Positions 1 through 64,000 of a stretch of DNA of 64,000 nt are shown in pieces. The translations under genes were made by a program, and so were the position numbers. The notes beneath the pieces are model-generated. The model searched no databases. It was not told the DNA's origin and worked only from the letters and a program-made list of their open reading frames with translations. Position 1 is the stretch's first letter; each line of letters opens with the position of its first letter. The stretch comes from Brachypterus glaber (taxonomy: Eukaryota; Arthropoda; Insecta; Coleoptera; Kateretidae), in NCBI GenBank assembly GCA_958510825.1, contig OY294052.1, positions 6,593,816 through 6,657,815 on the forward strand, written 5' to 3'.

Positions 1-202
1 CCGTAATCGTAAAATTCCATGATAAAATGGATGATAATATCATACATTACGCAAAGACGTTGGTATTCATATAGTATTTTGCTCCATCTATTGTTGAATA
101 TTTAAACCATGATATCTGTCACAACAATCTGACATAACCTTCAATTTTTGCATTAAAATTTGTAAATAGGTGTTAAAATTCAATAAAAATTCTTTTTTAA
201 GT

Positions 203-1030
203 TAGTTTAGTTTAGTTTAGTTCAGTGCGGGGTTCACTGCCCTCAACACCTGATCCCTAGGACCTTTGTGTTAACCGCACAGATCTCCTCATAACATCCC
301 TGTTTCTTTTATAAAGTCCAGGTACGGTTTCAGGGGAGTGTTCATGATCTCGTTAGGTTCCAGCGAGTCGTTCCCAAAGTACCTCCATCTTAGCCCTATT
401 AGAGATGGACATTCACATATGAGGTGGTAGGGCTCTTCATCCCCTTCCCCACATCTCCTGCACACGGGGCTCGTAGTCTGTCCCATTTGGTATCGGTGCT
501 TATTCAGTAAGCAGTGCCCAGTTATTATACCCGTTATTACTCTCAGTTGACTTCTGGACATGCCTAGAAGTAAGCTGGTTCTTTTCTTGGTTGGCCCCCC
601 TAGAAAGAGTTTAGAGTGTCTCATTTTAGGTGCATCTATCCAATGTTGCTGGTGTTCATTCCTCAACATTTTCCTGACCTCGTGTCTGGCAGTGGAATAA
701 GATACCCCACAGCACGGTTCTGGTCCTGTGAGTACGGCTTCACTCCCCTTTCTTGCCAGGTCGTCTGCCTTCTCATTACCATCTATTCCTTGATGTCCTG
801 GTACCCATATCAAATTTACTTTGTTATGTTCAGCCAGTTTACATAGCTCGCTGTGGCATTCATATACCAGTTCCGAGCTAAAGGCATATGAATCTAATGC
901 CTTTATTGCTGCCTGGCTGTCTGAAATGATATTTACTGTCCTACCCGTGTAGGACTCCAATACCATTTCTTGTGCGCAGACATAAATCGCATAGATTTCC
1001 GCTTGGAAAACGGTTGCATTGGTTCCCAGG
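203..1030 (-). mobile_element. 5'-truncated LINE insertion
   Basis: An 828-bp non-LTR retrotransposon fragment read on the minus strand. Its 3' end lies at the left, with a tail of TTTAG repeats (plus-strand reading, 203-225), and its 5' end is cut inside the RNase H domain. It is flanked by direct repeats of about 156 bp (47-202 and 1031-1186) that differ at only two noted positions, which I read as a very long target-site duplication. The 3' UTR after the stop codon is only about 85 bp. Confidence 0.85.
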
Positions 1031-1038
1031 TTACGCAA
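289..1038 (-). pseudogene. LINE RNase H domain and C-terminal zinc knuckle, 5' truncated
   Basis: The frame begins inside an RNase H fold: FQAEIYAI carries the conserved Glu, IISDSQAA the second acidic residue, and NEKADDLA the last Asp. The first catalytic Asp strand and the whole reverse transcriptase are missing. It ends with a Cys/His cluster (CRRCGEGDEEPYHLICECP) and FIKETGML, an arrangement usual for the C-terminus of jockey/I/R1-group LINE ORF2 proteins. The reading frame is open for 249 codons, but the first residues come from the target site, so this is a 5'-truncated dead copy rather than a gene. Exact clade is not resolved. Confidence 0.85.
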
Positions 1039-1472
1039 AGACGTTGGTATTCAGATAGTATTTTGCTCCATCTATTGTTGAATATTTAAACCATGATATC
1101 TGTCACAACAATCTGACATAACCTTCAATTTTTGCATTAAAATTTGTAAATAGGTGTCAAAATTCAATAAAAATTCTTTTTTAAGTACTAGTTTGATAAA
1201 ATTATTAAACGATATTAGGTGCTTTATTTAAAAATATGAGTTTTGTTGCATTTACAATGTCTAGTGACAAGGGACATTGTCTTTAACCTTGTTCGCAGTT
1301 TAAAGCCATCCAGTGTTTTATATTTGCAGTCGAAGAATAGGGATAGTCTATAACACGTTTGGAATATTCTTCCGCGCTCGCGGGCCGTTATACTCGCCTA
1401 CCGGCTCGTATGACGAACATTCCGCTCGCTATTCCATGCTTGTTATAGAACATACTATTTGCAGCATTTGTA
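1031..1472 (+). repeat. Interspersed repeat with GC-rich palindromic core
   Basis: This stretch recurs in inverted orientation at 50690-51095 and in part at 47-202. In this AT-rich DNA it stands out for a CG-dense palindrome at 1362-1436: TTGGAATATTC and CCGCGCTCGCGGG on one side, CCGCTCG and TATTCCA on the other, with CCTACCGGCTCG between them. The product GPLYSPTGSYDEHSARY read from it reappears in the other copy only because it is the same repeat; it is not a gene. Confidence 0.7.
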
Positions 1473-1474
1473 GG

Positions 1475-1804
1475 GGTCCTCACGGGCCACTGCAAGCTAA
1501 GGAAGGACCTAGCAACAATGCGGATTCTAGAGAGTCCGCTATGCCCATCCTCTCATTAGTTAGCCGAGTGTGTCAGATACGACAGGATCAGGTTGCTAGT
1601 CTTTGAAACTCAAGGACTCAACCAAGAGGAACTAAGAGATCTCCCCTTGGCCAATATCCTGACCTTTATTGAAAGTACGGGCAGGTTCAAGGAGGACTCA
1701 AATTAGTAAATGGCTGGGATTGCCTCTTGTGACAAAAAGGGCCAGAAATGGCCTAGTCGTCCGGCTTTGGCCAACCCAAAAATTTACTACTATCACTACT
1801 ATTT
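1475..1804 (+). mobile_element. LINE 3' end, 5' truncated, plus strand
   Basis: The frame ending at the TAG at 1704-1706 reads LRDLPLANILTFIESTGRF, the typical last residues of RNase H-bearing LINE ORF2 proteins, and resembles the FIKETGML end of the copy at 289. A roughly 80-bp 3' UTR follows and ends in a run of TAC/ACT triplets near 1780-1800. Only the extreme 3' end of the element is present. Confidence 0.6.
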
Positions 1805-2052
1805 CCAGCAACTTATTATTATTCTTGAAGTTTTCGCCGTGCATTTAAGTAGATATGTTTATTCTAATCAGTATGTGTAAATGTTTGTTAGAAATAAGCC
1901 AAACCTGTTGCACAATTTAAGTGTACAAACTACGTTCTCTTACTTATGTTACGTTCACTCACATGGCTTTACTCTCATCATCAGCCATCTAGACTCTGAT
2001 TAGGTATGTTGACACGTGAGAGTACTGTACCAACCCATCGAACTAAATACAC
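1805..2052. other. Unassigned AT-rich spacer
   Basis: No gene, tandem repeat or inverted repeat that I can support. Confidence 0.5.
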
Positions 2053-2061
2053 TGTTAAAAG

Positions 2062-2734
2062 ACGATTCGCTCACAGCAGTAATGAGAAGAATCTAGCACA
2101 TGCGCACTGGTTTGCTTATTTTTGTTTTGACGGATGTCAAAAGTGGCTTCCGTTTAGGCAGTTGTAGTTTTATGAAATAGTTTAATTTGAGTATGGTTAC
2201 GGTGCGCATCAGGTCCACAAAAATGAACTATATTTTTGCACTGATTTCTGGTTTTATTACTAAAACTTACTGTCTTGAATATAATTAGGTGCGGAAAATC
2301 CAGTTTTTTTGTTTGAATATATAGCAAAAGATTGTTAAAATACTCACGAATTTCTGTTTGATTTTTTTAATGGGGGCGTTGGTTTACGTTAACAATGGTT
2401 TGGTTTGGTAGTTTGCTGGTTTGGTGTTTTTTTTTAATGGGAGGCATTTTTCAGATACGATATTTCAGAATTTAGAAGGCGATATATTTTAAGAATCAAA
2501 TGTTTATTAATGAACATTCCGCAATTTTTTTTACAAAAATACTATTAAAAGCGAGTACTTTTAGCCAATTAAAAAAAAACTGTTAGCTCGCAAAGAAAAA
2601 AGTAGATATTTTTGTAAAATTCTGCAAAATAATGTTACATAACCTTAAAATAATTTTTGGCATACGTCAAAACAAAAATAAGAAAATCAGTGCGCATGCG
2701 CTGGATTCTTCTCATTACTGCGGTGAGTGAATCG
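2062..2734. mobile_element. Non-autonomous DNA transposon, 9-bp TSD, long TIRs
   Basis: A 673-bp element with terminal inverted repeats of about 80 bp (2063-2142 against 2655-2734; outer ends CGATTCGCTCAC and GTGAGTGAATCG). It is flanked by the identical 9-mer TGTTAAAAG at 2053-2061 and 2735-2743. Long TIRs with a 9-bp duplication fit a Mutator-like (MULE) MITE best; Merlin or hAT-type elements (8-9 bp) are alternatives. No coding capacity is seen inside. Confidence 0.8.
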
Positions 2735-2743
2735 TGTTAAAAG

Positions 2744-3825
2744 TAGCATGAGTAGGGGAGACTGGGGCTAGTTGTAGCAGGGGTAAGTTGTCGAAGTGCT
2801 TGTACCTCAAAAAGTAAAATAGTTTTCTGCACCAAACCGAGATTAACCTCTGTGTTACAAAAGTGCCATTTATCACTTGTAAACTAAAAAGTTAAAAAAG
2901 CAGCAAGATAGTTCAAAAAATGTCAAAATTAAAGCGTCCAGTAATTTTTTTGTGGCAAATATTTTTTCTTATTTTGAGTGATTTAAAATATTAAGATAAG
3001 AAAATTATATGTATATTGGAGTTTAAAGGGGCTGTTTGGAGGATGTTTTTGACGTATTAGATCGAAATTGAAACTTGCTTTAAAAATGTTTACACCGTCA
3101 ACTTTACACGATCTAGTTTTACCATTTTTTTCCTAAGAAATAACCATGCGAAGTGAAAAATAAAACAATCTTTCTTGGAACGAGTAAAACTGTTTTTTTG
3201 TGTAGACCTTCAAACTTGACACAGAATGTTTATTCAAACCTTAGCAAATAAATATACAATCAAATGGGTTTAATTCATTATAATGTAAATATTTAAATCC
3301 CATTTAATTGAAATGACTTTATTCAGATTATATTTAGATTAGACTAATTTAAATTTTAACTTTAGCTCAAGCGTCCTTTTGACTATAGGCGGAAATTCGA
3401 TTTTAACTGTACATATACATACATATAGACGTGTTACTTTCTCAACATCGTATCTAAAAAAAAAATTAAAGTGGGACGCAAAAAAAGATGTAATTTTGCA
3501 TAAGCATTAGTTTTTTTTACCAGACATATGACATTAATATTTTAATATAGATTAGCTATAGATTAAATCTGTTAGATTTTATCTATAGTTATAATAGTTA
3601 TAAAAATGTATGTTGTTTATTTTTTTTATGTTAGTGGACTCTTTATATTAATGTAATTACGCCAAAATAATTCTGCTTTAAGGGAAACGAAAAGGTGTAT
3701 CCACAGTCCCGAAATTTTATACCCCAAGGTAAAAGTTTGGGGCGTGGATACAATAAATTACAATAAAAGCGAACTGTTGCTGCCAAATTTTTGTCTTCGT
3801 GCGTAAAACTCGTCATTTTGGACTC
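2744..3825. other. Unassigned AT-rich spacer
   Basis: No gene or clear repeat structure recognised. Reading frames are short and closed. Confidence 0.5.
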
Positions 3826-4025
3826 TATTTTTCGAGGGATTTATTTATTGGACAATTCCTTATCCACAATCATCTACAATCCACCACAATCATCAACAAT
3901 GTGTGGAAGACACTCATCTAAAATCTTTCGACAATCTTCATTAAAATTTTGTACAATCTTCCACAATCTTCTTGACAATCTCCCAAAATCCTTGTACACT
4001 TTTTTTTTAATAAATAAACCCATCG
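3826..4025. repeat. ACAATC-rich repeat element
   Basis: Bounded by CGAGGGATTTATTTATT on the left and AATAAATAAACCCATCG on the right (inverted), and filled with degenerate CACAATC/GACAATC motifs. A longer relative with a regular 22-bp minisatellite lies at 24565-25080. The 91-codon frame here is a by-product of the simple sequence. Confidence 0.65.
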
Positions 4026-4234
4026 TATCAATTTCTAGTTTCAACGGCTTTTGCATAAAATTGTAACGTGGTGGAAAAACTCTAAAAACAGATTTGGAAA
4101 AAAATGTCTAGAAGGTCCAACTTTTCCCAGAGCAAAAAGCTGAGCCTATTTTGTAGAGTTGTGTTATCTTTGTTTACAGTATGTAATATGTATTTGATTA
4201 TAAATAAATTATTATTTTTATACCAAACCATTGT

Positions 4235-4859
4235 TAGTTATTTATGGTACTAGTGGGTAAAGTAAGATATTGCCCATGAGAAAATTAACCTGCGTCAGCC
4301 AATCAGGTTAATTTTCGAGAGGGCAATATCGGTTAACCCATGAGTGCCATACAAGGTTTTATCCAATAAATAGCTTAGGAATTTAAATTTTTATTAAAAA
4401 TTTTAATGACATTTACAAGAAAATAATTTGACAAGTGACAGTTGAGTGGGTAAAATAAATAATTATCCACTCAATAAAGTAAAAGCCACGCGGGGGTTAT
4501 TATTGAGTTTATCTATTTAAAATAAAGCTGGTAATTGTCTTATTATCTGTATGTATTGGGTAATAGTTATTTATGGTACTAGTGGGTAAAGTAAGATATT
4601 GCAGGTTAATTTTCGAGAGGGCAATATCGGTTTACCCATGAGTGCCATACAAGGTTTTATCCAATAAATAGCTTAGGAATTCATATTTTTATTAAAAATT
4701 TTAACGACATTTACAAGAAAATAATTTGACAAGTGACAGTTGAGTGGGTAAAATAAATAATTATCCACTCAATAAAGTAAAAGCCACGCGGGGGTTATTA
4801 TTGAGTTTATCTATTTAAAATAAAGCTGGTAATTGTCTCATTATCTGTATGTATTGGAT
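4235..4859. repeat. Two-copy tandem repeat, 329-bp unit with hairpin
   Basis: Unit 1 is 4235-4563 and unit 2 is 4564-4859, nearly identical. Unit 1 holds a hairpin around GATATTGCCC and GGGCAATATC with AAAATTAACCTG/CAGGTTAATTTT arms; unit 2 has lost the left arm of that hairpin, explaining its shorter length. A second small stem, GAGTGGGTAAA with ATTATCCACTC, is kept in both. Confidence 0.8.
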
Positions 4860-5204
4860 AAAATATTTTTTTTAAATTCGTTTCTTATTTAAATAACAAG
4901 TATTATTTATTAATAAGTACAGTAATAAAACAGCCTGCCAATTTTTTTAATTTAACTCAACACTGACCCCATTCTACCTTACAATTTAAATTCTTTATTG
5001 AGTACCAATATCGGCCAGTGTTACATACGGTGGGCCGAACTTTTTATTGTACCTACTGAAAAATTATTCAATACAGGGGCGTATTTCGAAGGATTTTCTT
5101 TGGCGGCCCTTGCTGTTAATGTGGGCTGCAAAAACCTTTCACAAAATAAATAAAGAATCAAGAAAAACATTTGATTTAAGGATCCTTTCGATAGAAAATA
5201 TATA

Positions 5205-5290
5205 CAGGGTGCCCGTTTTTCGACCTCAAGCATCGGTATCTCGGTTATTATAAGAGATACAAGATCGGTTAAATTAGAAAAAAGTTGCGC
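5205..5290. repeat. CAGGGTG-terminal repeat fragment
   Basis: Begins TATACAGGGTGCCCG, the end motif shared by many elements of this window (see 12437, 17793, 29021). Only one end is seen here. Confidence 0.45.
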
Positions 5291-5300
5291 ATTTTAATGG

Positions 5301-6280
5301 TGCACAGAAAAAAAGGTTATCTTGGCAGAAGATAATAAATTATCTTGGATTTATATTATCTTAAATCGAGGTAATAATCTTCTTTTAAGATCATGCATCG
5401 TCGGTTTAAGATTATTTGTGACTTTGGTTTCATTTAATTATTCTCTTGGTAAAAAAATATTTGTGTCAAGGATTTTTTCCTTAAATGCATGACATTTAAA
5501 ATAGTAACAAAGAATCACCCGTTGTTATTGTTGGCTGGCAGACGATTTGCGCAGTAGTTCAAGATATGCGCGGGAGAGAAGTTCGGTATTTTTTTTTTGC
5601 CGTCAGTCGTAAATTATTTTTATCTGCTTTAAAATGGACGAAATTGTATGTTACCCTCAAACGATGGGGATTTACAAATTTACTTAAAAAATTCACGGGT
5701 AAGTAGCTTTAAATAATGTATACCTATAAGCGCCATTTTGCAATGGTGTTGCAACAAGTTTTTCTTTAAAAACAAGTGCTTTTTCCTACGACCACCTATG
5801 AAACCAAATTTCACATGATTAACAGAGTAAGAAATCATATTTTATAGGCGTGCGAAATAATATTATACATGTGTGGGAAATTTTTTCAAAATATTTACTC
5901 TGGAACCTGACTGTGGGGTCTTTATCTTACACAAAGTCTTGGTTTAAGATAATATGATCTTAAATCAAGAGAATCAATCTTAAATTAAGATTATAATTCT
6001 CTTCATTCAAGATTATATTGTCTTAAACCAAGACTTGGTGTAAGATAATATGATCTTGGATAAAGATAATATGATCTTGAATCAAGATAATTACATACTT
6101 GGTTTAAGATAATATGATCCTAAATAAATGGTTTAAATGGCTTTGATTTAAGGAAATGTCCTCAAATGCCAAGATCACGGCGGACTTGATCCAAGACAAT
6201 CATGGCGTTGAACATATCGAAAGCCATGGCCGCCTTGGTTCAAGATCGTTTTGCTTTGATATCCTTTTTTTCTGTGTGCA
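5301..6280. mobile_element. TIR element with GATAATATGATCTT minisatellite core
   Basis: Left end TGCACAGAAAAAAAGG (5301) is the inverse of the right end CCTTTTTTTCTGTGTGCA (6280). The interior is built from both orientations of a degenerate ~20-bp module, CTTGGTTTAAGATAATATGA, best seen at 5938-6120 and again near the left end. No convincing target duplication was found. The small frame near 6202 lies within and beyond the right end and is not a gene. Confidence 0.7.
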
Positions 6281-6379
6281 ATAATTTGAAAGAAAATTTT
6301 TTTAATTATCGCAAAAACATTAAAAATCTCGAGTTTCGTTTTTATTTTTTTGAGAGAAAACCGACCAAGCTAGACGTTT

Positions 6380-7144
6380 TAAATTGAAGCATTGTTAAGG
6401 TACTTTTTTGCAAGAAATCTAAATCTGTTATCATAATTTCCATGGTATTTTACATGCAAGAGTTACAACACTTAACTTCATAAAATGTACACAGTACTGA
6501 CTCGGCTCGAGGTTGTTTAATCTGTAAATTTGCCGCAGTCACTTACTGACTAGACTATGTTCCCTCTTGCCTCCTAAGACTTTGTTGTTGTCATTCGTGC
6601 CCTTTCTCCTTCACTCCAACTTTAAAGGCTAGTCTGGGTAGTCTCCTTTTGGGCCACTTGATTTAAATATTACGTACTTGTTTTTAGTAATTATTTTTGT
6701 GTGTGTATTCAAGTAATGTGGTAATCAATCACTGCGTGGCCAATTGAATTTGTTACAGTGGCGGCTCGACGAAAAATCACCGAGGGCATAAATTAAAAGT
6801 TAATTACGGTCCGACGCTCTTCAAAACTTAATTATACCGGGGTAGATGCTAGCGCACTTTTTTGTGAAGCCTTTACGGTCAAAACCACTTTCTAATGAAA
6901 CTAACCCTGGTATTTTTGGTGATAACTCGCTTATTATTGATTGTAGAATATAAAAACTTGCACGAACAAAAAGCATTTTCCATTGAAAAACACTCGATGT
7001 TTTTTTAATTATTTTTGTCACAGTATTATTAGTTTCGGAGATATAGCCATTTAAAGGCTATTATATTTAAAGAGTAAAAGTAAGGTCTCTATTAACGTTA
7101 CCAACAGGATAAACGCCAAATGCTGCTTTGTCACTGTAAAAAAA
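6380..7144. other. Unassigned AT-rich spacer
   Basis: No gene, and no repeat family I recognise elsewhere in the window. Confidence 0.45.
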
Positions 7145-7227
7145 TACAGGGTTTTCCATTAAAAAAAAACAAATTTATGACACTTCCGGCGAAACAAAAA
7201 TATTAAATACGTCATTTTATAGCCAAT

Positions 7228-7823
7228 GGCTGCGTTCAATGGACACTAATCAAAAGATATCAAATGATAAGTATTGCTAGCAAATGGAGCTCTCTACAAC
7301 TAGAATTATGAAACAAAAGACGTCTACCCTATCTATATCTCATTTGCACTGAGCGGCACGAACGAACATAGCTAATGTGAATCTGTAGAATAAGATAATT
7401 CTACTAAAATTTAGATGGCGCCAGTAATTTCTTTTATAAAAATAATATAGTTACACTTTTCGTCCGGCCAAGTAAATATTGTATTTGTTCAACAAAGAAC
7501 AAATACAGAATTTGTTTGGTTGGGTGGAAGTGGTAGTGTATGTATGTCTTCTATCCTTTTTGGGTAGAACTTTTGTCCCTGTCTAATCTAACGGGAGAAA
7601 TCGCCATTGCTGAACGGCTAATATCTGTCACTTTTCTCAACCACCATTTAAGGTTATAAATACCCACAAAAAGTACATTCCCGCGCTTTTATACAATCAA
7701 TCAAAACCAATCATCTCAACACGTCGATGAGGAATGATTCAGCGACATCTGTCAATCGAAACTGATCATAGCGTTCAATAATGATTTGACAGCTATGTTC
7801 TGCTGTTTCCATTGAACGCAGCC
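7228..7823 (+). mobile_element. GGCTGCGTTCAATGG MITE nested in outer element
   Basis: Terminal inverted repeats GGCTGCGTTCAATGG and CCATTGAACGCAGCC, flanked by AAT on both sides (7225-7227, 7824-7826); the intact host family at 17.9 kb has a single AAT there, so a 3-bp target duplication is supported. A related copy in the opposite orientation lies at about 62168-62451. The element is itself interrupted by the GGAG element at 7286-7605. Confidence 0.75.
7286..7605 (+). mobile_element. GGAG-terminal MITE, copy 1
   Basis: Copy of a family also found at 27547-27950 and, reversed, at 40993-41398. It begins GGAGCTCTCTACAACTAG and ends GGGAGAAATCGCC, flanked by AT on both sides. The related element at 62.2-62.45 kb lacks it, giving an empty site. 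It contains a strong hairpin around CAAATACAG/CTGTATTTG, better kept in the other copies. Confidence 0.8.
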
Positions 7824-7961
7824 AATGTAAAATTATATAAATCAGCAAAGTTTCGTTTTTATCGAATACAGATTAATCTTAATTTTGAGGGTGGACATAA
7901 AAAGTCCAAACTCACCCGGTATGTACTAAATGGGAGATCGTAAGGCAAGTCAGCGTTTGGA

Positions 7962-8797
7962 CCATAGACAAAATAAACAAATAGATTGATTTTTGACCGT
8001 CTGCGCATACTTCTGCGGCCCGACTAAATGCGTCCTTCATTTTGATTCCAACATAAAGTAAAAAAATATATATTTTATGTTGGTAACACTGTGTTGCGTT
8101 AGATAGGAATATTTTCTTTGTTAGAGATGTGTCTTTTCATTTCACTTCAGTAGTCAGTAAAAGTTTCTTTTTGTCGTTGTTTTGTTGTAACAGTTTGTTA
8201 TATAAATTATGTTATGTAAAAACTAAATCAATATGTTATACTACACAGATATTTATTTATTTTACCAGTAATTTAAATATAAAAATATAATTCTTCGCAC
8301 ACACCTCTAACATATTCGTGAACAGGTTAACATAACCTAATTTATGTATGTTTTGAGTTTGTTTTTGAGGTTTTTCTGTTATATTTTCTACGCGTTTGGT
8401 GTTTTGTGCTAGAAGGGTGAACATTTTATTTTATTATAGACTATATAATAGCGTTTTTGAACTTTTAAAGTCTTTCTGTGTTTTTTGTATATTTTATAGT
8501 GCTTTTTCAAAGAACTAGTAAAGTCTTTGCAATGACGTGTTTTATAAAAAGTTGTAGAAACATAAAACGACTGCTACCTGCAGACAGCAGTATCATATTT
8601 TTTAGGTAAGTTTGATTTTCTTTAATATAACATAAGAAAACATTAAAAAGTAAGGTTATGTCGTTTATTTATTTACATTTTACCCACTAATTTAAATTTC
8701 CCGGCTGATTTCTGACGTAACTTCCGATCAAAATGGAGGACTCGTAAATTTGTATATAACCTTGAGATGACAGCTCATCTATGTTCTTTGTCTATGG
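7962..8797. mobile_element. CCATAGACAAA TIR element with TTTGGA duplication
   Basis: An 836-bp element with ends CCATAGACAAA and TTTGTCTATGG, flanked by TTTGGA at 7956-7961 and 8798-8803 (the match can be stretched to 8 bp by shifting the boundary). No coding frame inside. Superfamily is not assigned. Confidence 0.7.
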
Positions 8798-8803
8798 TTT
8801 GGA

Positions 8804-9509
8804 CCTAGAGGCTTCACATGTTCCTTTATTGAATTATTGTTTTTATTACACTCGCATTATTTCTGCCACACCTACTCTATATTTTAGTCTCACAATGTAT
8901 AGCAGTCGAGCTCAAAAGTACGGAGGAGATCATAAATGATTTGATTTAAAACGATAACAGTAACTATATATAACGCGAGTACCTATAAATACTTACTTCG
9001 CGTTATCCACTATATAAAAAAAACGAACTACTAGTTAGTAGAATATACTAGTTAGTAGAATATAAAAAAAAAGAGAGCCTCGAGGCTGGGGAACCCCAAA
9101 TTTTCGCCCGCGGCGCTGAGCTTTCTTACAATTTTGTAAAACTTTAAATTCTTAAACTATTCTAAAATTAAAAGAGAAACATCAAATATGTAGAATTCTT
9201 CGCTATCGACGCTTGTCATCCTTAGTTTTTTTTTATGGACTGCCGCCTATTTAGATTAGATAAAGAGAGAAGTTTACAGAAAGAGATAAAAGTATAATTA
9301 TTATTGTTTAAAATAAAATTATGCATATTTTAGGTAAAAATCACATTTTAGATTATAGTTTAAATTACATGAAGGTAAGATCTTTGTTTTTTTTTTAAGT
9401 AAAACACTATTTTTTTTAATTTTTATAACACAGCTATGTGTACAGTAGGTCTAAAGTTTCCTAGGGTACGTATGACCTACCCCTTAATTTGACAGTCATT
9501 GATAATACA
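8804..9509. other. Unassigned repeat-derived spacer
   Basis: Contains a small duplicated CTAGTTAGTAGAATATA motif (9035-9065) and a GGCGCTGAGCTTTCTTACAA block (9109) that recurs in degenerate form at 9966, 10148 and, reversed in part, near 25455. No gene seen. Confidence 0.45.
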
Positions 9510-9734
9510 TGAAGCTGAAGTTTGCAACGTTTTTTTGCAACGAAAATTCAAATAGTATATTAAAGTACTAGTTTCATAACATACGTTTTTAGCGCACGAG
9601 TACAAGTTCAGAAAACAAGCCGCTTGCGGCGAGTTTTCTAAAGTACTAGTACGCTAAAAACGTGTTATGGAATAAGTGCTTTAATATACTATTTGAATTT
9701 TCGATGCAAAAAAACGTTGCAAACTTCAGCTTTC
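9510..9734. mobile_element. Foldback MITE, full-length palindrome
   Basis: Almost the whole 225 bp is one inverted repeat. The arms start GAAGCTGAAGTTTGCAACG and continue through CAAATAGTATATTAAAG; the centre has AAGCCGCTTGCGGCGA. Shorter or broken copies are at 25885-26056 and 57487-57600. Confidence 0.85.
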
Positions 9735-10668
9735 CGATAATACCCCGTTGTGTGTGAAGATTTTGTACTTGTTTTTGTGTTTAATAAGCTGTTTTATGTA
9801 TTCTTTAATAATTTTGCATAAAATGCACATTTATTGTTGCACTGTGATAAAATCCAAATATAATATTTTTAGGGAATTTTCTTTTTGGATTGGTATTGAA
9901 GACCTAAATTTATGTTGCCTAACGTATTGGACTGCTTTCCATTAAAAATTGTAAAAAATTTTGCATGCGGCGCCAGAGCTTTCTTGCATTGTTGACATTT
10001 TAAATCGTTTTGAATCGTAAAACTGTTCTAAAATTAAACAGACCATCAGATTAGTAAAAAAATTACCAGCGTTTTTTTTTTTAATTTAAGATTGTAAAAA
10101 AGTTTTATAATTTTAACTGAGATTTTAACAGAATTTGTAAAGTTTTACGTGCGGCGCTAACTTTGTAAAGGAATGGCGACTGCTTTTAGTCAGTTTTTTG
10201 TAAGGAGGGGCCCCACTTCAGCCCCCCCTGTACAAGTGCCACAGCTATAGTCCTGTCGAAGTCCTTAATAGAAACAGTCCAAAATTAACCATTAGTAATA
10301 GTTTATTTTTTTAATGAAATATTTAATAAATTAATTTATACCTAGTTGGCCTAGAAAAATTGTAACCTGTTCAACGATCAGTGTTCGTATCGCGTCAGAT
10401 TCCTAGTCCAGCTTACAAAAATTTAAAACAAGATCTTTAAAAACTTGCTTTAAAATAAATCTGTAGGTAATTACGAGGAGATATTTTAAATAGGACAAAA
10501 AAAGGTGAAAATCTGACAGGCCTTCGAGCAACAAGTTGTTTTTTAGCCTGAAAAATTAGTGCTCAACATGCCGTGTTTACATGTGAGACGCGACCTTAAG
10601 GTCAGAAGAATTTTTGATTAGGTAGGTAGTATGCGTGTGTATCGGAATGTTATTATAGCGGAACTCAC
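9735..10668. other. Intron 1 side of outspread, no further exon seen
   Basis: Lies downstream of the outspread first coding exon on its strand, so it is presumably intron. It carries degenerate copies of the GGCGCC-AGCTTTCTT block and a C-rich patch at 10205-10232. No PH-domain exon was recognised here or anywhere to the left. Confidence 0.45.
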
Positions 10669-10776
10669 CCGGTTGCATTCCAAAGCCTCAGCTGAATGTT
10701 CCTCTTTTTGTCGAAAACAATTAGAACATTTTGTCTTGTGAAATATATTTGGCGCAAACTTTTTGCACTGAGACAT
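10669..10776 (-). CDS. osp: outspread / MPRIP homologue, first coding exon
   Basis: A 36-codon exon (ATG at 10776-10774) ending at a consensus GTGAGT donor in phase 0. The peptide contains [16 protein letters not shown] and [13 protein letters not shown], which is the conserved N-terminus of Drosophila outspread and vertebrate MPRIP (KFxxNIFNKSKCxNCFK). These are PH-domain, coiled-coil proteins that bind F-actin and link RhoA/myosin phosphatase to the actin cytoskeleton. Only the first exon is in the window; the PH domains and coiled coils must lie beyond position 1, so the first intron exceeds 10.6 kb. The call rests on remembered family sequence and one short exon, but the match is dense and the splice site is good. 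Confidence 0.85.
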
Positions 10777-11735
10777 GTTTCCACTTCACACTTCAAAATC
10801 AAAACAAATGAACAATTCACTAATTAACCAGCCTCCGACTTCACATTTCTCATGTCAAAATGGTCCAAACAAAAATACATGGCCATCTTTACACATAAAA
10901 ACACTTGTCACTTAAAATCCAATTAAACGATAAACAACGAAAAGTTTATAAACACTCTACCAGAACCCACTCGATAAGGTTCAACTCGGACTGAAACTAT
11001 CTTCAATCGCGGATACCACAACTTGTCATCGCAATACAAGTAGCGACAAAACAATCGCAGCGCGCGGTCGACATACGAAAACATTTATCACGTGGGCAAC
11101 ACTAGCGACACCTGTCAATAAGTTATTTACAACACCAACAATCTCGTGTCTGAAATGCCGAAATCGCTGTGCGACAAATAACTTTTAAAATAACTTTAAA
11201 AATATCCAAAAACTATAATTTCCCAATAAAAGCAAGAAAATAATATTCAAAAACATAAAATGTATTCTATTAATTATTTTCTTTGCTCTTAAAGTAACAA
11301 AATTGATGGAAGTCGCATCAATCCAAACAAGTCAATAATACAAAATAATAGCAAAACCTAACTCTACATAAATGATGTGGATTTAAAATTTTAAGCTACG
11401 AAAATTACTTAAATAAAACAAAGAAAAACCAAGAATTTTAAAAATAGAACAAACGTCATTCTCTTTGTTCAGTGCGGCTACTTAGCCACCAGAAGAAGTA
11501 GAAGTGGATTGTTGTTTCGATGAATTTAAATCTGTTCTAAAATTACCTTAAATGATTATATAACTAAGATATACTTTTATTTGTTCCTTGTTTATTTAGA
11601 AGTTGTGACAAATTAGTGGCATGAAAATAATAATTAAATTGACAGAAAATGAAACATAACCTTCCAAAAAATAATTAAAAGTCACAAACAGGAATAATAC
11701 ATTCAAAAAGTGATTGAAGAGTGTTTATTATTAAA
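10777..11735. promoter_or_regulatory. Intergenic region between divergent osp and TMEM11
   Basis: 959 bp separate the two start codons, so this must hold the 5' UTRs and promoters of both genes (unless upstream non-coding exons exist). The portion around 11000-11160 is relatively GC-rich for the window and contains GCAGCGCGCGGTCGACA. No clear TATA box or known operator was identified. Confidence 0.5.
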
Positions 11736-11755
11736 ATGGATGCCGGTGGAGATAG
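11736..11755 (+). CDS. TMEM11: TMEM11 exon 1
   Basis: Encodes MDAGGD plus two bases of the next codon. Splicing here uses the non-canonical donor GCAAGT at 11756, because the nearby GT (11760) would leave the next exon out of frame. Confidence 0.75.
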
Positions 11756-14700
11756 GCAAGTACATATTACATCCCTAAATAACTTTAAACTATTATTTAT
11801 TTAATATTTTAGGCCCTTGTCCTCAACGAATGTAGCTGTTATTCGGGAAGTGTATGATAGCGAGTTTTCACAACACGCCTTTTCTGTGGAGCTTGAGAAA
11901 GCTTTAGATAGTTGTTGTTCAGTAATAGTAATAGAACCTAGTCAATTAGGGAATGAAACCGCCCATTGGATCACTTTTGGAAATTATTTACACAAAACTG
12001 CAGTCGTATCTGGTTTTACATCTATTATTTCAGGTAAAAACTGGTTTAAGAAACAAACACAGGGCTGTAGCTAGATCAATATCCTATGACACACTCAGAA
12101 AATTTTAATACTAAATTTTATTTGTAAATACATATTTGTTATTTATATCGCCACCATTGGTATTTAACACTTTACTTGTGATATTAAATACTGAAATGTG
12201 TGTATTGTATACAAAATGTTGTCATACTAACATAAAGACTGCTGGTACATTTAAATCCCCACGTAACATGTGTTTATTAATACTAGCATGTTATAGTAAA
12301 AATTACTGTAACATTTGGTAAAGAATATCACACTTATAATATGGTATACTTTGAGTTGTTGTTTAGTTGTATTACTGATCTAGTTTAAAGAATGTTGCAG
12401 TATTCAGAAAAATTAACAATACATATGCAATACATACAGGGTGATCCATAACTGGCATGCCAAAATTTAACAGGTGATTCTAGATCCAAAAATATAAAAA
12501 AAGTTCCTATAAAGGTTGGTCCGGAAATGAGCCCTAAGGGATCTAGGGCCCTTTAAAATTGTAATAAAAATAAGGTTTTTAATTAATAACTCGGGTACCG
12601 TTTAAGCTAGAGCGGCGAGCTTTTGCATGTATACTAGTATTAATAAGGGCAATAAGTTTATGTTAATTAATTTTTTTAATTTATCCAGAGGCGTGCCCAG
12701 ACGGACAAAATATATGAGGCTTAAAACATTTTTGCCCCAAACTTTTTTTTGTTGTAAAAAATATAGATTTGTAGAGTAAAAATACATATAAAATATCATA
12801 TAGTGTAACACTGTAGGAGCAACCGTTATCAAAAAAAAAATGCAATTAAGAGAAAGTAACATTTTGTGCCACCAAAAACGTTACTTTTTAAAAGGCTATT
12901 ACTCCTTTAATATTAAATTTAGGTGTTTTGGTGTATAATACTTTTTTGCTCAGTTTTAAATGAAGAATCACCCTGCAGCATTAAAATTTTATTGGTGCTT
13001 TTTTTTGTTCTCCATTCAATACGTCATCTTTGAAGGGCCGTAGCTCCCTTAGGGCTCATTTCCGGACCAACTTTTTTTCATATTTTTGGATGTAGAATCA
13101 CCTCTTAAATTTCGGTACGCGAGTTCTGGAACAGGCTGTATAAAAAGTACATATTTTTTAGTACAATACACACACTCTTTTTTTGGTAATAGGCAGCTTA
13201 CAGTATTTCCCTGATCCTTCTGATATTTTTTTTGGAATTTTGTTGATCTCTTTAACAAATCATCAAGGTGGTTTTAATTTTATCAGTGAGTCATTTTATG
13301 AGACAGCCATATGATGTCAAAATATTTTATTAATAAATAATCAGTATTGCTTGTAACATTATATATACAATGTACATACAAACCTATCACATTTCTTTCC
13401 AGTTTTAAAATATTTCACTTCAGGGTACCACATGTCATAAATATAGCATTTTTGTCCTAAAATTGTCATAAAAATAGATATAGTGGAAACACCCCTCCAC
13501 CATTGTAACTAGGGCCAGATTTTATGAAGTTGTTTCCCTAGCCAATAGGTAAAATTTAACCCCCATCCAAAAGAAAAATAAAAAAAAGGAATTGATAAAA
13601 AAAGTTATCAAGCCGAGGGGTACTTGTCCATAATAACTTGACAAACTTTATGAGGAAATCTTCTATAAAAAATAACATAAAAAGCCTGTTTAGGCATAGT
13701 TCAATTAAAAAAGAGCAAAGTAATAAAAATTATTATTATTGACCCCTTAACAAGCTCATTAAAGGAGTGTAAAAAGTGCATAGACTTATTCTTCATTTTA
13801 TAATTCTTAGTTTAAAATAACCTTAATAATGATTTTACATCGGCACTTAGTGCTTCTAAGGGTGCCGATGTATTGAAATCTTCGCCGAAAAGTCAAAATC
13901 TTTGACCACGTTTTTTTCACATTTCTCGACGTTTTACACCATTCTGAGTTGAAATCAGTCTGTCTGGGTGTAAACTCTCTAACTCCATTTCTACATGAGA
14001 TATCGACTTGCGGTTTTTTGCATATTGTTTCTTATCGTATTCCGAAGAGCTGATTAGATTTTGGGGGTAAACGATTGGGGGTAAGGGGGTAAAAATAGGG
14101 TAAAACTCGTACTTTTAGCGTTTTTTGTTTATAACTAAGGCAATTATTTATGTATTTGGTTAATTTAGCACTTATATAAAAGATAATTTTAAATTGGTCA
14201 AAAAATGTTATAAAAACGTTTTCCTAAAACGCATTGTTTTTGAGATATTGGCGTTTAAAGCAGTAAAAGGTTTTTTTAGCATATCTCACATATTTATAAC
14301 TCGATTTCAAAAAATTATATTTTAAATAAAAGCTCTTTTTAAGCCCTATAAAAAATGTTATATGCAGTTTTTTGCTAGAATATGTTTTAAAGATACCGAA
14401 TTTAAAATCAAGTAAAAACATATTTTGATTATTAATTTTAATTATATATTAAGTGTACAAGGAAACCTAAATATAAATATTATACAAGTTAGTTTGTGCA
14501 GTGAGGAGTAGTAGTAAAATTGTAAATATGTTATGCTACCCTGTTCTAATAGCATGTTATTATTTTTCCCAATAGTGCCGATGTTTTGACAGGGTGCTTG
14601 CAACGTTTCATCTAGTTTATGTCTGTATTCATGTTTTAATTGATATTTTATTCTAAAAATATGCATGAATTTAAACTCAAGGTTAACCAGTGAGATATTT

Positions 14701-16754
14701 TTAGGCTTTAATGTGACATATTCATTAATAAAAAGGAAAAAAACTATTTGAATGTTCCTTTTATCTTTTTAAATTACATACATGTTAAGGGGACAGTCAT
14801 TATTTAAGTCGCGCATGTAAATGCGAGACACTGGGGTAGCTAAAACTGAATCTGAAACTTTGGCCAAAAAGTTTTTTGTATTTTCTTTACGCGAATGTTT
14901 TTTTTTTAGTAAAACCTTTTTGGTAATATTTTTTTTACAAATTTAGCGCAGTTCACACTTCTTGAGCGTCTATACAGGGCCATCTATGAATAACATGACG
15001 CTTATTTTGGCATGATGAGGAATAAAACCTCTTGAAAACATACTTATTTAAATCTGACCCCTGTACCATTCCTTAAAGTTTCTCACTGACTTAGTGTGTG
15101 CAGTTTTTTATAGATGGTCCCTAAATATTATATTATTTTTATTTAATTTTAAGCCAAGCACATTCATTGTAGAATTCAATCTTCTATAGAATTCTAGACA
15201 GACAGAAACATATATTTCTCGCCATTTTTTACCCTCCCTTATATTTTATGTGACACAATGCTCTAGACCCCCTTCTCTCCCTGTCACAAAGTATCACAAA
15301 CTTCTGGAGCCCCTCCCCACTAGCGTGACAACTTTATGGGCGTCCCCTATGACAGAAATCGTAAATTTAAGAAATTTTATTATTTTTAGGTTTCATATGG
15401 CCCACAACGTATACTCCGCAATTACATTTGAGTATTTTTTCAATGTTCTGTACAGGACTTTATACAGCATCATGGCAGTTTGATAACTGTGTGAAATATC
15501 AGGTAATATATTTTTGTCACTACTAGTATATTGCCCTGGGGTAGAGACAACGAACTAATAACTCTTCTTTCTAGAATACGCATACCGTTAAAATAAAGTA
15601 TCGCCAACATCTCGGTTTGTTTGTAAACAAATAGTAGGTATATTCAGGCCTGAACAATAACAATTACCAGTAACTGGTATTGTTGTCTCTGTTAGAACAA
15701 AGATGTGCGAGTAAGACAGACGAATGTTTATGGCAATGTTAAAATACAACGTTGTGGTAACGTTAGAGTATAACGTTAGTATCCAACGTTGTGAAGCGGA
15801 ACATTTATACATTGTGACAACATGATTTTAAACAATAATTCTACGTTGCGAAAACGTTAATAGAACGTTACTTTTATACTAGTGGAGGAATAACCTTATT
15901 ACATCGGCACTTAGTGCTACTAAGAGTGCCGATGTATTGAAATCTTCGCCGAAAAGTCAAAATCTTTGACCACGTTTTTTTCACATTTCTCGACGTTTTA
16001 GACCATTCTGAGTCGAAATCAGTAAAAAAAATTTTTGCGTCCGTCCGTCTGTCTGTCTGGGTGTAAACTCCATTTCTACATGAGATATCGACTTGCGGTT
16101 TTTTGCATATTGTTTCTTATCCTATTCCGAAGAGCTGATTAGATTTTGGGTGAAACGATTGGGGGTAAGGGGGTAAAACTCCTATTTTTAGCGTTTTTTT
16201 GTTTATAATTGAGGCAATTATTATTGTATTTGGTTAATTTAGCACTTATATAAAAGATAATTTTAAATTGGTCAAAAAATGTTATAAACAACGTTTTCCT
16301 AAAACGCATTTTTTTCGAGATATTGGCGTTTAAAGCAGTAAAAGGTTTTTTTAGCATATCTCACATATTTATAACACGATTTCAAAAAATAATATTTTAA
16401 ATAAAAGCTCTTTTTAGGCCATATAAAAAATGTTATATACAGTTTTTTGCTAGAATATAATGTTTTAAAGATACAGAATTTGAAATCAAACAAAACACCT
16501 AGTTTGAAATTTGCAAACTAGATGGCTCTAGAGTACAATAGTGCTTGCAACGTTTCATCTAGTCTTTTCTTTATTTTCAGGTTGAAAGAGATCCAAGGAA
16601 GCTAGTGCGGTTACCAATTCTAGGGGCTCTTACATCGGAATCCCCCGTAGTTCTAGTTCGCAAAGACGACACCAGACGCAAAATTTTACATTGTACAGTA
16701 TCACTAACTGCGGCCGCATTCTGCATATACAAATTCTATCGTACCGTAAAATAA
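11736..16754 (+). CDS. TMEM11: TMEM11 / PMI mitochondrial membrane protein (4 exons)
   Basis: Join 11736-11755, 11813-12033, 15390-15502, 16581-16754 gives 175 residues with no break; the family is about 190. Recognition: VIVIEPSQLGNETAHWITFGNYLHKTAVVSG, split here as VIVIEPSQLGNETAHW and GNYLHKTAVVSG, then SWQFDNCVKYQ and PVVLVRKDD, all hallmark blocks of vertebrate TMEM11 and Drosophila PMI. The family sits in mitochondrial membranes, works with MICOS, and shapes cristae and mitochondrial morphology. Two hydrophobic stretches are visible, around VSGFTSIISGFIW and LSIFSMFCTGLYTASW. Exon phases are 2, 1, 0. Intron 1 is 57 nt and appears to use a GC donor (GCAAGT). Introns 2 and 3 each carry a copy of the same ~0.7-kb repeat. 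Start chosen because ATG GAT GCC is preceded by TTAAA and restores frame. Confidence 0.93.
11813..12033 (+). CDS. TMEM11: TMEM11 exon 2
   Basis: Follows a TTTTAG acceptor and ends TTTCAG|GTAAAA in phase 1. It encodes the soluble N-terminal part and the start of the first membrane segment. Confidence 0.93.
12437..13138 (+). mobile_element. CAGGGTGATCC MITE, copy in TMEM11 intron 2
   Basis: About 0.7 kb from CAGGGTGATCCATAACTGG to GAGTTCTGGAACAGGCTG, flanked by TA on both sides. Full copies also at 22925-23658 (minus) and 29021-29753 (plus). Subterminal blocks GGTCCGGAAATGAGCCCTAA and its inverse CTTAGGGCTCATTTCCGGAC make a second inverted pair. TA flanks suggest a Tc1/mariner-type mover, which is inference. 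Confidence 0.75.
13835..14615 (+). repeat. CATCGGCACTTAGTGC repeat, copy 1 (TMEM11 intron 2)
   Basis: Starts TACATCGGCACTTAGTGC and ends TGCTTGCAACGTTTCATCTAG. A close copy in the same orientation lies at 15899-16562, on the other side of TMEM11 exon 3. Includes GACCACGTTTTTTTCACATT and GTCTGTCTGG blocks. This copy has lost a CCGTCCGTCTG segment and carries extra sequence before its right end. A distant relative is at about 44530-45180. Confidence 0.8.
15390..15502 (+). CDS. TMEM11: TMEM11 exon 3
   Basis: Acceptor TATTTTTAG, donor CAG|GTAATA. Read in the frame set by exon 2 it gives FIWPTTYTPQLHLSIF and TGLYTASWQFDNCVKYQ, the second membrane segment of the family. The frame that looks open by itself here (ending MAV) is a shadow. 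Confidence 0.92.
15551..15727 (+). mobile_element. CAACGAACTAAT hAT-like MITE, right-truncated copy
   Basis: Begins CAACGAACTAATAACTCTTC like the complete copies at 47821-48072 and 56357-57237, but the right inverted repeat is missing; the sequence runs instead into AACGTT-rich repeat DNA (15740-15880). Confidence 0.7.
15899..16562 (+). repeat. CATCGGCACTTAGTGC repeat, copy 2 (TMEM11 intron 3)
   Basis: Direct copy of 13835-14615, keeping the GTCCGTCCGTCTGTCTG segment missing from copy 1. It ends only 18 bp before the exon 4 splice acceptor. Confidence 0.8.
16581..16754 (+). CDS. TMEM11: TMEM11 exon 4
   Basis: Acceptor TTATTTTCAG, stop TAA at 16752-16754. Encodes VERDPRKLVRLPI through the conserved PVVLVRKDD block and a C-terminal hydrophobic stretch ending FYRTVK. 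Confidence 0.93.
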   Translation, partial: VERDPRKLVRLPILGALTSESPVVLVRKDDTRRKILHCTVSLTAAAFCIYKFYRTVK

Positions 16755-17174
16755 AAAGATCTTCACAAGGTTGTTCCTTTAAAATAGTAGTGATCAAATA
16801 AAAATAAAAAAATGTTATTAGAACTAAATAAACAATGCCGCATTTTAAATTTGGCATTTATAGAGTTACAGACAATGCAAATTCTAGTTGAAATTTTTTA
16901 ATTGTAGCTATGTTCATGTTCATTGTCGGATCTGAAAATATTTTTGTTTGTTCAGAAGTATTGTGAAACTGTTGACAAAAATACGGATTTTTTTTTTTAA
17001 TTTACATCAAGTGTATAGTTGAATTTTATCATCCTGAGCTTCACCTCATATTTTAATCATCTGGACATTCTAGAACACGCTGTATGCAGGACGTACATTT
17101 TTAGTTTGTATGCGCGGTTGTGTTGAATTCTTGCAGCTACTTGTGACGTAGAGCTTAAAATAGGTCAATAAAGC
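16755..17174. other. TMEM11 3' flank
   Basis: Presumed 3' UTR and flank. AATAAA-like signals occur close to the stop (16797-16810), so polyadenylation here is plausible. Nothing else seen. Confidence 0.45.
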
Positions 17175-17970
17175 TACCAGGTGAGTTTTATTGTGTCCAC
17201 CCCTTAAATTAAGATTAATCTTCATTCAGTAAAAACGAAATTTTGGTGATTTATATAATTTTACATTGGCTATAAAATGGCGTGTTCAATTTTTTTGTTT
17301 CATTTCCGGTTTGGCCGGAAGTGGAATAAATTTGTTTTTTTTTTAATGGAACACCCTGTACTTTTTTACATTTTAGAATTCAGCCGAAAATTATATGTAT
17401 TGTTTTTTTTATTTTTTTTCTTCTTTTTCGGTTTTATCGTATAAAACGAGATAGATACACATAATTTACCTTCTTTTTACTTACTTAATCTTCAAAGTAA
17501 AAATCATACATTTGGTATAAGAAAAATAGCGGAAAAATAATCTACAAATAAAGTTTACATGGTCATAAAAAATAGGAGTTAAGGGCGAAAAACCGTTTTT
17601 AGCTCTAATTCGCTGTCGTTGATCAAATTTTTATTTTATATTTTTTTAAACTTAAGTAAAAACAAGGTAAATTATATGTACCTCATTTTTATATAATAAA
17701 AATGAAAACGAAAAAAAAAAAACAAAGCAAAAAAAACTCTCAGTTTTTTATACACACAATTATCGCTGAATTCAAAAATAAAAAAAATTACAGGGTGTTC
17801 CATAAAAAAAAAACATATTTATGCCGCTTCCGGCGAAACCGGAAGTGAAACAAAAAAAATAAATCCGCCATTTTATAGCCAATGTAAAATAAATCACCCA
17901 AGTTTCGTTTTTATTGAATAAAGATTAATCTTAATTTTGGGGGTGGACATAAATAAAACTCGCCCAGTAT
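17175..17970. mobile_element. Composite of two CCGGAAGT-family ends in inverted orientation
   Basis: The outer ~170 bp on each side are inverted copies: left ACCAGGTGAGTTTTAT and TGTCCACCCC, right GGGGTGGACATAAATAAAAC and CGCCCAGTAT. Inner boundaries read GGAACACCCTGTA (17340) and ACAGGGTGTTCC (17792). So either a single element with very long TIRs or two elements head to head. The family also occurs at 7145-7922, 28767-28945 and 38398-38578. Confidence 0.7.
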
Positions 17971-20127
17971 ATCAATAACATTGGTTGAAATAAGGTAAAT
18001 TTCCATATGTTTTCTCCATATTAAGTATGTTAGGTACAAAATTGATAATTTTCATCAGAGATTTTCATGTGAATCAGCTACACTAAAAATCTATAGAAAA
18101 TTCCCAAAAAAAAAACTTTTTAAAAGACGATTTTAAAGGCTTAAAAAAGCGGCTTATTTTTACTTAACTACAAGCATATTATATTTTCTGAATTCTCTTC
18201 CAAGGGTTTTTTAAATATAATTTTGCTTAGGGATGCCCGAGGGGCATGTGACTCGTCATTTGCAGGACGAAATATCCCCTTTTACATTAATCAATATCAC
18301 CCGATATCGCCTCTTGAAGGGACGAAATACCCCCTCAGTGACATGCCCCTCGGGGATCCCCTAGAAGTTTATTTTAGCTTCTAGTATTCTAAAGTTGTTC
18401 GTATTAATAGTTTTACAAACTACTCCGAATTAGAGTGGTTTCAGAGTCTCTGATATAATAATGTTTTCAGTATAAAAGAAAATATCAGAAATATTTTTTT
18501 TGGCGAAGTTTTTAGTTTATATATTTTTAAAATTTTATTTCCGGTGAGTCTTACCATGGTATCAATTTGTACAAAAAACAGTTTAGTTTTCTTTAAACGC
18601 ATTAAAATGTTTACAATATACTACAGAATCAGCTTTACAGATTCTCTAATATAATTATATAATAGAATGAGTTCAGTTTTATTACTAGTTCAAAAGTAAT
18701 TCTTGTACAACCATGGCATCTTTAAAGTTATTTTTTTATTTATTTTTTATCCGATTTTCAACTTTAAAGAAGTGTTAAAGTCACTATGTAGTCAAACCAC
18801 AAGAAGCATGATTTTTACTCAAAATAATATACTCCCTGTATACTATTTATACTAGAAAGCAATCAAATTAATAATAAACTAGCGCTAGCGCCCATTTTTT
18901 TATTTTTTGAGAATATTTTATTTAAAAATTCTAAATTTATTTTCTATATTCCATAAAATAAAGGTGCATTGGTTACAAAAACTAGGGATACTAGATCTAG
19001 GTCTTAAGTTATCAACCGATGCGCAGATGTTTTCTGACGGTTCCCGTTGTCTGTCGCCTTGCTAACTTAAGACTAGATCTAGTGTCCCTAACAAAAACCC
19101 CTATGTTTATACAAAATTTGACAAAATGTTTCGTTTTGGAATTTCGTCGATTTTTAACACAAATAGTTTCTGATCGAATATAAAAAAAATAAACGTATTG
19201 AACAATATTCTGTCATATTTAAATTAATATATTATTTCTTGTGTTAGGTAAAAATGTCTGTTTTGTCCTATGTTGTCATTGTCTAGCAAACCCAATTTGT
19301 TATGCATTTATTTTTACTATAGTATTTACTTGAGAATACAATTTATATATATGCTGTACTGATAAGTGAAAATACCTTACCCCTATGATGGTTTTTTTTA
19401 CCCTCTTTTTTCTAATCTAAAATCGTGCTTATTGTTTGCTTTTTAATTTATAAAATATAATTTATTTGTGGATGAATACGTTATAATTAAGAGGTATGTG
19501 TATTATATATAAATTATATTCTCTCCCTAAATATCAATTCGTGATAGTAGGTTAGGTACCGGTGCCTTTTTTTCAAATTTTTCTCATATTAATCCCAATT
19601 TTTGGAAACTCCTGCTTAAGCAGTCGTTGCATTTTCATCATTGGGAATAATATTAGTAAAATTTATGTAAAAAAACACCGATACCTAACCTAGTATCAGT
19701 TATGATATTACCCCTGAGTATACTCAAGTAATTTATTGATGATAAAATGCATAGTTAGGAAGAAAAACAAACATAAGTTAAACATTAATAATATAATTTA
19801 ATTATTATGCTTTAACATAATATACATAAATTAGTTTTGTTCTGTTTAAGTAAATGTTTGTATTGTACTCTGTTTAAAATTATATATTTTTTTGCCTAAC
19901 ATAAGATGTAATTACTTAGTTTAAAAAATATTGATGGTAAAAATTAATAAGTACAAGTATTATACAAATAAATATAAGGTATAAAAAAATCTTATTTACA
20001 GCAATTCTTGAGAGCAGGATTAAAATTGTTGCTTAGAGAGTCATTCAGTTTTTAAGGCATTTAAGAAAATTAGTATAGGAATTAAATTTTTAATAAAACT
20101 GACCATTTCCTGAGAATTGTAGCTTAT
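17971..20127. repeat. AT-rich intergenic DNA with three foldback hairpins
   Basis: No gene seen. Hairpins: 18232-18365 (arms GGGATGCCCGAGGGGCATGT and ACATGCCCCTCGGGGATCCC), 18978-19098 (arms with ACTAGATCTAGGTCTTAAGTTA and TAACTTAAGACTAGATCTAG), and 19544-19692 (arms TAGGTTAGGTACCGGTGCC and GGTGTTTTTT/ACCGATACCTAACCTA). Each looks like a small foldback MITE. Confidence 0.65.
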
Positions 20128-20529
20128 TAAAGTTTATTTTTTTAAGGTATAGTTATTTTAAATTTGCCGCTAAATACTCCACAAAGTCCGATTTACACTG
20201 AAGCATGTGGCTCGTTTTGAATGTCAACATAACCAAAATTTATAATTTTTGTTTACTTATTTTGTTTTTATGATGTTTTGATGTAAAAAAGAGAATTGAT
20301 AAAGCTGTTGCTAAAAACACTTTTGTATTCCTGTAGAAACAAAATTTGCTTATAAAATCGCTTTTATTCCAATAATTTAGAGGAATAACCCATTGTTTTA
20401 TCCTCATTAATGGCACGTCAACGTTTTACGGTTGTGTAAATCGGGCCTAGTCATTTCGCTTACGACGCATGCGTATCTTACGTTGCGGGAAGGTTTAAAA
20501 TAACTATACCTTAAAAAATAAACTTTAGT
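20128..20529. mobile_element. MITE with 33-bp TIRs
   Basis: Ends AAGTTTATTTTTTTAAGG...TATAGTTATTTTAAA and the inverse TTTAAAATAACTATACC...AATAAACTTTA. Interior about 330 bp, no coding frame. Confidence 0.75.
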
Positions 20530-20995
20530 ATCTATTGCTTTAAACAAATTTTAAATACTCCTTTTTAATTATGATCTAATTTAAATGCCTTGTTAGTTTA
20601 AGCTGTTAAAAATCTCTGTTGTTAAAATAAATATAAATAAAAACCTTTATTTTAGAGTTTGTGCATTATTTTACAAACTATACATCAATAATAAAAAATC
20701 ACATCACAGTCACACAAAGAAAACTAGATTTAACAATTCTGCTTAAAAATATTTTGAACTAAAAATTAAATTATTTGCACTTTTTTTGTGGGTATTTGGA
20801 AATATTTATTTTTTAACTCAAAATACTTTTGTTATTTTGTACTATAAAAAATATAACATGAAGTAGAACACGCCCTTAAATTGTTTTTAAACCTTTTTCA
20901 GCATTTTTGTCAATTTTCAGCCCTTAAATTATTTTTAAACCTTTATTTTAGCATTTTTGACAATTTTCAGATTTTTCAGAAAAAAATCCGATATA
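20530..20995. other. Unassigned spacer
   Basis: Contains a duplicated block CCTTAAATTNTTTTTAAACC followed by CATTTTTGNCAATTTTCAG at 20875-20970. No gene seen. Confidence 0.45.
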
Positions 20996-21481
20996 CGGGG
21001 TCATTCAGAAAAAAAATCGAAAATTCTATGGGGTGATTACATTAAAAAATATAAAATCGCCCTGCAGTATTGATATTGTTATTGGTACATTTTTTAGTTT
21101 CTATTTTTGATGCTCAGAACATGAAATTTTCTCTTTAACTGCAATTTTCTTGAGAATGGTTGGACGTATGGTATTACATAAAAAATACCTTTTTGAGAAA
21201 ATGTCAAAAAATCTAGATAAAAAAGTTTCTGGCAAAAAAGTGACATCGACTCTCCATTTTGCATGTCCTTGGTTTAAATTACCAAATTATCAATGTTGAG
21301 GCATGTGCATTTTTACTGCGGTTAGGGTTCCAGCTATATTAAATACCTTTTAGGTGTACCCTTCAGTTGTAGCTCCCTTATGACTCATTTCTGGACTAAC
21401 CTTTATAGGATTTGTTTTTCATATTTTTTAATGTAGAATGTCCCCTTAAAATTCGTGAATTTTTTTTTTTGAATAACCCTG
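20996..21481. mobile_element. CGGGGTCATTCA / TGAATAACCCTG TIR element
   Basis: Left CGGGGTCATTCAGAAAAAAA and right TTTTTTTGAATAACCCTG are inverted; flanked by TA. Internal block TAGCTCCCTTATGACTCATT is related to that of the CAGGGTGATCC family at 12437. Confidence 0.6.
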
Positions 21482-21789
21482 TATGGTTAAAATTCACCAC
21501 CGCGGTACACCGTGGGGCAGGGGGCAATAATTTAGAAATGTTTATAATTGTTTTAATAAATACTGGCCTATTTTTGTGGTCCCTGAAATTGAACCTGATA
21601 ATAAAAATGTTCTAGTTTTTTATTTTTTTTTGTGGGCAATATAGCGCAGCTCACATTGTGTTCTTTTTACATTTTCCTATCTGTTTAAGTTAAAACACAC
21701 CAATAAGTCAATAATAGATATAATTTGGACTCTAAAATTAATAAAAAAAAAACTAATTTTGAAACAGGTCTTTTTCTAGATAAAATTAT

Positions 21790-21875
21790 ATCAAGGGCTT
21801 CATAAAATAGGGGCGTATCTTCTATATATTAACACGGTTGATAAGCCCCTATGTTATAAAGCCCTCGATATGTCT
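21790..21875. repeat. Small hairpin downstream of the SDR gene
   Basis: ATATCAAGGGCTTCATAAAA with AGGGGCGTATC pairs with GATAAGCCCCTAT and TTATAAAGCCCTCGATAT. It ends 17 bp beyond the stop codon of the dehydrogenase and so probably lies in its 3' UTR. Confidence 0.7.
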
Positions 21876-21891
21876 AAACTGGACACAAAAA

Positions 21892-22334
21892 CTAAGAATT
21901 TCTTAACTTATTAGCTCGTTTCTCCATTGCCAAAAAATATACACTTGGAAAATATTTCCTTAAGAAAATAGCTACCTTTGGCAAAACAGTTGAAACCACA
22001 ACCTCTTTCTTTTTCTGAGCAACTGCCTGGAAAATCTGCTCAGAAACGTAATCCGGATCATATCCAGATTCTGTTGTTTTGTCCAGTTCTCCATATTTAG
22101 CTCCTGTTCCTGTTAGAGCATTCAAGGAGAGGTTGGTTTTGATGTAACCTGGACTTACGACTGAGACATTAATATTGTGACAAGCTATTTCTGCTCGTAG
22201 GCTGTCACTGAATGCTTGAAGGGCGTGTTTTGATGCACTGTATGCTGACCTTTCAGGCAGAGCTACTAGTCCTTGTACTGAACTGACAAATATTACGTGG
22301 CCCTCTTCTCGTTTCACCATTCCTGGCAAAACAG
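21892..22334 (-). CDS. SDR exon 3
   Basis: Acceptor TATATTTCAG, phase 1. Encodes AVLPGMVKREEGH, the catalytic Ser and YSASK, and the C-terminus MEKRANKLRNS. The frame continues open upstream of the acceptor, but those residues are intronic. Confidence 0.93.
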
Positions 22335-25300
22335 CTGAAATATACAGAAAAACATTCTGTGAAAATATATAATGCTTACATTCGATAGTATACTCCTTGC
22401 AGTTGCAAGTAATTTTGTCCTGGTGAAGTTTTAATTGAATTGTCAAAAAAAAAAATTACCAAAAGTCCAAAATTTTATATTTTTTAGGACATAAAAAACT
22501 ATTCTTTATTATATTCTGGTTATCTAAAGGGATACCTTTAACTTTTTACTTTCTCACGGAAAGCATTGTGATGGAAAAAGAAATCTTTTTTTTTTGTCAA
22601 AATCATCTTATTCTAGTCTAGGCACGCCTCTGGATAAGTTCAAAAAAATAAATTAACATAAACTTATTGCCTTATTAATACTAGTATACAGGCAAAAGCT
22701 CGTCGCTCTAGCTTAAAGGGTACCAGAGTTATTAATTAAAAACCTTATTTTTATTACAATTTTAAAGGGCCCTAGATCCCTTAGGGCTCATTTGCGGACC
22801 AACCTTTATAAGAACTTTTTATGATATTTTTGAATGCAAAGTCACCTCTTAAATTTTGGCAAGCCAGTTATTGATCACATAGCTCGATGCACAGAACACA
22901 AATAAAGCCGATCCATTAAATATACAGCCTGTTCCAGAACTCGCATACCGAAATTTAAGAGGTGATTCTACATCCAAAAATATGAAAAAAAGTTTCTATA
23001 AAGGTTGGTCCGGAAATGAGCCCTAAGGGAGCTACGGCCCTTCGAAGATGACGTATTGAATGGGGAACAAAAAAAAGCACCAATAAAATTTTAATGCTGC
23101 AGGGTGATTCTTCATTTAAAACTGAGCAAAAAAGTATTATACACCAAAACACCTAAATTTAATATTAAAGGAGTAATAGCCTTTTAAAAAGTAACGTTTT
23201 TGGTGGCACAAAATGTTACTTCCTCTTAATTGCATTTTTTTTTTGATAACGGTTGCTCCTACAGTGTTACAACTATATGATATTTTATATGTATTTTTAC
23301 TCTAGAAATCTATATTTTTTACAACAAATCCAAAAAACATACACATAGAAAAGTTTGGGGCAAAAATGTTTTAAGCCTCATATATTTTGTCCGTCTGGGC
23401 ACGCCTCTGGATAAATTAAAAAAATAAATTAACATAAACTTATTGCCCTTATTAATACTAGTATACATGCAAAAGCTCGCCGCTCTAGCTTAAACGGTAC
23501 CCGAGTTATTAATTAAAAACCTTATTTTTATTACAATTTTAAAGGGCCCTAGATCCCTTAGGGCTCATTTCCGGACCAACCTTTATAGGAACTTTTTTTA
23601 TATTTTTGGATTTAGAATCACCTCTTAAATTTTGGCCTGCCAGTTATGGGTCACCCTGTATTACTACAAATGCCTTGTGGGTGTGGCTAAATTTTGTGAA
23701 ATATGATTGGATATGGTCAAACAATAATTGGCTGAAATCACTCAACTTGATAGAAATAAATAATTAAATAAACTTAAGACGATATTATCTCTCCAAAAAT
23801 GTTTTTATTATCATTTATGTAATAATAATAAAAACATTTTTGGAGATATTTATGTAATAATAATAAAAACATTTTTGGAGAGATAATATCATCTTAAGCT
23901 TATTTAAAAACTACCTCCAATATGAGCAAGGATCATCAAAAATATAACTTTTTAAATATAACTTTTTGATAGAAATACATTAGTTTAAATGAGTCTAAAA
24001 TTATGCAACTCCCAGATCGGACAAACAGTTTCACACGCGCCAGAAAAAAATAATCGCTTCTAAAATAAATCTCTTATATCTCTGGCAGCGACTATACTTA
24101 CCTTTTGTTAATGCAACAGATCCGAAATAATTCACCTTCATTATTTCCATATCAACATCTGCTTTGGTATTTAAAACAGTACCTCTATGCGAGACACCAC
24201 CATTATTGATTAAAATATCAATATGTCCTGTTATAGCTAAAATTTTGTTTACGTCATTTTGCAGATTGTTGATTTCACATAAATCCAGTGGAATAATAAT
24301 TGGTGGATGCGCCTGCATCACAGGATGAGTTTGCAAAAGTTCATTACGAACTCTGTCCAGTTCTTGCCTTCTTCTGGCACATAACACCACCTGACACCCT
24401 TTTTTATAGAACTCGTGGGCCAGTGATTCTCCCAAACCAGAACTTGCACCAGTTATTACTACAATCTACAAATTTATTTCAAAAAATGACACAGTTTGAA
24501 AAATACAGAAAAAAATCATTAAAAAACAGGGCAAAAACAGGCAAAAGACGGAATTTTCTGTCTGAAAGAGGGTATTTACCGAGGGGTTTATTTATTTGAC
24601 AATCCTTGTACACATATCCAACAATCTTTTACAATCCTTGATAATTCCTTCTTTCACAATCATCTACAATCTTCAATAATCATATGAAATATTTAACAAT
24701 CTTCACTAAAAATTTTTACAATCTTTCACAATCTTTTTGACAATCTTTCACAATCTTTTTGACAATCTTTCACAATCTTTTTGACAATCTTTCACAATCT
24801 TTTTGACAATCTTTCACAATCTTTTTGACAATCTTTCACAATCCTTTGATTCTCACAACCCTTATACACGTTTTTTTCAATAAATAAACCACTCGGTATT
24901 TACCGGTAAAAACCAGGCCACAAATGCCTATAAGGTGGAAAAATTCAAATTTTGTACAATCTTTCACAATCTTTTTGACAATCTTTCACAATCCTTTGAT
25001 TCTCACAATCCTTGTTCACGTTTTTTTCAATAAATAAACCCCTCGGTATTTACCGGTAAAAACCAGGCCATAAGGTGGGAAAATTTAAGTGGTTTTTACC
25101 GCTATTTACCAGGGTTTAAACGTGGAAAAACATTGCCAGCCCTGTTAAAAAATGTAATTTGTTGGTGGAAAGTTTTTAATTTAATTTAAAGTAACGACAA
25201 AAAAAATTAAATGGATAACGCTTAAGGTTAACCTAATTAGCACCGCAACCGACTTTTTTTTCAATTCTGTTACAATTCTAATTTCTTATGTTTTTTAGAT

Positions 25301-26512
25301 AAAACTTAAGCCTTAGCGCCACTGACGATTTTTTTTTATGAACTCATGCTTCATTTTAATAATAAAAGTTTTAAAATTTAAAATTTTGCGAAAATTCACA
25401 AAAATTTTACGAATTTCATGCTTGTTTCTAATTTTTAATTAAATCAAAAAAAAAAACTAAGAAAGCTCTGGTGCCACAGGTGAAATTTTTTATAAATTTG
25501 GTCTATTTTAATTTTAAAACAGTTCTAAAATTTAAAGTTTTATAAATATTTTTTTTTACAAATTTCACACTTAGTTTAAAAATTTTTAACAAAAAAACCT
25601 AAGGTTAGGTTTCTTATAAAAAAGCCCCAGTGCAGTAGTTGAAAAATTTTGATATTAAAAGTTTTGCAATTTAACATGTTGGCTACCACCTGTAATCTTC
25701 TCTTTCTAACACATATAAAATCTAATATGGAAAAAATATTGAGTCACCAGTGACTCTTGTGGTAGCCAACATGTTAAAATTTCACAAAAATACAAGAAAG
25801 CTCTATCACCACAGGAAAAAAATTGTACAAATTTGAAGGTCCATGGCAACGCGTCCTGCAATATACATATACCTTTAAAAATGTGCATGAAGCTGAAGTT
25901 TGCAACGTTTTTTTGCAACAAACATTTAAATAGTATATTAAAGCACTTATTCCATAACACGTTTTTAGCTGCAAGCGGCTTGTTTTCTAAACTTGTACTC
26001 TTGCGCTAAAAACATGTTATGGAATAAGTGCTTTAATATACTATTTGAATTTTCAGTCAAGCTGCAATAGTTATTAAACCCTGCTGCATAACTTAATTAC
26101 AGAGAATTTACCATAAATATGTTTTATTTAAAATTTATCGTTCAAGTATTTGAAAAAAAAAATAGTTTATAACATTACATATGTAGTGGTTCTCCAAGCC
26201 TTTAACAGGGTTCCCAGGTATTGGATTTGTATAGATCATATGGGGCCATCCATTCAACTTACAGGAAGGATCCCTTCTGAAGGGTAAGGATTATACTGGG
26301 GTGTCAAAAATAGCACAAATTTCTGTTACGCAATTTGTAAATGCCCTTATGAATCAAAATAACTTTTAACTTACTTTTCCTATTAATTTATTACAATTCC
26401 TTTTGAAACAAACGGCTCTAAACACTTTGAAAACGATCCACGGAATAGTAATAGCCAAACTTAAAGATCCCACAAAGTTTAACGATTCGTACATTTTCTT
26501 GATTCCACTCAT
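21892..26512 (-). CDS. Short-chain dehydrogenase/reductase, DHRS7 group (3 exons)
   Basis: Join on the minus strand of 26512-26375, 24465-24102 and 22334-21892: 945 nt, 314 residues, uninterrupted. N-terminal hydrophobic segment (about residues 13-35, VGSLSLAITIPWIVF) suggests an ER membrane anchor. Classical SDR features follow: cofactor loop TGASSGLG (51-58), NNGG (133-136, usually NNAG), VN (157-158), Ser at 186, YSASK (Tyr199, Lys203), and SPGYIKT. Overall this matches the DHRS7/DHRS7B-like insect enzymes (Drosophila CG7601 type), NAD(P)H-dependent reductases of lipophilic carbonyls or alcohols; the substrate cannot be told. The gene is head-to-head with rumi. Both introns are full of MITEs. 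Confidence 0.93.
22621..22876 (-). mobile_element. CAGGGTGATCC MITE, partial copy
   Basis: Matches one end of the family (GGCACGCCTCTGGATAA through CCCTTAGGGCTCATT to AGCCAGTTATTGATCAC). The other half is missing; the complete neighbour follows at 22925. Confidence 0.65.
22925..23658 (-). mobile_element. CAGGGTGATCC MITE, complete copy in SDR intron 2
   Basis: Reverse orientation copy, CAGCCTGTTCCAGAAC to GGTCACCCTG, flanked by TA. Nearly identical to 29021-29753: both contain the very same 65-codon open frame, showing recent spread rather than a gene. Confidence 0.8.
23773..23899. repeat. Perfectly folding palindrome in SDR intron 2
   Basis: GATATTATCTCTCCAAAAAT and ATTTTTGGAGAGATAATATC form long arms; the right arm block (AATAATAATAAAAACATTTT) is present twice in tandem, with TTTATGT between. 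Confidence 0.8.
24102..24465 (-). CDS. SDR exon 2
   Basis: Acceptor TTTGTAG, donor AAAG|GTAAGT, phases 0 in and 1 out. Encodes IVVITGASSGLGESLAHEF, the cofactor-binding half, through NNGG and VNYFGSVALTK. Confidence 0.93.
24565..25080. repeat. ACAATC element with 22-bp minisatellite
   Basis: Bounded by GGTATTTACCGAGGGGTTTA and the inverse AAATAAACCACTCGGTATTT (24885-24905). Between 24712 and 24845 the unit CTTTCACAATCTTTTTGACA(AT) repeats in phase about six times. A second, shorter right end with the same boundary follows at 24955-25080. No spacers, so not a CRISPR array. Confidence 0.75.
25081..25884. other. SDR intron 1, degenerate repeat DNA
   Basis: Contains loosely repeated blocks around AGAAAGCTCTGGTGCCAC (25455), AAAAAGCCCCAGTGCAG (25620) and AAGAAAGCTCTATCACCAC (25795), probably decayed copies of the block seen at 9109 and 9966. 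GTGGTAGCCAACATGTTAAA also recurs inverted (25670-25780). No exon. Confidence 0.5.
25885..26056. mobile_element. Foldback MITE, shortened copy
   Basis: Same family as 9510-9734 (CATGAAGCTGAAGTTTGCAA, AGCACTTATTCCATAACA) but the right arm is cut before its end and the centre is shortened. Confidence 0.8.
26375..26512 (-). CDS. SDR exon 1
   Basis: ATG at 26512-26510 preceded by ATAACAAG; donor GGAAAA|GTAAGT in phase 0. Encodes 46 residues including the N-terminal membrane segment. Confidence 0.88.
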
Positions 26513-26744
26513 CTTGTTATGGGCTATTAATTTTAGAGTAAACATTTAATTTAACAAATAAGTTTTTTATCTCAACAATTTCATGATAAAAAAATAAACT
26601 TTGGTCTAACCAATTTTATTGACTTAGCTAAACGTCAAAATATTACATCGAATTTCCATTTGTTAAAAGGAGTTGATTTCTCATTTGTTCAAAAAAGGTG
26701 TCGTTCTTGACACCAGTACAACATAACCTCACTAAACATAGACA
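26513..26744. promoter_or_regulatory. Shared 232-bp promoter region of SDR and rumi
   Basis: Two start codons face away from each other across 232 bp, so core promoters and both 5' UTRs must lie here unless there are upstream exons. No TATA box in a convincing position; the sequence is AT-rich throughout. Confidence 0.6.
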
Positions 26745-26880
26745 ATGACATCTTTCAAAATTCTCAGTTTTTTCTTATTTATATGTTTTTCTAAGATTAT
26801 TTTGTGCATAGAAAATAAATCATGTTCAAAAAATAACAAAGAAAAATGCAAACATGATGTTGAGAATAAGTATTCCAAAG
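26745..26880 (+). CDS. rumi: rumi exon 1
   Basis: Signal peptide and the first mature residues; donor AAAG|GTATTC, phase 1, followed by a 59-nt intron. Confidence 0.9.
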
Positions 26881-29800
26881 GTATTCAGAAATTCCTATTT
26901 TTTATAAAAAATATATTATTGATTTTTTTATACTTTTAGAATCTAACACAAAATACGCGAAGTATTTAAAATTTTATAATGAGGCAAACCAAAATTATGT
27001 TCCTTGCGATAATAATAATTGTAACTGCTATACAGCTGCTATCAAAAATGATTTAGCTGCATTTAAATCGGGAATTTCTAAAGACATGATACAAAACATA
27101 AAATCTAAGTAAGAAAAACTTTTTTTATACCTAAGCTTCATAATTCTTTATTGATAAATATAAGCTTTTTCATTGATAAATAATTATTTTAGGGGTACAA
27201 AATATCAAATTATCAATCATACATTATATCGAGAAGAAAATTGTATGTTTCCTGCTAGATGTGCAGGAATCGAACACTTTCTTCAAGAATTGTTGCCAAA
27301 ACTTCCGGATATTGAGATGATTGTCAACACTAGAGATTGGCCCCAAATTACAAAACACTATGGTGTGTTTGGACCTGTATTTTCTTTTAGCAAAACACAG
27401 GAATACCATGATATTATGTATCCTGCTTGGGCTTTCTGGGAAGGAGGACCAGCTATAAGCTTATATCCAAGAGGAATAGGTAAGGAACTTCAGTGATGTA
27501 CTTGGCACAAAGATCAGACCATAAAACTTATCAGTTTAGCTATAATGGAGCTCTCTACAACTAGAATTATGAAACAAAAGACATCTACCCTATCTCTATC
27601 TTATTTGTGCTACACTTTCCAGCCAACCAAATGAATACTGTATTTGTTTTTCATACAACAAATACAGTATTTGTTTGGTTGGCCGGAAAGTGTAGCAGTG
27701 AGTGGCAAGAATGAACATAGCTAATGTGAATCTGTAGAATAAGATAATTCTACTAAAATTTAGATGGCGCCAGTAATTTCTTTAATAAAAATAATATAGT
27801 TACACTTTTTGCCCGGCCAAGTATTGTATTTGTTCAACAAAGAACAAATACAGAATTGGTTTGGTTTGGTGGAAGTGGGAGTGTCTGTATGTCTTCTATC
27901 TTTTTTGGGTAAAACTTTTGTCCCTGTCTAATCTAATGGGAGAAATCTCCATTAACTACTTTATTAACAAAAAAAATCCATCTTAAATGAGTGAGAGTCC
28001 TTTTTCATAAAAAAATAAATTTAATCATTGATTAGTATGATGTTTTTGATTTTATTTTCAATGGATATTGCTGTAAATAATTTTTTTACATTTTGGGGCC
28101 CCCCTACCCAAACCAGTATATTTTATTTATTTAGGTCGATGGGATAAGCACAGAGTAAAATTGGGACATCTGGGTAATGCTTCTTTATGGGAAGACAAAA
28201 TTCCAAAAGGATTTTTCAGAGGATCCCGAACCAGCAGTGAAAGGGATCCTCTAGTTCTTTTATCCAGAGAAAACCCAGAAATTATTGATGCCCAATACAC
28301 CAAAAATCAAGCATGGAAGTCTGATGCAGTAAGTGCTTTTAATACATACATTTGTTAAAAAAAAAATTTTTTAGTAAAATTTAGTACTTATATTGGATGT
28401 GCAGCATAAACCAGTTTCAGTTTAACTAAAACTAAAAAAAAAAAAATCAGTCTGAAAAAATTTGTACTTCAATCATTGTAAAGAGAAAAAATAATCTTTT
28501 TAATGATATCGACGAGCCATAGACGTAATTAAGCAAAAATTCTAGTAAAAACAAAACATGTCCTTTTCCAAGTTTATTTTTCGTGTAAAATTAAAAAAAT
28601 TCGTATTTTTCTACCAATGTTTAATCCAAAATGAATAGATTTAGTACGTTTTCAGATAAAGAAATCAAAATTTTATTTAAAAAATGACAAAAGTTGTCAA
28701 GATTTGACAAAAACTTAGGATAATTCACAGAATTTAATAGAGAATCCAAATATGTAAAAATATATACAGGATTTTCCATTTAAAAATAAAAAGTTGGGGT
28801 CGTTTTTGGTTAAACCGGAAGTAAAAAAAAAATACGTTAGATGACCTAATTCAAAATATAGTCTTATAGACACCCTATAAATTTTATTCCTTTATCTTTA
28901 AGAATAAAAAGTTATAGTGGCGAGCCACCTTTGAAAAACACCCGGTATAATGAATTTTAGGTATATACCTATATAGGGGCCCAATAAGATACTCAGGCTC
29001 TGCCTGTTCCTGACAATATACAGGGTGATCCATAAATGGCATGCCAAAATTTAAGAGGTGATTCTAGATCCAAAAATATAAAAAAAGTTCCTATAAAGGT
29101 TGGTCCGGAAATGAGCCCTAAGGGATCTAGGGCCCTTTAAAATTGTAATAAAAATAAGGTTTTTAATTAATAACTCGGGTACCGTTTAAGCTAGAGCGGC
29201 GAGCTTTTGCATGTATACTAGTATTAATAAGGGCAATAAGTTTATGTTAATTAATTTTTTTTAATTTATCCAGAGGCGTGCCCAGACGGACAAAATATAT
29301 GAGGCTTAAAACATTTTTGCCCCAAACTTTTCTATGTGTATGTTTTTTGGATTTGTTGTAAAAAATATAGATTTCTAGAGTAAAAATACATATAAAATAT
29401 TATATAGTGTAACACTGTAGGAGCAACCGTTATAAAAAAAAAATGCAATTAAGAGGAAGTAACATTTTGTGCCACCAAAAACGTTACTTTTTAAAAGGCT
29501 ATTACCCCTTTAATATTAAATTTAGGTGTTTTGGTGTATAATACTTTTTTGCTCAGTTTTAAATGAAGAATCACCCTGCAGCATTAAAATTTTATTGGTG
29601 CTTTTTTTTGTTCCCCATTCAATACGTCATCTTCGAAGGGCCGTAGCTCCCTTAGGGCTCATTTCCGGACCAACCTTTATAGAAACTTTTTTTCATATTT
29701 TTGGATGTAGAATCACCTCTTAAATTTCGGTACGCGAGTTCTGGAACAGGCTGTATTTTAAAATTTATAGCAAATAAGTCTCATATTATTAAAGTTATTA

Positions 29801-32790
29801 TATTTATTAGGTACCTATTAATTTAAGGAACTATCTAATTTTAGAAATAGCGCATTCGCCATAAATTAAAACAAGCCTGTTACAGGAATGGACTGTAGGT
29901 ATACTGGGGTCAATAATATATTTTTTCTACTACCTAATTAAGTGCTAGCTTAAATATTATCTACCGTTGTCAAGGCTTGTTTACGTTGACAACCAATAAA
30001 ATCAGTTAACTCATTTATTATTGACCGTTGTTAAGCATTGTTTATTGACGACAGTCAATAATGAATAAAATTAAGACAACTGCTAACTTTTTTCTACTTA
30101 CTTGTCAAACTGACAGCTATGTCAAAATATTTTTTAAACTACATTAGTAACTAATATTTGGAGCTACTGCCTTTAGGTAGTAGAAAAAATGGTATAAAGT
30201 CCATGATACTGCAATACCGCTTAACGTCCAACTGCAAAACCGCGTAACGTCCAACTGCAAAACCGCGTAAGGTTTAGAAACAAAATTTTACAGGAGAAGG
30301 AAAAACTTATTATATTAATGATTAACAGAAAAGTAACGCTTTTTAAAGTAAAAATATTATACTTTAAGCTGGCTAATAAAATATTTATTAAACTAAAATA
30401 TTATAACAATGATATACCAATAGTATTACTTAATATTATGTCTTCATTATTTTCTTCTTTTGGTTTATTTGGAGCTCTATTTTCTATACAATACCGAATA
30501 GTCCATTCTTTTATTCCGAGTGTGTTAAGGAACGTACTTTTGCAAACCCTTTTCTTTTGATCGTTAATTTTCAGGTAGTATTTTCTTGATTCGGATCTTC
30601 TCGAAACATTTCCATTTAATTTCTTCTTCTTAATGGTTCCTTCTACGTCTATCATTGATAATAAAAACACATTCTTCTACCCCCACGTCATTTTTCAAAA
30701 ATCTTTAAATAAATCTTCTCTGTTCTTTTCTGTAAACATATTACAGTTGAATACGTTCGTATTTTTACAATATTCTGATATACATGCAGGTCCTAACTTC
30801 CTTTCTTCTTTTGATACATCCTGGACAATTTTTTCACTCTGTTTTCTAAACCCGGTGTATTCCTGGCCCATCATTCTCTGCTTTTTGTTTAATTCCCTTT
30901 TCCACTGTGTTGAATCGGCTTTTTTCTTCCTTTTTCTAATTTTCTTGCAGTCCTCTGGATCTACATGCATTTTCATCTCAGGATCCGCCTCACTTTCTAT
31001 TATTTCTAAGCATAAATCCATTGTATATGCGTTATTAAAAAATACAATTAAAAATTCATACGTCAAATTTTTGTCAACGCGGTTTTCAAATAAATATCTG
31101 ACCTACTTGATGAATTTTTAAATGAGAAATAATAAATTTAAAAAGCTTAAAAGGCGTTTTAAAATGGTTATTTCTCACAAATATTAACTCAATATACGCC
31201 ATTTATTGTGTAGATCACGCTTGTGCAAAATCTTGATTTTGCTACTTTCATTAGTTACGCGGTATTGCAGTTAGACGTTACGCGGTTTTGCAATTGGACG
31301 TTAAGCGGTATTGCAGTATCATGGACGATATGCACCACATATGCAAACTGTCTTAAGTGTTCTCGACTGATTTTTTGCCTCGACTCCGTCTCAGCATAAA
31401 AACTTCAGTCTCAAACACTAAAGACTTATTATTCCATCAATCTATTTTCTAATCATCGTACAGAGTGATATTGGTAGACTGACAGTTTCGGGCTGCTGGC
31501 CCTCTTCAGTACCAAGAGTCAACTCTGCACGCTGATTAAGAAAACGTTTTTAGACTTTACTCGCAAAAGGAATATAGCCATTAGATTGATGTAGACCAAG
31601 AGTCAACTCTGCACGCTGAAGAGGGCCAGCAGCCCGAAACTGTCAGTCTACCAATATCACTCTGTACGATGATTAGAAAATAGATTGATGGAATAATAAA
31701 TTAATATTTTTATAATTTTGTTTAAAATTAAAAATTTCTGTCCTTACTAATTTTACGTCTAACCATCCGTTAGTGGTACTATGTGCTTGAGACACACAAG
31801 TCTTCAACTTGCTACCATTCAAAGTCTCCAGATAAGGAGAGGTATGAGTAGTTGTCTACATCTAGAAATAGATGGCGCACAAGTCTACATCAATCTAATG
31901 GCTATATTCCTTTTGCGAGTAAAGTCTAAAAACGTTTTCTTAATCAGCGTGCAGAGTTGACTCTTGGCACTGAAGAGGGCCAGCAGCCCGAAACTGTCAG
32001 TCTACCAATATCACTCTGTACGATGATTAGAAAATAGATTGATGGAATAATAAATTAATATTTTTATAATTTTGTTTAAAATTAAAAATTTCTGTCCTTA
32101 CTAAAGACTTTTCGCATACTAGGTGCATAACATAATATTTCTATTAATTTACGCATAATAGCAGTTATAACATACAGTGACATTAGTATATAAGAAACAA
32201 CCCACTTATAGTACAAAAAATCTTATTTATTATCCCGAAAAATATTGTTTTTTGCCCCTTTACTAGGGCATGCACGTACCGGGACCAGCGAAGTTGGCCC
32301 TGAGCATTATGTTCCAAAACATTTTTATTTAAGTTTAGAAAATCTAAAACGTATTTTGTTTCAGGATACTCTAAACGCACCTCCAGCCAAAGAAGTTTCA
32401 TTTGAAGATCACTGCAAATATAAATACCTTTTCAACTTCCGCGGTGTTGCCGCCAGTTTCCGCCTCAAACATATATTACTTTGCAAATCCCTGATTTTCC
32501 ATGTAGGCAACGAATGGCAGGAATTTTTTTACCCGGCTCTGAAACCCTGGGTTCATTACATTCCAGTTGAATCCTACGCAAGTAAGGACCAAATTTTTGA
32601 TTTGATCAGTTTTGCCATGGATCATGATGATATTGCTAAAAAAATTGCTGAAAATGGGTACAACATAATTTGGCAAAAACTGAGATTGAAAGATGTTAGT
32701 TGTTATTGGTTGAAGTTGTTAAAAAGGTATGCAAAACTTTTAAATTTTAATCCCATTTTGGATAAAAATTTAATTGAAATCGTTAATTAA
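26745..32790 (+). CDS. rumi: Protein O-glucosyltransferase rumi / POGLUT1 (5 exons)
   Basis: Join 26745-26880, 26940-27108, 27193-27479, 28135-28328, 32365-32790: 1212 nt, 403 residues (Drosophila Rumi is about 410), all splice sites GT-AG with matching phases (1, 2, 1, 0). A signal peptide ([15 protein letters not shown]) is followed by the CAP10-type glycosyltransferase. Diagnostic blocks: [22 protein letters not shown] (about 147-153), [32 protein letters not shown] (285-298) and [16 protein letters not shown]. The enzyme adds O-glucose (and xylose) to EGF repeats of Notch and similar proteins in the ER, and is needed for Notch signalling. Oddity: the C-terminus ends NLIEIVN, without the KTEL-like ER-retrieval signal of fly and human orthologues. 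Intron 4 (4 kb) holds transposons and hammerhead ribozymes. Confidence 0.95.
26940..27108 (+). CDS. rumi: rumi exon 2
   Basis: Acceptor TACTTTTAG; encodes [14 protein letters not shown] and a CDNNNCNCY cysteine cluster, matching the N-terminal part of Rumi. Too short and stop-bounded to appear as a long frame. Confidence 0.9.
27193..27479 (+). CDS. rumi: rumi exon 3
   Basis: Acceptor TATTTTAG, donor AATAG|GTAAGG. Carries the most conserved half of the catalytic domain, GTKYQIINH to [11 protein letters not shown]. Confidence 0.95.
27547..27950 (+). mobile_element. GGAG-terminal MITE, copy 2 (rumi intron 3)
   Basis: GGAGCTCTCTACAACTAG to GGGAGAAATCTCC, flanked by AT. It has the complete hairpin CTACACTTTCCAGCCAACCA with CAAATACAG stems, missing from copy 1. 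Confidence 0.85.
28135..28328 (+). CDS. rumi: rumi exon 4
   Basis: Acceptor TTATTTAG, donor GATGCA|GTAAGT. In the spliced frame it begins [11 protein letters not shown] and includes [18 protein letters not shown], the donor-sugar binding region of CAP10 enzymes. Confidence 0.95.
28767..28945. repeat. CAGG/CCGGAAGT family fragment
   Basis: From CAGGATTTTCCATTT to AACACCCGG with a TTAAACCGGAAGT block, inverted ends and TA flanks. Short relative of 7145-7922. Confidence 0.6.
29021..29753 (+). mobile_element. CAGGGTGATCC MITE, complete copy in rumi intron 4
   Basis: Sense-orientation copy flanked by TA (29019-29020, 29754-29755). Nearly identical to the copy in the dehydrogenase intron. Confidence 0.8.
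30197..31328 (-). mobile_element. Dead DNA transposon with modular TIRs
   Basis: About 1.1 kb. TIRs start GTCCATGATACTGCAATACC and each carries repeated modules of ~24-26 bp reading CTGCAAAACCGCGTAACGTC. Comparison with the empty site at 43.0 kb gives a 2-3 bp duplication (TA/ATA). It encodes a broken protein on the minus strand. Confidence 0.8.
30401..31066 (-). pseudogene. Transposon-encoded protein with two in-frame stops
   Basis: Two collinear open stretches in one minus-strand frame (31066-30695 and 30670-30401) are separated by only eight codons and two stops, a TGA after LFKDF and a TAG after KMTWG. Residues [47 protein letters not shown] and [12 protein letters not shown] belong to a protein family met very widely in insect genomes as uncharacterised, repeat-borne proteins; TGA most likely replaced a Trp. 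It starts with an acidic/basic N-terminus and ends before any DDE core, so the transposase catalytic part is deleted. I cannot name the superfamily. The opposite-strand 162-codon frame (30633-31121) is its shadow. Confidence 0.7.
31457..31531 (-). ncRNA. Type I hammerhead ribozyme, complete (minus strand)
   Basis: Read on the minus strand: outer helix I CGTGCAGAGT pairs with ACTCTGTACG; internal loop TGACTC/TATC; inner helix I TTGGTA pairs perfectly with TACCAA; core CTGAAGA; helix II GGGC-CAGCA-GCCC; core GAA; helix III ACT-GTC-AGT; then C and the predicted cut before TACCAA (plus-strand 31477/31476). Every conserved core base (CUGANGA, GAA, A-U at 15.1/16.1, GUC) is present. The helix I internal loop and loop II are where activity-enhancing tertiary contacts normally form. 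Confidence 0.88.
31616..31668 (+). ncRNA. Hammerhead ribozyme, 5' arm replaced
   Basis: Core CTGAAGA (31616), helix II, GAA, helix III and the 3' arm TACCAA/ACTCTGTACG are intact, but the 5' arm is an inverted copy (ACCAAGAGTCAACTCTGCACG, 31595-31615), so helix I cannot form. Predicted non-functional; it marks the inversion junction. Confidence 0.75.
31948..32022 (+). ncRNA. Type I hammerhead ribozyme, nearly complete (plus strand)
   Basis: Same fold as 31457-31531: outer helix I 31948-31957 with 32013-32022; inner helix I 31964-31969 (TTGGCA) with 32003-32008 (TACCAA), carrying one C-A mismatch; CTGAAGA 31970-31976; helix II 31977-31989; GAA 31990-31992; helix III 31993-32001; cleavage expected after C32002. 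It is in the sense orientation of rumi intron 4. Confidence 0.85.
32365..32790 (+). CDS. rumi: rumi exon 5
   Basis: Acceptor TTGTTTCAG, phase 0, stop TAA 32788-32790. Encodes [17 protein letters not shown] to the C-terminus. In-frame sequence before 32365 is intronic. Confidence 0.95.
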   Translation, partial: DTLNAPPAKEVSFEDHCKYKYLFNFRGVAASFRLKHILLCKSLIFHVGNEWQEFFYPALKPWVHYIPVESYASKDQIFDLISFAMDHDDIAKKIAENGYNIIWQKLRLKDVSCYWLKLLKRYAKLLNFNPILDKNLIEIVN

Positions 32791-33374
32791 CTAGTCTTAT
32801 AATTTTGGTCTCCCTTAAAGTTTAAAAAAATTAAAAAACACTTAATTTGATATGATATAAAATTCGCACGACGCACACGACGTTTAAGTCGTGTTCACGA
32901 AGTGTTTTCCCCCTGGAAAAATTTGAGCCCCCTTGAAGCATTTAGTATTTGAATTAATTAATTTGAAGATTTTTTTGTTGGCTACTCCTGTAATATTTTT
33001 TCCAGGCTACAGACCTGCTTGGTATTAATAATGTGGCTGACTAAGGCGTTTTTTATTTATTTATTTTCAATACAATGGAACTCGTTTATAACGAACGAGT
33101 TGAGGCCCTTAAAAATGTTAAATCTAACTGAGTCTTGTTTATAACCGGACCTAAATACACTTAACAAGTGTCATATAGTGTCACGCTTTTTGCCATTTTT
33201 AATCCTCCTTCCCTTGTCACAAAGTGTCACACCGGCACTAACCCCCTTCATCTTATGTCACACCACGTTAAATTTTTATATACGAAAAAAAAATTGTACT
33301 TTACATATTTTTATTACATTTTAAACATCAAAGAAGTACACAGAATTAATTTGAATGGATATAAAGGATGATAT
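32791..33374. other. rumi 3' flank
   Basis: Presumed 3' UTR, then AT-rich DNA. At 33168-33265 GTGTCACGC, CTTGTCACAAAGTGTCACA and TATGTCACACCA resemble, on the other strand, the start of the satellite unit that follows. Confidence 0.5.
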
Positions 33375-36300
33375 AGAGTAGAATAAAAATTTATATTAGC
33401 ACTTTTTGTGACATCACATTGTGTCATAAACTCCTGGAACTCTCCCATCCTATAGGCGTGACATACTTTGTGAACGTTCCCTGAATATATTGAAGCTAAA
33501 AAATTGTTTGTTATAACAGTTCTGCTGTATATTTGGAGGATCATATTTTCATGTATGTATTTCTTAGTGTATTTTGGTGTAACTTGAAAGTCTATTACTA
33601 GGACAATAATTAATATTTAATGGAACTACATATTTATATTAATGTTTGTGATATTTTAACATATTTCCTGTTTGTTTTTTTATTAATTAATCAGACAATA
33701 TCGAGGACAATATCTAGATTTAAGAAATTATATTTAATTTTTCAATAAATATATTCATTGAAAATAATAGACATTATTTATTGAAATGATCAGAATTATC
33801 GCATTTTTATGTAATAATTATAGAATATCGTCACTCAAAGTGGAAAAGGTCATATGTCAAAATTTTACTTTGTTTTAATTTGGTGTTAAATTATGACATT
33901 TTCACATTTTAGAATAGAATAAAAATTTATATTAGCACTTTTTGTGGCATCACATTGTGTCATAAACTCCTGGAACTCTCCCATCCCATAGGCGTGACAT
34001 ACTTTGTGAACGTTCCCTGAATATATTGAAGCTAAAAAATTGTTTGTTATAACAGTTCTGCTGTATATTTGGAGGATCTTATTTTCATGTAGGTATTTCT
34101 TAGTGTATTTTGGTGTAACTTGAAAGTCTATTACTAGGACAATAATTAATATTTAATATAACTACATATTTAAATTAATGTTTGTGATATTTTAACATAT
34201 TTCCTGCTTGTTTTTTTTATTAATTAATCAGACAATATCGAGGACAATATCTAGATTTAAGAAATTATATTTAATTTTTCAATGAATATATTCATTGAAA
34301 ATAATAGACAGTAATCATTATATTTATTAAAATGATCAGTTATTGCATTTTTATATAATAATTATAGAATATCGTCACTCAAAGTGGAAAAGGTCGTATG
34401 TCAAAATTTTACTTTGTTTTAATTTGGTGCTAAATTATGGCATTTTCACATTTTAGAATAGAATAAAAATTTATATTAGCACTTTTTGTGGCATCACATT
34501 GTGTCATAAACTCCTGGAACTCTCCCATCCCATAGGCGTCACATCCTTTGTGGACGTTCCCTGAATATATAGCTTGAAACTAAAAAAAATGTTTGTTATA
34601 AAAGTTCTACTGTATATTTGGAGGATCTTATTTTCATGAATGTATTTCTTAGTGTATTTTGGTGTAACTTGAAAGTCTATAATAGTAATAATTACTAGGA
34701 CAATAATTAATATTTAATGGAACTACATATTTAAATTAATGTTTGTGATATTTTAACATATTTCCTGTTTTTTTTTGTATTAATAAATCAGACAATATCG
34801 TGGACAATATCTAGATTTAAGAAATTATATTTAATTTTTCTTTGAATATATTTATTGAAAATAATTATCGCATTTTTATGTAATAATTATAGAATATCGT
34901 CACTCAAAGTGGAAAAGGTCGTATGTCAAAATTTTACTTTGTTTTAATTTGGTGCTAAATTATGGCATTTTCACATTTTAGAATAGAATAAAAATTTATA
35001 TTAGCACTTTTTGTGGCATCACATTGTGTCATAAACTCCTGGAACTCTCCCATCCCATAGGCGTCACATCCTTTGTGGACGTTCCCTGAATATATAGCTT
35101 GAAACTAAAAAAAATGTTTGTTATAAAAGTTCTACTGTATATTTGGAGGATCTTATTTTCATGAATGTATTTCTTAGTGTATTTTGGTGTAACTTGAAAG
35201 TCTATAATAGTAATAATTACTAGGACAATAATTAATATTTAATGGAACTACATATTTAAATTAATGTTTGTGATATTTTAACATATTTCCTGTTTTTTTT
35301 TGTATTAATAAATCAGACAATATCGTGGACAATATCTAGATTTAAGAAATTATATTTAATTTTTCTTTGAATATATTTATTGAAAATAATTATCGCATTT
35401 TTATGTAATAATTATAGAATATCGTCACTCAAAGTGGAAAAGGTCGTATGTCAAAATTTTACTTTGTTTTAATTTGGTGCTAAATTATGGCATTTTCACA
35501 TTTTAGAATAGAATAAAAATTTATATTACCACTTTTTGTGGCATCACATTGTGTCATAAACTCCTGGAACTCTCCCATCCCATAGGCGTCACATCCTTTG
35601 TGGACGTTCCCTGAATATATAGCTTGAAACTAAAAAAAATGTTTGTTATAACAGTTCTGCTGTATATTTGGAGGATCATATTTTCATGTATGTATTTCTT
35701 AGTGTATTTTGGTGTAACTTGAAAGTCTATAATAGTAATAATTACTAGGACAATAATTAATATTTAATGGAACTACATATTTAAATTAATGTTTGTGATA
35801 TTTTAACATATTTCCTGTTTTTTTTTTTTTTTTTGTATTAATAAATCAGACAATATCGTGGACAATATCTAGATTTAAGAAATTATATTTAATTTTTCTT
35901 TGAATATATTTATTGAAAATAATTATCGCATTTTTATGTAATAATTATAGAATATCGTCACTCAAAGTGGAAAAGGTCGTATGTCAAAATTTTACTTTGT
36001 TTTAATTTGGTGCTAAATTATGGCATTTTCACATTTTAGAATAGAATAAAAATTTATATTAGCACTTTTTGTGGCATCACATTGTGTCATAAACTCCTGG
36101 AACTCTCCCATCCCATAGGCGTCACATCCTTTGTGGACGTTCCCTGAATATATAGCTTGAAACTAAAAAAAATGTTTGTTATAAAAGTTCTACTGTATAT
36201 TTGGAGGATCTTATTTTCATGAATGTATTTCTTAGTGTATTTTGGTGTAACTTGAAAGTCTATAATAGTAATAATTACTAGGACAATAATTAATATTTAA

Positions 36301-37095
36301 TGGAACTACATATTTAAATTAATGTTTGTGATATTTTAACATATTTCCTGTTTTTTTTTGTATTAATAAATCAGACAATATCGTGGACAATATCTAGATT
36401 TAAGAAATTATATTTAATTTTTCTTTGAATATATTTATTGAAAATAATTATCGCATTTTTATGTAATAATTATAGAATATCGTCACTCAAAGTGGAAAAG
36501 GTCGTATGTCAAAATTTTACTTTGTTTTAATTTGGTGCTAAATTATGGCATTTTCACATTTTAGAATAGAATAAAAATTTATATTACCACTTTTTGTGGC
36601 ATCACATTGTGTCATAAACTCCTGGAACTCTCCCATCCCATAGGCGTCACATCCTTTGTGGACGTTCCCTGAATATATAGCTTGAAACTAAAAAAAATGT
36701 TTGTTATAACAGTTCTGCTGTATATTTGGAGGATCATATTTTCATGTATGTATTTCTTAGTGTATTTTGGTGTAACTTGAAAGTCTATAATAGTAATAAT
36801 TACTAGGACAATAATTAATATTTAATGGAACTACATATTTAAATTAATGTTTGTGATATTTTAACATATTTCCTGTTTTTTTTTTTTTTTTGTATTAATA
36901 AATCAGACAATATCGTGGACAATATCTAGATTTAAGAAATTATATTTAATTTTTCTTTGAATATATTTATTGAAAATAATTATCGCATTTTTATGTAATA
37001 ATTATAGAATATCGTCACTCAAAGTGGAAAAGGTCGTATGTCAAAATTTTACTTTGTTTTAATTTGGTGCTAAATTGTGGCATTTTCACATTTTA
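33375..37095 (+). repeat. Satellite array, seven units of 525-544 bp
   Basis: Units begin with AGAATAGAATAAAAATTTAT at 33375, 33911, 34455, 34980, 35505, 36038 and 36563. Each has TTTTTGTGGCATCACATTG, CCTGGAACTCTCCCATCC and GTCACTCAAAGTGGAAAAGG. Units 3, 4 and 6 are one subtype (525 bp); units 5 and 7 share another (ATTACCAC, AACAGTTCTGCTG, a run of 16-17 T). Units 4-5 and 6-7 therefore form a ~1.06-kb dimer repeated twice. No coding frame runs through it. Confidence 0.95.
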
Positions 37096-37133
37096 AAACA
37101 AAACAAAGTAAAATTTTGATTTTTATTATTATT

Positions 37134-37326
37134 GCCTTAGTAAACACTGAAGGTTTTTACATATATGGAACCCCACGAATGTTTAGTAAACATTCACTGC
37201 TTGTTACAGTAATACTTAACGTTGTTATAGTTCTAGTAACTGTTTAGTTAACATTTACACATTGGTTGTATGTGTGAATGTTAACTAAACTTTCGTGGGG
37301 TTCTATATATGCAAAAACGTTCAGTA
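37134..37326. mobile_element. Foldback MITE next to satellite
   Basis: Inverted arms of about 55 bp: GGAACCCCACGAATGTTTAG and CTAAACTTTCGTGGGGTTC, with ACATATATG/CATATATGC continuing outward. Confidence 0.8.
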
Positions 37327-37370
37327 TCTATTACGGTAAGGAATTATCAGTGTAAGACCATATCGACACT

Positions 37371-37738
37371 CCCAAGCAACTATGGATGTAACTCATGTTA
37401 GACCCATTTTGAGTTATACTCATAGGTAAACGCCTTGAAAAAAGACACACATGGTGGTACTACTCAGGTTTCTCCACAGTCCACTTTAAGCAAAAGTTTA
37501 CTTAAAATCACTAAAGTAAGAAATTCTAAACTTGAATATGATCAGAAACAAACAGTAAATAAACAATAAATACTTAAACAGTTAAATAGAGAATTTTATA
37601 AGCTTTCAAATGATGTATCACATGACTTCCTTTTCCACTTCAATCATTTACCCACCCTTAAATAACAAAAAAAAATATTTTAGAAATTTAGCTGTCGTGA
37701 AAAATGACAATATATGAGTTACGGCTTTGTTGCTTGGG
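37371..37738. mobile_element. CCCAAGCAAC MITE
   Basis: Ends CCCAAGCAAC and GTTGCTTGGG with a second inverted block ATGTAACTCAT/ATGAGTTACGG. Terminal bases resemble the CCCAGGTAGC and CCCAAGTAAC families nearby. No target duplication seen. Confidence 0.65.
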
Positions 37739-38397
37739 GGTATCGATATACCACTTGTATAATTTAAGACTTGAACACCTGAAACGGCGTTGCACTATAC
37801 CAGATCAATTCGACTCCGACCATATCTCTAATTTTAATCATGACAATATTTATTAAAATTAATTAAAGATAGTTGTAATATTATATCTAGATTTAGATGT
37901 TTAAAAGTTTGTAGATGTGAAAAAATATATAGCATTCTTTTATCAGTATTTTAAATCTTTTTAAAAGCTTAGTGTTTGTTTTTAAATTGTTGTAAACTCT
38001 TCTATATATTATTTTACCTTTATTAAGACGTACCATAGTAATATTTAGTTATAACTAATTTATATTTTGTTAATTATTTTTAAAATGTTGGTATTGAATA
38101 ACTGTTTAATGAATTATTTAGTACTCTTTTATAAACTGATTTTTTATTACTCCATGTATAAAAGTATTACTTATATTGTATTTTATATTTGATTTAAACC
38201 TAAATTTGCTTAAAAATATTCTTTATTATACCTTGCTCTTTATAGCACGAAGTGCTTTAACGGCACCATGAACGATGGTTCTCAAATTTCCAAAATGCGT
38301 AAAAAAATACAGGTTTCAGATTTGGGATTGGTTTAAGGTATAATCAAAAAATTTCTATAAAAATCTTACTTATTGAATTCTGATCGACTTTCAAAAA
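37739..38397. other. Unassigned AT-rich spacer
   Basis: No gene or repeat recognised. Confidence 0.45.
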
Positions 38398-38578
38398 ATC
38401 CGTTTTTGTCTGTGTTTTGTCTGCCAGCGAAACCGGAAGTGATACAAAAAATAAATAAATTTAAATCTGCCATTTTATAGAGAATGTAAAATAATATAAA
38501 TCACCCAAGTTTATTTTTTATCGAATGAAGATTAATCTTAACTTTAGGGGTGGTCATAAATAAAACTCACCCAGTATA
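38398..38578 (+). repeat. CCGGAAGT family fragment
   Basis: Right half of the family seen at 17793-17970: CGAAACCGGAAGTGA, CATTTTATAGAGAATGTAAA, ACTCACCCAGTATA. Confidence 0.65.
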
Positions 38579-39537
38579 AATTAAAAAACATTAAACATTT
38601 TTATTTAAATACTACCCTAGTGAAAATTTAACGTTAGAATAACGTTTTTCTAACGTTAGAAAACTGTATAAAAGTACGTTATAAAATATGTGCAAATGTC
38701 CAGCTTTTTAACGTTAGAATCAAACGTTAGTTACAGACGTTAATCTAATGTTAGATTTTTAAGTTAAAAATACGTTATAAGTACGTTTAATTTCTAACTT
38801 TCGGAGGTGGCTTGGCCAACTAGGAAATTTCTACCTGCATCATAAAATGGCAGCTGGAGACAAATTTATTCATATAAATAAATCTTAATGTATTTTAGCA
38901 ATCATAATATTTTTAAACATCATTTCGTTACATTTATTTATAAAATATCCATCTTTTTAGGTGGGGCTAAATATTTTTCGTGTAATATACTGTTATACTT
39001 CGATAAATACGTTTACCTCTCAGAAAAACTTTATATTTAGTTAGTAAATATTTATTTACACATTCAGAATCTTAAAATATTTTTTCTAATCTAGTACAGC
39101 GTTGCCAGACTTTTTATATAATTACATAATTTTGACTTTTGGCGGATATTTTTTTAAACTTATTATAGAAATAATAAGTAATTATTAAACCTAGGCACAT
39201 AGCTGTCTGAAATGAGTATTTTCTAGTATAGCTTACGTATTAATAATGGAAATTTAAAAAATATTTAAAGTTAGAATAAGGTTAGAAAAAGGTTAGAATT
39301 TAGTTGGGAAACTAACGTTAGATTTATGTATTTTATAACGTTTTTGTCAAACGTTAGTTTTTAAGGTTAGATTTATATATCTTCTAACGTTTTTGTCAAA
39401 CGTTAGTTTTTAAGGTTAGATTTATATATTTTATAACGTTTTTTTATAACGTTTGAGATTAAACATAAAAATGTCACTAATCTAATGTTCCCAGGTAGCA
39501 AAATAACATGACATTCACGTGAAAGCCACGTTAATAT

Positions 39538-40293
39538 CCCAGGTAGCAAAATAACATGACATTCACGTGAAAGTCACGTTAATATGTGACATGTGATGTT
39601 AAGATTGTAGTCTCATTTAACAAGAATGTAGCATGGTGGGGATGTCCTAAGTCCGCCCCTAATAACATCACACAATGACATCCCGAAAATAACGTGTTTG
39701 TGACATCATAAATCCACATTCCTGTTATATCTAATATCTTATGGTTGCCGTTACTGGTACTTTAATATTTAAATATTTTAATATATTAGCTTTTTCTAAA
39801 TTAAAACCATTAAAAACGCTATAACCCTATAAAATAAATCGGATTTAAAATCAATCAGTAATTGAAACAATCACAGATTGAAACAGATAGATTCTAAATA
39901 CGAAATTGCAGATTAAGCGGAGAATATATTCCTTTAATCCGTGTCCGTGGTCTTGAGAAGCCCGGCAAAGCCCCCTATCCATTGGAAATCGTATAATGTG
40001 TATACAATTTCCTTATAATAATTTACTCTATCAACATCATCTTATATCGATTTTTTTGCTTCGAACGTTGGTGAGAAGCAAAATAACATGACATTCACGT
40101 GAAAGCCACGTTAATATGTGACATGCGATATATTCACATTTCGCTAGGTTTGGACATGTCTCGCGTGTTACGTTGCAAATGTGATGTTAAATACATGTTA
40201 TTTTTCAATATTATGTGATGTTATGATTTAGTTTAAAAATACACCCAAAAGTGATGTTAATTTCTTGTAATATAACATCCCTTGCTACCTGGG
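39538..40293 (+). mobile_element. CCCAGGTAGC MITE, copy B (intact, nested in copy A)
   Basis: A 756-bp uninterrupted copy lying 48 bp inside copy A, flanked by AT on both sides (39536-39537, 40294-40295). Copy B itself shows the uninterrupted order GTTAATATGTGACATG at the equivalent place, which proves the insertion point and the 2-bp duplication. Confidence 0.88.
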
Positions 40294-40992
40294 ATGTGAC
40301 ATGTGATGTTAAGATTGTAGTCTCATTTAACAAGAATGTAGCATGGTGGGGATGTCCTAAGTCCACCCCTAATATCATCACACAATGATATCCCGAAAAT
40401 AACGTGTTTGTGACATCATAAATCCACATTTCTGGGCTGTTATATCTAATATCTTATTGATGCCGTTACTGGAACTTTAATATTTAAATAATATCCTAGG
40501 ATATTAGCTTTTTCTAAATAAAACCATTAAAAACGCTATAACCCTATAAAAAATTTTTAAAATCAATCAGTAATTGAAACAATCACAGATTGAAACAGAT
40601 AGATTCTAAATACGAAATTGCAGATTAATCGTAGAATATATTTCTTTAATCCGTGTTCCTGGTTTTGAGAAGCCCGGCAGAGCCCCCTATCCATTGGAAA
40701 TCGTATAATGTGTATACAATGTCCTTATAATTATTTACTCTATCAACATCGTCTTATATCGATTTTTTTTCTTCGAACGTCGGTGAGAAGCAAAATAACA
40801 TGACATTCACGTGAAAGCCACGTTAATATGTGACATGCGATATATTCACAGTGCTGCTAAATATTTGTTATTAAATAAGATGGTTGTCACGTCTCACGTG
40901 TTACGATGTATGTGATGTTAAATACATGTTATTTTTCAATATTATGCGATGTTATGATTTAGTTTAAAAATACACCCAAAAGTGATGTTAAT

Positions 40993-41398
40993 GGAGATTT
41001 CTCCCGTTAGATTAGACAGGGAAAAGAGTTCTACCCAAAAAGGATAGAAGACATACATACACTCCCACTTCCACCCAACCAAACAAATTCTGTATTTGTT
41101 CTTTGTTGAACAAATACAATATTTACTTGGCCGGGCGAAAAGTGTAACTATTATTTTTATTAAAGAAATTACTGGCGCCATCTAAATTTTAGTAGAATTA
41201 TCTTATTCTACAGATTCACATTAGCTATGTTCGTTCGTGCCGCTCACTGCTACACTTTCCGGCCAACCAAATAAATACTGTATTTGTTGTATGAAATACA
41301 AATACAGTATTTATTTGGCTGGCTGGAAAGTGTAGCACAAATGAGATAGAGATAGGGTAGACGTCTTTTGTTTCATAATTCTAGTTGTAGAGAGCTCC
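40993..41398 (-). mobile_element. GGAG-terminal MITE, copy 3 (nested in copy A)
   Basis: Reversed copy, GGAGATTTCTCCC to GAGAGCTCC, flanked by AT. The empty site is visible in copy B at 40255-40266 (GTTAATTTCTTG) against GTTAAT-element-ATTTCTTG here. Confidence 0.9.
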
Positions 41399-41750
41399 AT
41401 TTCTTGTATAATAACATCCCTTGCTACCTGGGTTATGTTAAGTTAGATTTATGTACTTTTCTACCAGGGTAAAACATGGAAATTAAAATAAAATTCTTCA
41501 GTTCTAATAAAATTTATTATTTGATCAAATTTTAACAATAATATTATACCAAGAATAAATTGGTAAATTCCATTGCGAAAATTCAAGCATCAGATGCTTA
41601 CTTAACTATAAAAATATTAAATATTAATGTTTAAAATATTGTTAATAAATTAGATAGTGATGATAATTACAATTAAATAATTATTAAATTAAATATCCAG
41701 TCACTTGATCATTTAAAATTAAACTTAAGAAACGATGTATCCCTTATTTG

Positions 41751-42297
41751 CAAAGAACTTTTACCTCAAGAAGTAATTTCAGACCAATGTTTATGAAGGT
41801 GTCATCATTTGTTTGTTTATTTACTAACAGAAATGCGATACAGCTTTGTGGTGTAAAATGTAGATGTCGCTAGTCGACTTTCAGGCTACCTAGTAGCGAT
41901 GTTGCGTAGTTTCCACCTTATCATGAATTCAAATCATTATACTTAAATTAAAAATGTAAAAAACTTTATTGTGTATACTATAATTATGTTTAATAATATA
42001 GTATATTTAAATCTATTAAAATTAAACTACTAGTTCATATAAAACTCATACAGAACTAATGTTTCTTAAAATTTACAATAAAATATCCAAATTATATGTT
42101 TCCAATCGGCAACACTGTACCCCTGTCAGTCATTTTACGACATTAGACTGTGAGTTTACACATTCTTTCTCTCTCTTTACGCGTACTAAGTGTAAACAAT
42201 AGTCACTCCCCACCAGCCCCTCACCGTAGTTGGTTCACGCTTCAAACAAGCATACGGTAGATTTCATCATGTTCCTTCTTGAGGTAAAAGTTCTTTG
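41751..42297. mobile_element. hAT-type MITE, 8-bp TSD
   Basis: 547 bp with TIRs CAAAGAACTTTTACCTCAAG and CTTGAGGTAAAAGTTCTTTG, flanked by CTTATTTG at 41743-41750 and 42298-42305. TIRs starting CA and ending TG plus an 8-bp duplication are typical of hAT elements. A second copy is at 49372-49901. Confidence 0.9.
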
Positions 42298-42305
42298 CTT
42301 ATTTG

Positions 42306-42884
42306 ACTCAATATTAAACTTTGAGTCAAATTAAAATGCATCGTCGTGATTCTATATAAAATCCTTCAAATGAAAATCGATTCATTTTCAGAAATGTTTG
42401 TCACCGATTTAAAGATTTTAAGACCTAATTTCTGAAGTTGAATAGGTCGATTTTTTTTACTAGACGCTATTTTCTCGTATTTAGTTTCACCAGTTGTATT
42501 ATTTATTTAGAATACCTTCTGTTTCATTCTTTATCCTTTATACAAAGTTGGTAGCTCATGGGGTACCAACTTTGTAAGGTAAATATTGAATAAAACAGAA
42601 TATATTATAAATTAACCCTAGCTAATTACCCGGAAGGGAAAAGCCACATACAAAGAGAGAGAGAGATATTATGAATAAAGGTATGTTGGTATAAAAGTTG
42701 AAGTTAAATACGAGAAAATATCGTATATCTAGTAAAAAATCGACCTATACGATGATTTTTTTCCTGTTTTCACTGCAAATGGGTGACTATATTATCTACG
42801 ACATTAAAAATTACCTTAACCATTCAATTTTGAATTTTAAAGTTATTATTAAAAACCAGGCTAAAACCTCGATGTTGTACATTA
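42306..42884. other. Unassigned spacer
   Basis: Contains a small hairpin TACAAAGTTGGTA/TACCAACTTTGTA at 42541-42578 and a GAGA run at 42655. No gene. Confidence 0.45.
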
Positions 42885-43250
42885 AATGGTATATTATGCA
42901 CCTAGTATGCGAACTAAGTCTTTAGTGTTCGGGACTGAAGTTTTTTGCTGAGACGGAGTCGAGGCAAAAAATCAGTCTAGAACAGTTAAGACAGTTCACA
43001 TACGTGGTGCATATACTATTTTTTCTACTACCTAAAGCTAGTAACTCCAAATATCAGTTAAAAATAAAGTTTAAAAATTATTTTGACATAGCTGTCAGTT
43101 TGACAAATAAGTTGAAAAAAGTTAGTAGTTTTCTTAAATTTGCTTAACAACGGTCAATAATAAATGAGTTCACTGATTTTATTGGTTGCCAAGGTGAACA
43201 AGCCTTGACAACGGTAGATAATATGTAAGCTAGCACTTAATTAGGTGGTG
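42885..43250 (-). mobile_element. TTTTTTCTACTACC element, uninterrupted copy
   Basis: Reverse copy of 29925-30196 plus 31329-31425, showing the empty site for the transposon in rumi intron 4. Contains the stem TTTTTTGCTGAGACGGAGTC. Confidence 0.7.
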
Positions 43251-43251
43251 G

Positions 43252-43403
43252 AAAAACAACTTTACACTACGCTATTTCAAGAACGCATGGACATCGACTT
43301 GAAAGTTCGACCAAAAGCTTTTTTCGACGTTGAAAATTTTTGTCCAAAATTTAAGTCTCTGTGTCAAAGCGTTCTTGAAATATCCTAGTGTAAAGTTGTT
43401 TTT
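43252..43403. mobile_element. Foldback MITE
   Basis: Arms AAAAACAACTTTACACTACG and the inverse AGTGTAAAGTTGTTTTT, continuing through TTTCAAGAACGC and GCGTTCTTGAAA. Confidence 0.8.
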
Positions 43404-43569
43404 CAAGCGACTTCCGCCATTAATACGACTATAATATAGTAATATATACTACCTTCAATGCAAACGTCCATTATAGTACTGGTTTGATCATTGAAAACAA
43501 AATTTACTGTTTATTTATAAATAGTTTTAACTAAAACAGACTAAGAAAAATGTTATATTTAATAATCCC

Positions 43570-43968
43570 CCGGAAGATAATGTTAGAACGACTTGACCTA
43601 ACGTCAGATGAATGTAGTTTGAATGTTAGATGCCTAACGTTAGGGTCTAAAGTTAATATAACGTTTCTCTAACGTTAGGAGTCTTAACAAACGTTAGATA
43701 AACGTTATTCCAACGTTAGACACATAACGTTATTCTAACGTTAGGCACATAACGTTATTCTAACGTTAGGCACATAACGTTATTCTAACGTTAGGCACAT
43801 AAAGTTATTCTAACGTTAGGCACATAACGTTATTCTAACGTTAGGCACATAACGTTATTCTAACGTTAGGCATATAACGTTAGTAACTCTAACTTTAGAA
43901 ATCGGGACATTTAAACATTTAAAACGCGTTAGAAAAAAACGTTTATCTAACGTTAAATTTCAACAAGG
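43570..43968. repeat. AACGTTA element with 25-bp minisatellite
   Basis: Between about 43700 and 43885 the unit CATAACGTTATTCTAACGTT(AGGCA) repeats about seven times with almost no change. Flanking blocks are looser versions of the same AACGTTA palindrome. Confidence 0.85.
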
Positions 43969-44125
43969 GTTAGTATGTACAACATTTAGTTTCGACGAGA
44001 GTTTTTCATAAAATTTCTCGTCGTCTGGTTGTTAATAATTTTTAGCAAAATATTACCGAAGCAATCGTTTCTTGTTTAAACTTTAAATCTAATAAAAAAT
44101 TAATTTAAAATTATTATAAATTTCT

Positions 44126-44425
44126 TTATAAAATACTGTCGATATCAAAATTGCTGTCGCTAGCATACAAAAATTCGTAGACTGATGTAGCTAGATTGTC
44201 GATCTCGTCCTCGTTGTTTTCGCCTACTTTGCTGGATTTTCCTTGTCTTCTCAGTTCAACATCCCCGTCAAAGTCGTCATCGGTTACGCCTGAGTATTTT
44301 TCTCTGACGTCCTTCATGATACAGGCTTCCAGTTTCTTGTGTTTGTAGCATTTGAAGAAGAACATGGGACGAATCAATTCTCTGGATAGTGGGGATTTTT
44401 CTTTTTTCACTTCTGGGACACATTG
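44126..44425 (-). CDS. OBP-like gene exon 5
   Basis: Acceptor ATTTTCAG; encodes QCVPEVKKEKSPLS, FFFKCYKHKKLEAC and the acidic tail ending SNFDIDSIL, stop TAA. Confidence 0.88.
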   Translation of the reverse strand, partial: QCVPEVKKEKSPLSRELIRPMFFFKCYKHKKLEACIMKDVREKYSGVTDDDFDGDVELRRQGKSSKVGENNEDEIDNLATSVYEFLYASDSNFDIDSIL

Positions 44426-47400
44426 CTGAAAATACATAATTTTAAAGTAGAATCTTGCGTAGTAGGTATTCAGAATTACTTGCTAACATAAAGAATGATT
44501 TTCTATTTTTGTGCAAAAGTAATTTTGAAAAAAAAATATTTTTTTTTCACGTTTCTCGACGTTTTATCCAAAAAAGATGATTTCCGTAAAAAAAATTGTC
44601 TGTCTATCGTTTGGACTGTCCTGTTTGTGACCACCATAACTTGAGAACGGTTTCCATAAAAAATATTTTGTTGTTGTTTTAATGAACCTAGACCTATGGG
44701 GAAAGTATTATTTTGTTAGCAGCAGTATTTTTTTGTTCCGCATACATATAGGAAGTCATTTTCCGCATTATAATGCGGAAAATGACTTAAGCGTGCAAAC
44801 GCCTTCGCCAAAATTGCAAATAATTTGAGATTTTAAAATATTAATTTAAAATTTTTGGCGCCTGCGTTAGAATAATATTACACGGTAGTTTAAAACTACT
44901 AGTTTCGAATTTTCTTGGATATAAATTTGTTTCATGAAAAAATAAGCAACTTTTTTTTTGAAATGTCTCCGTTTGTCTGTCCGGTGTCACGTCAAAAACG
45001 AATAGTCCGATCTACTCGAAATTTTCAGGAAAAATCAAGTTCTATGAGGGGGAGATCCCTATTGTTTTTCAAAGTAATCACCCTAAAAACAAAAAAGTTA
45101 TGGGGGGTTCAACTTTTAAAAAAATCGAAAAAAGCTGAAAAAATTCCGATTAACGTAACTTTTTCAGGATTATAAGGGTCAATTTTACCAATTTTAAAAG
45201 TAATCCCCCCAAAAACAAAAAGGTTATGGGGGTTAAACTTAAAAAAAAAAATATTAAAAAACTCATTTTCAATTTTTTTTTCGTAAAAAAAAAACTTATT
45301 TTTTTTTTAATATTTTTTTTGAAAAAAAAAATGAAAATTTTTGAAAAATATATTTTTTTTTGAAAAAGATTATTTTTTTTATTTTTTTTTATTTTTTGTT
45401 CTTTTTTTAGAATGTTATTTTTTAAATATTTTTTTTTATTATTATTTTTTTTTTAATTAATATTTTTTAAGTATTTGGGAAAATGCAATATACCATTTAC
45501 TGTGAATAGTATAATATAAAATGCGTAGCATTACATATCTTCACGGCTTGTTCTGTATTTTATTATAAGGAAGAAATATTTTATTATTTTATTAAATTAA
45601 ATTTACCGAAAATTGTTGACAGAAATTGACACCATCTTGCATATCTCTTTTCAATTCCTCGCTGACTGGCAAATAACTAATTCTTTGGCTGATTTTTTCG
45701 AAATTTGGCTCCAAATTATCATCCAAATAACCCAATTCTTGCATTACGCATGTTACATTTCTTACTTTGCCGCTCATTCGGTTGGTTAAGGCCTCCAGTT
45801 GACTTTTAATATCCATATCTCTCTAAAATAAAAACATATACTATTGTTAATACCAAATATTATTTCCTATCCCAAGTAACAGTAGCTATATAAAGTATCT
45901 TGCCTCTATTTCGCAGCAAAATTACAGCCATAATGGCTGTAAAAGAGTGGTTAGAGATACTACTTAGCTATAAAGTGTCTCTTACCGTTCTTTTGCAGAA
46001 AAATTACAGCCACAATGGCTGCGGAAGAGCGGTAAGAGATAGCTTATAGCTACTTGTGTTACTTGGGATATCTATAAACTTTTTACTTTGCTATTTCAAA
46101 ACATGTTTTAAAATTTAAAGTAATAAGTGGCGGACTAGGTACTTGGGACCTGGTCCAGCAAGATCCAATTTTGTGGCCCCTCCTATCAAATTCACGTTTT
46201 AATGCTATAAAGCTGAAAAAAGCTGATAATAAAACCGTGCACCACCGGTGGTGCTCTTCGACTTTTGAGGAGGCCTCGGTGTACCACTGGTGGTACACTT
46301 CGTTTGCAATGTGTTAATACGGTATTGGTAATACCCTCTGGTGGAGAATAATGTTAAAACGATGACCTAAGGTTAAATTAACGTGATGTTAATGTAGCAT
46401 GCTTAACGTTCCGTCCTGATAAGACAGAAAATATTTTTTTTCTTGTATATAAGACATCTTGTCTTAGAACGGCAGCGCTGGCGTTAGGAAAACGTTTATC
46501 TAACATTAGGGTTTTATTAAACGTTATTCAAAGGTTATTCCAACGTTAGGTAAGTAACGTTAGGTTCCTAACGTTATAAATCAGGTCATTTATACTTTAA
46601 AACACGTCAGAAATAACGTTTTTTTAACGTTAAATTTTTACCAGGCCCTATTTTACTTACAGACATTCTGTTGCCGTAGAATTGTTGCCCAACCATAGGG
46701 AAACTATACGGTAAGTAAGGCATTTGCTGTTGGTACCCTTGGTAGTAAAGCGGGTTTACTTGATAACCAGGGTTTGCAAAAGGTGGGCTATAAAAACTAG
46801 ATGCTCCGGCACTTGGTCCATAGGGTCTGTAAGCTTGAGGTTGGGAATATTGAGGGTTCTAAATAAAACAAGGAAGAAACATATTAAAAATAGAATAAGG
46901 ACATTATATGTATGTACTCTCTAGTTGGTATAAAAATCCCTTAAAATAGAGTATTCGGTACACTAAGTCTTAGTGAATGTTATATATTTTTTTATAATTT
47001 AATCATAAATTTAATACAGCTATTATTACCAGGGCCCGGGAGTCGTGAGACCCAGGTCTTTACTAAAAATAATAATATTTTAAATTTTTGTTTGAAATTG
47101 AACTATTAAAAATGTATAATATTTACTTATAATAATATTATTATATTATACTATTAGTATATTATTCAATAAGCGTTGAATTTCTTTTAATCAATACGAC
47201 ACGAACCGATAGGCGAGTGGCGTAATCACTCGAATAATTAATAGCTATTATAAGCGGTTAGAATACTCACTGGTCGGAAGGCAAAGATAGCTTGATTCAA
47301 TTTTTCAACATCAAACGCCACCTGCTGCGGATTTGGACTGGGCACATGGTTAGCTTCAGGCACGTGATTTTCACCAGAATTTTCGTCAGATTGGGCTGGT

Positions 47401-50400
47401 TGCTGCTGGTGAATTGGCAACATTGGTGAGGTTGAAACTGGTGGCAGGGTATTTTCGAAAGCTGCGCATTTTATCGAAGCTGCTTTCATTTCTTTACGGA
47501 TTTGTTTCACTACTTCTGGACCAAAACAGCTCTCATAAATCTGAATATAAATATTAAAACAATGATGTTATGAAATTATAAATGTAGAAGAGTGACCTAC
47601 AGTTTGGAGAAGTAATAAACGAAGAACAAGGCTTCGCGAAGGCTCTAGAACGGTTCAGCGGCGCGAAGGCTCTAGAAGGTTCCATGCTGTGCATATAAAT
47701 ACGCAGGCGCCGCAGTCAGTAGTTCTTTCATTCCGTAATTCAATATAATGAGAAGTCACTCAGTAAGTCAGTCAAGTAGAAGTGTTCAGAAAAGTAGCGA
47801 GTCTGAGGTTGTGATCGTACCAACAAACTAATAATACTTCTCTCTAGAATACGCATACCGTTAATATAAAGTATCGCCAACATCTCGGTTTGTTTGTAAA
47901 CAAATAGTAGGTATATTCAGGCCTGAACAATAACAGTTACCAGTAACTGTTATTGTTGTGTCTGTTAGAACAAAGCTGTGCGAGTAAGACAGACATGTAT
48001 ATGTTGGCTTCGTTTTTGTCATTTTTTACAAATGAAATGTGTATTCTAGAGAGAAGAGTTATTGGTTCGTTGGATCGTACTCTATTGGTTCCAACACTAT
48101 GCGTTGTTCTATCAGTCGTTCTACTCCCCGAAAGTGAAGAATGCGTACCCTGAAGCTGGATGCCATTCTTTTGCACCGCAAAGCTCTAATACGGAGTTAG
48201 CAAAGTATTACTAATTCTTTAAACCTATGTTTAGAGTAATTTGGCATAAGTTCAATACAATAAATTTGGTACAAAGGTTTATTAGCAAAACTTTTCGGCT
48301 TTTATTGTTTTTGGTAAAAATCGGGTTGAGAAAGGGTGAGAAACAAATATCCCTGCCATAGTTCGCTGACTACTGACTGTAAGAAAAAAATGTTGCTTTT
48401 AAAAGAAAAAGTTCTCAAACATTTAAAATACTGGATCTTATTTAGGAACAATTAAAATCAATCACGTTATACAACTACTAGCCGTAAACTCCATTAAATG
48501 CACGTAATAAATTATTTTTGCCAGCAAACAGAAAAGCCTTTTTATCTTCTCAATGTATTTTCTTTTTGTTCCCGAGAAAACGACATGGGAAGTCCTTTTG
48601 GGACCACCATGTAATATAATTAACAATTATTACATTAATGTACTACATGTAATTAAATTAGATTTAAATTGGTTGTAAGTAATAACATCAAAGGCTAGAC
48701 AGCTATTAAACGTCCACCAAGTACAGAATTATTACATGTAAAATAATTACAACTAACGCATTGAATTTTTATATCATCATAGGAAAAGGTGCTTCCACTA
48801 GAAAAGCCCCCACATGAGCGGAAGAAAACTTAAATTACTCAAGTAACACAGTAGCTATAAAGTACCTATCTCTCACCGCTCTTTCCCAGCAAAATTCCAG
48901 CCATATGGCTGCAATTTTGCTGCGAAGAAGCGGGTACACAGCTCATAAAAATATAAATTTGTTTTCTAACACGATTGTGATATATTTCTTTCTGTAGATA
49001 AACGAAGAATTTCTGTATCAGGTCAGGTTTTCGATAAAAATGAGAACAAACACTCCAAAAAAGAATTTTTTTCGTGATTATGTCAATGTTTTTCTTATTT
49101 CTGAGCTCATATTTGGATTCAGCCATTATCTAATTTTTACAGATTTTTACAAATCTCCGAATCCGAATATGGACGCAGCTCTAATTTTTGTAAAAAAAGT
49201 GTCGTAATCATGAAAAATTACCAACTTTGAAGTTTTTGAGATCTGTAGCGCGAGCGGGCAAGACAAATTTTATTTCTTCTAAATAGTTTTTTTTTTGTAT
49301 TAAGAGCGCAAAATGACTGATTTCTGCTTAAGCGTGGAATTTGCTGATCGAATCGTCTAGCCAAAGAACTTTTACCTCAAGAAGTAATTTCAGACCGATG
49401 TTTATGAAGGTGTCATCTTTTTGTTTGTTTATTCACTAACAGATACGCGATACAGCTTTGTGGTGTAAAATGTAGATGCTAGTCGACTTTCAGGCTACCT
49501 AGTAGCGATGTTGCTAGTTTCCACCTTCTTATGAATTCAAATCATTATACTTAAATTAAAAATGTAAAAAACTTTATTGTGTATACTATAATTATGTTTA
49601 ATAATATAGCATATTTAAATCTATTAAAATTAAACTACTAGTTCATATAAAACTCATACAGAACTAATTTTTCTTAAAATTTACAATAAAATATCCAAAG
49701 TATATGTTTCCAATCCGCAACACTGTACCCCTGTCAGTCATTTTACGACATTAGACTGTGAGTTTACACATTCTTTCTCTCTCTCTTAACGCGTACTAAG
49801 TGTAAACAATAGTCACTCCCCACCAGCCCCTCACCGTAGTTGGTTCACGCTTCAAAAAAAGCATACGGTGGATTTCAACATGTTCCTTCTTGAGGTAAAA
49901 GTAGCCGAGAGCAGCAGTCACGCGAAAGCAGAAATCACATTTTGCGCTCGTAATACAAACAACATTTTTTCTACGATCTAAAATAAATTAAGTTCAGGCA
50001 GTAAGTTACCTTACAATGTAGCAGCAATTGAGTACAATTTTCTGCAAATCTGTTGGTGTAAAAGTAAAATCCTAATGACAGTAACTCCCCATAATTCCTT
50101 CGTACCAACAAATATATAGCACACAAAAATTGAGATTTGATTCAAAATAAATAATAATTTCATATTAAAAAAATGGCGAACCAACATGTCGTCGCATATA
50201 ACTGACAGCTTTTTTACGATTGACATGCCGGTTGCCTACACTGTGCGCGCGAAAAAAAATCACTTTTCTGCTTGCTGTCATGGCAACGAGCAGAAAAGTA
50301 AAATACTAAGAAATAGGTTATTTTGAAGTCTGAAACTTCATTTGTTTTTGTAAAAATGTTAACTTTTCTATTAGATCGTAGAAAAAAAAGTGTTTTATTC

Positions 50401-53400
50401 ATAATATATGCTTACATGCATATAAGCACCGTGATTATCAAACTGTAACGGACAACATGGGAACTTTTATGGTAGAATTATCTAACAGTTATAAGTTACA
50501 ACTTATAATTTTCAATTTAATTTATTTATATGGACTGTACCCACTGCTATATTTTATTAGAATAATAGCATAGCTTAATAAACTTCGCTTTTCTGAAAAC
50601 AAGATATCTTGATAATGGTTGCATTTCTTATGCTTGAATTCTTTTCAGACTCGATTAAAATTAGCATTTAAACAAGCTATAATAGTATATTCTAAAACTA
50701 GTATGGAATAGACAATATTCCGCGTGAGCGGAAAGTTTGTCATACGAGCCGGTAGGCGAGTATGACGGTCCCGCGAGCGCGGAATGACTATTCCATACGT
50801 GTTGTAGACTATACTTTTTCTTTGACTGCAAATATGAAATACTGTATGGCTTTAAACTGCGGACAAGGTTAAAAACAATGTTTTTTGTGACTTGACATTG
50901 TATATGCAACAAAACACATATCTTTAAATAAAGCAATTAATGTTATTTAATAATTTTATCCAATCAGTACTTAAAAAAGATTTTTATTTAATTTTAGCAC
51001 ATATTTACAAATTATAATTCAAAAATTGAAGGCTATGTCAGATTGTTGTGACAGATATCAGGTTTAAATATTTAACAATAGATGGAGCAGTTTTAATTTT
51101 TTGAACTAAATTGATAAAAAACTGGTCAAATATTAAGAAAAACTAATAAACTTTATGTAATTTTAACGCAAAACTTTAAATTGCATTAAATTATTCAATA
51201 TTTCATGGCAAAATATATATTTTTTTGCTAATTTTGCTACAGTTTTCTTTACTTTTATAAACAAGAGATGGCACTACATGTGCTCATTCACACTTGATAC
51301 GGAATATTCATACCGTATCTAGAGCTAGAATGGATTTATTCTATGTTTGAAAAGTGTGTGTATTTGCTTACATTCTAAAGCAGTCGTAGAAAAAATATTT
51401 TTTTCACTACCAGCCTAAAACCACATCTTTATTACTGTTCTTTTCATTGGTAGAAATATTATTTCTCTACCTATGACGTCAGAGGTTCTAAAAATAATGA
51501 AATTGCACCATGGTTAATAATGAATTTTTATTCAGCTGTTTTGGCATCTGACGTTTCACTTAATTATTAAATCACATTGCTATTTACAAGTGTCTTTAGG
51601 CACCAAATTTATTTATTGCATGATAAATTAAAAAATATTAACTAAATTACTACCTATAAAACATGTTTTACAAAAAACACTTCGAAAAGTAAAAATCATT
51701 GGCCCATCATATTCAACCATAGATTATACAACCCATATATTATCGTAAGGATCTAGAGGTACAACCCCCATATATTGATTTTTGAGACAATAGATTCTCC
51801 CTCACAGTTTTCGCCTGTCCCCTTATTTCTGGGGGAGTACCAGAATCATCACTTTGCATTTCACTTTTCATTTTTATATATTTTATTACACTTAACACGG
51901 AAACACTTTCTAACTTAATAATTTTAGCAGATCACCAGAAAATTTCTGCCAGAAATGTCATAATATGTCATATTATTCATTTGTCTTTTTAATGGCCGCA
52001 AAGGCCAGCGTGATATTTTAAATTTATAAGCTTTTTCATTAAATTTTAGTAAAAAAATAAATAAATAGCTAATTAATTGTACTGGTAGTGAAAAAAATAC
52101 TATATTTTCCACGTGAGTGAAGATTTAACATTTTAGACCGCGTCTTGCGGGCTTCGCGCTAGCGCGCTCATCCCGCAATTTGACGCAGGTCAAAAATGTT
52201 AAACTTCTCTCACTTGGTAAATAATATACTATTATCTATAGTATAGTATCCCGGGTACCTAATATGGGAGGATTGGAGTAGTAGTAGTCTACCGCGTCTG
52301 TACATGACAAGCCTACTAGCCAATAGCGTGAGTTCGATTCTCACTGGCGCCGATTTGCCTTTTTCAGTTAATTAATAATTGAAATTTGGCGAAGGCACTC
52401 CCTATAAAAACTGGTTCGAAAGGCAGTATAAGCCGGTGGTTCCCTCGCCTACTAGCCCACACAAGTCCTGGACTTAGGGGATGCTTAATTAAGTAGAATA
52501 GTAAGAGGTTAAACAAACATATAATGTAATGTAATAGCTATTCTTGTACCAAGTAGGGACCTTGAATAAAGTGACATTTAATATCAAAATACAGGGTCAC
52601 TAGTACCAATGGTCGAAAGTGTCAGTTTTTCGCCCGCGGCGTGTATTTGGCTTGAGGGGAGCTGGATTTAATCACGGTATGGGCCAAGAAAAATCTTTAG
52701 GACTGAGGACAAACAATATTTTTTCTCCCAGAGTTAAGTGACTATATTTAAGGGGTAAAATGCATTTTAAATATCATATTATACGATAAAAATATGATTT
52801 TAGATACCTTTGTTTTCACTGGAATGTGCTATTTTTTTTTTAAGATTGAAAAAATTTTTCAGAAATAAGTACCCATACAGCACATAATTACTAAGATATC
52901 CAGGGAATATATTTTCTGGATATAGAGTATATCCATTGGATAGCCTGCATAGCCATTAGATATCCCATGGACATCCAAATGTCCGCCTATATCCAGGATA
53001 TCCACTGGATATCCATGAGATATCCATTGGACATCTATTTTTTTGACCTTCCTAAAGTATATACACTAGATATCTACTAGATATACATCATGGATATCCA
53101 TGGATATCCTGGATATCCATGAAGGATCTCTAATAGGTATCCATTGGATATACTTTAGGGAGGTTAAAAAAATAGATGTCCACTGGATATCTCGTGGATA
53201 TCCAGTGGATATCCTGGATATAGGCGGACATTTGTATGTCCATGGGATATCTAATGGCTATCCAGGATATCCAATGGATATCTAATAGGTATTATGTGCT
53301 GTCTGGGTAGGTAGGTATATAAATTTTTTGGTTGATTCGACAAAATATCATAATAAGACCTAATTTTAGGAAGGCCATAGCTCCCTTAGGTATCACTTCC

Positions 53401-54565
53401 GAACCAACGTTTATTGGAACTATTTTTCCAAATATCTGCGAAGAGAATCATTTTATTAACATAAATTTTAATGAAGTAAATTATAGATAATTTTATTAAT
53501 TTACGGTGCTTTATAAAGCATATTATAATTTATTAATGATTAGTTAATAAATTATGAACCATACCAATTAATTTTGATTTTTTTTTTCTTTTCAAATTTA
53601 GTCCTGTCAAATGAGGTGGAATTTCTATGTTGAAATTTCAAAAATGCACACGGACTGATATTTTAACGGGTAGTAGTGGATCGTAACGCTGCCTTCCCAA
53701 ACTGAAAGATAGTACCTTTTAGCTTAGCACGGCAGAAAGGAACACTCCTGTTAGTTTTTCACTGAATTATTTGCGTAACGGGTGTCCGCTATCTTGAATT
53801 TTAAGGATAAGTGCGGTTTTCTCGATAAATATGGGTATTTTTATGAAAGCTTAGCACAGCAGAAAGGAACACTCCTGTTAGTTTTTCACTGAATTATTTG
53901 CGTAACGGGTGTCCGCTATCTTGAATTTTAAGGATAAGTGCGGTTTTCTCGATAAATATGGGTATTTTTATGAAACTATATATAACTTCATGTTATCCCA
54001 AATAACACCGATGATCTAAGAATATTCTTTAATTATTCTTAGAATAAACTTTTAGATCTGCTATGATTATGCTTAAAACTTGCGCTTAAAATGCATAATC
54101 TATGCATCACCACCAGGTTGGAAAGGGAATGTTCAAGTATTACGTAAAGCAAATTTTGATCATTTTGGACCCCCCGCCCTGTAACGCTATTTTCCTATAC
54201 CATTACCATGGGCGTAACACTCCAAAATGACCCCCACCCCCCCTAGGAGCATTACGTAATACTTGAACGTTCCCAAACCGTGGGAAACATTGGCTCGAAT
54301 CCAGACTGAGACCTGACTTTTTTTCTAATTTTCTCTTCTGTCCGATATGACACTAATATTTTCTTTCACTGATAATCATGCCTGAATCAGTCTTAATTAA
54401 TTAATTACTTAAAAACTGAAAAAAAAAATTTTTTCTATTTTTGTTTTTAATTTATAAAATATATCTTACCTTCATCATAGCATATTTCTTGATGAATCTG
54501 TCCTCGCTGCCTCCAAATGCCAGCACACTCACAAAAAGTAGAGGAAATGCAATCACAATCTTCAT
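44126..54565 (-). CDS. Secreted OBP-like protein with Gln/Pro-rich insert (5 exons)
   Basis: Join on the minus strand of 54565-54470, 47540-47271, 46858-46661, 45822-45607 and 44425-44126: 1080 nt, 359 residues, every exon a whole number of codons and every splice site GT-AG. Signal peptide MKIVIAFPLLFVSVLAFG. Cysteines at 37, 57, 213, 256, 262, 286 and 295. The core CVMQELGYLDDN ... LPVSEELKRDMQDG ... C with 42 residues between Cys213 and Cys256 and eight between Cys286 and Cys295 fits the PBP/GOBP (odorant-binding) fold. Between Cys57 and Cys213 lies a Gln/Pro/Tyr-rich stretch (exons 2-3), and an acidic 64-residue tail follows the last Cys. OBPs carry small hydrophobic ligands in extracellular fluid. 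Atypical length; subfamily and ligand unknown. Confidence 0.85.
44530..45180. repeat. Distant relative of the CATCGGCACTTAGTGC repeat
   Basis: TTTTTTTCACGTTTCTCGACG and a GTCTGTCTATCG block match the family in the TMEM11 introns. Located in intron 4 of the OBP-like gene, followed by A/T homopolymer runs (45240-45480). Confidence 0.5.
45240..45480. repeat. Poly-A/poly-T low-complexity tract
   Basis: About 240 bp made almost only of A and T homopolymer runs that can fold on each other. No gene content. Confidence 0.9.
45607..45822 (-). CDS. OBP-like gene exon 4
   Basis: Acceptor TATTTTAG, donor TTTTCG|GTAAAT. Encodes RDMDIKSQLEALTNRM, VTCVMQELGYLDDN and DGVNFCQQFS, the clearest OBP-type part. 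Confidence 0.88.
45871..46067. mobile_element. CCCAAGTAAC MITE
   Basis: Ends CCCAAGTAACAGTAGCTATA and TATAGCTACTTGTGTTACTTGGG (inverted), flanked by AT. Two internal hairpins with ACAGCCATAATGGCTGT. A partial copy is at 48838-48950. Confidence 0.8.
46350..46648. repeat. AACGTTA family element
   Basis: CCCTCTGGTGGAGAATAATG to TTAAATTTTTACCAGGGC, with many AACGTTA motifs. Ends 12 bp before the splice donor side of exon 3. Confidence 0.6.
46661..46858 (-). CDS. OBP-like gene exon 3
   Basis: 66 codons, acceptor TTATTTAG, donor ATGTCT|GTAAGT. Low-complexity NPQYSQPQAYRPYGPS and YYQGYQQQMPYLPYS; no cysteine. The plus-strand frame over it is a shadow. Confidence 0.82.
46859..47270. other. OBP-like gene intron 2
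   Basis: AT-rich intron, no repeat recognised. Confidence 0.6.
47271..47540 (-). CDS. OBP-like gene exon 2
   Basis: 90 codons, acceptor TTATATTCAG, donor CGACCA|GTGAGT. Encodes IYESCFGPEVVKQIRKEM, Cys57, then LPIHQQQPAQSDENSGEN and AFDVEKLNQAIFAFRP. Confidence 0.88.
47631..47720 (+). promoter_or_regulatory. Heat-shock-element promoter-like cluster
   Basis: Two HSE-type clusters, CTTCGCGAAGGCTCTAGAAC and GCGAAGGCTCTAGAAGGTTC (alternating GAA/TTC with 2-nt or 10-nt phasing), lie just upstream of a TATA box (CATATAAAT, 47692-47700) and an initiator TCAGT with its A at 47718, about 24 nt downstream of the TATA. Located inside intron 1 of the OBP-like gene and pointing the opposite way. It may be an LTR or a captured heat-shock promoter; no downstream protein was recognised. 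Confidence 0.55.
47821..48072 (+). mobile_element. CAACGAACTAAT hAT-like MITE, complete
   Basis: 252 bp, TIR CAACAAACTAATAATACTTC and its inverse ending GGTTCGTTG, flanked by GATCGTAC at 47813-47820 and 48073-48080. The two short frames across it are shadows of the palindrome. Confidence 0.9.
48081..48837. other. Intron 1 of OBP-like gene, unassigned
   Basis: No exon; continuation of the sequence interrupted by the MITE at 47821, then AT-rich DNA. Confidence 0.45.
48838..48950. mobile_element. CCCAAGTAAC MITE, partial
   Basis: CTCAAGTAACACAGTAGCTA and CAGCCATATGGCTGC blocks; right end missing. Confidence 0.6.
49297..49956. mobile_element. Foldback element interrupted by hAT MITE
   Basis: GTATTAAGAGCGCAAAATGA with GATTTCTGCTTAAGCGTG on the left is inverted on the right as CGCGAAAGCAGAAATCACAT and TTTGCGCTCGTAATAC. 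The hAT copy at 49372-49901 sits between the arms. Confidence 0.75.
49372..49901. mobile_element. hAT-type MITE, copy 2
   Basis: Copy of 41751-42297. Left end intact (CAAAGAACTTTTACC); the last bases TTCTTTG of the right end and part of the duplication are deleted (TAGC remains). Confidence 0.85.
49972..50390. mobile_element. TTTTTTCTACGATCTAA TIR element
   Basis: Ends ATTTTTTCTACGATCTAA and TTAGATCGTAGAAAAAA. Interior has an inverted pair around CTTTTCTGCTTGCTGTCATG/CAACGAGCAGAAAAG. Frames over it are not supported as genes. Confidence 0.65.
50690..51095 (-). repeat. Interspersed repeat with GC-rich palindromic core, copy 2
   Basis: Inverted copy of 1031-1472. Palindrome TATTCCGCGTGAGCGGAA and CCCGCGAGCGCGGAATGA with CGAGCCGGTAGGCGAG between. 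Confidence 0.7.
51386..52110. mobile_element. CTACCAG TIR element
   Basis: Left AAAATATTTTTTTCACTACC-AG, right CTGGTAGTGAAAAAAATACT; about 0.7 kb with no coding frame. Confidence 0.6.
52111..52227. repeat. GC-centred hairpin
   Basis: GTGAGTGAAGATTTAACATT with GCGTCTTGCGGG pairs with CCCGCAATTTGACGC and AATGTTAAACTTCTCTCAC; centre CTTCGCGCTAGCGCGC. Confidence 0.8.
52262..52545 (+). mobile_element. tRNA-derived SINE candidate
   Basis: A B-box GAGTTCGATTCTCAC at about 52329 follows CCTACTAGCCAATAGC and an A-box-like GTAGTAGTCTACC, as in the head of tRNA-derived SINEs. The body continues to GTAATGTAATA simple tail. It does not fold into a full tRNA acceptor stem, so it is not a tRNA gene. Confidence 0.5.
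52870..53309. mobile_element. GGATATCC foldback element
   Basis: 440 bp, TIRs TACCCATACAGCACATAAT and ATTATGTGCTGTCTGGGTA. The whole interior is made of GGATATCC-type palindromes in both orientations (for instance GGATATCCATGGATATCC), so the element can fold at many levels. Confidence 0.85.
53721..53976 (+). repeat. 127-bp tandem duplication
   Basis: AGCTTAGCACGGCAGAAAGG to GGGTATTTTTATGAA occurs at 53721-53847 and again at 53848-53976, nearly identical; the second has ACAGC for ACGGC. Confidence 0.9.
54125..54274. mobile_element. TTACGTAA MITE, copy 1
   Basis: 150-bp near-palindrome, GGGAATGTTCAAGTATTACG to CGTAATACTTGAACGTTCCC. Full copy at 60120-60270 and one end at 56137-56181. Confidence 0.85.
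54470..54565 (-). CDS. OBP-like gene exon 1
   Basis: Encodes the signal peptide and SEDRFIKKYAMMK; donor ATGAAG|GTAAGA in phase 0. A TTTACAG just upstream of the ATG (10 nt) suggests a separate 5' UTR exon further out. Confidence 0.85.
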
Positions 54566-54761
54566 TCTGGCTACGTCTGTAAATTAATAAGATGCTAATT
54601 AATTCACTAGGTCATCGATAGTCGTTTCGTATTACTATTAGTGAATGAAATATTAGCTATGAATGAGTTTAATCGGTTCAAATAATGTTTGTTGTGTAAT
54701 TTTAAACTTATATTGCATTTTTGTGGATTAATTTTGATATTTTATTCTAGTAGACAATACA

Positions 54762-54763
<2 letters not shown>

Positions 54764-54794
<31 letters not shown>
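54764..54794 (+). repeat. (ATT)n microsatellite
   Basis: About ten uninterrupted ATT units. Confidence 0.95.
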
Positions 54795-54795
<1 letters not shown>

Positions 54796-55332
54796 TAAAA
54801 TAATTTATTTCAAGTATAAGAAAGTTCTGTATTGGTATAACCACCTATCTTGATCAATTTCGAATTCGAAAAAGTTGTAAATTTCGTGGGTTAAAAATTT
54901 AAAAGTTGGGGATTTTAACTTAAAAAAAAAATACTTAAATAACTTACCAGACCACTTTTATGTTTTTAATTAATAAAAATTTTAACTTTTTTGTGAAATA
55001 TACTTTTTCGTAAGCTCACAACTATGTATTTTTAATTCGTTGTACAACTTTTTCGTAACGAAAAACTAAAAATGTTTCATTTTAGTCGCAAGAAAAGGTG
55101 GAAATATATTATCTTTATAGATATTCTCCATATCTATTAATATAGATACCAAATTTGACGCACAATGGTCATACTCCGTGATATTTTAGTTATGACCGAG
55201 GTTATGACGTATACGACATAAATATTATAAAATGCGGTTCAAAAGCCACTTTTGAACGAGTTGAGATATAAACTTTAATTTCAGAACACTTAAATAATAC
55301 AACATAAACTATCTTTTGGTATAGTCCTTTTA
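54795..55332. other. Unassigned AT-rich DNA upstream of OBP-like gene
   Basis: No gene or clear repeat. Confidence 0.45.
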
Positions 55333-55497
55333 CATGGGCTCAATGGCAGTGACAGCTTTGTATGCGAGAGGTCCCTGATACCATGGTTCGATTTTCATCC
55401 CGGCTACTGTCTTTTGTTTCATTTTTAAAATCTGTTTTGCGTTTTAGATACAATAGAATAAACTAGAATAGAACAGAATAGAATAGAATAAAATATA
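55333..55497 (+). mobile_element. tRNA-derived SINE with GAATA tail
   Basis: GCTCAATGGCAGTGACAGC (A-box region) and CATGGTTCGATTTTCATCCC (B box) sit about 35 bp apart, followed by a 50-bp body and a (GAATA)n tail at 55448-55490. Confidence 0.6.
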
Positions 55498-56348
55498 CAT
55501 AGAAAAATTTTAATTAGAGTTTAATTTGGGAAAATGCACTATACCACCCACAGTGAAGAGTATATATTGGAAAGCAAAGCATTACATATCTTCACGGCTT
55601 GTTTGTATTTATAAAACATATCCGCAACCGGAAAAAACAATCAAAATGTTTTGCTTACATTAGTAAAATTTAAATATAAACAAACTGAGCTTATAGCGCA
55701 ACATTTTGCATTTTCCCGAAGATGATTCCTATTAACACGTTCGCTGCGCTGGGCTGGCATATATGTCCAGAACCGTCCCTGTTTAGAGCACGACTTCTAT
55801 GAAACTACCATTGTTGATTTTTCCTTAAAAAATGCGTCCATAAAGAATCTAAAAATCTTCTTAAAGAATCTAAAAATGCGTTCTTAAAGAACCCTATTAT
55901 GTTCAAGTATGTTTTTGTAGAAAATATACCCCGAAACGCAGTCTGTGAAAACCACGTTCGGGACATATAGGCTCCGAAAGCAGTCTGAGCTAGTGCTTTT
56001 AAGAGAAAAGAGAAGGAATTTTTTGCCCCCCTTTGGCCATTTACGGGCCCCTCTTTGATCGTTTTGCGCCCCTCACTGTAAAATAAAAATACAATCGTAG
56101 GTAATGGGTTGCCATGCCACAAGTAAAATCTCAAAAGGGAACGTTCAAGTATTACGTAACGCAAATTTTGATCATTTTTGACTTTTCAAGTAAAGTCTAG
56201 TAAATTTTACATGTATTTGCATTGAATCACACTTACATGCAGAATTATGTGTAATTACATATTTATTTTTTACAGTGCTCCCCTTTGAATGTTTCACGAA
56301 CCCCCTTTGGACGGGTGATTCTATGATGGTTCTGTTTTTCGTTTTTAG
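55498..56348. other. Repeat-derived spacer
   Basis: Includes GGGAAAATGCACTATACCAC to GCATTTTCCCGAAG (55528-55720), whose left part recurs at 45478-45560, and a TTACGTAA MITE end at 56137-56181. The 119-codon minus frame has no recognisable domain. Confidence 0.45.
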
Positions 56349-56457
56349 GTACTGATCAACGAACTAATCATTCTTCTCTCTAGAATAGGCATTTCATTCG
56401 TAAAAACTGACAAAATCGTAGCCAACATATACATTCGTCTGTCTTACTCGCACAGCT

Positions 56458-56461
56458 TTGT

Positions 56462-56508
<47 letters not shown>

Positions 56509-57079
56509 GTACAAACAGATATACATCCAAGTAGTACAATAAAAAGAAACATTACAAATATAAAACGTATCGTTAGAATATAATCTAAATAAAATAGGAA
56601 TCTTAATTAATTAGTTGTTTGTTCTAAGAAGTCTTTTAAAAGAAAATAGGCTCGTGCAAAAAATGTCAATATAACAAGAATTTATATTTCTGGCCAATCT
56701 AGGTACACTACTAAAGTGACCGTAATTAGTTCTAGTAAACGGAACATGTAATAAAGATGTATAACGCGTGCTTACTCCAGGAACACGTAAGGAAAAAAGT
56801 TTTAAAATATCCGGACAATCAATTAGGTAATTAAATAACTTAAACATAAATATTTTGTCAATATTTGTTCGGCGAGATTCAAGTGACTCCATTCCCAACA
56901 AAGTTAATTTATGATTATAGTTAATTTCATTAGGTATTTTAAGTTTATACAGCAAGAATTTGATAAACTTTTTTTGAACTTTTTCAATCAAGTTTTTATA
57001 ACATTGTTGAGAGGGGGACCAAATAATTGCTGCATATTCAAGAATACTCCGTGACAAAGAATTAAAAAGTAATAACATG
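56458..57079 (-). mobile_element. 5'-truncated LINE with (TAAA)n tail
   Basis: Runs on the minus strand from the truncation point (57079) to a perfect (TTTA)n tail (plus-strand reading) at 56458-56507. Compared with the intact MITE, the target has TTG duplicated. Confidence 0.8.
56611..57079 (-). pseudogene. LINE reverse-transcriptase C-terminus
   Basis: LFNSLSRSILEYAAIIWSP and LIEKVQKKFIKFLLYK are the region just after the RT catalytic core in jockey/CR1-like LINEs; LLGMESLESRRTNIDKIFMF follows. No catalytic YxDD motif remains. The ORF ends at the stop at 56611, 100 bp before the tail. The first ~25 residues of the longer open frame (to 57150) come from the host MITE. Confidence 0.8.
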
Positions 57080-57486
57080 GCAGGTTGTTCTAACAAAGAC
57101 AACAATAACAGACACTGGTTATTGTTATTGTTCAGGCCTGAATAAACCAACTATTTGTTTACAAACAAACCGAGATGTTGGCGATACTTTATATTAACGG
57201 TATGCGTATTCTAGAGAGAAGAGTTATTAGTTCGTTGGTACGGATCTCTCAAGATATATTTCATGTGCCGATTTTTTATGTATTCTCACATCAACATGCT
57301 AAAATCTTGTTTAAAACTACCACAGCAATATAATTATATTAATATTATAAAATTAGCTTAACTAAATAAGAAATGATAATTTATCCTAACTGTAATATAA
57401 TAAATATTTAACATTTATGTATAACTGTATACAAAATCAGTTTTTTTTATTTTTGAACAAATTTAAATGTTTTTATAATAGAAAAA

Positions 57487-57597
57487 AATAGTATATTAAA
57501 GTAGAATTCATAACATACGTTTTCAGCGCACAAGAGTACAAGTTTAGAAAACAACCCGCTTGCGGTGAATTTTCTAAAGTACTAGTGCGCTAAAAAC
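57487..57597. mobile_element. Foldback MITE fragment
   Basis: Centre and part of both arms of the 9510-9734 family (AACCCGCTTGCGGTGAATTT), cut at CTAAAAACGTG where the Penelope-like sequence begins. Confidence 0.7.
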
Positions 57598-58275
57598 GTG
57601 AATTCACTTGTTCATAGGGCTTTCATGATTTCAGACAAGAATTCCCTAGACACAGAACTCCTTAAACTAACCAAAGCCTTGACCATGAACGTTTATACCA
57701 AAAAAGACATTAATAAGACCATATACAAATACAGAAATCCCAGACCCAAACAACAGGAGAATAGTGACAATGACAGACAGACACAAGTTATACTTCCCTA
57801 TGTAAGCGGTATCACGGATAAAATAGGTAAACTTTTGAAGAAGTCAAATATTAAGCCTATATTTCGGTCCAACCAAAAATTAGGTCAATGTTTGACTTCA
57901 GCAAAAGACAAAATACCCCTGAGTTCAGAAGGCGTATATAAAATACCCTGCTCCTGTGGTACGGTTTACATAGGTGAAACTAAGAGAAAAATTTCTACAA
58001 GACTTCAAGAGCATGAGCGCAATATAAGAAAGAAACAAATTTCCTTATCGGCAGTAGCCGAACATGTACATGAAACAGGTCATAAAATCAATTTGTCTGA
58101 AACAAAACAAATATTAACAGAAAACAGAAAAATGCTAAGGAAGATAAGGGAATCGATAGAAATCATCAAGCATCCTAACAATATCAATCGGGACACTGGT
58201 TACCACTTACCTGCAATATGGAAGTCTTTGATAGGAAAAACCTCGTCACGGGTGAATTACCACAACTCGTCATAA
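57598..58275 (+). pseudogene. Penelope-like element C-terminus with GIY-YIG nuclease
   Basis: 225 open codons. The first part (LVHRAFMISDKNSLDTELLK, KALTMNVYTKKDINKTI) is the end of a Penelope-type reverse transcriptase; then comes EGVYKIPCSCGTVYIGET, a GIY-YIG endonuclease with its CxC zinc cysteines, RLQEHERNIR, and the paired histidines EHVHETGH. These nucleases nick DNA to prime reverse transcription. All upstream RT sequence is missing, so it is a 5'-truncated copy, though the surviving frame has no stop. Confidence 0.9.
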
Positions 58276-58296
58276 ATAGTGACACAAGTTGATTCG

Positions 58297-58361
58297 AAAC
58301 TTAGTTTCAGATTAATCCCTGAAGATGTCTCTAGTAGTAAGAGACGAAACGTCGGAAAGTG
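58297..58361 (+). ncRNA. Hammerhead-like motif after the Penelope ORF
   Basis: CTGAAGA (58319-58325), a stem GTCTCT-AGTAGTA-AGAGAC, then GAAA and CGTC: the order of a type I hammerhead. Helix I could form from ACTT/AAGT and TCC/GGA with a 13-nt bulge. Departures: an extra U (58326) between core and helix II, and helix III reduced to the self-complementary ACGT, as in dimer-forming hammerheads. Activity uncertain. Confidence 0.45.
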
Positions 58362-60119
58362 AAAATCCATTAACACGGTCTAAACCCGAAAGTGAAAGTT
58401 CTTTATATCTTAATGGCCGTGAAAGCTTAAAATCTTTAAAGTGACGTTGACATTTGCACGGAAAACGTCAAGCGATAGGCTTTTGTCTGTTGCCAACTCA
58501 AAAGAAAAAAAAGTAGAAACCTCTTATGGGCCTATAAGAACATGCAAAATGCGTGTGATTATGAGCTTATAAGAGTCGCAAAATATAAAAATTCTATTAA
58601 AATTTGGCTGAAAATTGCGAATACAGATAATGTGCACATCGCATATATTAAATATTTAGTAATTTCGTACACGTGAAAAAATTGTTCCGTTATTTGCTGA
58701 CATAATTTTTTTAAACTTGGCCATCTATTACAATGTTCTTTATGAGGGCACTCGGTTATTATCACGGGACGGATCGAAGAAGCCATTACCGGGGGCATGC
58801 AAAAATTAGAATTTTAAAAAATTTTTTTTTCAAGTAAATAGACACTTTAAACTATTGTTCACCAAGTGGAATGTCATGTCGACGCTGTTAATACTCAGTG
58901 AGTCACTTGGTCATGGTCCATGACTTTAATTTTTTTTTTTGAAAATTATTTCCCTTTAAAAAAAACGAATAATTAATAAAAATAAAAATAATATTTTTGT
59001 ATTACCTATTCGTTTTTTGAAAAGGGAAACAATTTTCAAAACAAAAATTAAGTCTTCTCCATGAGTCATGGACCATTTAAAAAAAAAAAATTTTAAGTGG
59101 AATGCTATATTTTTCACTTACTCATTATATGTAGAATTTTATTCATCATTTAATGAGCAAATAAAAAATATAGCATTCCATTAAAAAAAAAAAAAAATTA
59201 TGTTTGAAAATCCAAAAGTTTAAATATTAATTTTGAACGCCCTGTATAAAACATTTTATTTTTTGTACATACAGTAATTAGATACACTCTTTTAAGATAA
59301 GCTTGCAAAATTTTATTAATTTTTGAGAAAAAGTAAAGAAATTGAAGCAGGTTTTATCTCATCACTAAAAATGCATTTTTTCTCAAAAAAAAAATTATAT
59401 CTCAAAAACTATAAACAATAGACCCATATAATATCATATTAAAATTAAGGTATTTTTATGACAAGTAAGACGACATAATAAAAAATATACCATTCTACTT
59501 AGAAAAATTAAGGCAGATGTTACCCACCCTAGGAGGACCATCCTGTATATTTCAAAATATTTTTAGAATGTGCCTTTTTTAAAACCATACAACTTTTCCC
59601 TTTAAAGTTTTTCTCTAAAGTGGATACTTTACTATATATAGACCGACTCGGCTTCGTTGAGACACCCTGTTTATAACTATAGTTTCAAAACCTTTTTCCG
59701 TAGATTCAAGATCTTCCACCACCCCACGTTTTTGAGATAAATGGAAGAGGTTTTAGAGTAAATATGTGCAAAACTAGTAAAAAATGCATCGTGTGGCATT
59801 GTATTAGAGAAAATCAACTAAATATTTTTTTTAAACCATAGACTATTACGCACAAATCTCCCCGAAGACCATTACTTAACCTTAACTAAATCATACAACA
59901 ATTTGACAATAATTAAAAAAGAAACAACACTAATTTGTATATAAAAAGAAAAACATTCATGTAAAAAATCAACCCAAGAGTTTAAAACTAATTAATTTAC
60001 AGCTTAATTTTAATTAAATTAGATCCACGCGAGGTGATTTATAAAAAAGCCAACTACAGTCCAACACAGATGTCAGTCTCAACTACGGACTGTTGTTTAC
60101 AGTTGTATTACGGCGCAAA
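58362..60119. other. AT-rich spacer with hairpins
   Basis: A long hairpin at 58917-59074 (GTCCATGACTTTAATTTTTT with AAAATTAAGTC...GAGTCATGGAC; inner CGAATAATTA/ACCTATTCG arms). A second inverted pair, GGAATGCTATATTTTT and AAAAATATAGCATTCC, is at 59099-59185. TA-flanked CCCTGTA ends occur at 59245 and 59664. No gene. Confidence 0.5.
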
Positions 60120-60270
60120 GGGAACGTTCAAGTATTACGTAACGCAAATTTTGATCATTTTGGACCCCCACCCCTCCTGTAACGCTATTTTCCTATACCA
60201 ATAACATGGGCGTAACACTCCAAAAGTCCACCCCCCCCCTAGGAGCGTTACGTAATACTTGAACGTTCCC
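60120..60270. mobile_element. TTACGTAA MITE, copy 2
   Basis: GGGAACGTTCAAGTATTACG to CGTAATACTTGAACGTTCCC, same order of internal C-rich blocks as 54125-54274. Confidence 0.85.
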
Positions 60271-61340
60271 AAACGGTTTATTTTTTAAAATAACTTTCAA
60301 TATTTTAGATATAAAAAAAATAATAATATAGAAGAATTTACACTTTCCCCTACATGGAGACCCTGTTCTGAAAAAGAAAAAAGTAACTTTAACCGTATGG
60401 CTACCAAGTAGTCAGTCATTATCAATTACTCATTAATGACTGTTCGAAGTATTCCAACATTTTTTTATAATAATTAAATTTATAATTGCTTTTATAAAAA
60501 ACCTTTTTTTATTGTCAACGCGCCCAGTGATGGGTCACATGAGGTCGTGAAATATAAATATAACGGTGGCACATAAAACTTGTTATTTGTCCATCTCATA
60601 CTGATGTTATGCAATATGGTTAATGGGTTCGGTTGAACTGTGGTCATACGGCGTACGCCAAGACGTGATGGACAAGTAAGAATTCCAAGATGACCGGAGA
60701 TAAACAAAGACATTTAAGTTAGTAGGTATTACTAGTTATTTATATGCCAAGGGACTAAAACAGCCACGTTTAGTCCTGAGGTATATACACTTATTTTTGC
60801 ACGACCAAACATAATTCAGTTAGGTAGATAAAATTAAAATTAAAAACCATGCGTCTAAAATCCGATGTTTTATTTTCGCAAGATGCTTGTGAATTGCGAA
60901 AAGTCAGTTTCACTGCTATAGCGTTTTCATTTGTTTTTTAATATGGTTGACACAAGCGTCAGTTTGATTTTTTTTTTATAGTGTACGTAAACAGATTATA
61001 CGTAGTGCGTGGGAATGAAAAGTAATTTTAAAAGAAATATCGCATGTTTTCAAGCTATTTGGTTTGTTTCTTCTCATACATCTCTGCGATTATTATCACA
61101 CGCACAAATCATTTTGAAAAAAATCGCACGGACGTCTTTGGACAGTTCCGTCCATTTTTTGAGGAAATAACAAAATATTTTTACACTTGAAAAAAAAATG
61201 TAAAAGTAGAATTTTATGCCTAGATATCTTCGGTTAATCTTACAGACTCACTATCCTTAATAGAACAACATACAGACAAAGCAGTTCTTTAGGAAAGTAT
61301 GTTCATAGGTACTGAATTATAATTCTGTCGTTACAATCCA
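60271..61340. other. Unassigned spacer
   Basis: The 73-codon minus frame at 60492-60713 has no recognised domain or splice context. No other structure seen. Confidence 0.45.
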
Positions 61341-61342
61341 TA

Positions 61343-62472
61343 CCGGGTGTCACAGGAAGTATTGCCTATATATTTTCTCCGTAACTATAAACTTATAAAC
61401 TCTTTGAAATATGTAGTTGAAAATTTTCCATGAAAACGCCTATTTTGGCATAGCCAATACAAAAAATCACTTCTGGTGTAACCGGAAGTCATACCAACTT
61501 TTGATTTTAAAATAAATCCCTATTTTGTTTACGTTTTCAGATTCTTCTTTAAAATCTTTTTTCAACGATGTATCACAAGTCTATATTTTCAAAAAGACCC
61601 ATTTAATTTTGTAAAACGTCGTTTTCTTCAAAATTTTTAAACGCACTCACCTATTTTTATTTAGTTTTTTTTTGTAGAGTTAATTTTTTAATTTAGCGTT
61701 ATAAAAAACAGGTCGTTGTATTTGAAAATTTAGCACAAAATGGCGTTAAAGTTAATTATTTAAAAAAAAATAGCGTCTTTTCACGTAAATAGTAAGTTCT
61801 TAACATAATACTAAGATTTTTAAAATATCAAGTTTCTAAAACATTCCAATATGGACGTCACTACACCGCCATGTTGATTTTTTTCTTCTGTGGTGCGATC
61901 TTTAAAGCAAATATCGTCTTAAGATACATTAGTGAAAAGATAATTTGAAGGCGAATCTAAAAATGTAAACAAATATACAGGGTTCTATTTAAAAATTAAA
62001 AATTGGCATAACTTCCGGCTAGACCGAAATTTGGGTCTAACTTTCGCGAAAGTTGTATTTATTTTGGCTATGCCAAAATGGGGTATTGCATGGCTTATAT
62101 AAGCACTGCAAATTTCAAAGAGTTATCTCTTACTGTATACAGTTAGGGAAATAATTCGTAGGCAATTAGTCCGTTCAATGGAAACATCAAAACTGATCGA
62201 AAGCTGTCAACTCACTCCTGAGAGATATGATCAGTTTCGGTTGACAGATGTCGCTGGAATCATTCCTCATCAACGTTTTGAAATGATTAGTTTTGATTGA
62301 TTTTATAAAAGCGCGTGATTGTACTTTTTGTGCGTATATCTAACCTCAAATGCTGGTTTTGACAAGTGACAGATATTAGCCGTTCAGCAGTTTGCAAAAC
62401 TTATCATTTGATGACTTTTGATTAGTTTTGCTGTTTCCATTGAACGCACTAAATACTTCTTGTGACACCCGG
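61343..62472. mobile_element. CCGGGTGTCACA element with nested MITE
   Basis: TIRs CCGGGTGTCACAGGAAGTAT and ATACTTCTTGTGACACCCGG, flanked by TA. Subterminal AACTCTTTGAAAT is also inverted across the element. Interrupted at about 62168-62451 by a GCGTTCAATGG MITE. Confidence 0.7.
62168..62451 (-). mobile_element. GCGTTCAATGG MITE, copy 2 (uninterrupted)
   Basis: Reverse copy of 7228-7823 without the GGAG insertion: CGTTCAATGGAAACA to TGTTTCCATTGAACGC, with GATCAGTTTCGGTTGACAGA inside. Serves as the empty-site control for 7286-7605. Confidence 0.8.
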
Positions 62473-63020
62473 TATAATTTTTCATTTGACAGCACGCCTA
62501 TGCAGTGCTTAACGCATTCATTGTATGTAATGAGAAAATACCCGTTTGTTTTTTTTTATCTGCATAACATTCGCGTTTCTTTCTGTACGTCTCATTGATA
62601 TCTCCACGAGTAGCTCATAAAGATGCTTTTTTATTTCCTAACGACTATGTATAGCCACGTAATTATTAACTGCTATATTTGCTTATAAACAATGGAATCG
62701 CACGTCTACGCGTTTTTCTATTAAATATATACAGAGTGGAACAACTGTTAGATATAATGTTACAGAATAAGATTTTTTAAATTTTAATCAAAGTTTATTT
62801 ACCATACGGTAATAAAATTATTACAGACGGGGGGTGGGTGTCAGTAAAAATGTTACGTAAGTTTTATTGCACACGGCGCGCCGCAAATTTTATTGTCGCG
62901 GCGTTCACTAAATCCTCTAAACAAAGGCAATAACCGGTTTTCCGTTAAAAATCTTGAAAATATTAAGCCGCGTTACATGGGGGGGGGTGGAGGTCAGAAA
63001 TGGCCAAATTTTGCATTACG
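62473..63020. other. Spacer with TTACGTAA relic
   Basis: TGTTACGTAAGTTTTATTGC to TTTTGCATTACGTAATAATT (62850-63028) looks like a diverged relative of the TTACGTAA MITE, with a CG-rich patch CACGGCGCGCCGC. Confidence 0.45.
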
Positions 63021-63239
63021 TAATAATTGAACTTTCCCTAAGTTTCACTTCAAAACAATTTTAGTTGGTTTTTATTTATTGTTAAATAGCTTCGGGGATT
63101 GTTTCGTTCATAAGTTGGCAGTAAAAACAGTAATAATTGAACTTTCCCTAAGTTTCACTTCAAAACAATTTTAGTTGGTTTTTATTCATTGTTAAATAGC
63201 TTCGGGGATTGTTTCGTTCATAAGTTGGCAGTAAAAACA
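63021..63239 (+). repeat. 110-bp tandem duplication
   Basis: TAATAATTGAACTTTCCCTA to TTGGCAGTAAAAACAG occurs at 63021-63130 and 63131-63239 with a single noted difference (TTTATTTA/TTTATTCA). Confidence 0.9.
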
Positions 63240-64000
63240 AACGAAGATTATTTAAAATTTCTAAAAATTCTGTTTTTTGTATCTAACAGTACCTAAAGAT
63301 CTAAAGAACAGGTAAAATTATTATAAAATATTATTAAATATATTTGTTTTGTGTGTGATTTTGGGCTGTACACAGCCCAACATGTTTGATTATGTATCCA
63401 AATTACTATCGGGTAGGTCTCAAACACTCAAAGTGGCGGTACTCGGCTGGCAGGATGAAAGCATTTGAGACACCGAGTACATGTTAATTCTTCCTCATCC
63501 ATATTTATATGCGAAGTAAAAAATGGGGAAAAATGGAAAGCCTTTTTATCTGGGCTGTGTATTTTTTCATTCTCTCTTCTCTAAAATGCCACACTGTATA
63601 TTATAAATGAAAATAAAGTTTAGTGGTTTAGATGGCGCCACCAATTTGTTCGCTCTCGATACAGATATACTTATTTTTAATAAGTATTTTTAAATTTTGT
63701 ACAGTCGGTGTGAAAGCCACCATACCAATATATGCTCACTGATGATAGCAAAAAAGCGTGAAATAGCAGCTATATGACATTTTGGTAGGGATTTTCTCAT
63801 TGATTGTGAAAATTCTGTAGTAGAGCTGTGCAATTTCTTTATAGACTGTATATTATCTTTAATTTAAATTAATACCATTAATCTTCAATTAATTATTATT
63901 TCAAAGCAGTAGATTCATAATTTGTCTCAATTAGATATTAAATTACTTATATTAATATACTCTTTCCAGAGCACAAGCGCTAGAAGAGTATAATAAGGTA
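63240..64000. other. Right-edge spacer, possible exon at the end
   Basis: A GGGCTGTACACAGCCC hairpin at 63363-63378. At 63970-63997 a good acceptor (CTCTTTCCAG) is followed by an open frame AQALEEYNK and then GGTA; too short to call. Confidence 0.3.

Follow-up and report, generated by a model that had tools for sequence, protein, structure and literature searches.

What is the element in the last intron of the rumi/POGLUT1 gene of Brachypterus glaber, and which machinery placed it there? In the window, that is the whole stretch of 64,000 nucleotides that was analysed, two hammerhead ribozyme cores lie 354 bp apart on the plus strand. The earlier note had read the locus as a partly degraded member of the retrozymes, with tandem units, which would give a circular RNA of about 354 nt. 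We find that a member of a young, non-autonomous family of metazoan non-LTR retrozymes has inserted here. The way in which the copies are joined suggests a Penelope-type enzyme which copies from both broken DNA ends at once.

Structure of the insertion

The core CTGAAGA-GGGC-CAGCA-GCCC-GAAA begins at 31616 and at 31970 of the plus strand. The two copies are identical and the sequence downstream of each is repeated, just as had been noticed. A third copy of the core is found on the minus strand (31509-31486). The spacing of 354 bp is real, but the inverted arms rule out a plain tandem pair. Positions 31428-32099 are a single insertion of 672 bp flanked by a target-site duplication. Its two arms lie head-to-head in opposite orientations; 31426-31596 agrees at 99% with 31883-32053 when the latter is read as its reverse complement. 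Both this layout and the duplication had escaped the earlier note. The features are as follows.

31417..31427, no strand: target-site duplication, left copy, ACTAAAGACTT, 11 bp
31428..31596, minus: minus arm, made of unit positions 235-354 followed by 1-49, with its outer end at about 49
31455..31533, minus: complete type I hammerhead with a perfect 6-bp inner helix I; predicted cut 31477/31476
31596..31619, minus: short inverted patch at the arm junction, unit positions 319-296 on the minus strand
31616..31648, plus: start of the plus arm, hammerhead core without the 5′ strand of helix I, an incomplete ribozyme
31649..32002, plus: full 354-bp retrozyme unit, numbering starts at the predicted cut site
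31946..32023, plus: type I hammerhead whose inner helix I contains one A.C mismatch; cut predicted at 32002/32003
32003..32099, plus: end of the plus arm, covering unit positions 1-97, with its outer end at about 97
32100..32110, no strand: target-site duplication, right copy, 11 bp
28329..32364, plus: host intron (GT..AG) between the last two rumi/POGLUT1-like exons found here, on the strand of the plus arm
32365..32781, plus: last exon of the rumi/POGLUT1-like host gene, based on Pfam Glyco_transf_90

Hammerheads of the window

Three helices and all core bases had been claimed for the hammerhead fold. This is true at 31970, where helix II, a short helix III and an inner and a 10-bp outer helix I can be drawn. 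The second pair of the inner helix I is an A.C mismatch there, due to T320C relative to most units of the family. It does not hold at 31616, since here the inverted segment 31596-31619 precedes the core and replaces the 5′ strand of helix I. Compared with shuffled sequences, segments of 78-79 nt give fold z-scores of -3.84 for the plus copy at 31970 and -4.60 for the minus copy; the 31616 core scores 0.05. A structural scan of the window returned exactly these two hammerheads, the plus copy at 31970 and the minus copy. When the window was simulated 60 times with a first-order Markov model, 5 hammerheads arose in all (about 0.08 per window). The bare pattern CTGANGA..GAAA, with 7 matches against 3.04 expected, is weak evidence alone.

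The Rfam search which had been proposed as a check did not recover the hammerheads at gathering scores. No family reached its gathering score in the window, and the best hammerhead match was RAGATH-1-hammerhead, which scored 16 bits with E = 1 against a gathering score of 56.3 and lies in the correct register of the core. Likewise, eight further loci gave no match at the gathering threshold. Judged by sequence and secondary structure, the element carries a putative type I hammerhead with a complete core. In the fold of lowest energy, ACUGA is paired with UCAGU and the core is broken (-34.1 versus -23.9 kcal/mol for the hammerhead fold), in a comparison which leaves out tertiary contacts. Because the 31616 core lacks the 5′ strand of helix I, the release of a 354-nt circle by the window locus itself is unlikely, and we do not retain this part of the original proposal.

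A young family in the same genome

The retrozyme reading had been staked beforehand, for one half, on genomic relatives in tandem arrays with a period of about 354 bp. Many such arrays, all young, are present in the same genome, with at least 320 matches of the element among the best candidates. The unit of 354 nt is non-coding (longest stop-free run 65 codons), has a GC content of 35.9% and carries the type I hammerhead, and the assignment to a retrozyme-like family stands. The largest array, on C1, holds at least about 27 units, and an arm of locus L030 has 14. Every core base is kept in 120 of 124 full-length units, which were chosen by coverage, a choice that favours intact hammerheads. 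The young copies are too alike for covariation, and older copies such as L087-L096 show only scattered changes. A scan of viral contigs for the hammerhead core gave no match.

As described by Cervera and de la Pena in 2020 (PMC7229834), metazoan non-LTR retrozymes share with our family the type I hammerhead, a non-coding tandem unit of 170-400 nt, a GC content below 50% and target-site duplications of more than 4 bp (here 10-17 bp). On reading through our unit we noticed neither LTR nor PBS nor PPT. In contrast, our insertions have a head-to-head layout in which both outer ends are fixed, and the word "inverted" is absent from the main text of that paper. A further difference is that our family is known from its sequence and its circular RNA is a prediction. 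Plant LTR retrozymes (PMC7761336) are also non-autonomous retroelements with hammerheads and no protein. Their hammerheads are of type III, they have LTRs with PBS and PPT, and their duplications measure 4 bp. Our family has the type I topology and duplications of 10-17 bp, and the plant-like LTR features were not noticed in the unit. A hammerhead within an insect tandem repeat is also known from the cave-cricket satellite DNA pDo500 (PMC2808323).

Insertion ends, arms and duplications

We compared 39 loci, the one in the window and 38 clusters among the best of the at least 320 matches. Arms in both orientations are present in 36 of them. What had been called partly degraded is therefore the usual structure of the family. 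An exact duplication of at least 9 bp directly abuts unit sequence at 28 two-armed loci, and 27 of these end at unit position 45-57 on one side and at 94-100 on the other. A second search added 12 loci outside the first set; 7 entered the end test and 6 obey the same rule. Taken together, 33 of the 35 two-armed copies tested, all with exact duplications, have one outer end near 51 and the opposite one near 97. In these copies, as in Penelope-like elements (PLEs), the arms lie head-to-head and just one of the two ends carries the tail. The exceptions to the rule are L080 (49/54), the composite locus L039 (55/52) and L036 (56/56, without exact duplication).

The remaining loci of the first set are the one-armed L027, which has a duplication, L009, L024 and L045, whose duplications do not exactly abut the unit and whose ends fit the rule, and L014, L015, L016, L031, L034, L036 and L041, which have no exact duplication of at least 9 bp. 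At least L015 and L016 extend beyond the sequence stretch examined. From the second set L069, L079, L082, L085 and the C1 array stayed outside the test. L014, L031 and L082 are, like L027, one-armed.

The duplications measure 10-17 bp and are 82.6% A+T (29 loci), a modest enrichment since the window itself is about 69% A+T. At the arm junctions, an overlap of at least 1 bp is found in 28 of 36 loci. The inner ends fall within unit positions 286-321 in 19 of 72 cases, compared to 7.3 expected, and this region adjoins the self-complementary sequence of hammerhead helix I.

Penelope-like elements in the same genome

A PLE protein has been shown to cut and extend both strands; synthesis begins at internal sites, and these delimit the so-called tail (PMC11167929). 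With the Anolis PLE in vitro, the start site is alike on both strands and hammerhead cleavage is not needed (PMC11167929). For Adineta Penelope, PMC3846280 describes pLTRs in inverted orientation, together with a tail of 31 bp and a duplication of 9 bp. In the B. glaber genome 31 GIY-YIG matches exceed the family cut-off. RVT_1 and GIY-YIG occur together in L057 and L065, and L059 has reverse transcriptase similarity including the YVDD motif. A solved-structure search with a PLE reverse transcriptase fragment gave only weak matches to viral polymerases.

The copies which we call PLE-A carry a minimal hammerhead and have two end sites, 101 and 133 nt past the core; in the retrozyme the corresponding distances are about 84 and 130 nt. 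Among 13 PLE-A ends, 7 are tail ends, 4 are short ends and 2 are unclassified. In both head-to-head PLE-A loci seen, L054 and L060, a short end is paired with a tail end, and the flanks have 14-nt words in common. The PLE hammerheads are missed by Rfam as well.

The retrozyme and PLEs (PMC11167929, PMC3846280) have in common inverted arms, an optional tail between two internal reverse transcription start sites, target-site duplications, AT-rich targets, a hammerhead near the start sites and an array-like structure. The tail of the retrozyme is about 46 nt long; that of Adineta measures 31 bp, and descriptions of PLEs give 30-40 bp. Unlike PLEs, the retrozyme has no open reading frame and its helix III is fuller than in the minimal PLE hammerhead. 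Lacking a frame for the reverse transcriptase and the GIY-YIG endonuclease, it is not itself an autonomous PLE. Its sequence is also unlike the PLEs found here, with the exception of a stretch of about 37 nt in L050, the sole notable similarity. A partner PLE with a common start-site sequence was not found; apart from L050, matches between the unit and the PLE start regions are AT-rich chance matches.

Proposed mechanism of insertion

The family and its arrays, the two end classes, the duplications, the head-to-head arms and the co-resident PLEs of like anatomy are observed. The paired ends match the hallmarks of PLEs, which are inverted arms, an optional tail between two internal start sites and AT-rich duplications. 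Most likely, both target strands serve a PLE-type machinery as primers for copying retrozyme RNA, be it circular or multimeric.

We suggest that the insertion would proceed in the following steps. The units would be transcribed, cut by their own type I hammerheads and presumably circularised. Then, an AT-rich target would be cut by a PLE-type reverse transcriptase/endonuclease, leaving 3′ overhangs of about 10-17 nt. From the 3′ ends of both target strands, cDNA synthesis could begin within the retrozyme RNA. The two internal start sites would be separated by about 46 nt, near unit positions 51 and 97, and as a rule each target strand would use one of them. On circular or multimeric RNA, each reverse transcriptase might copy less than one unit or as much as many units. 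Finally, the two cDNAs might be joined head-to-head, often via short microhomologies, and repair would leave the target-site duplication. Ribozyme cleavage, the circular template and the PLE as the enzyme are predicted parts of this account. Points that weigh against it are the lowest-energy fold, the absence of Rfam matches at gathering scores, the near-equal divergence of units within and between arrays, the exceptions to the end rule, the one-armed copies, the failure to find a partner PLE and the behaviour of the Anolis PLE in vitro. For the account as a whole, a retrozyme inserted by PLE-type two-site, two-strand priming, we estimate a probability of roughly 0.78.

A more detailed version is speculative and we hold it only tentatively. 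A PLE protein dimer could position two reverse transcriptases, one per target strand, at different start sites on one circular RNA, so that they run in the same direction and in tandem. The two-armed array would then directly record a reverse transcription of the rolling-circle type that is coupled and dual target-primed, and the self-complementarity of helix I might help to join the cDNAs.

Alternative explanations

The most serious alternative leaves the enzyme and the two-site priming unchanged and replaces the circle by a linear multimeric array transcript. Mean divergence of units is 0.58% within an array and 0.69% between arrays with equal medians, which does not single out repeated copying of one monomeric circle. 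Furthermore, array-specific variants recur every two or three units in L030 and L034, as a multimeric template explains, and the Anolis PLE uses unprocessed RNA in vitro (PMC11167929). On the other hand, very long arms as in L030 and C1 are more easily made by rolling round a small circle, and the run in L026, in which 4 of 5 units share array-specific variants, also fits a circle; both points are indecisive. Across the five loci with full units in both arms, opposite arms shared a single variant, and a common one. In our view a linear template is a real contender, yet somewhat less probable than not.

LINE twin priming also produces inverted 5′ segments together with target-site duplications, and in such copies the 3′ end is fixed and the internal site varies. 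In the copies analysed here both outer ends are fixed, and opposite in 33 of 35. In addition, the unit has neither poly(A) nor a LINE-like tail, and PLE-A copies in the same genome show the same two-ended structure. Thus, although LINEs and PLEs have both been suggested for metazoan retrozymes (PMC7229834), we regard mobilisation by a LINE as improbable.

Satellite DNA spread by recombination, with the hammerhead as a relic, would account for the fixed period of the arrays and for some neighbouring units that share array-specific variants. This reading is very improbable because dispersed copies with their own duplications and fixed ends need retrotransposition or another insertion mechanism, and because the divergence between units is tiny. 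A microRNA-like hairpin can be dismissed: the plant families MIR2619 (56.1 bits) and MIR5070 (31.1 bits) match weakly over the inverted arms, far under their gathering scores of 113 and 100, and a hairpin is the trivial outcome of two head-to-head arms.

Significance

In papers of 2020, PLEs have been named as candidates on circumstantial grounds, and the repeats have been described as lacking a motif that points to the machinery (PMC7229834, PMC7761336). The paired fixed ends are a positional record of the insertion reaction and bear on which enzyme moves animal retrozymes. They make mobilisation by PLEs directly testable and bear as well on how PLEs use their own two start sites. Finally, each two-armed copy is a built-in inverted repeat, and read-through transcripts, for example the rumi pre-mRNA, could form long hairpins.

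An intronic head-to-head insertion

The sequence at 31428-32099 is a single insertion, given its inverted arms (an arm being a run of retrozyme unit sequence in one orientation) and the 11-bp duplication flanking it. From left to right it comprises a minus arm, a short inverted patch where the arms meet, and about 1.4 units of plus arm; 31426-31596 matches 31883-32053 in reverse complement with 99% identity. The exons bounding the host intron resemble rumi/POGLUT1, the plus arm is sense relative to this gene, and the gene's top named protein matches are from beetles (Dendroctonus and Diabrotica), which makes a beetle host probable.

Features of the window
31417-31427 and 32100-32110: 11-bp duplication ACTAAAGACTT, flanking the insertion
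28329 (GT) to 32363-32364 (AG): host intron, 4,036 bp, containing the insertion
31509-31486, minus strand: third hammerhead core
30208-30270 and 31254-31322: two sets of 23-bp tandem repeats, inverted relative to each other and separated by about 1.1 kb within the retrozyme's intron, perhaps subterminal repeats of a DNA transposon adjoining the retrozyme
289-1038, minus strand: ORF with RNase H domain, probably a retrotransposon remnant
21892-22446, minus strand: exon-like ORF, short-chain dehydrogenase
53721-53975: near-perfect two-copy tandem duplication, 127 bp
63020-63239: near-perfect two-copy tandem duplication, 110 bp

Hammerheads

The earlier note had described identical plus-strand cores 354 bp apart with repeated downstream sequence, and both were found, at 31616 and 31970. 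It had also reported all three helices, folded by eye. This stands for 31970, with a single A·C mismatch within inner helix I, but not for 31616, where the 5′ helix-I strand is missing, an inverted segment takes its place and the fold is no better than shuffled sequence (z = 0.05). The outer helix I of 10 bp which it had seen is present in both the 31970 and the minus-strand copies; the latter has a perfect inner helix I of 6 bp, and both copies fold better than 200 of 200 shuffles. These two are the only window loci passing a structural scan for core, helix II, helix III and at least five of six inner helix-I pairs, which returned 5 loci in total across 60 Markov simulations. The proposed Rfam search of the window gave zero matches at gathering score, the best relevant one being RAGATH-1-hammerhead in the correct register (16 bits against a gathering score of 56.3). 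This negative is weak, because Rfam also finds nothing at gathering score on eight fetched loci which include hammerheads of Penelope-like elements (PLEs).

The family in the genome

The element has at least 320 matches in its own genome (648 Mb). Our first set comprised 39 loci, that is, the window and 38 clusters taken from these matches, and a second search added 12. Arms in both orientations are present at 36 of the 39, and arms of either orientation measure from a fraction of one unit up to 14 units. Among the 12 loci of the second search, an array on contig C1 spans about 9.5 kb in one direction with at least about 27 units; its coordinates are inferred from where the matches lie and from flanks of 1,500 bases. 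The unit has 35.9% GC and a longest reading frame of at most 65 codons. Judged by its sequences the family is young, because mean divergence among 124 full-length units is only 0.58% within arms and 0.69% between loci. All core bases are retained in 120 of these units; among the remaining four, one shows a gap at the edge of the unit that may come from misalignment.

Array-specific variants repeat every two to three units (loci L030 and L034) or run consecutively (L026 and others), a recurrence that fits multimeric templates, slippage on circles or unequal exchange at a later stage. In the 14-unit array L030 (C4:69219400-69226300) two such variants lie, one at units 4, 7, 9, 12 and the other at 5, 8, 10, as though copying had passed repeatedly, with slips, over a multimeric template.

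Paired outer ends

For an analysis of the outer ends the first set offers 28 two-armed loci in which unit sequence directly adjoins an exact duplication of 9 bp or more. Numbered from the predicted cut site, 27 of them have one end at unit positions 45-57 and the opposite end at 94-100, in either orientation; the sole exception is the composite locus L039. The rule holds in six of seven qualifying loci of the second set, the exception being L080 (49/54). With an independent even-odds choice per side, at least 33 of 35 opposite ends would arise with a chance of about 2e-8 by our own arithmetic. L036, without exact duplication, ends at 56/56 and is an apparent further exception. Target-site duplications are 10-17 bp long with 82.6% A+T (29 loci), compared with about 69% in the window.

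Between the arms, junction overlaps of at least 1 bp occur at 28 of 36 loci; the large ones, of 12-38 bp at six loci, are due to local self-complementarity and to the way BLAST extends matches. Inner ends fall within unit positions 286-321 in 19 of 72 cases against 7.3 expected.

Penelope-like elements

The same genome carries at least 31 GIY-YIG matches above the family cut-off, with 150 of 419 candidates scored. RVT_1 and GIY-YIG lie within one open stretch at L057 and on two overlapping stretches at L065; a stretch at L059, without Pfam match, has 40% identity to the L057 reverse transcriptase over 250 residues, YVDD included. Copies of PLE-A, a PLE group of this genome, carry by our structural reading a minimal hammerhead with loop-free helix III. 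They have two end sites, lying 101 and 133 nt past the core, compared with about 84 and 130 nt in the retrozyme. Among 13 PLE-A ends, 7 are tail, 4 short and 2 unclassified, the tail being the segment between the two start sites. L054 and L060 each have a short end on one arm and a tail end on the other, and at each locus the left and right flanks have 14-nt words in common.

A further PLE-associated family (L050:325-361 and related copies L097-L102) has 24 genome matches. In all six fetched stretches an antisense segment resembling retrozyme unit ~350-51 adjoins its minimal hammerhead and stops near the position-51 start site; in older copies the match spans about 30 nt.

Mechanism

PLEs were earlier proposed as a strong candidate for mobilising animal retrozymes, because both have type I hammerheads and occur in tandem copies, and because the two are found together (PMC7229834), and a passage of a curation guide restates that they may do so (PMC8969392). 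None of the papers searched was seen to describe retrozyme insertions that are head-to-head and have paired fixed ends, though we do not claim that such a description is absent from print.

The purified protein of an Anolis PLE cuts and extends both strands, reverse transcription begins within the RNA, and a tail is bounded by the two start sites (PMC11167929). In Adineta, one described Penelope copy has an inverted pLTR, an optional 31-bp tail and a 9-bp duplication, head-to-head being the commonest arrangement (PMC3846280). The insertion anatomy of the retrozyme is alike, with a tail of about 46 nt. For the Anolis PLE in vitro, start sites were not seen to differ between strands (PMC11167929), whereas at the retrozyme insertions the two strands nearly always use different sites.

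In the predicted fold of lowest energy (-34.1 kcal/mol, compared with -23.9 for the hammerhead fold) the core is paired with the strand of helix III, which counts against easy hammerhead cleavage; the Anolis hammerhead is dispensable for insertion in vitro (PMC11167929). Units within an arm differ about as much as do those elsewhere, and this counts against a single monomer circle as template. Our best reading is target-primed reverse transcription, in which PLE machinery would prime off both target strands and synthesis would begin at two internal sites of a circular or multimeric retrozyme RNA.
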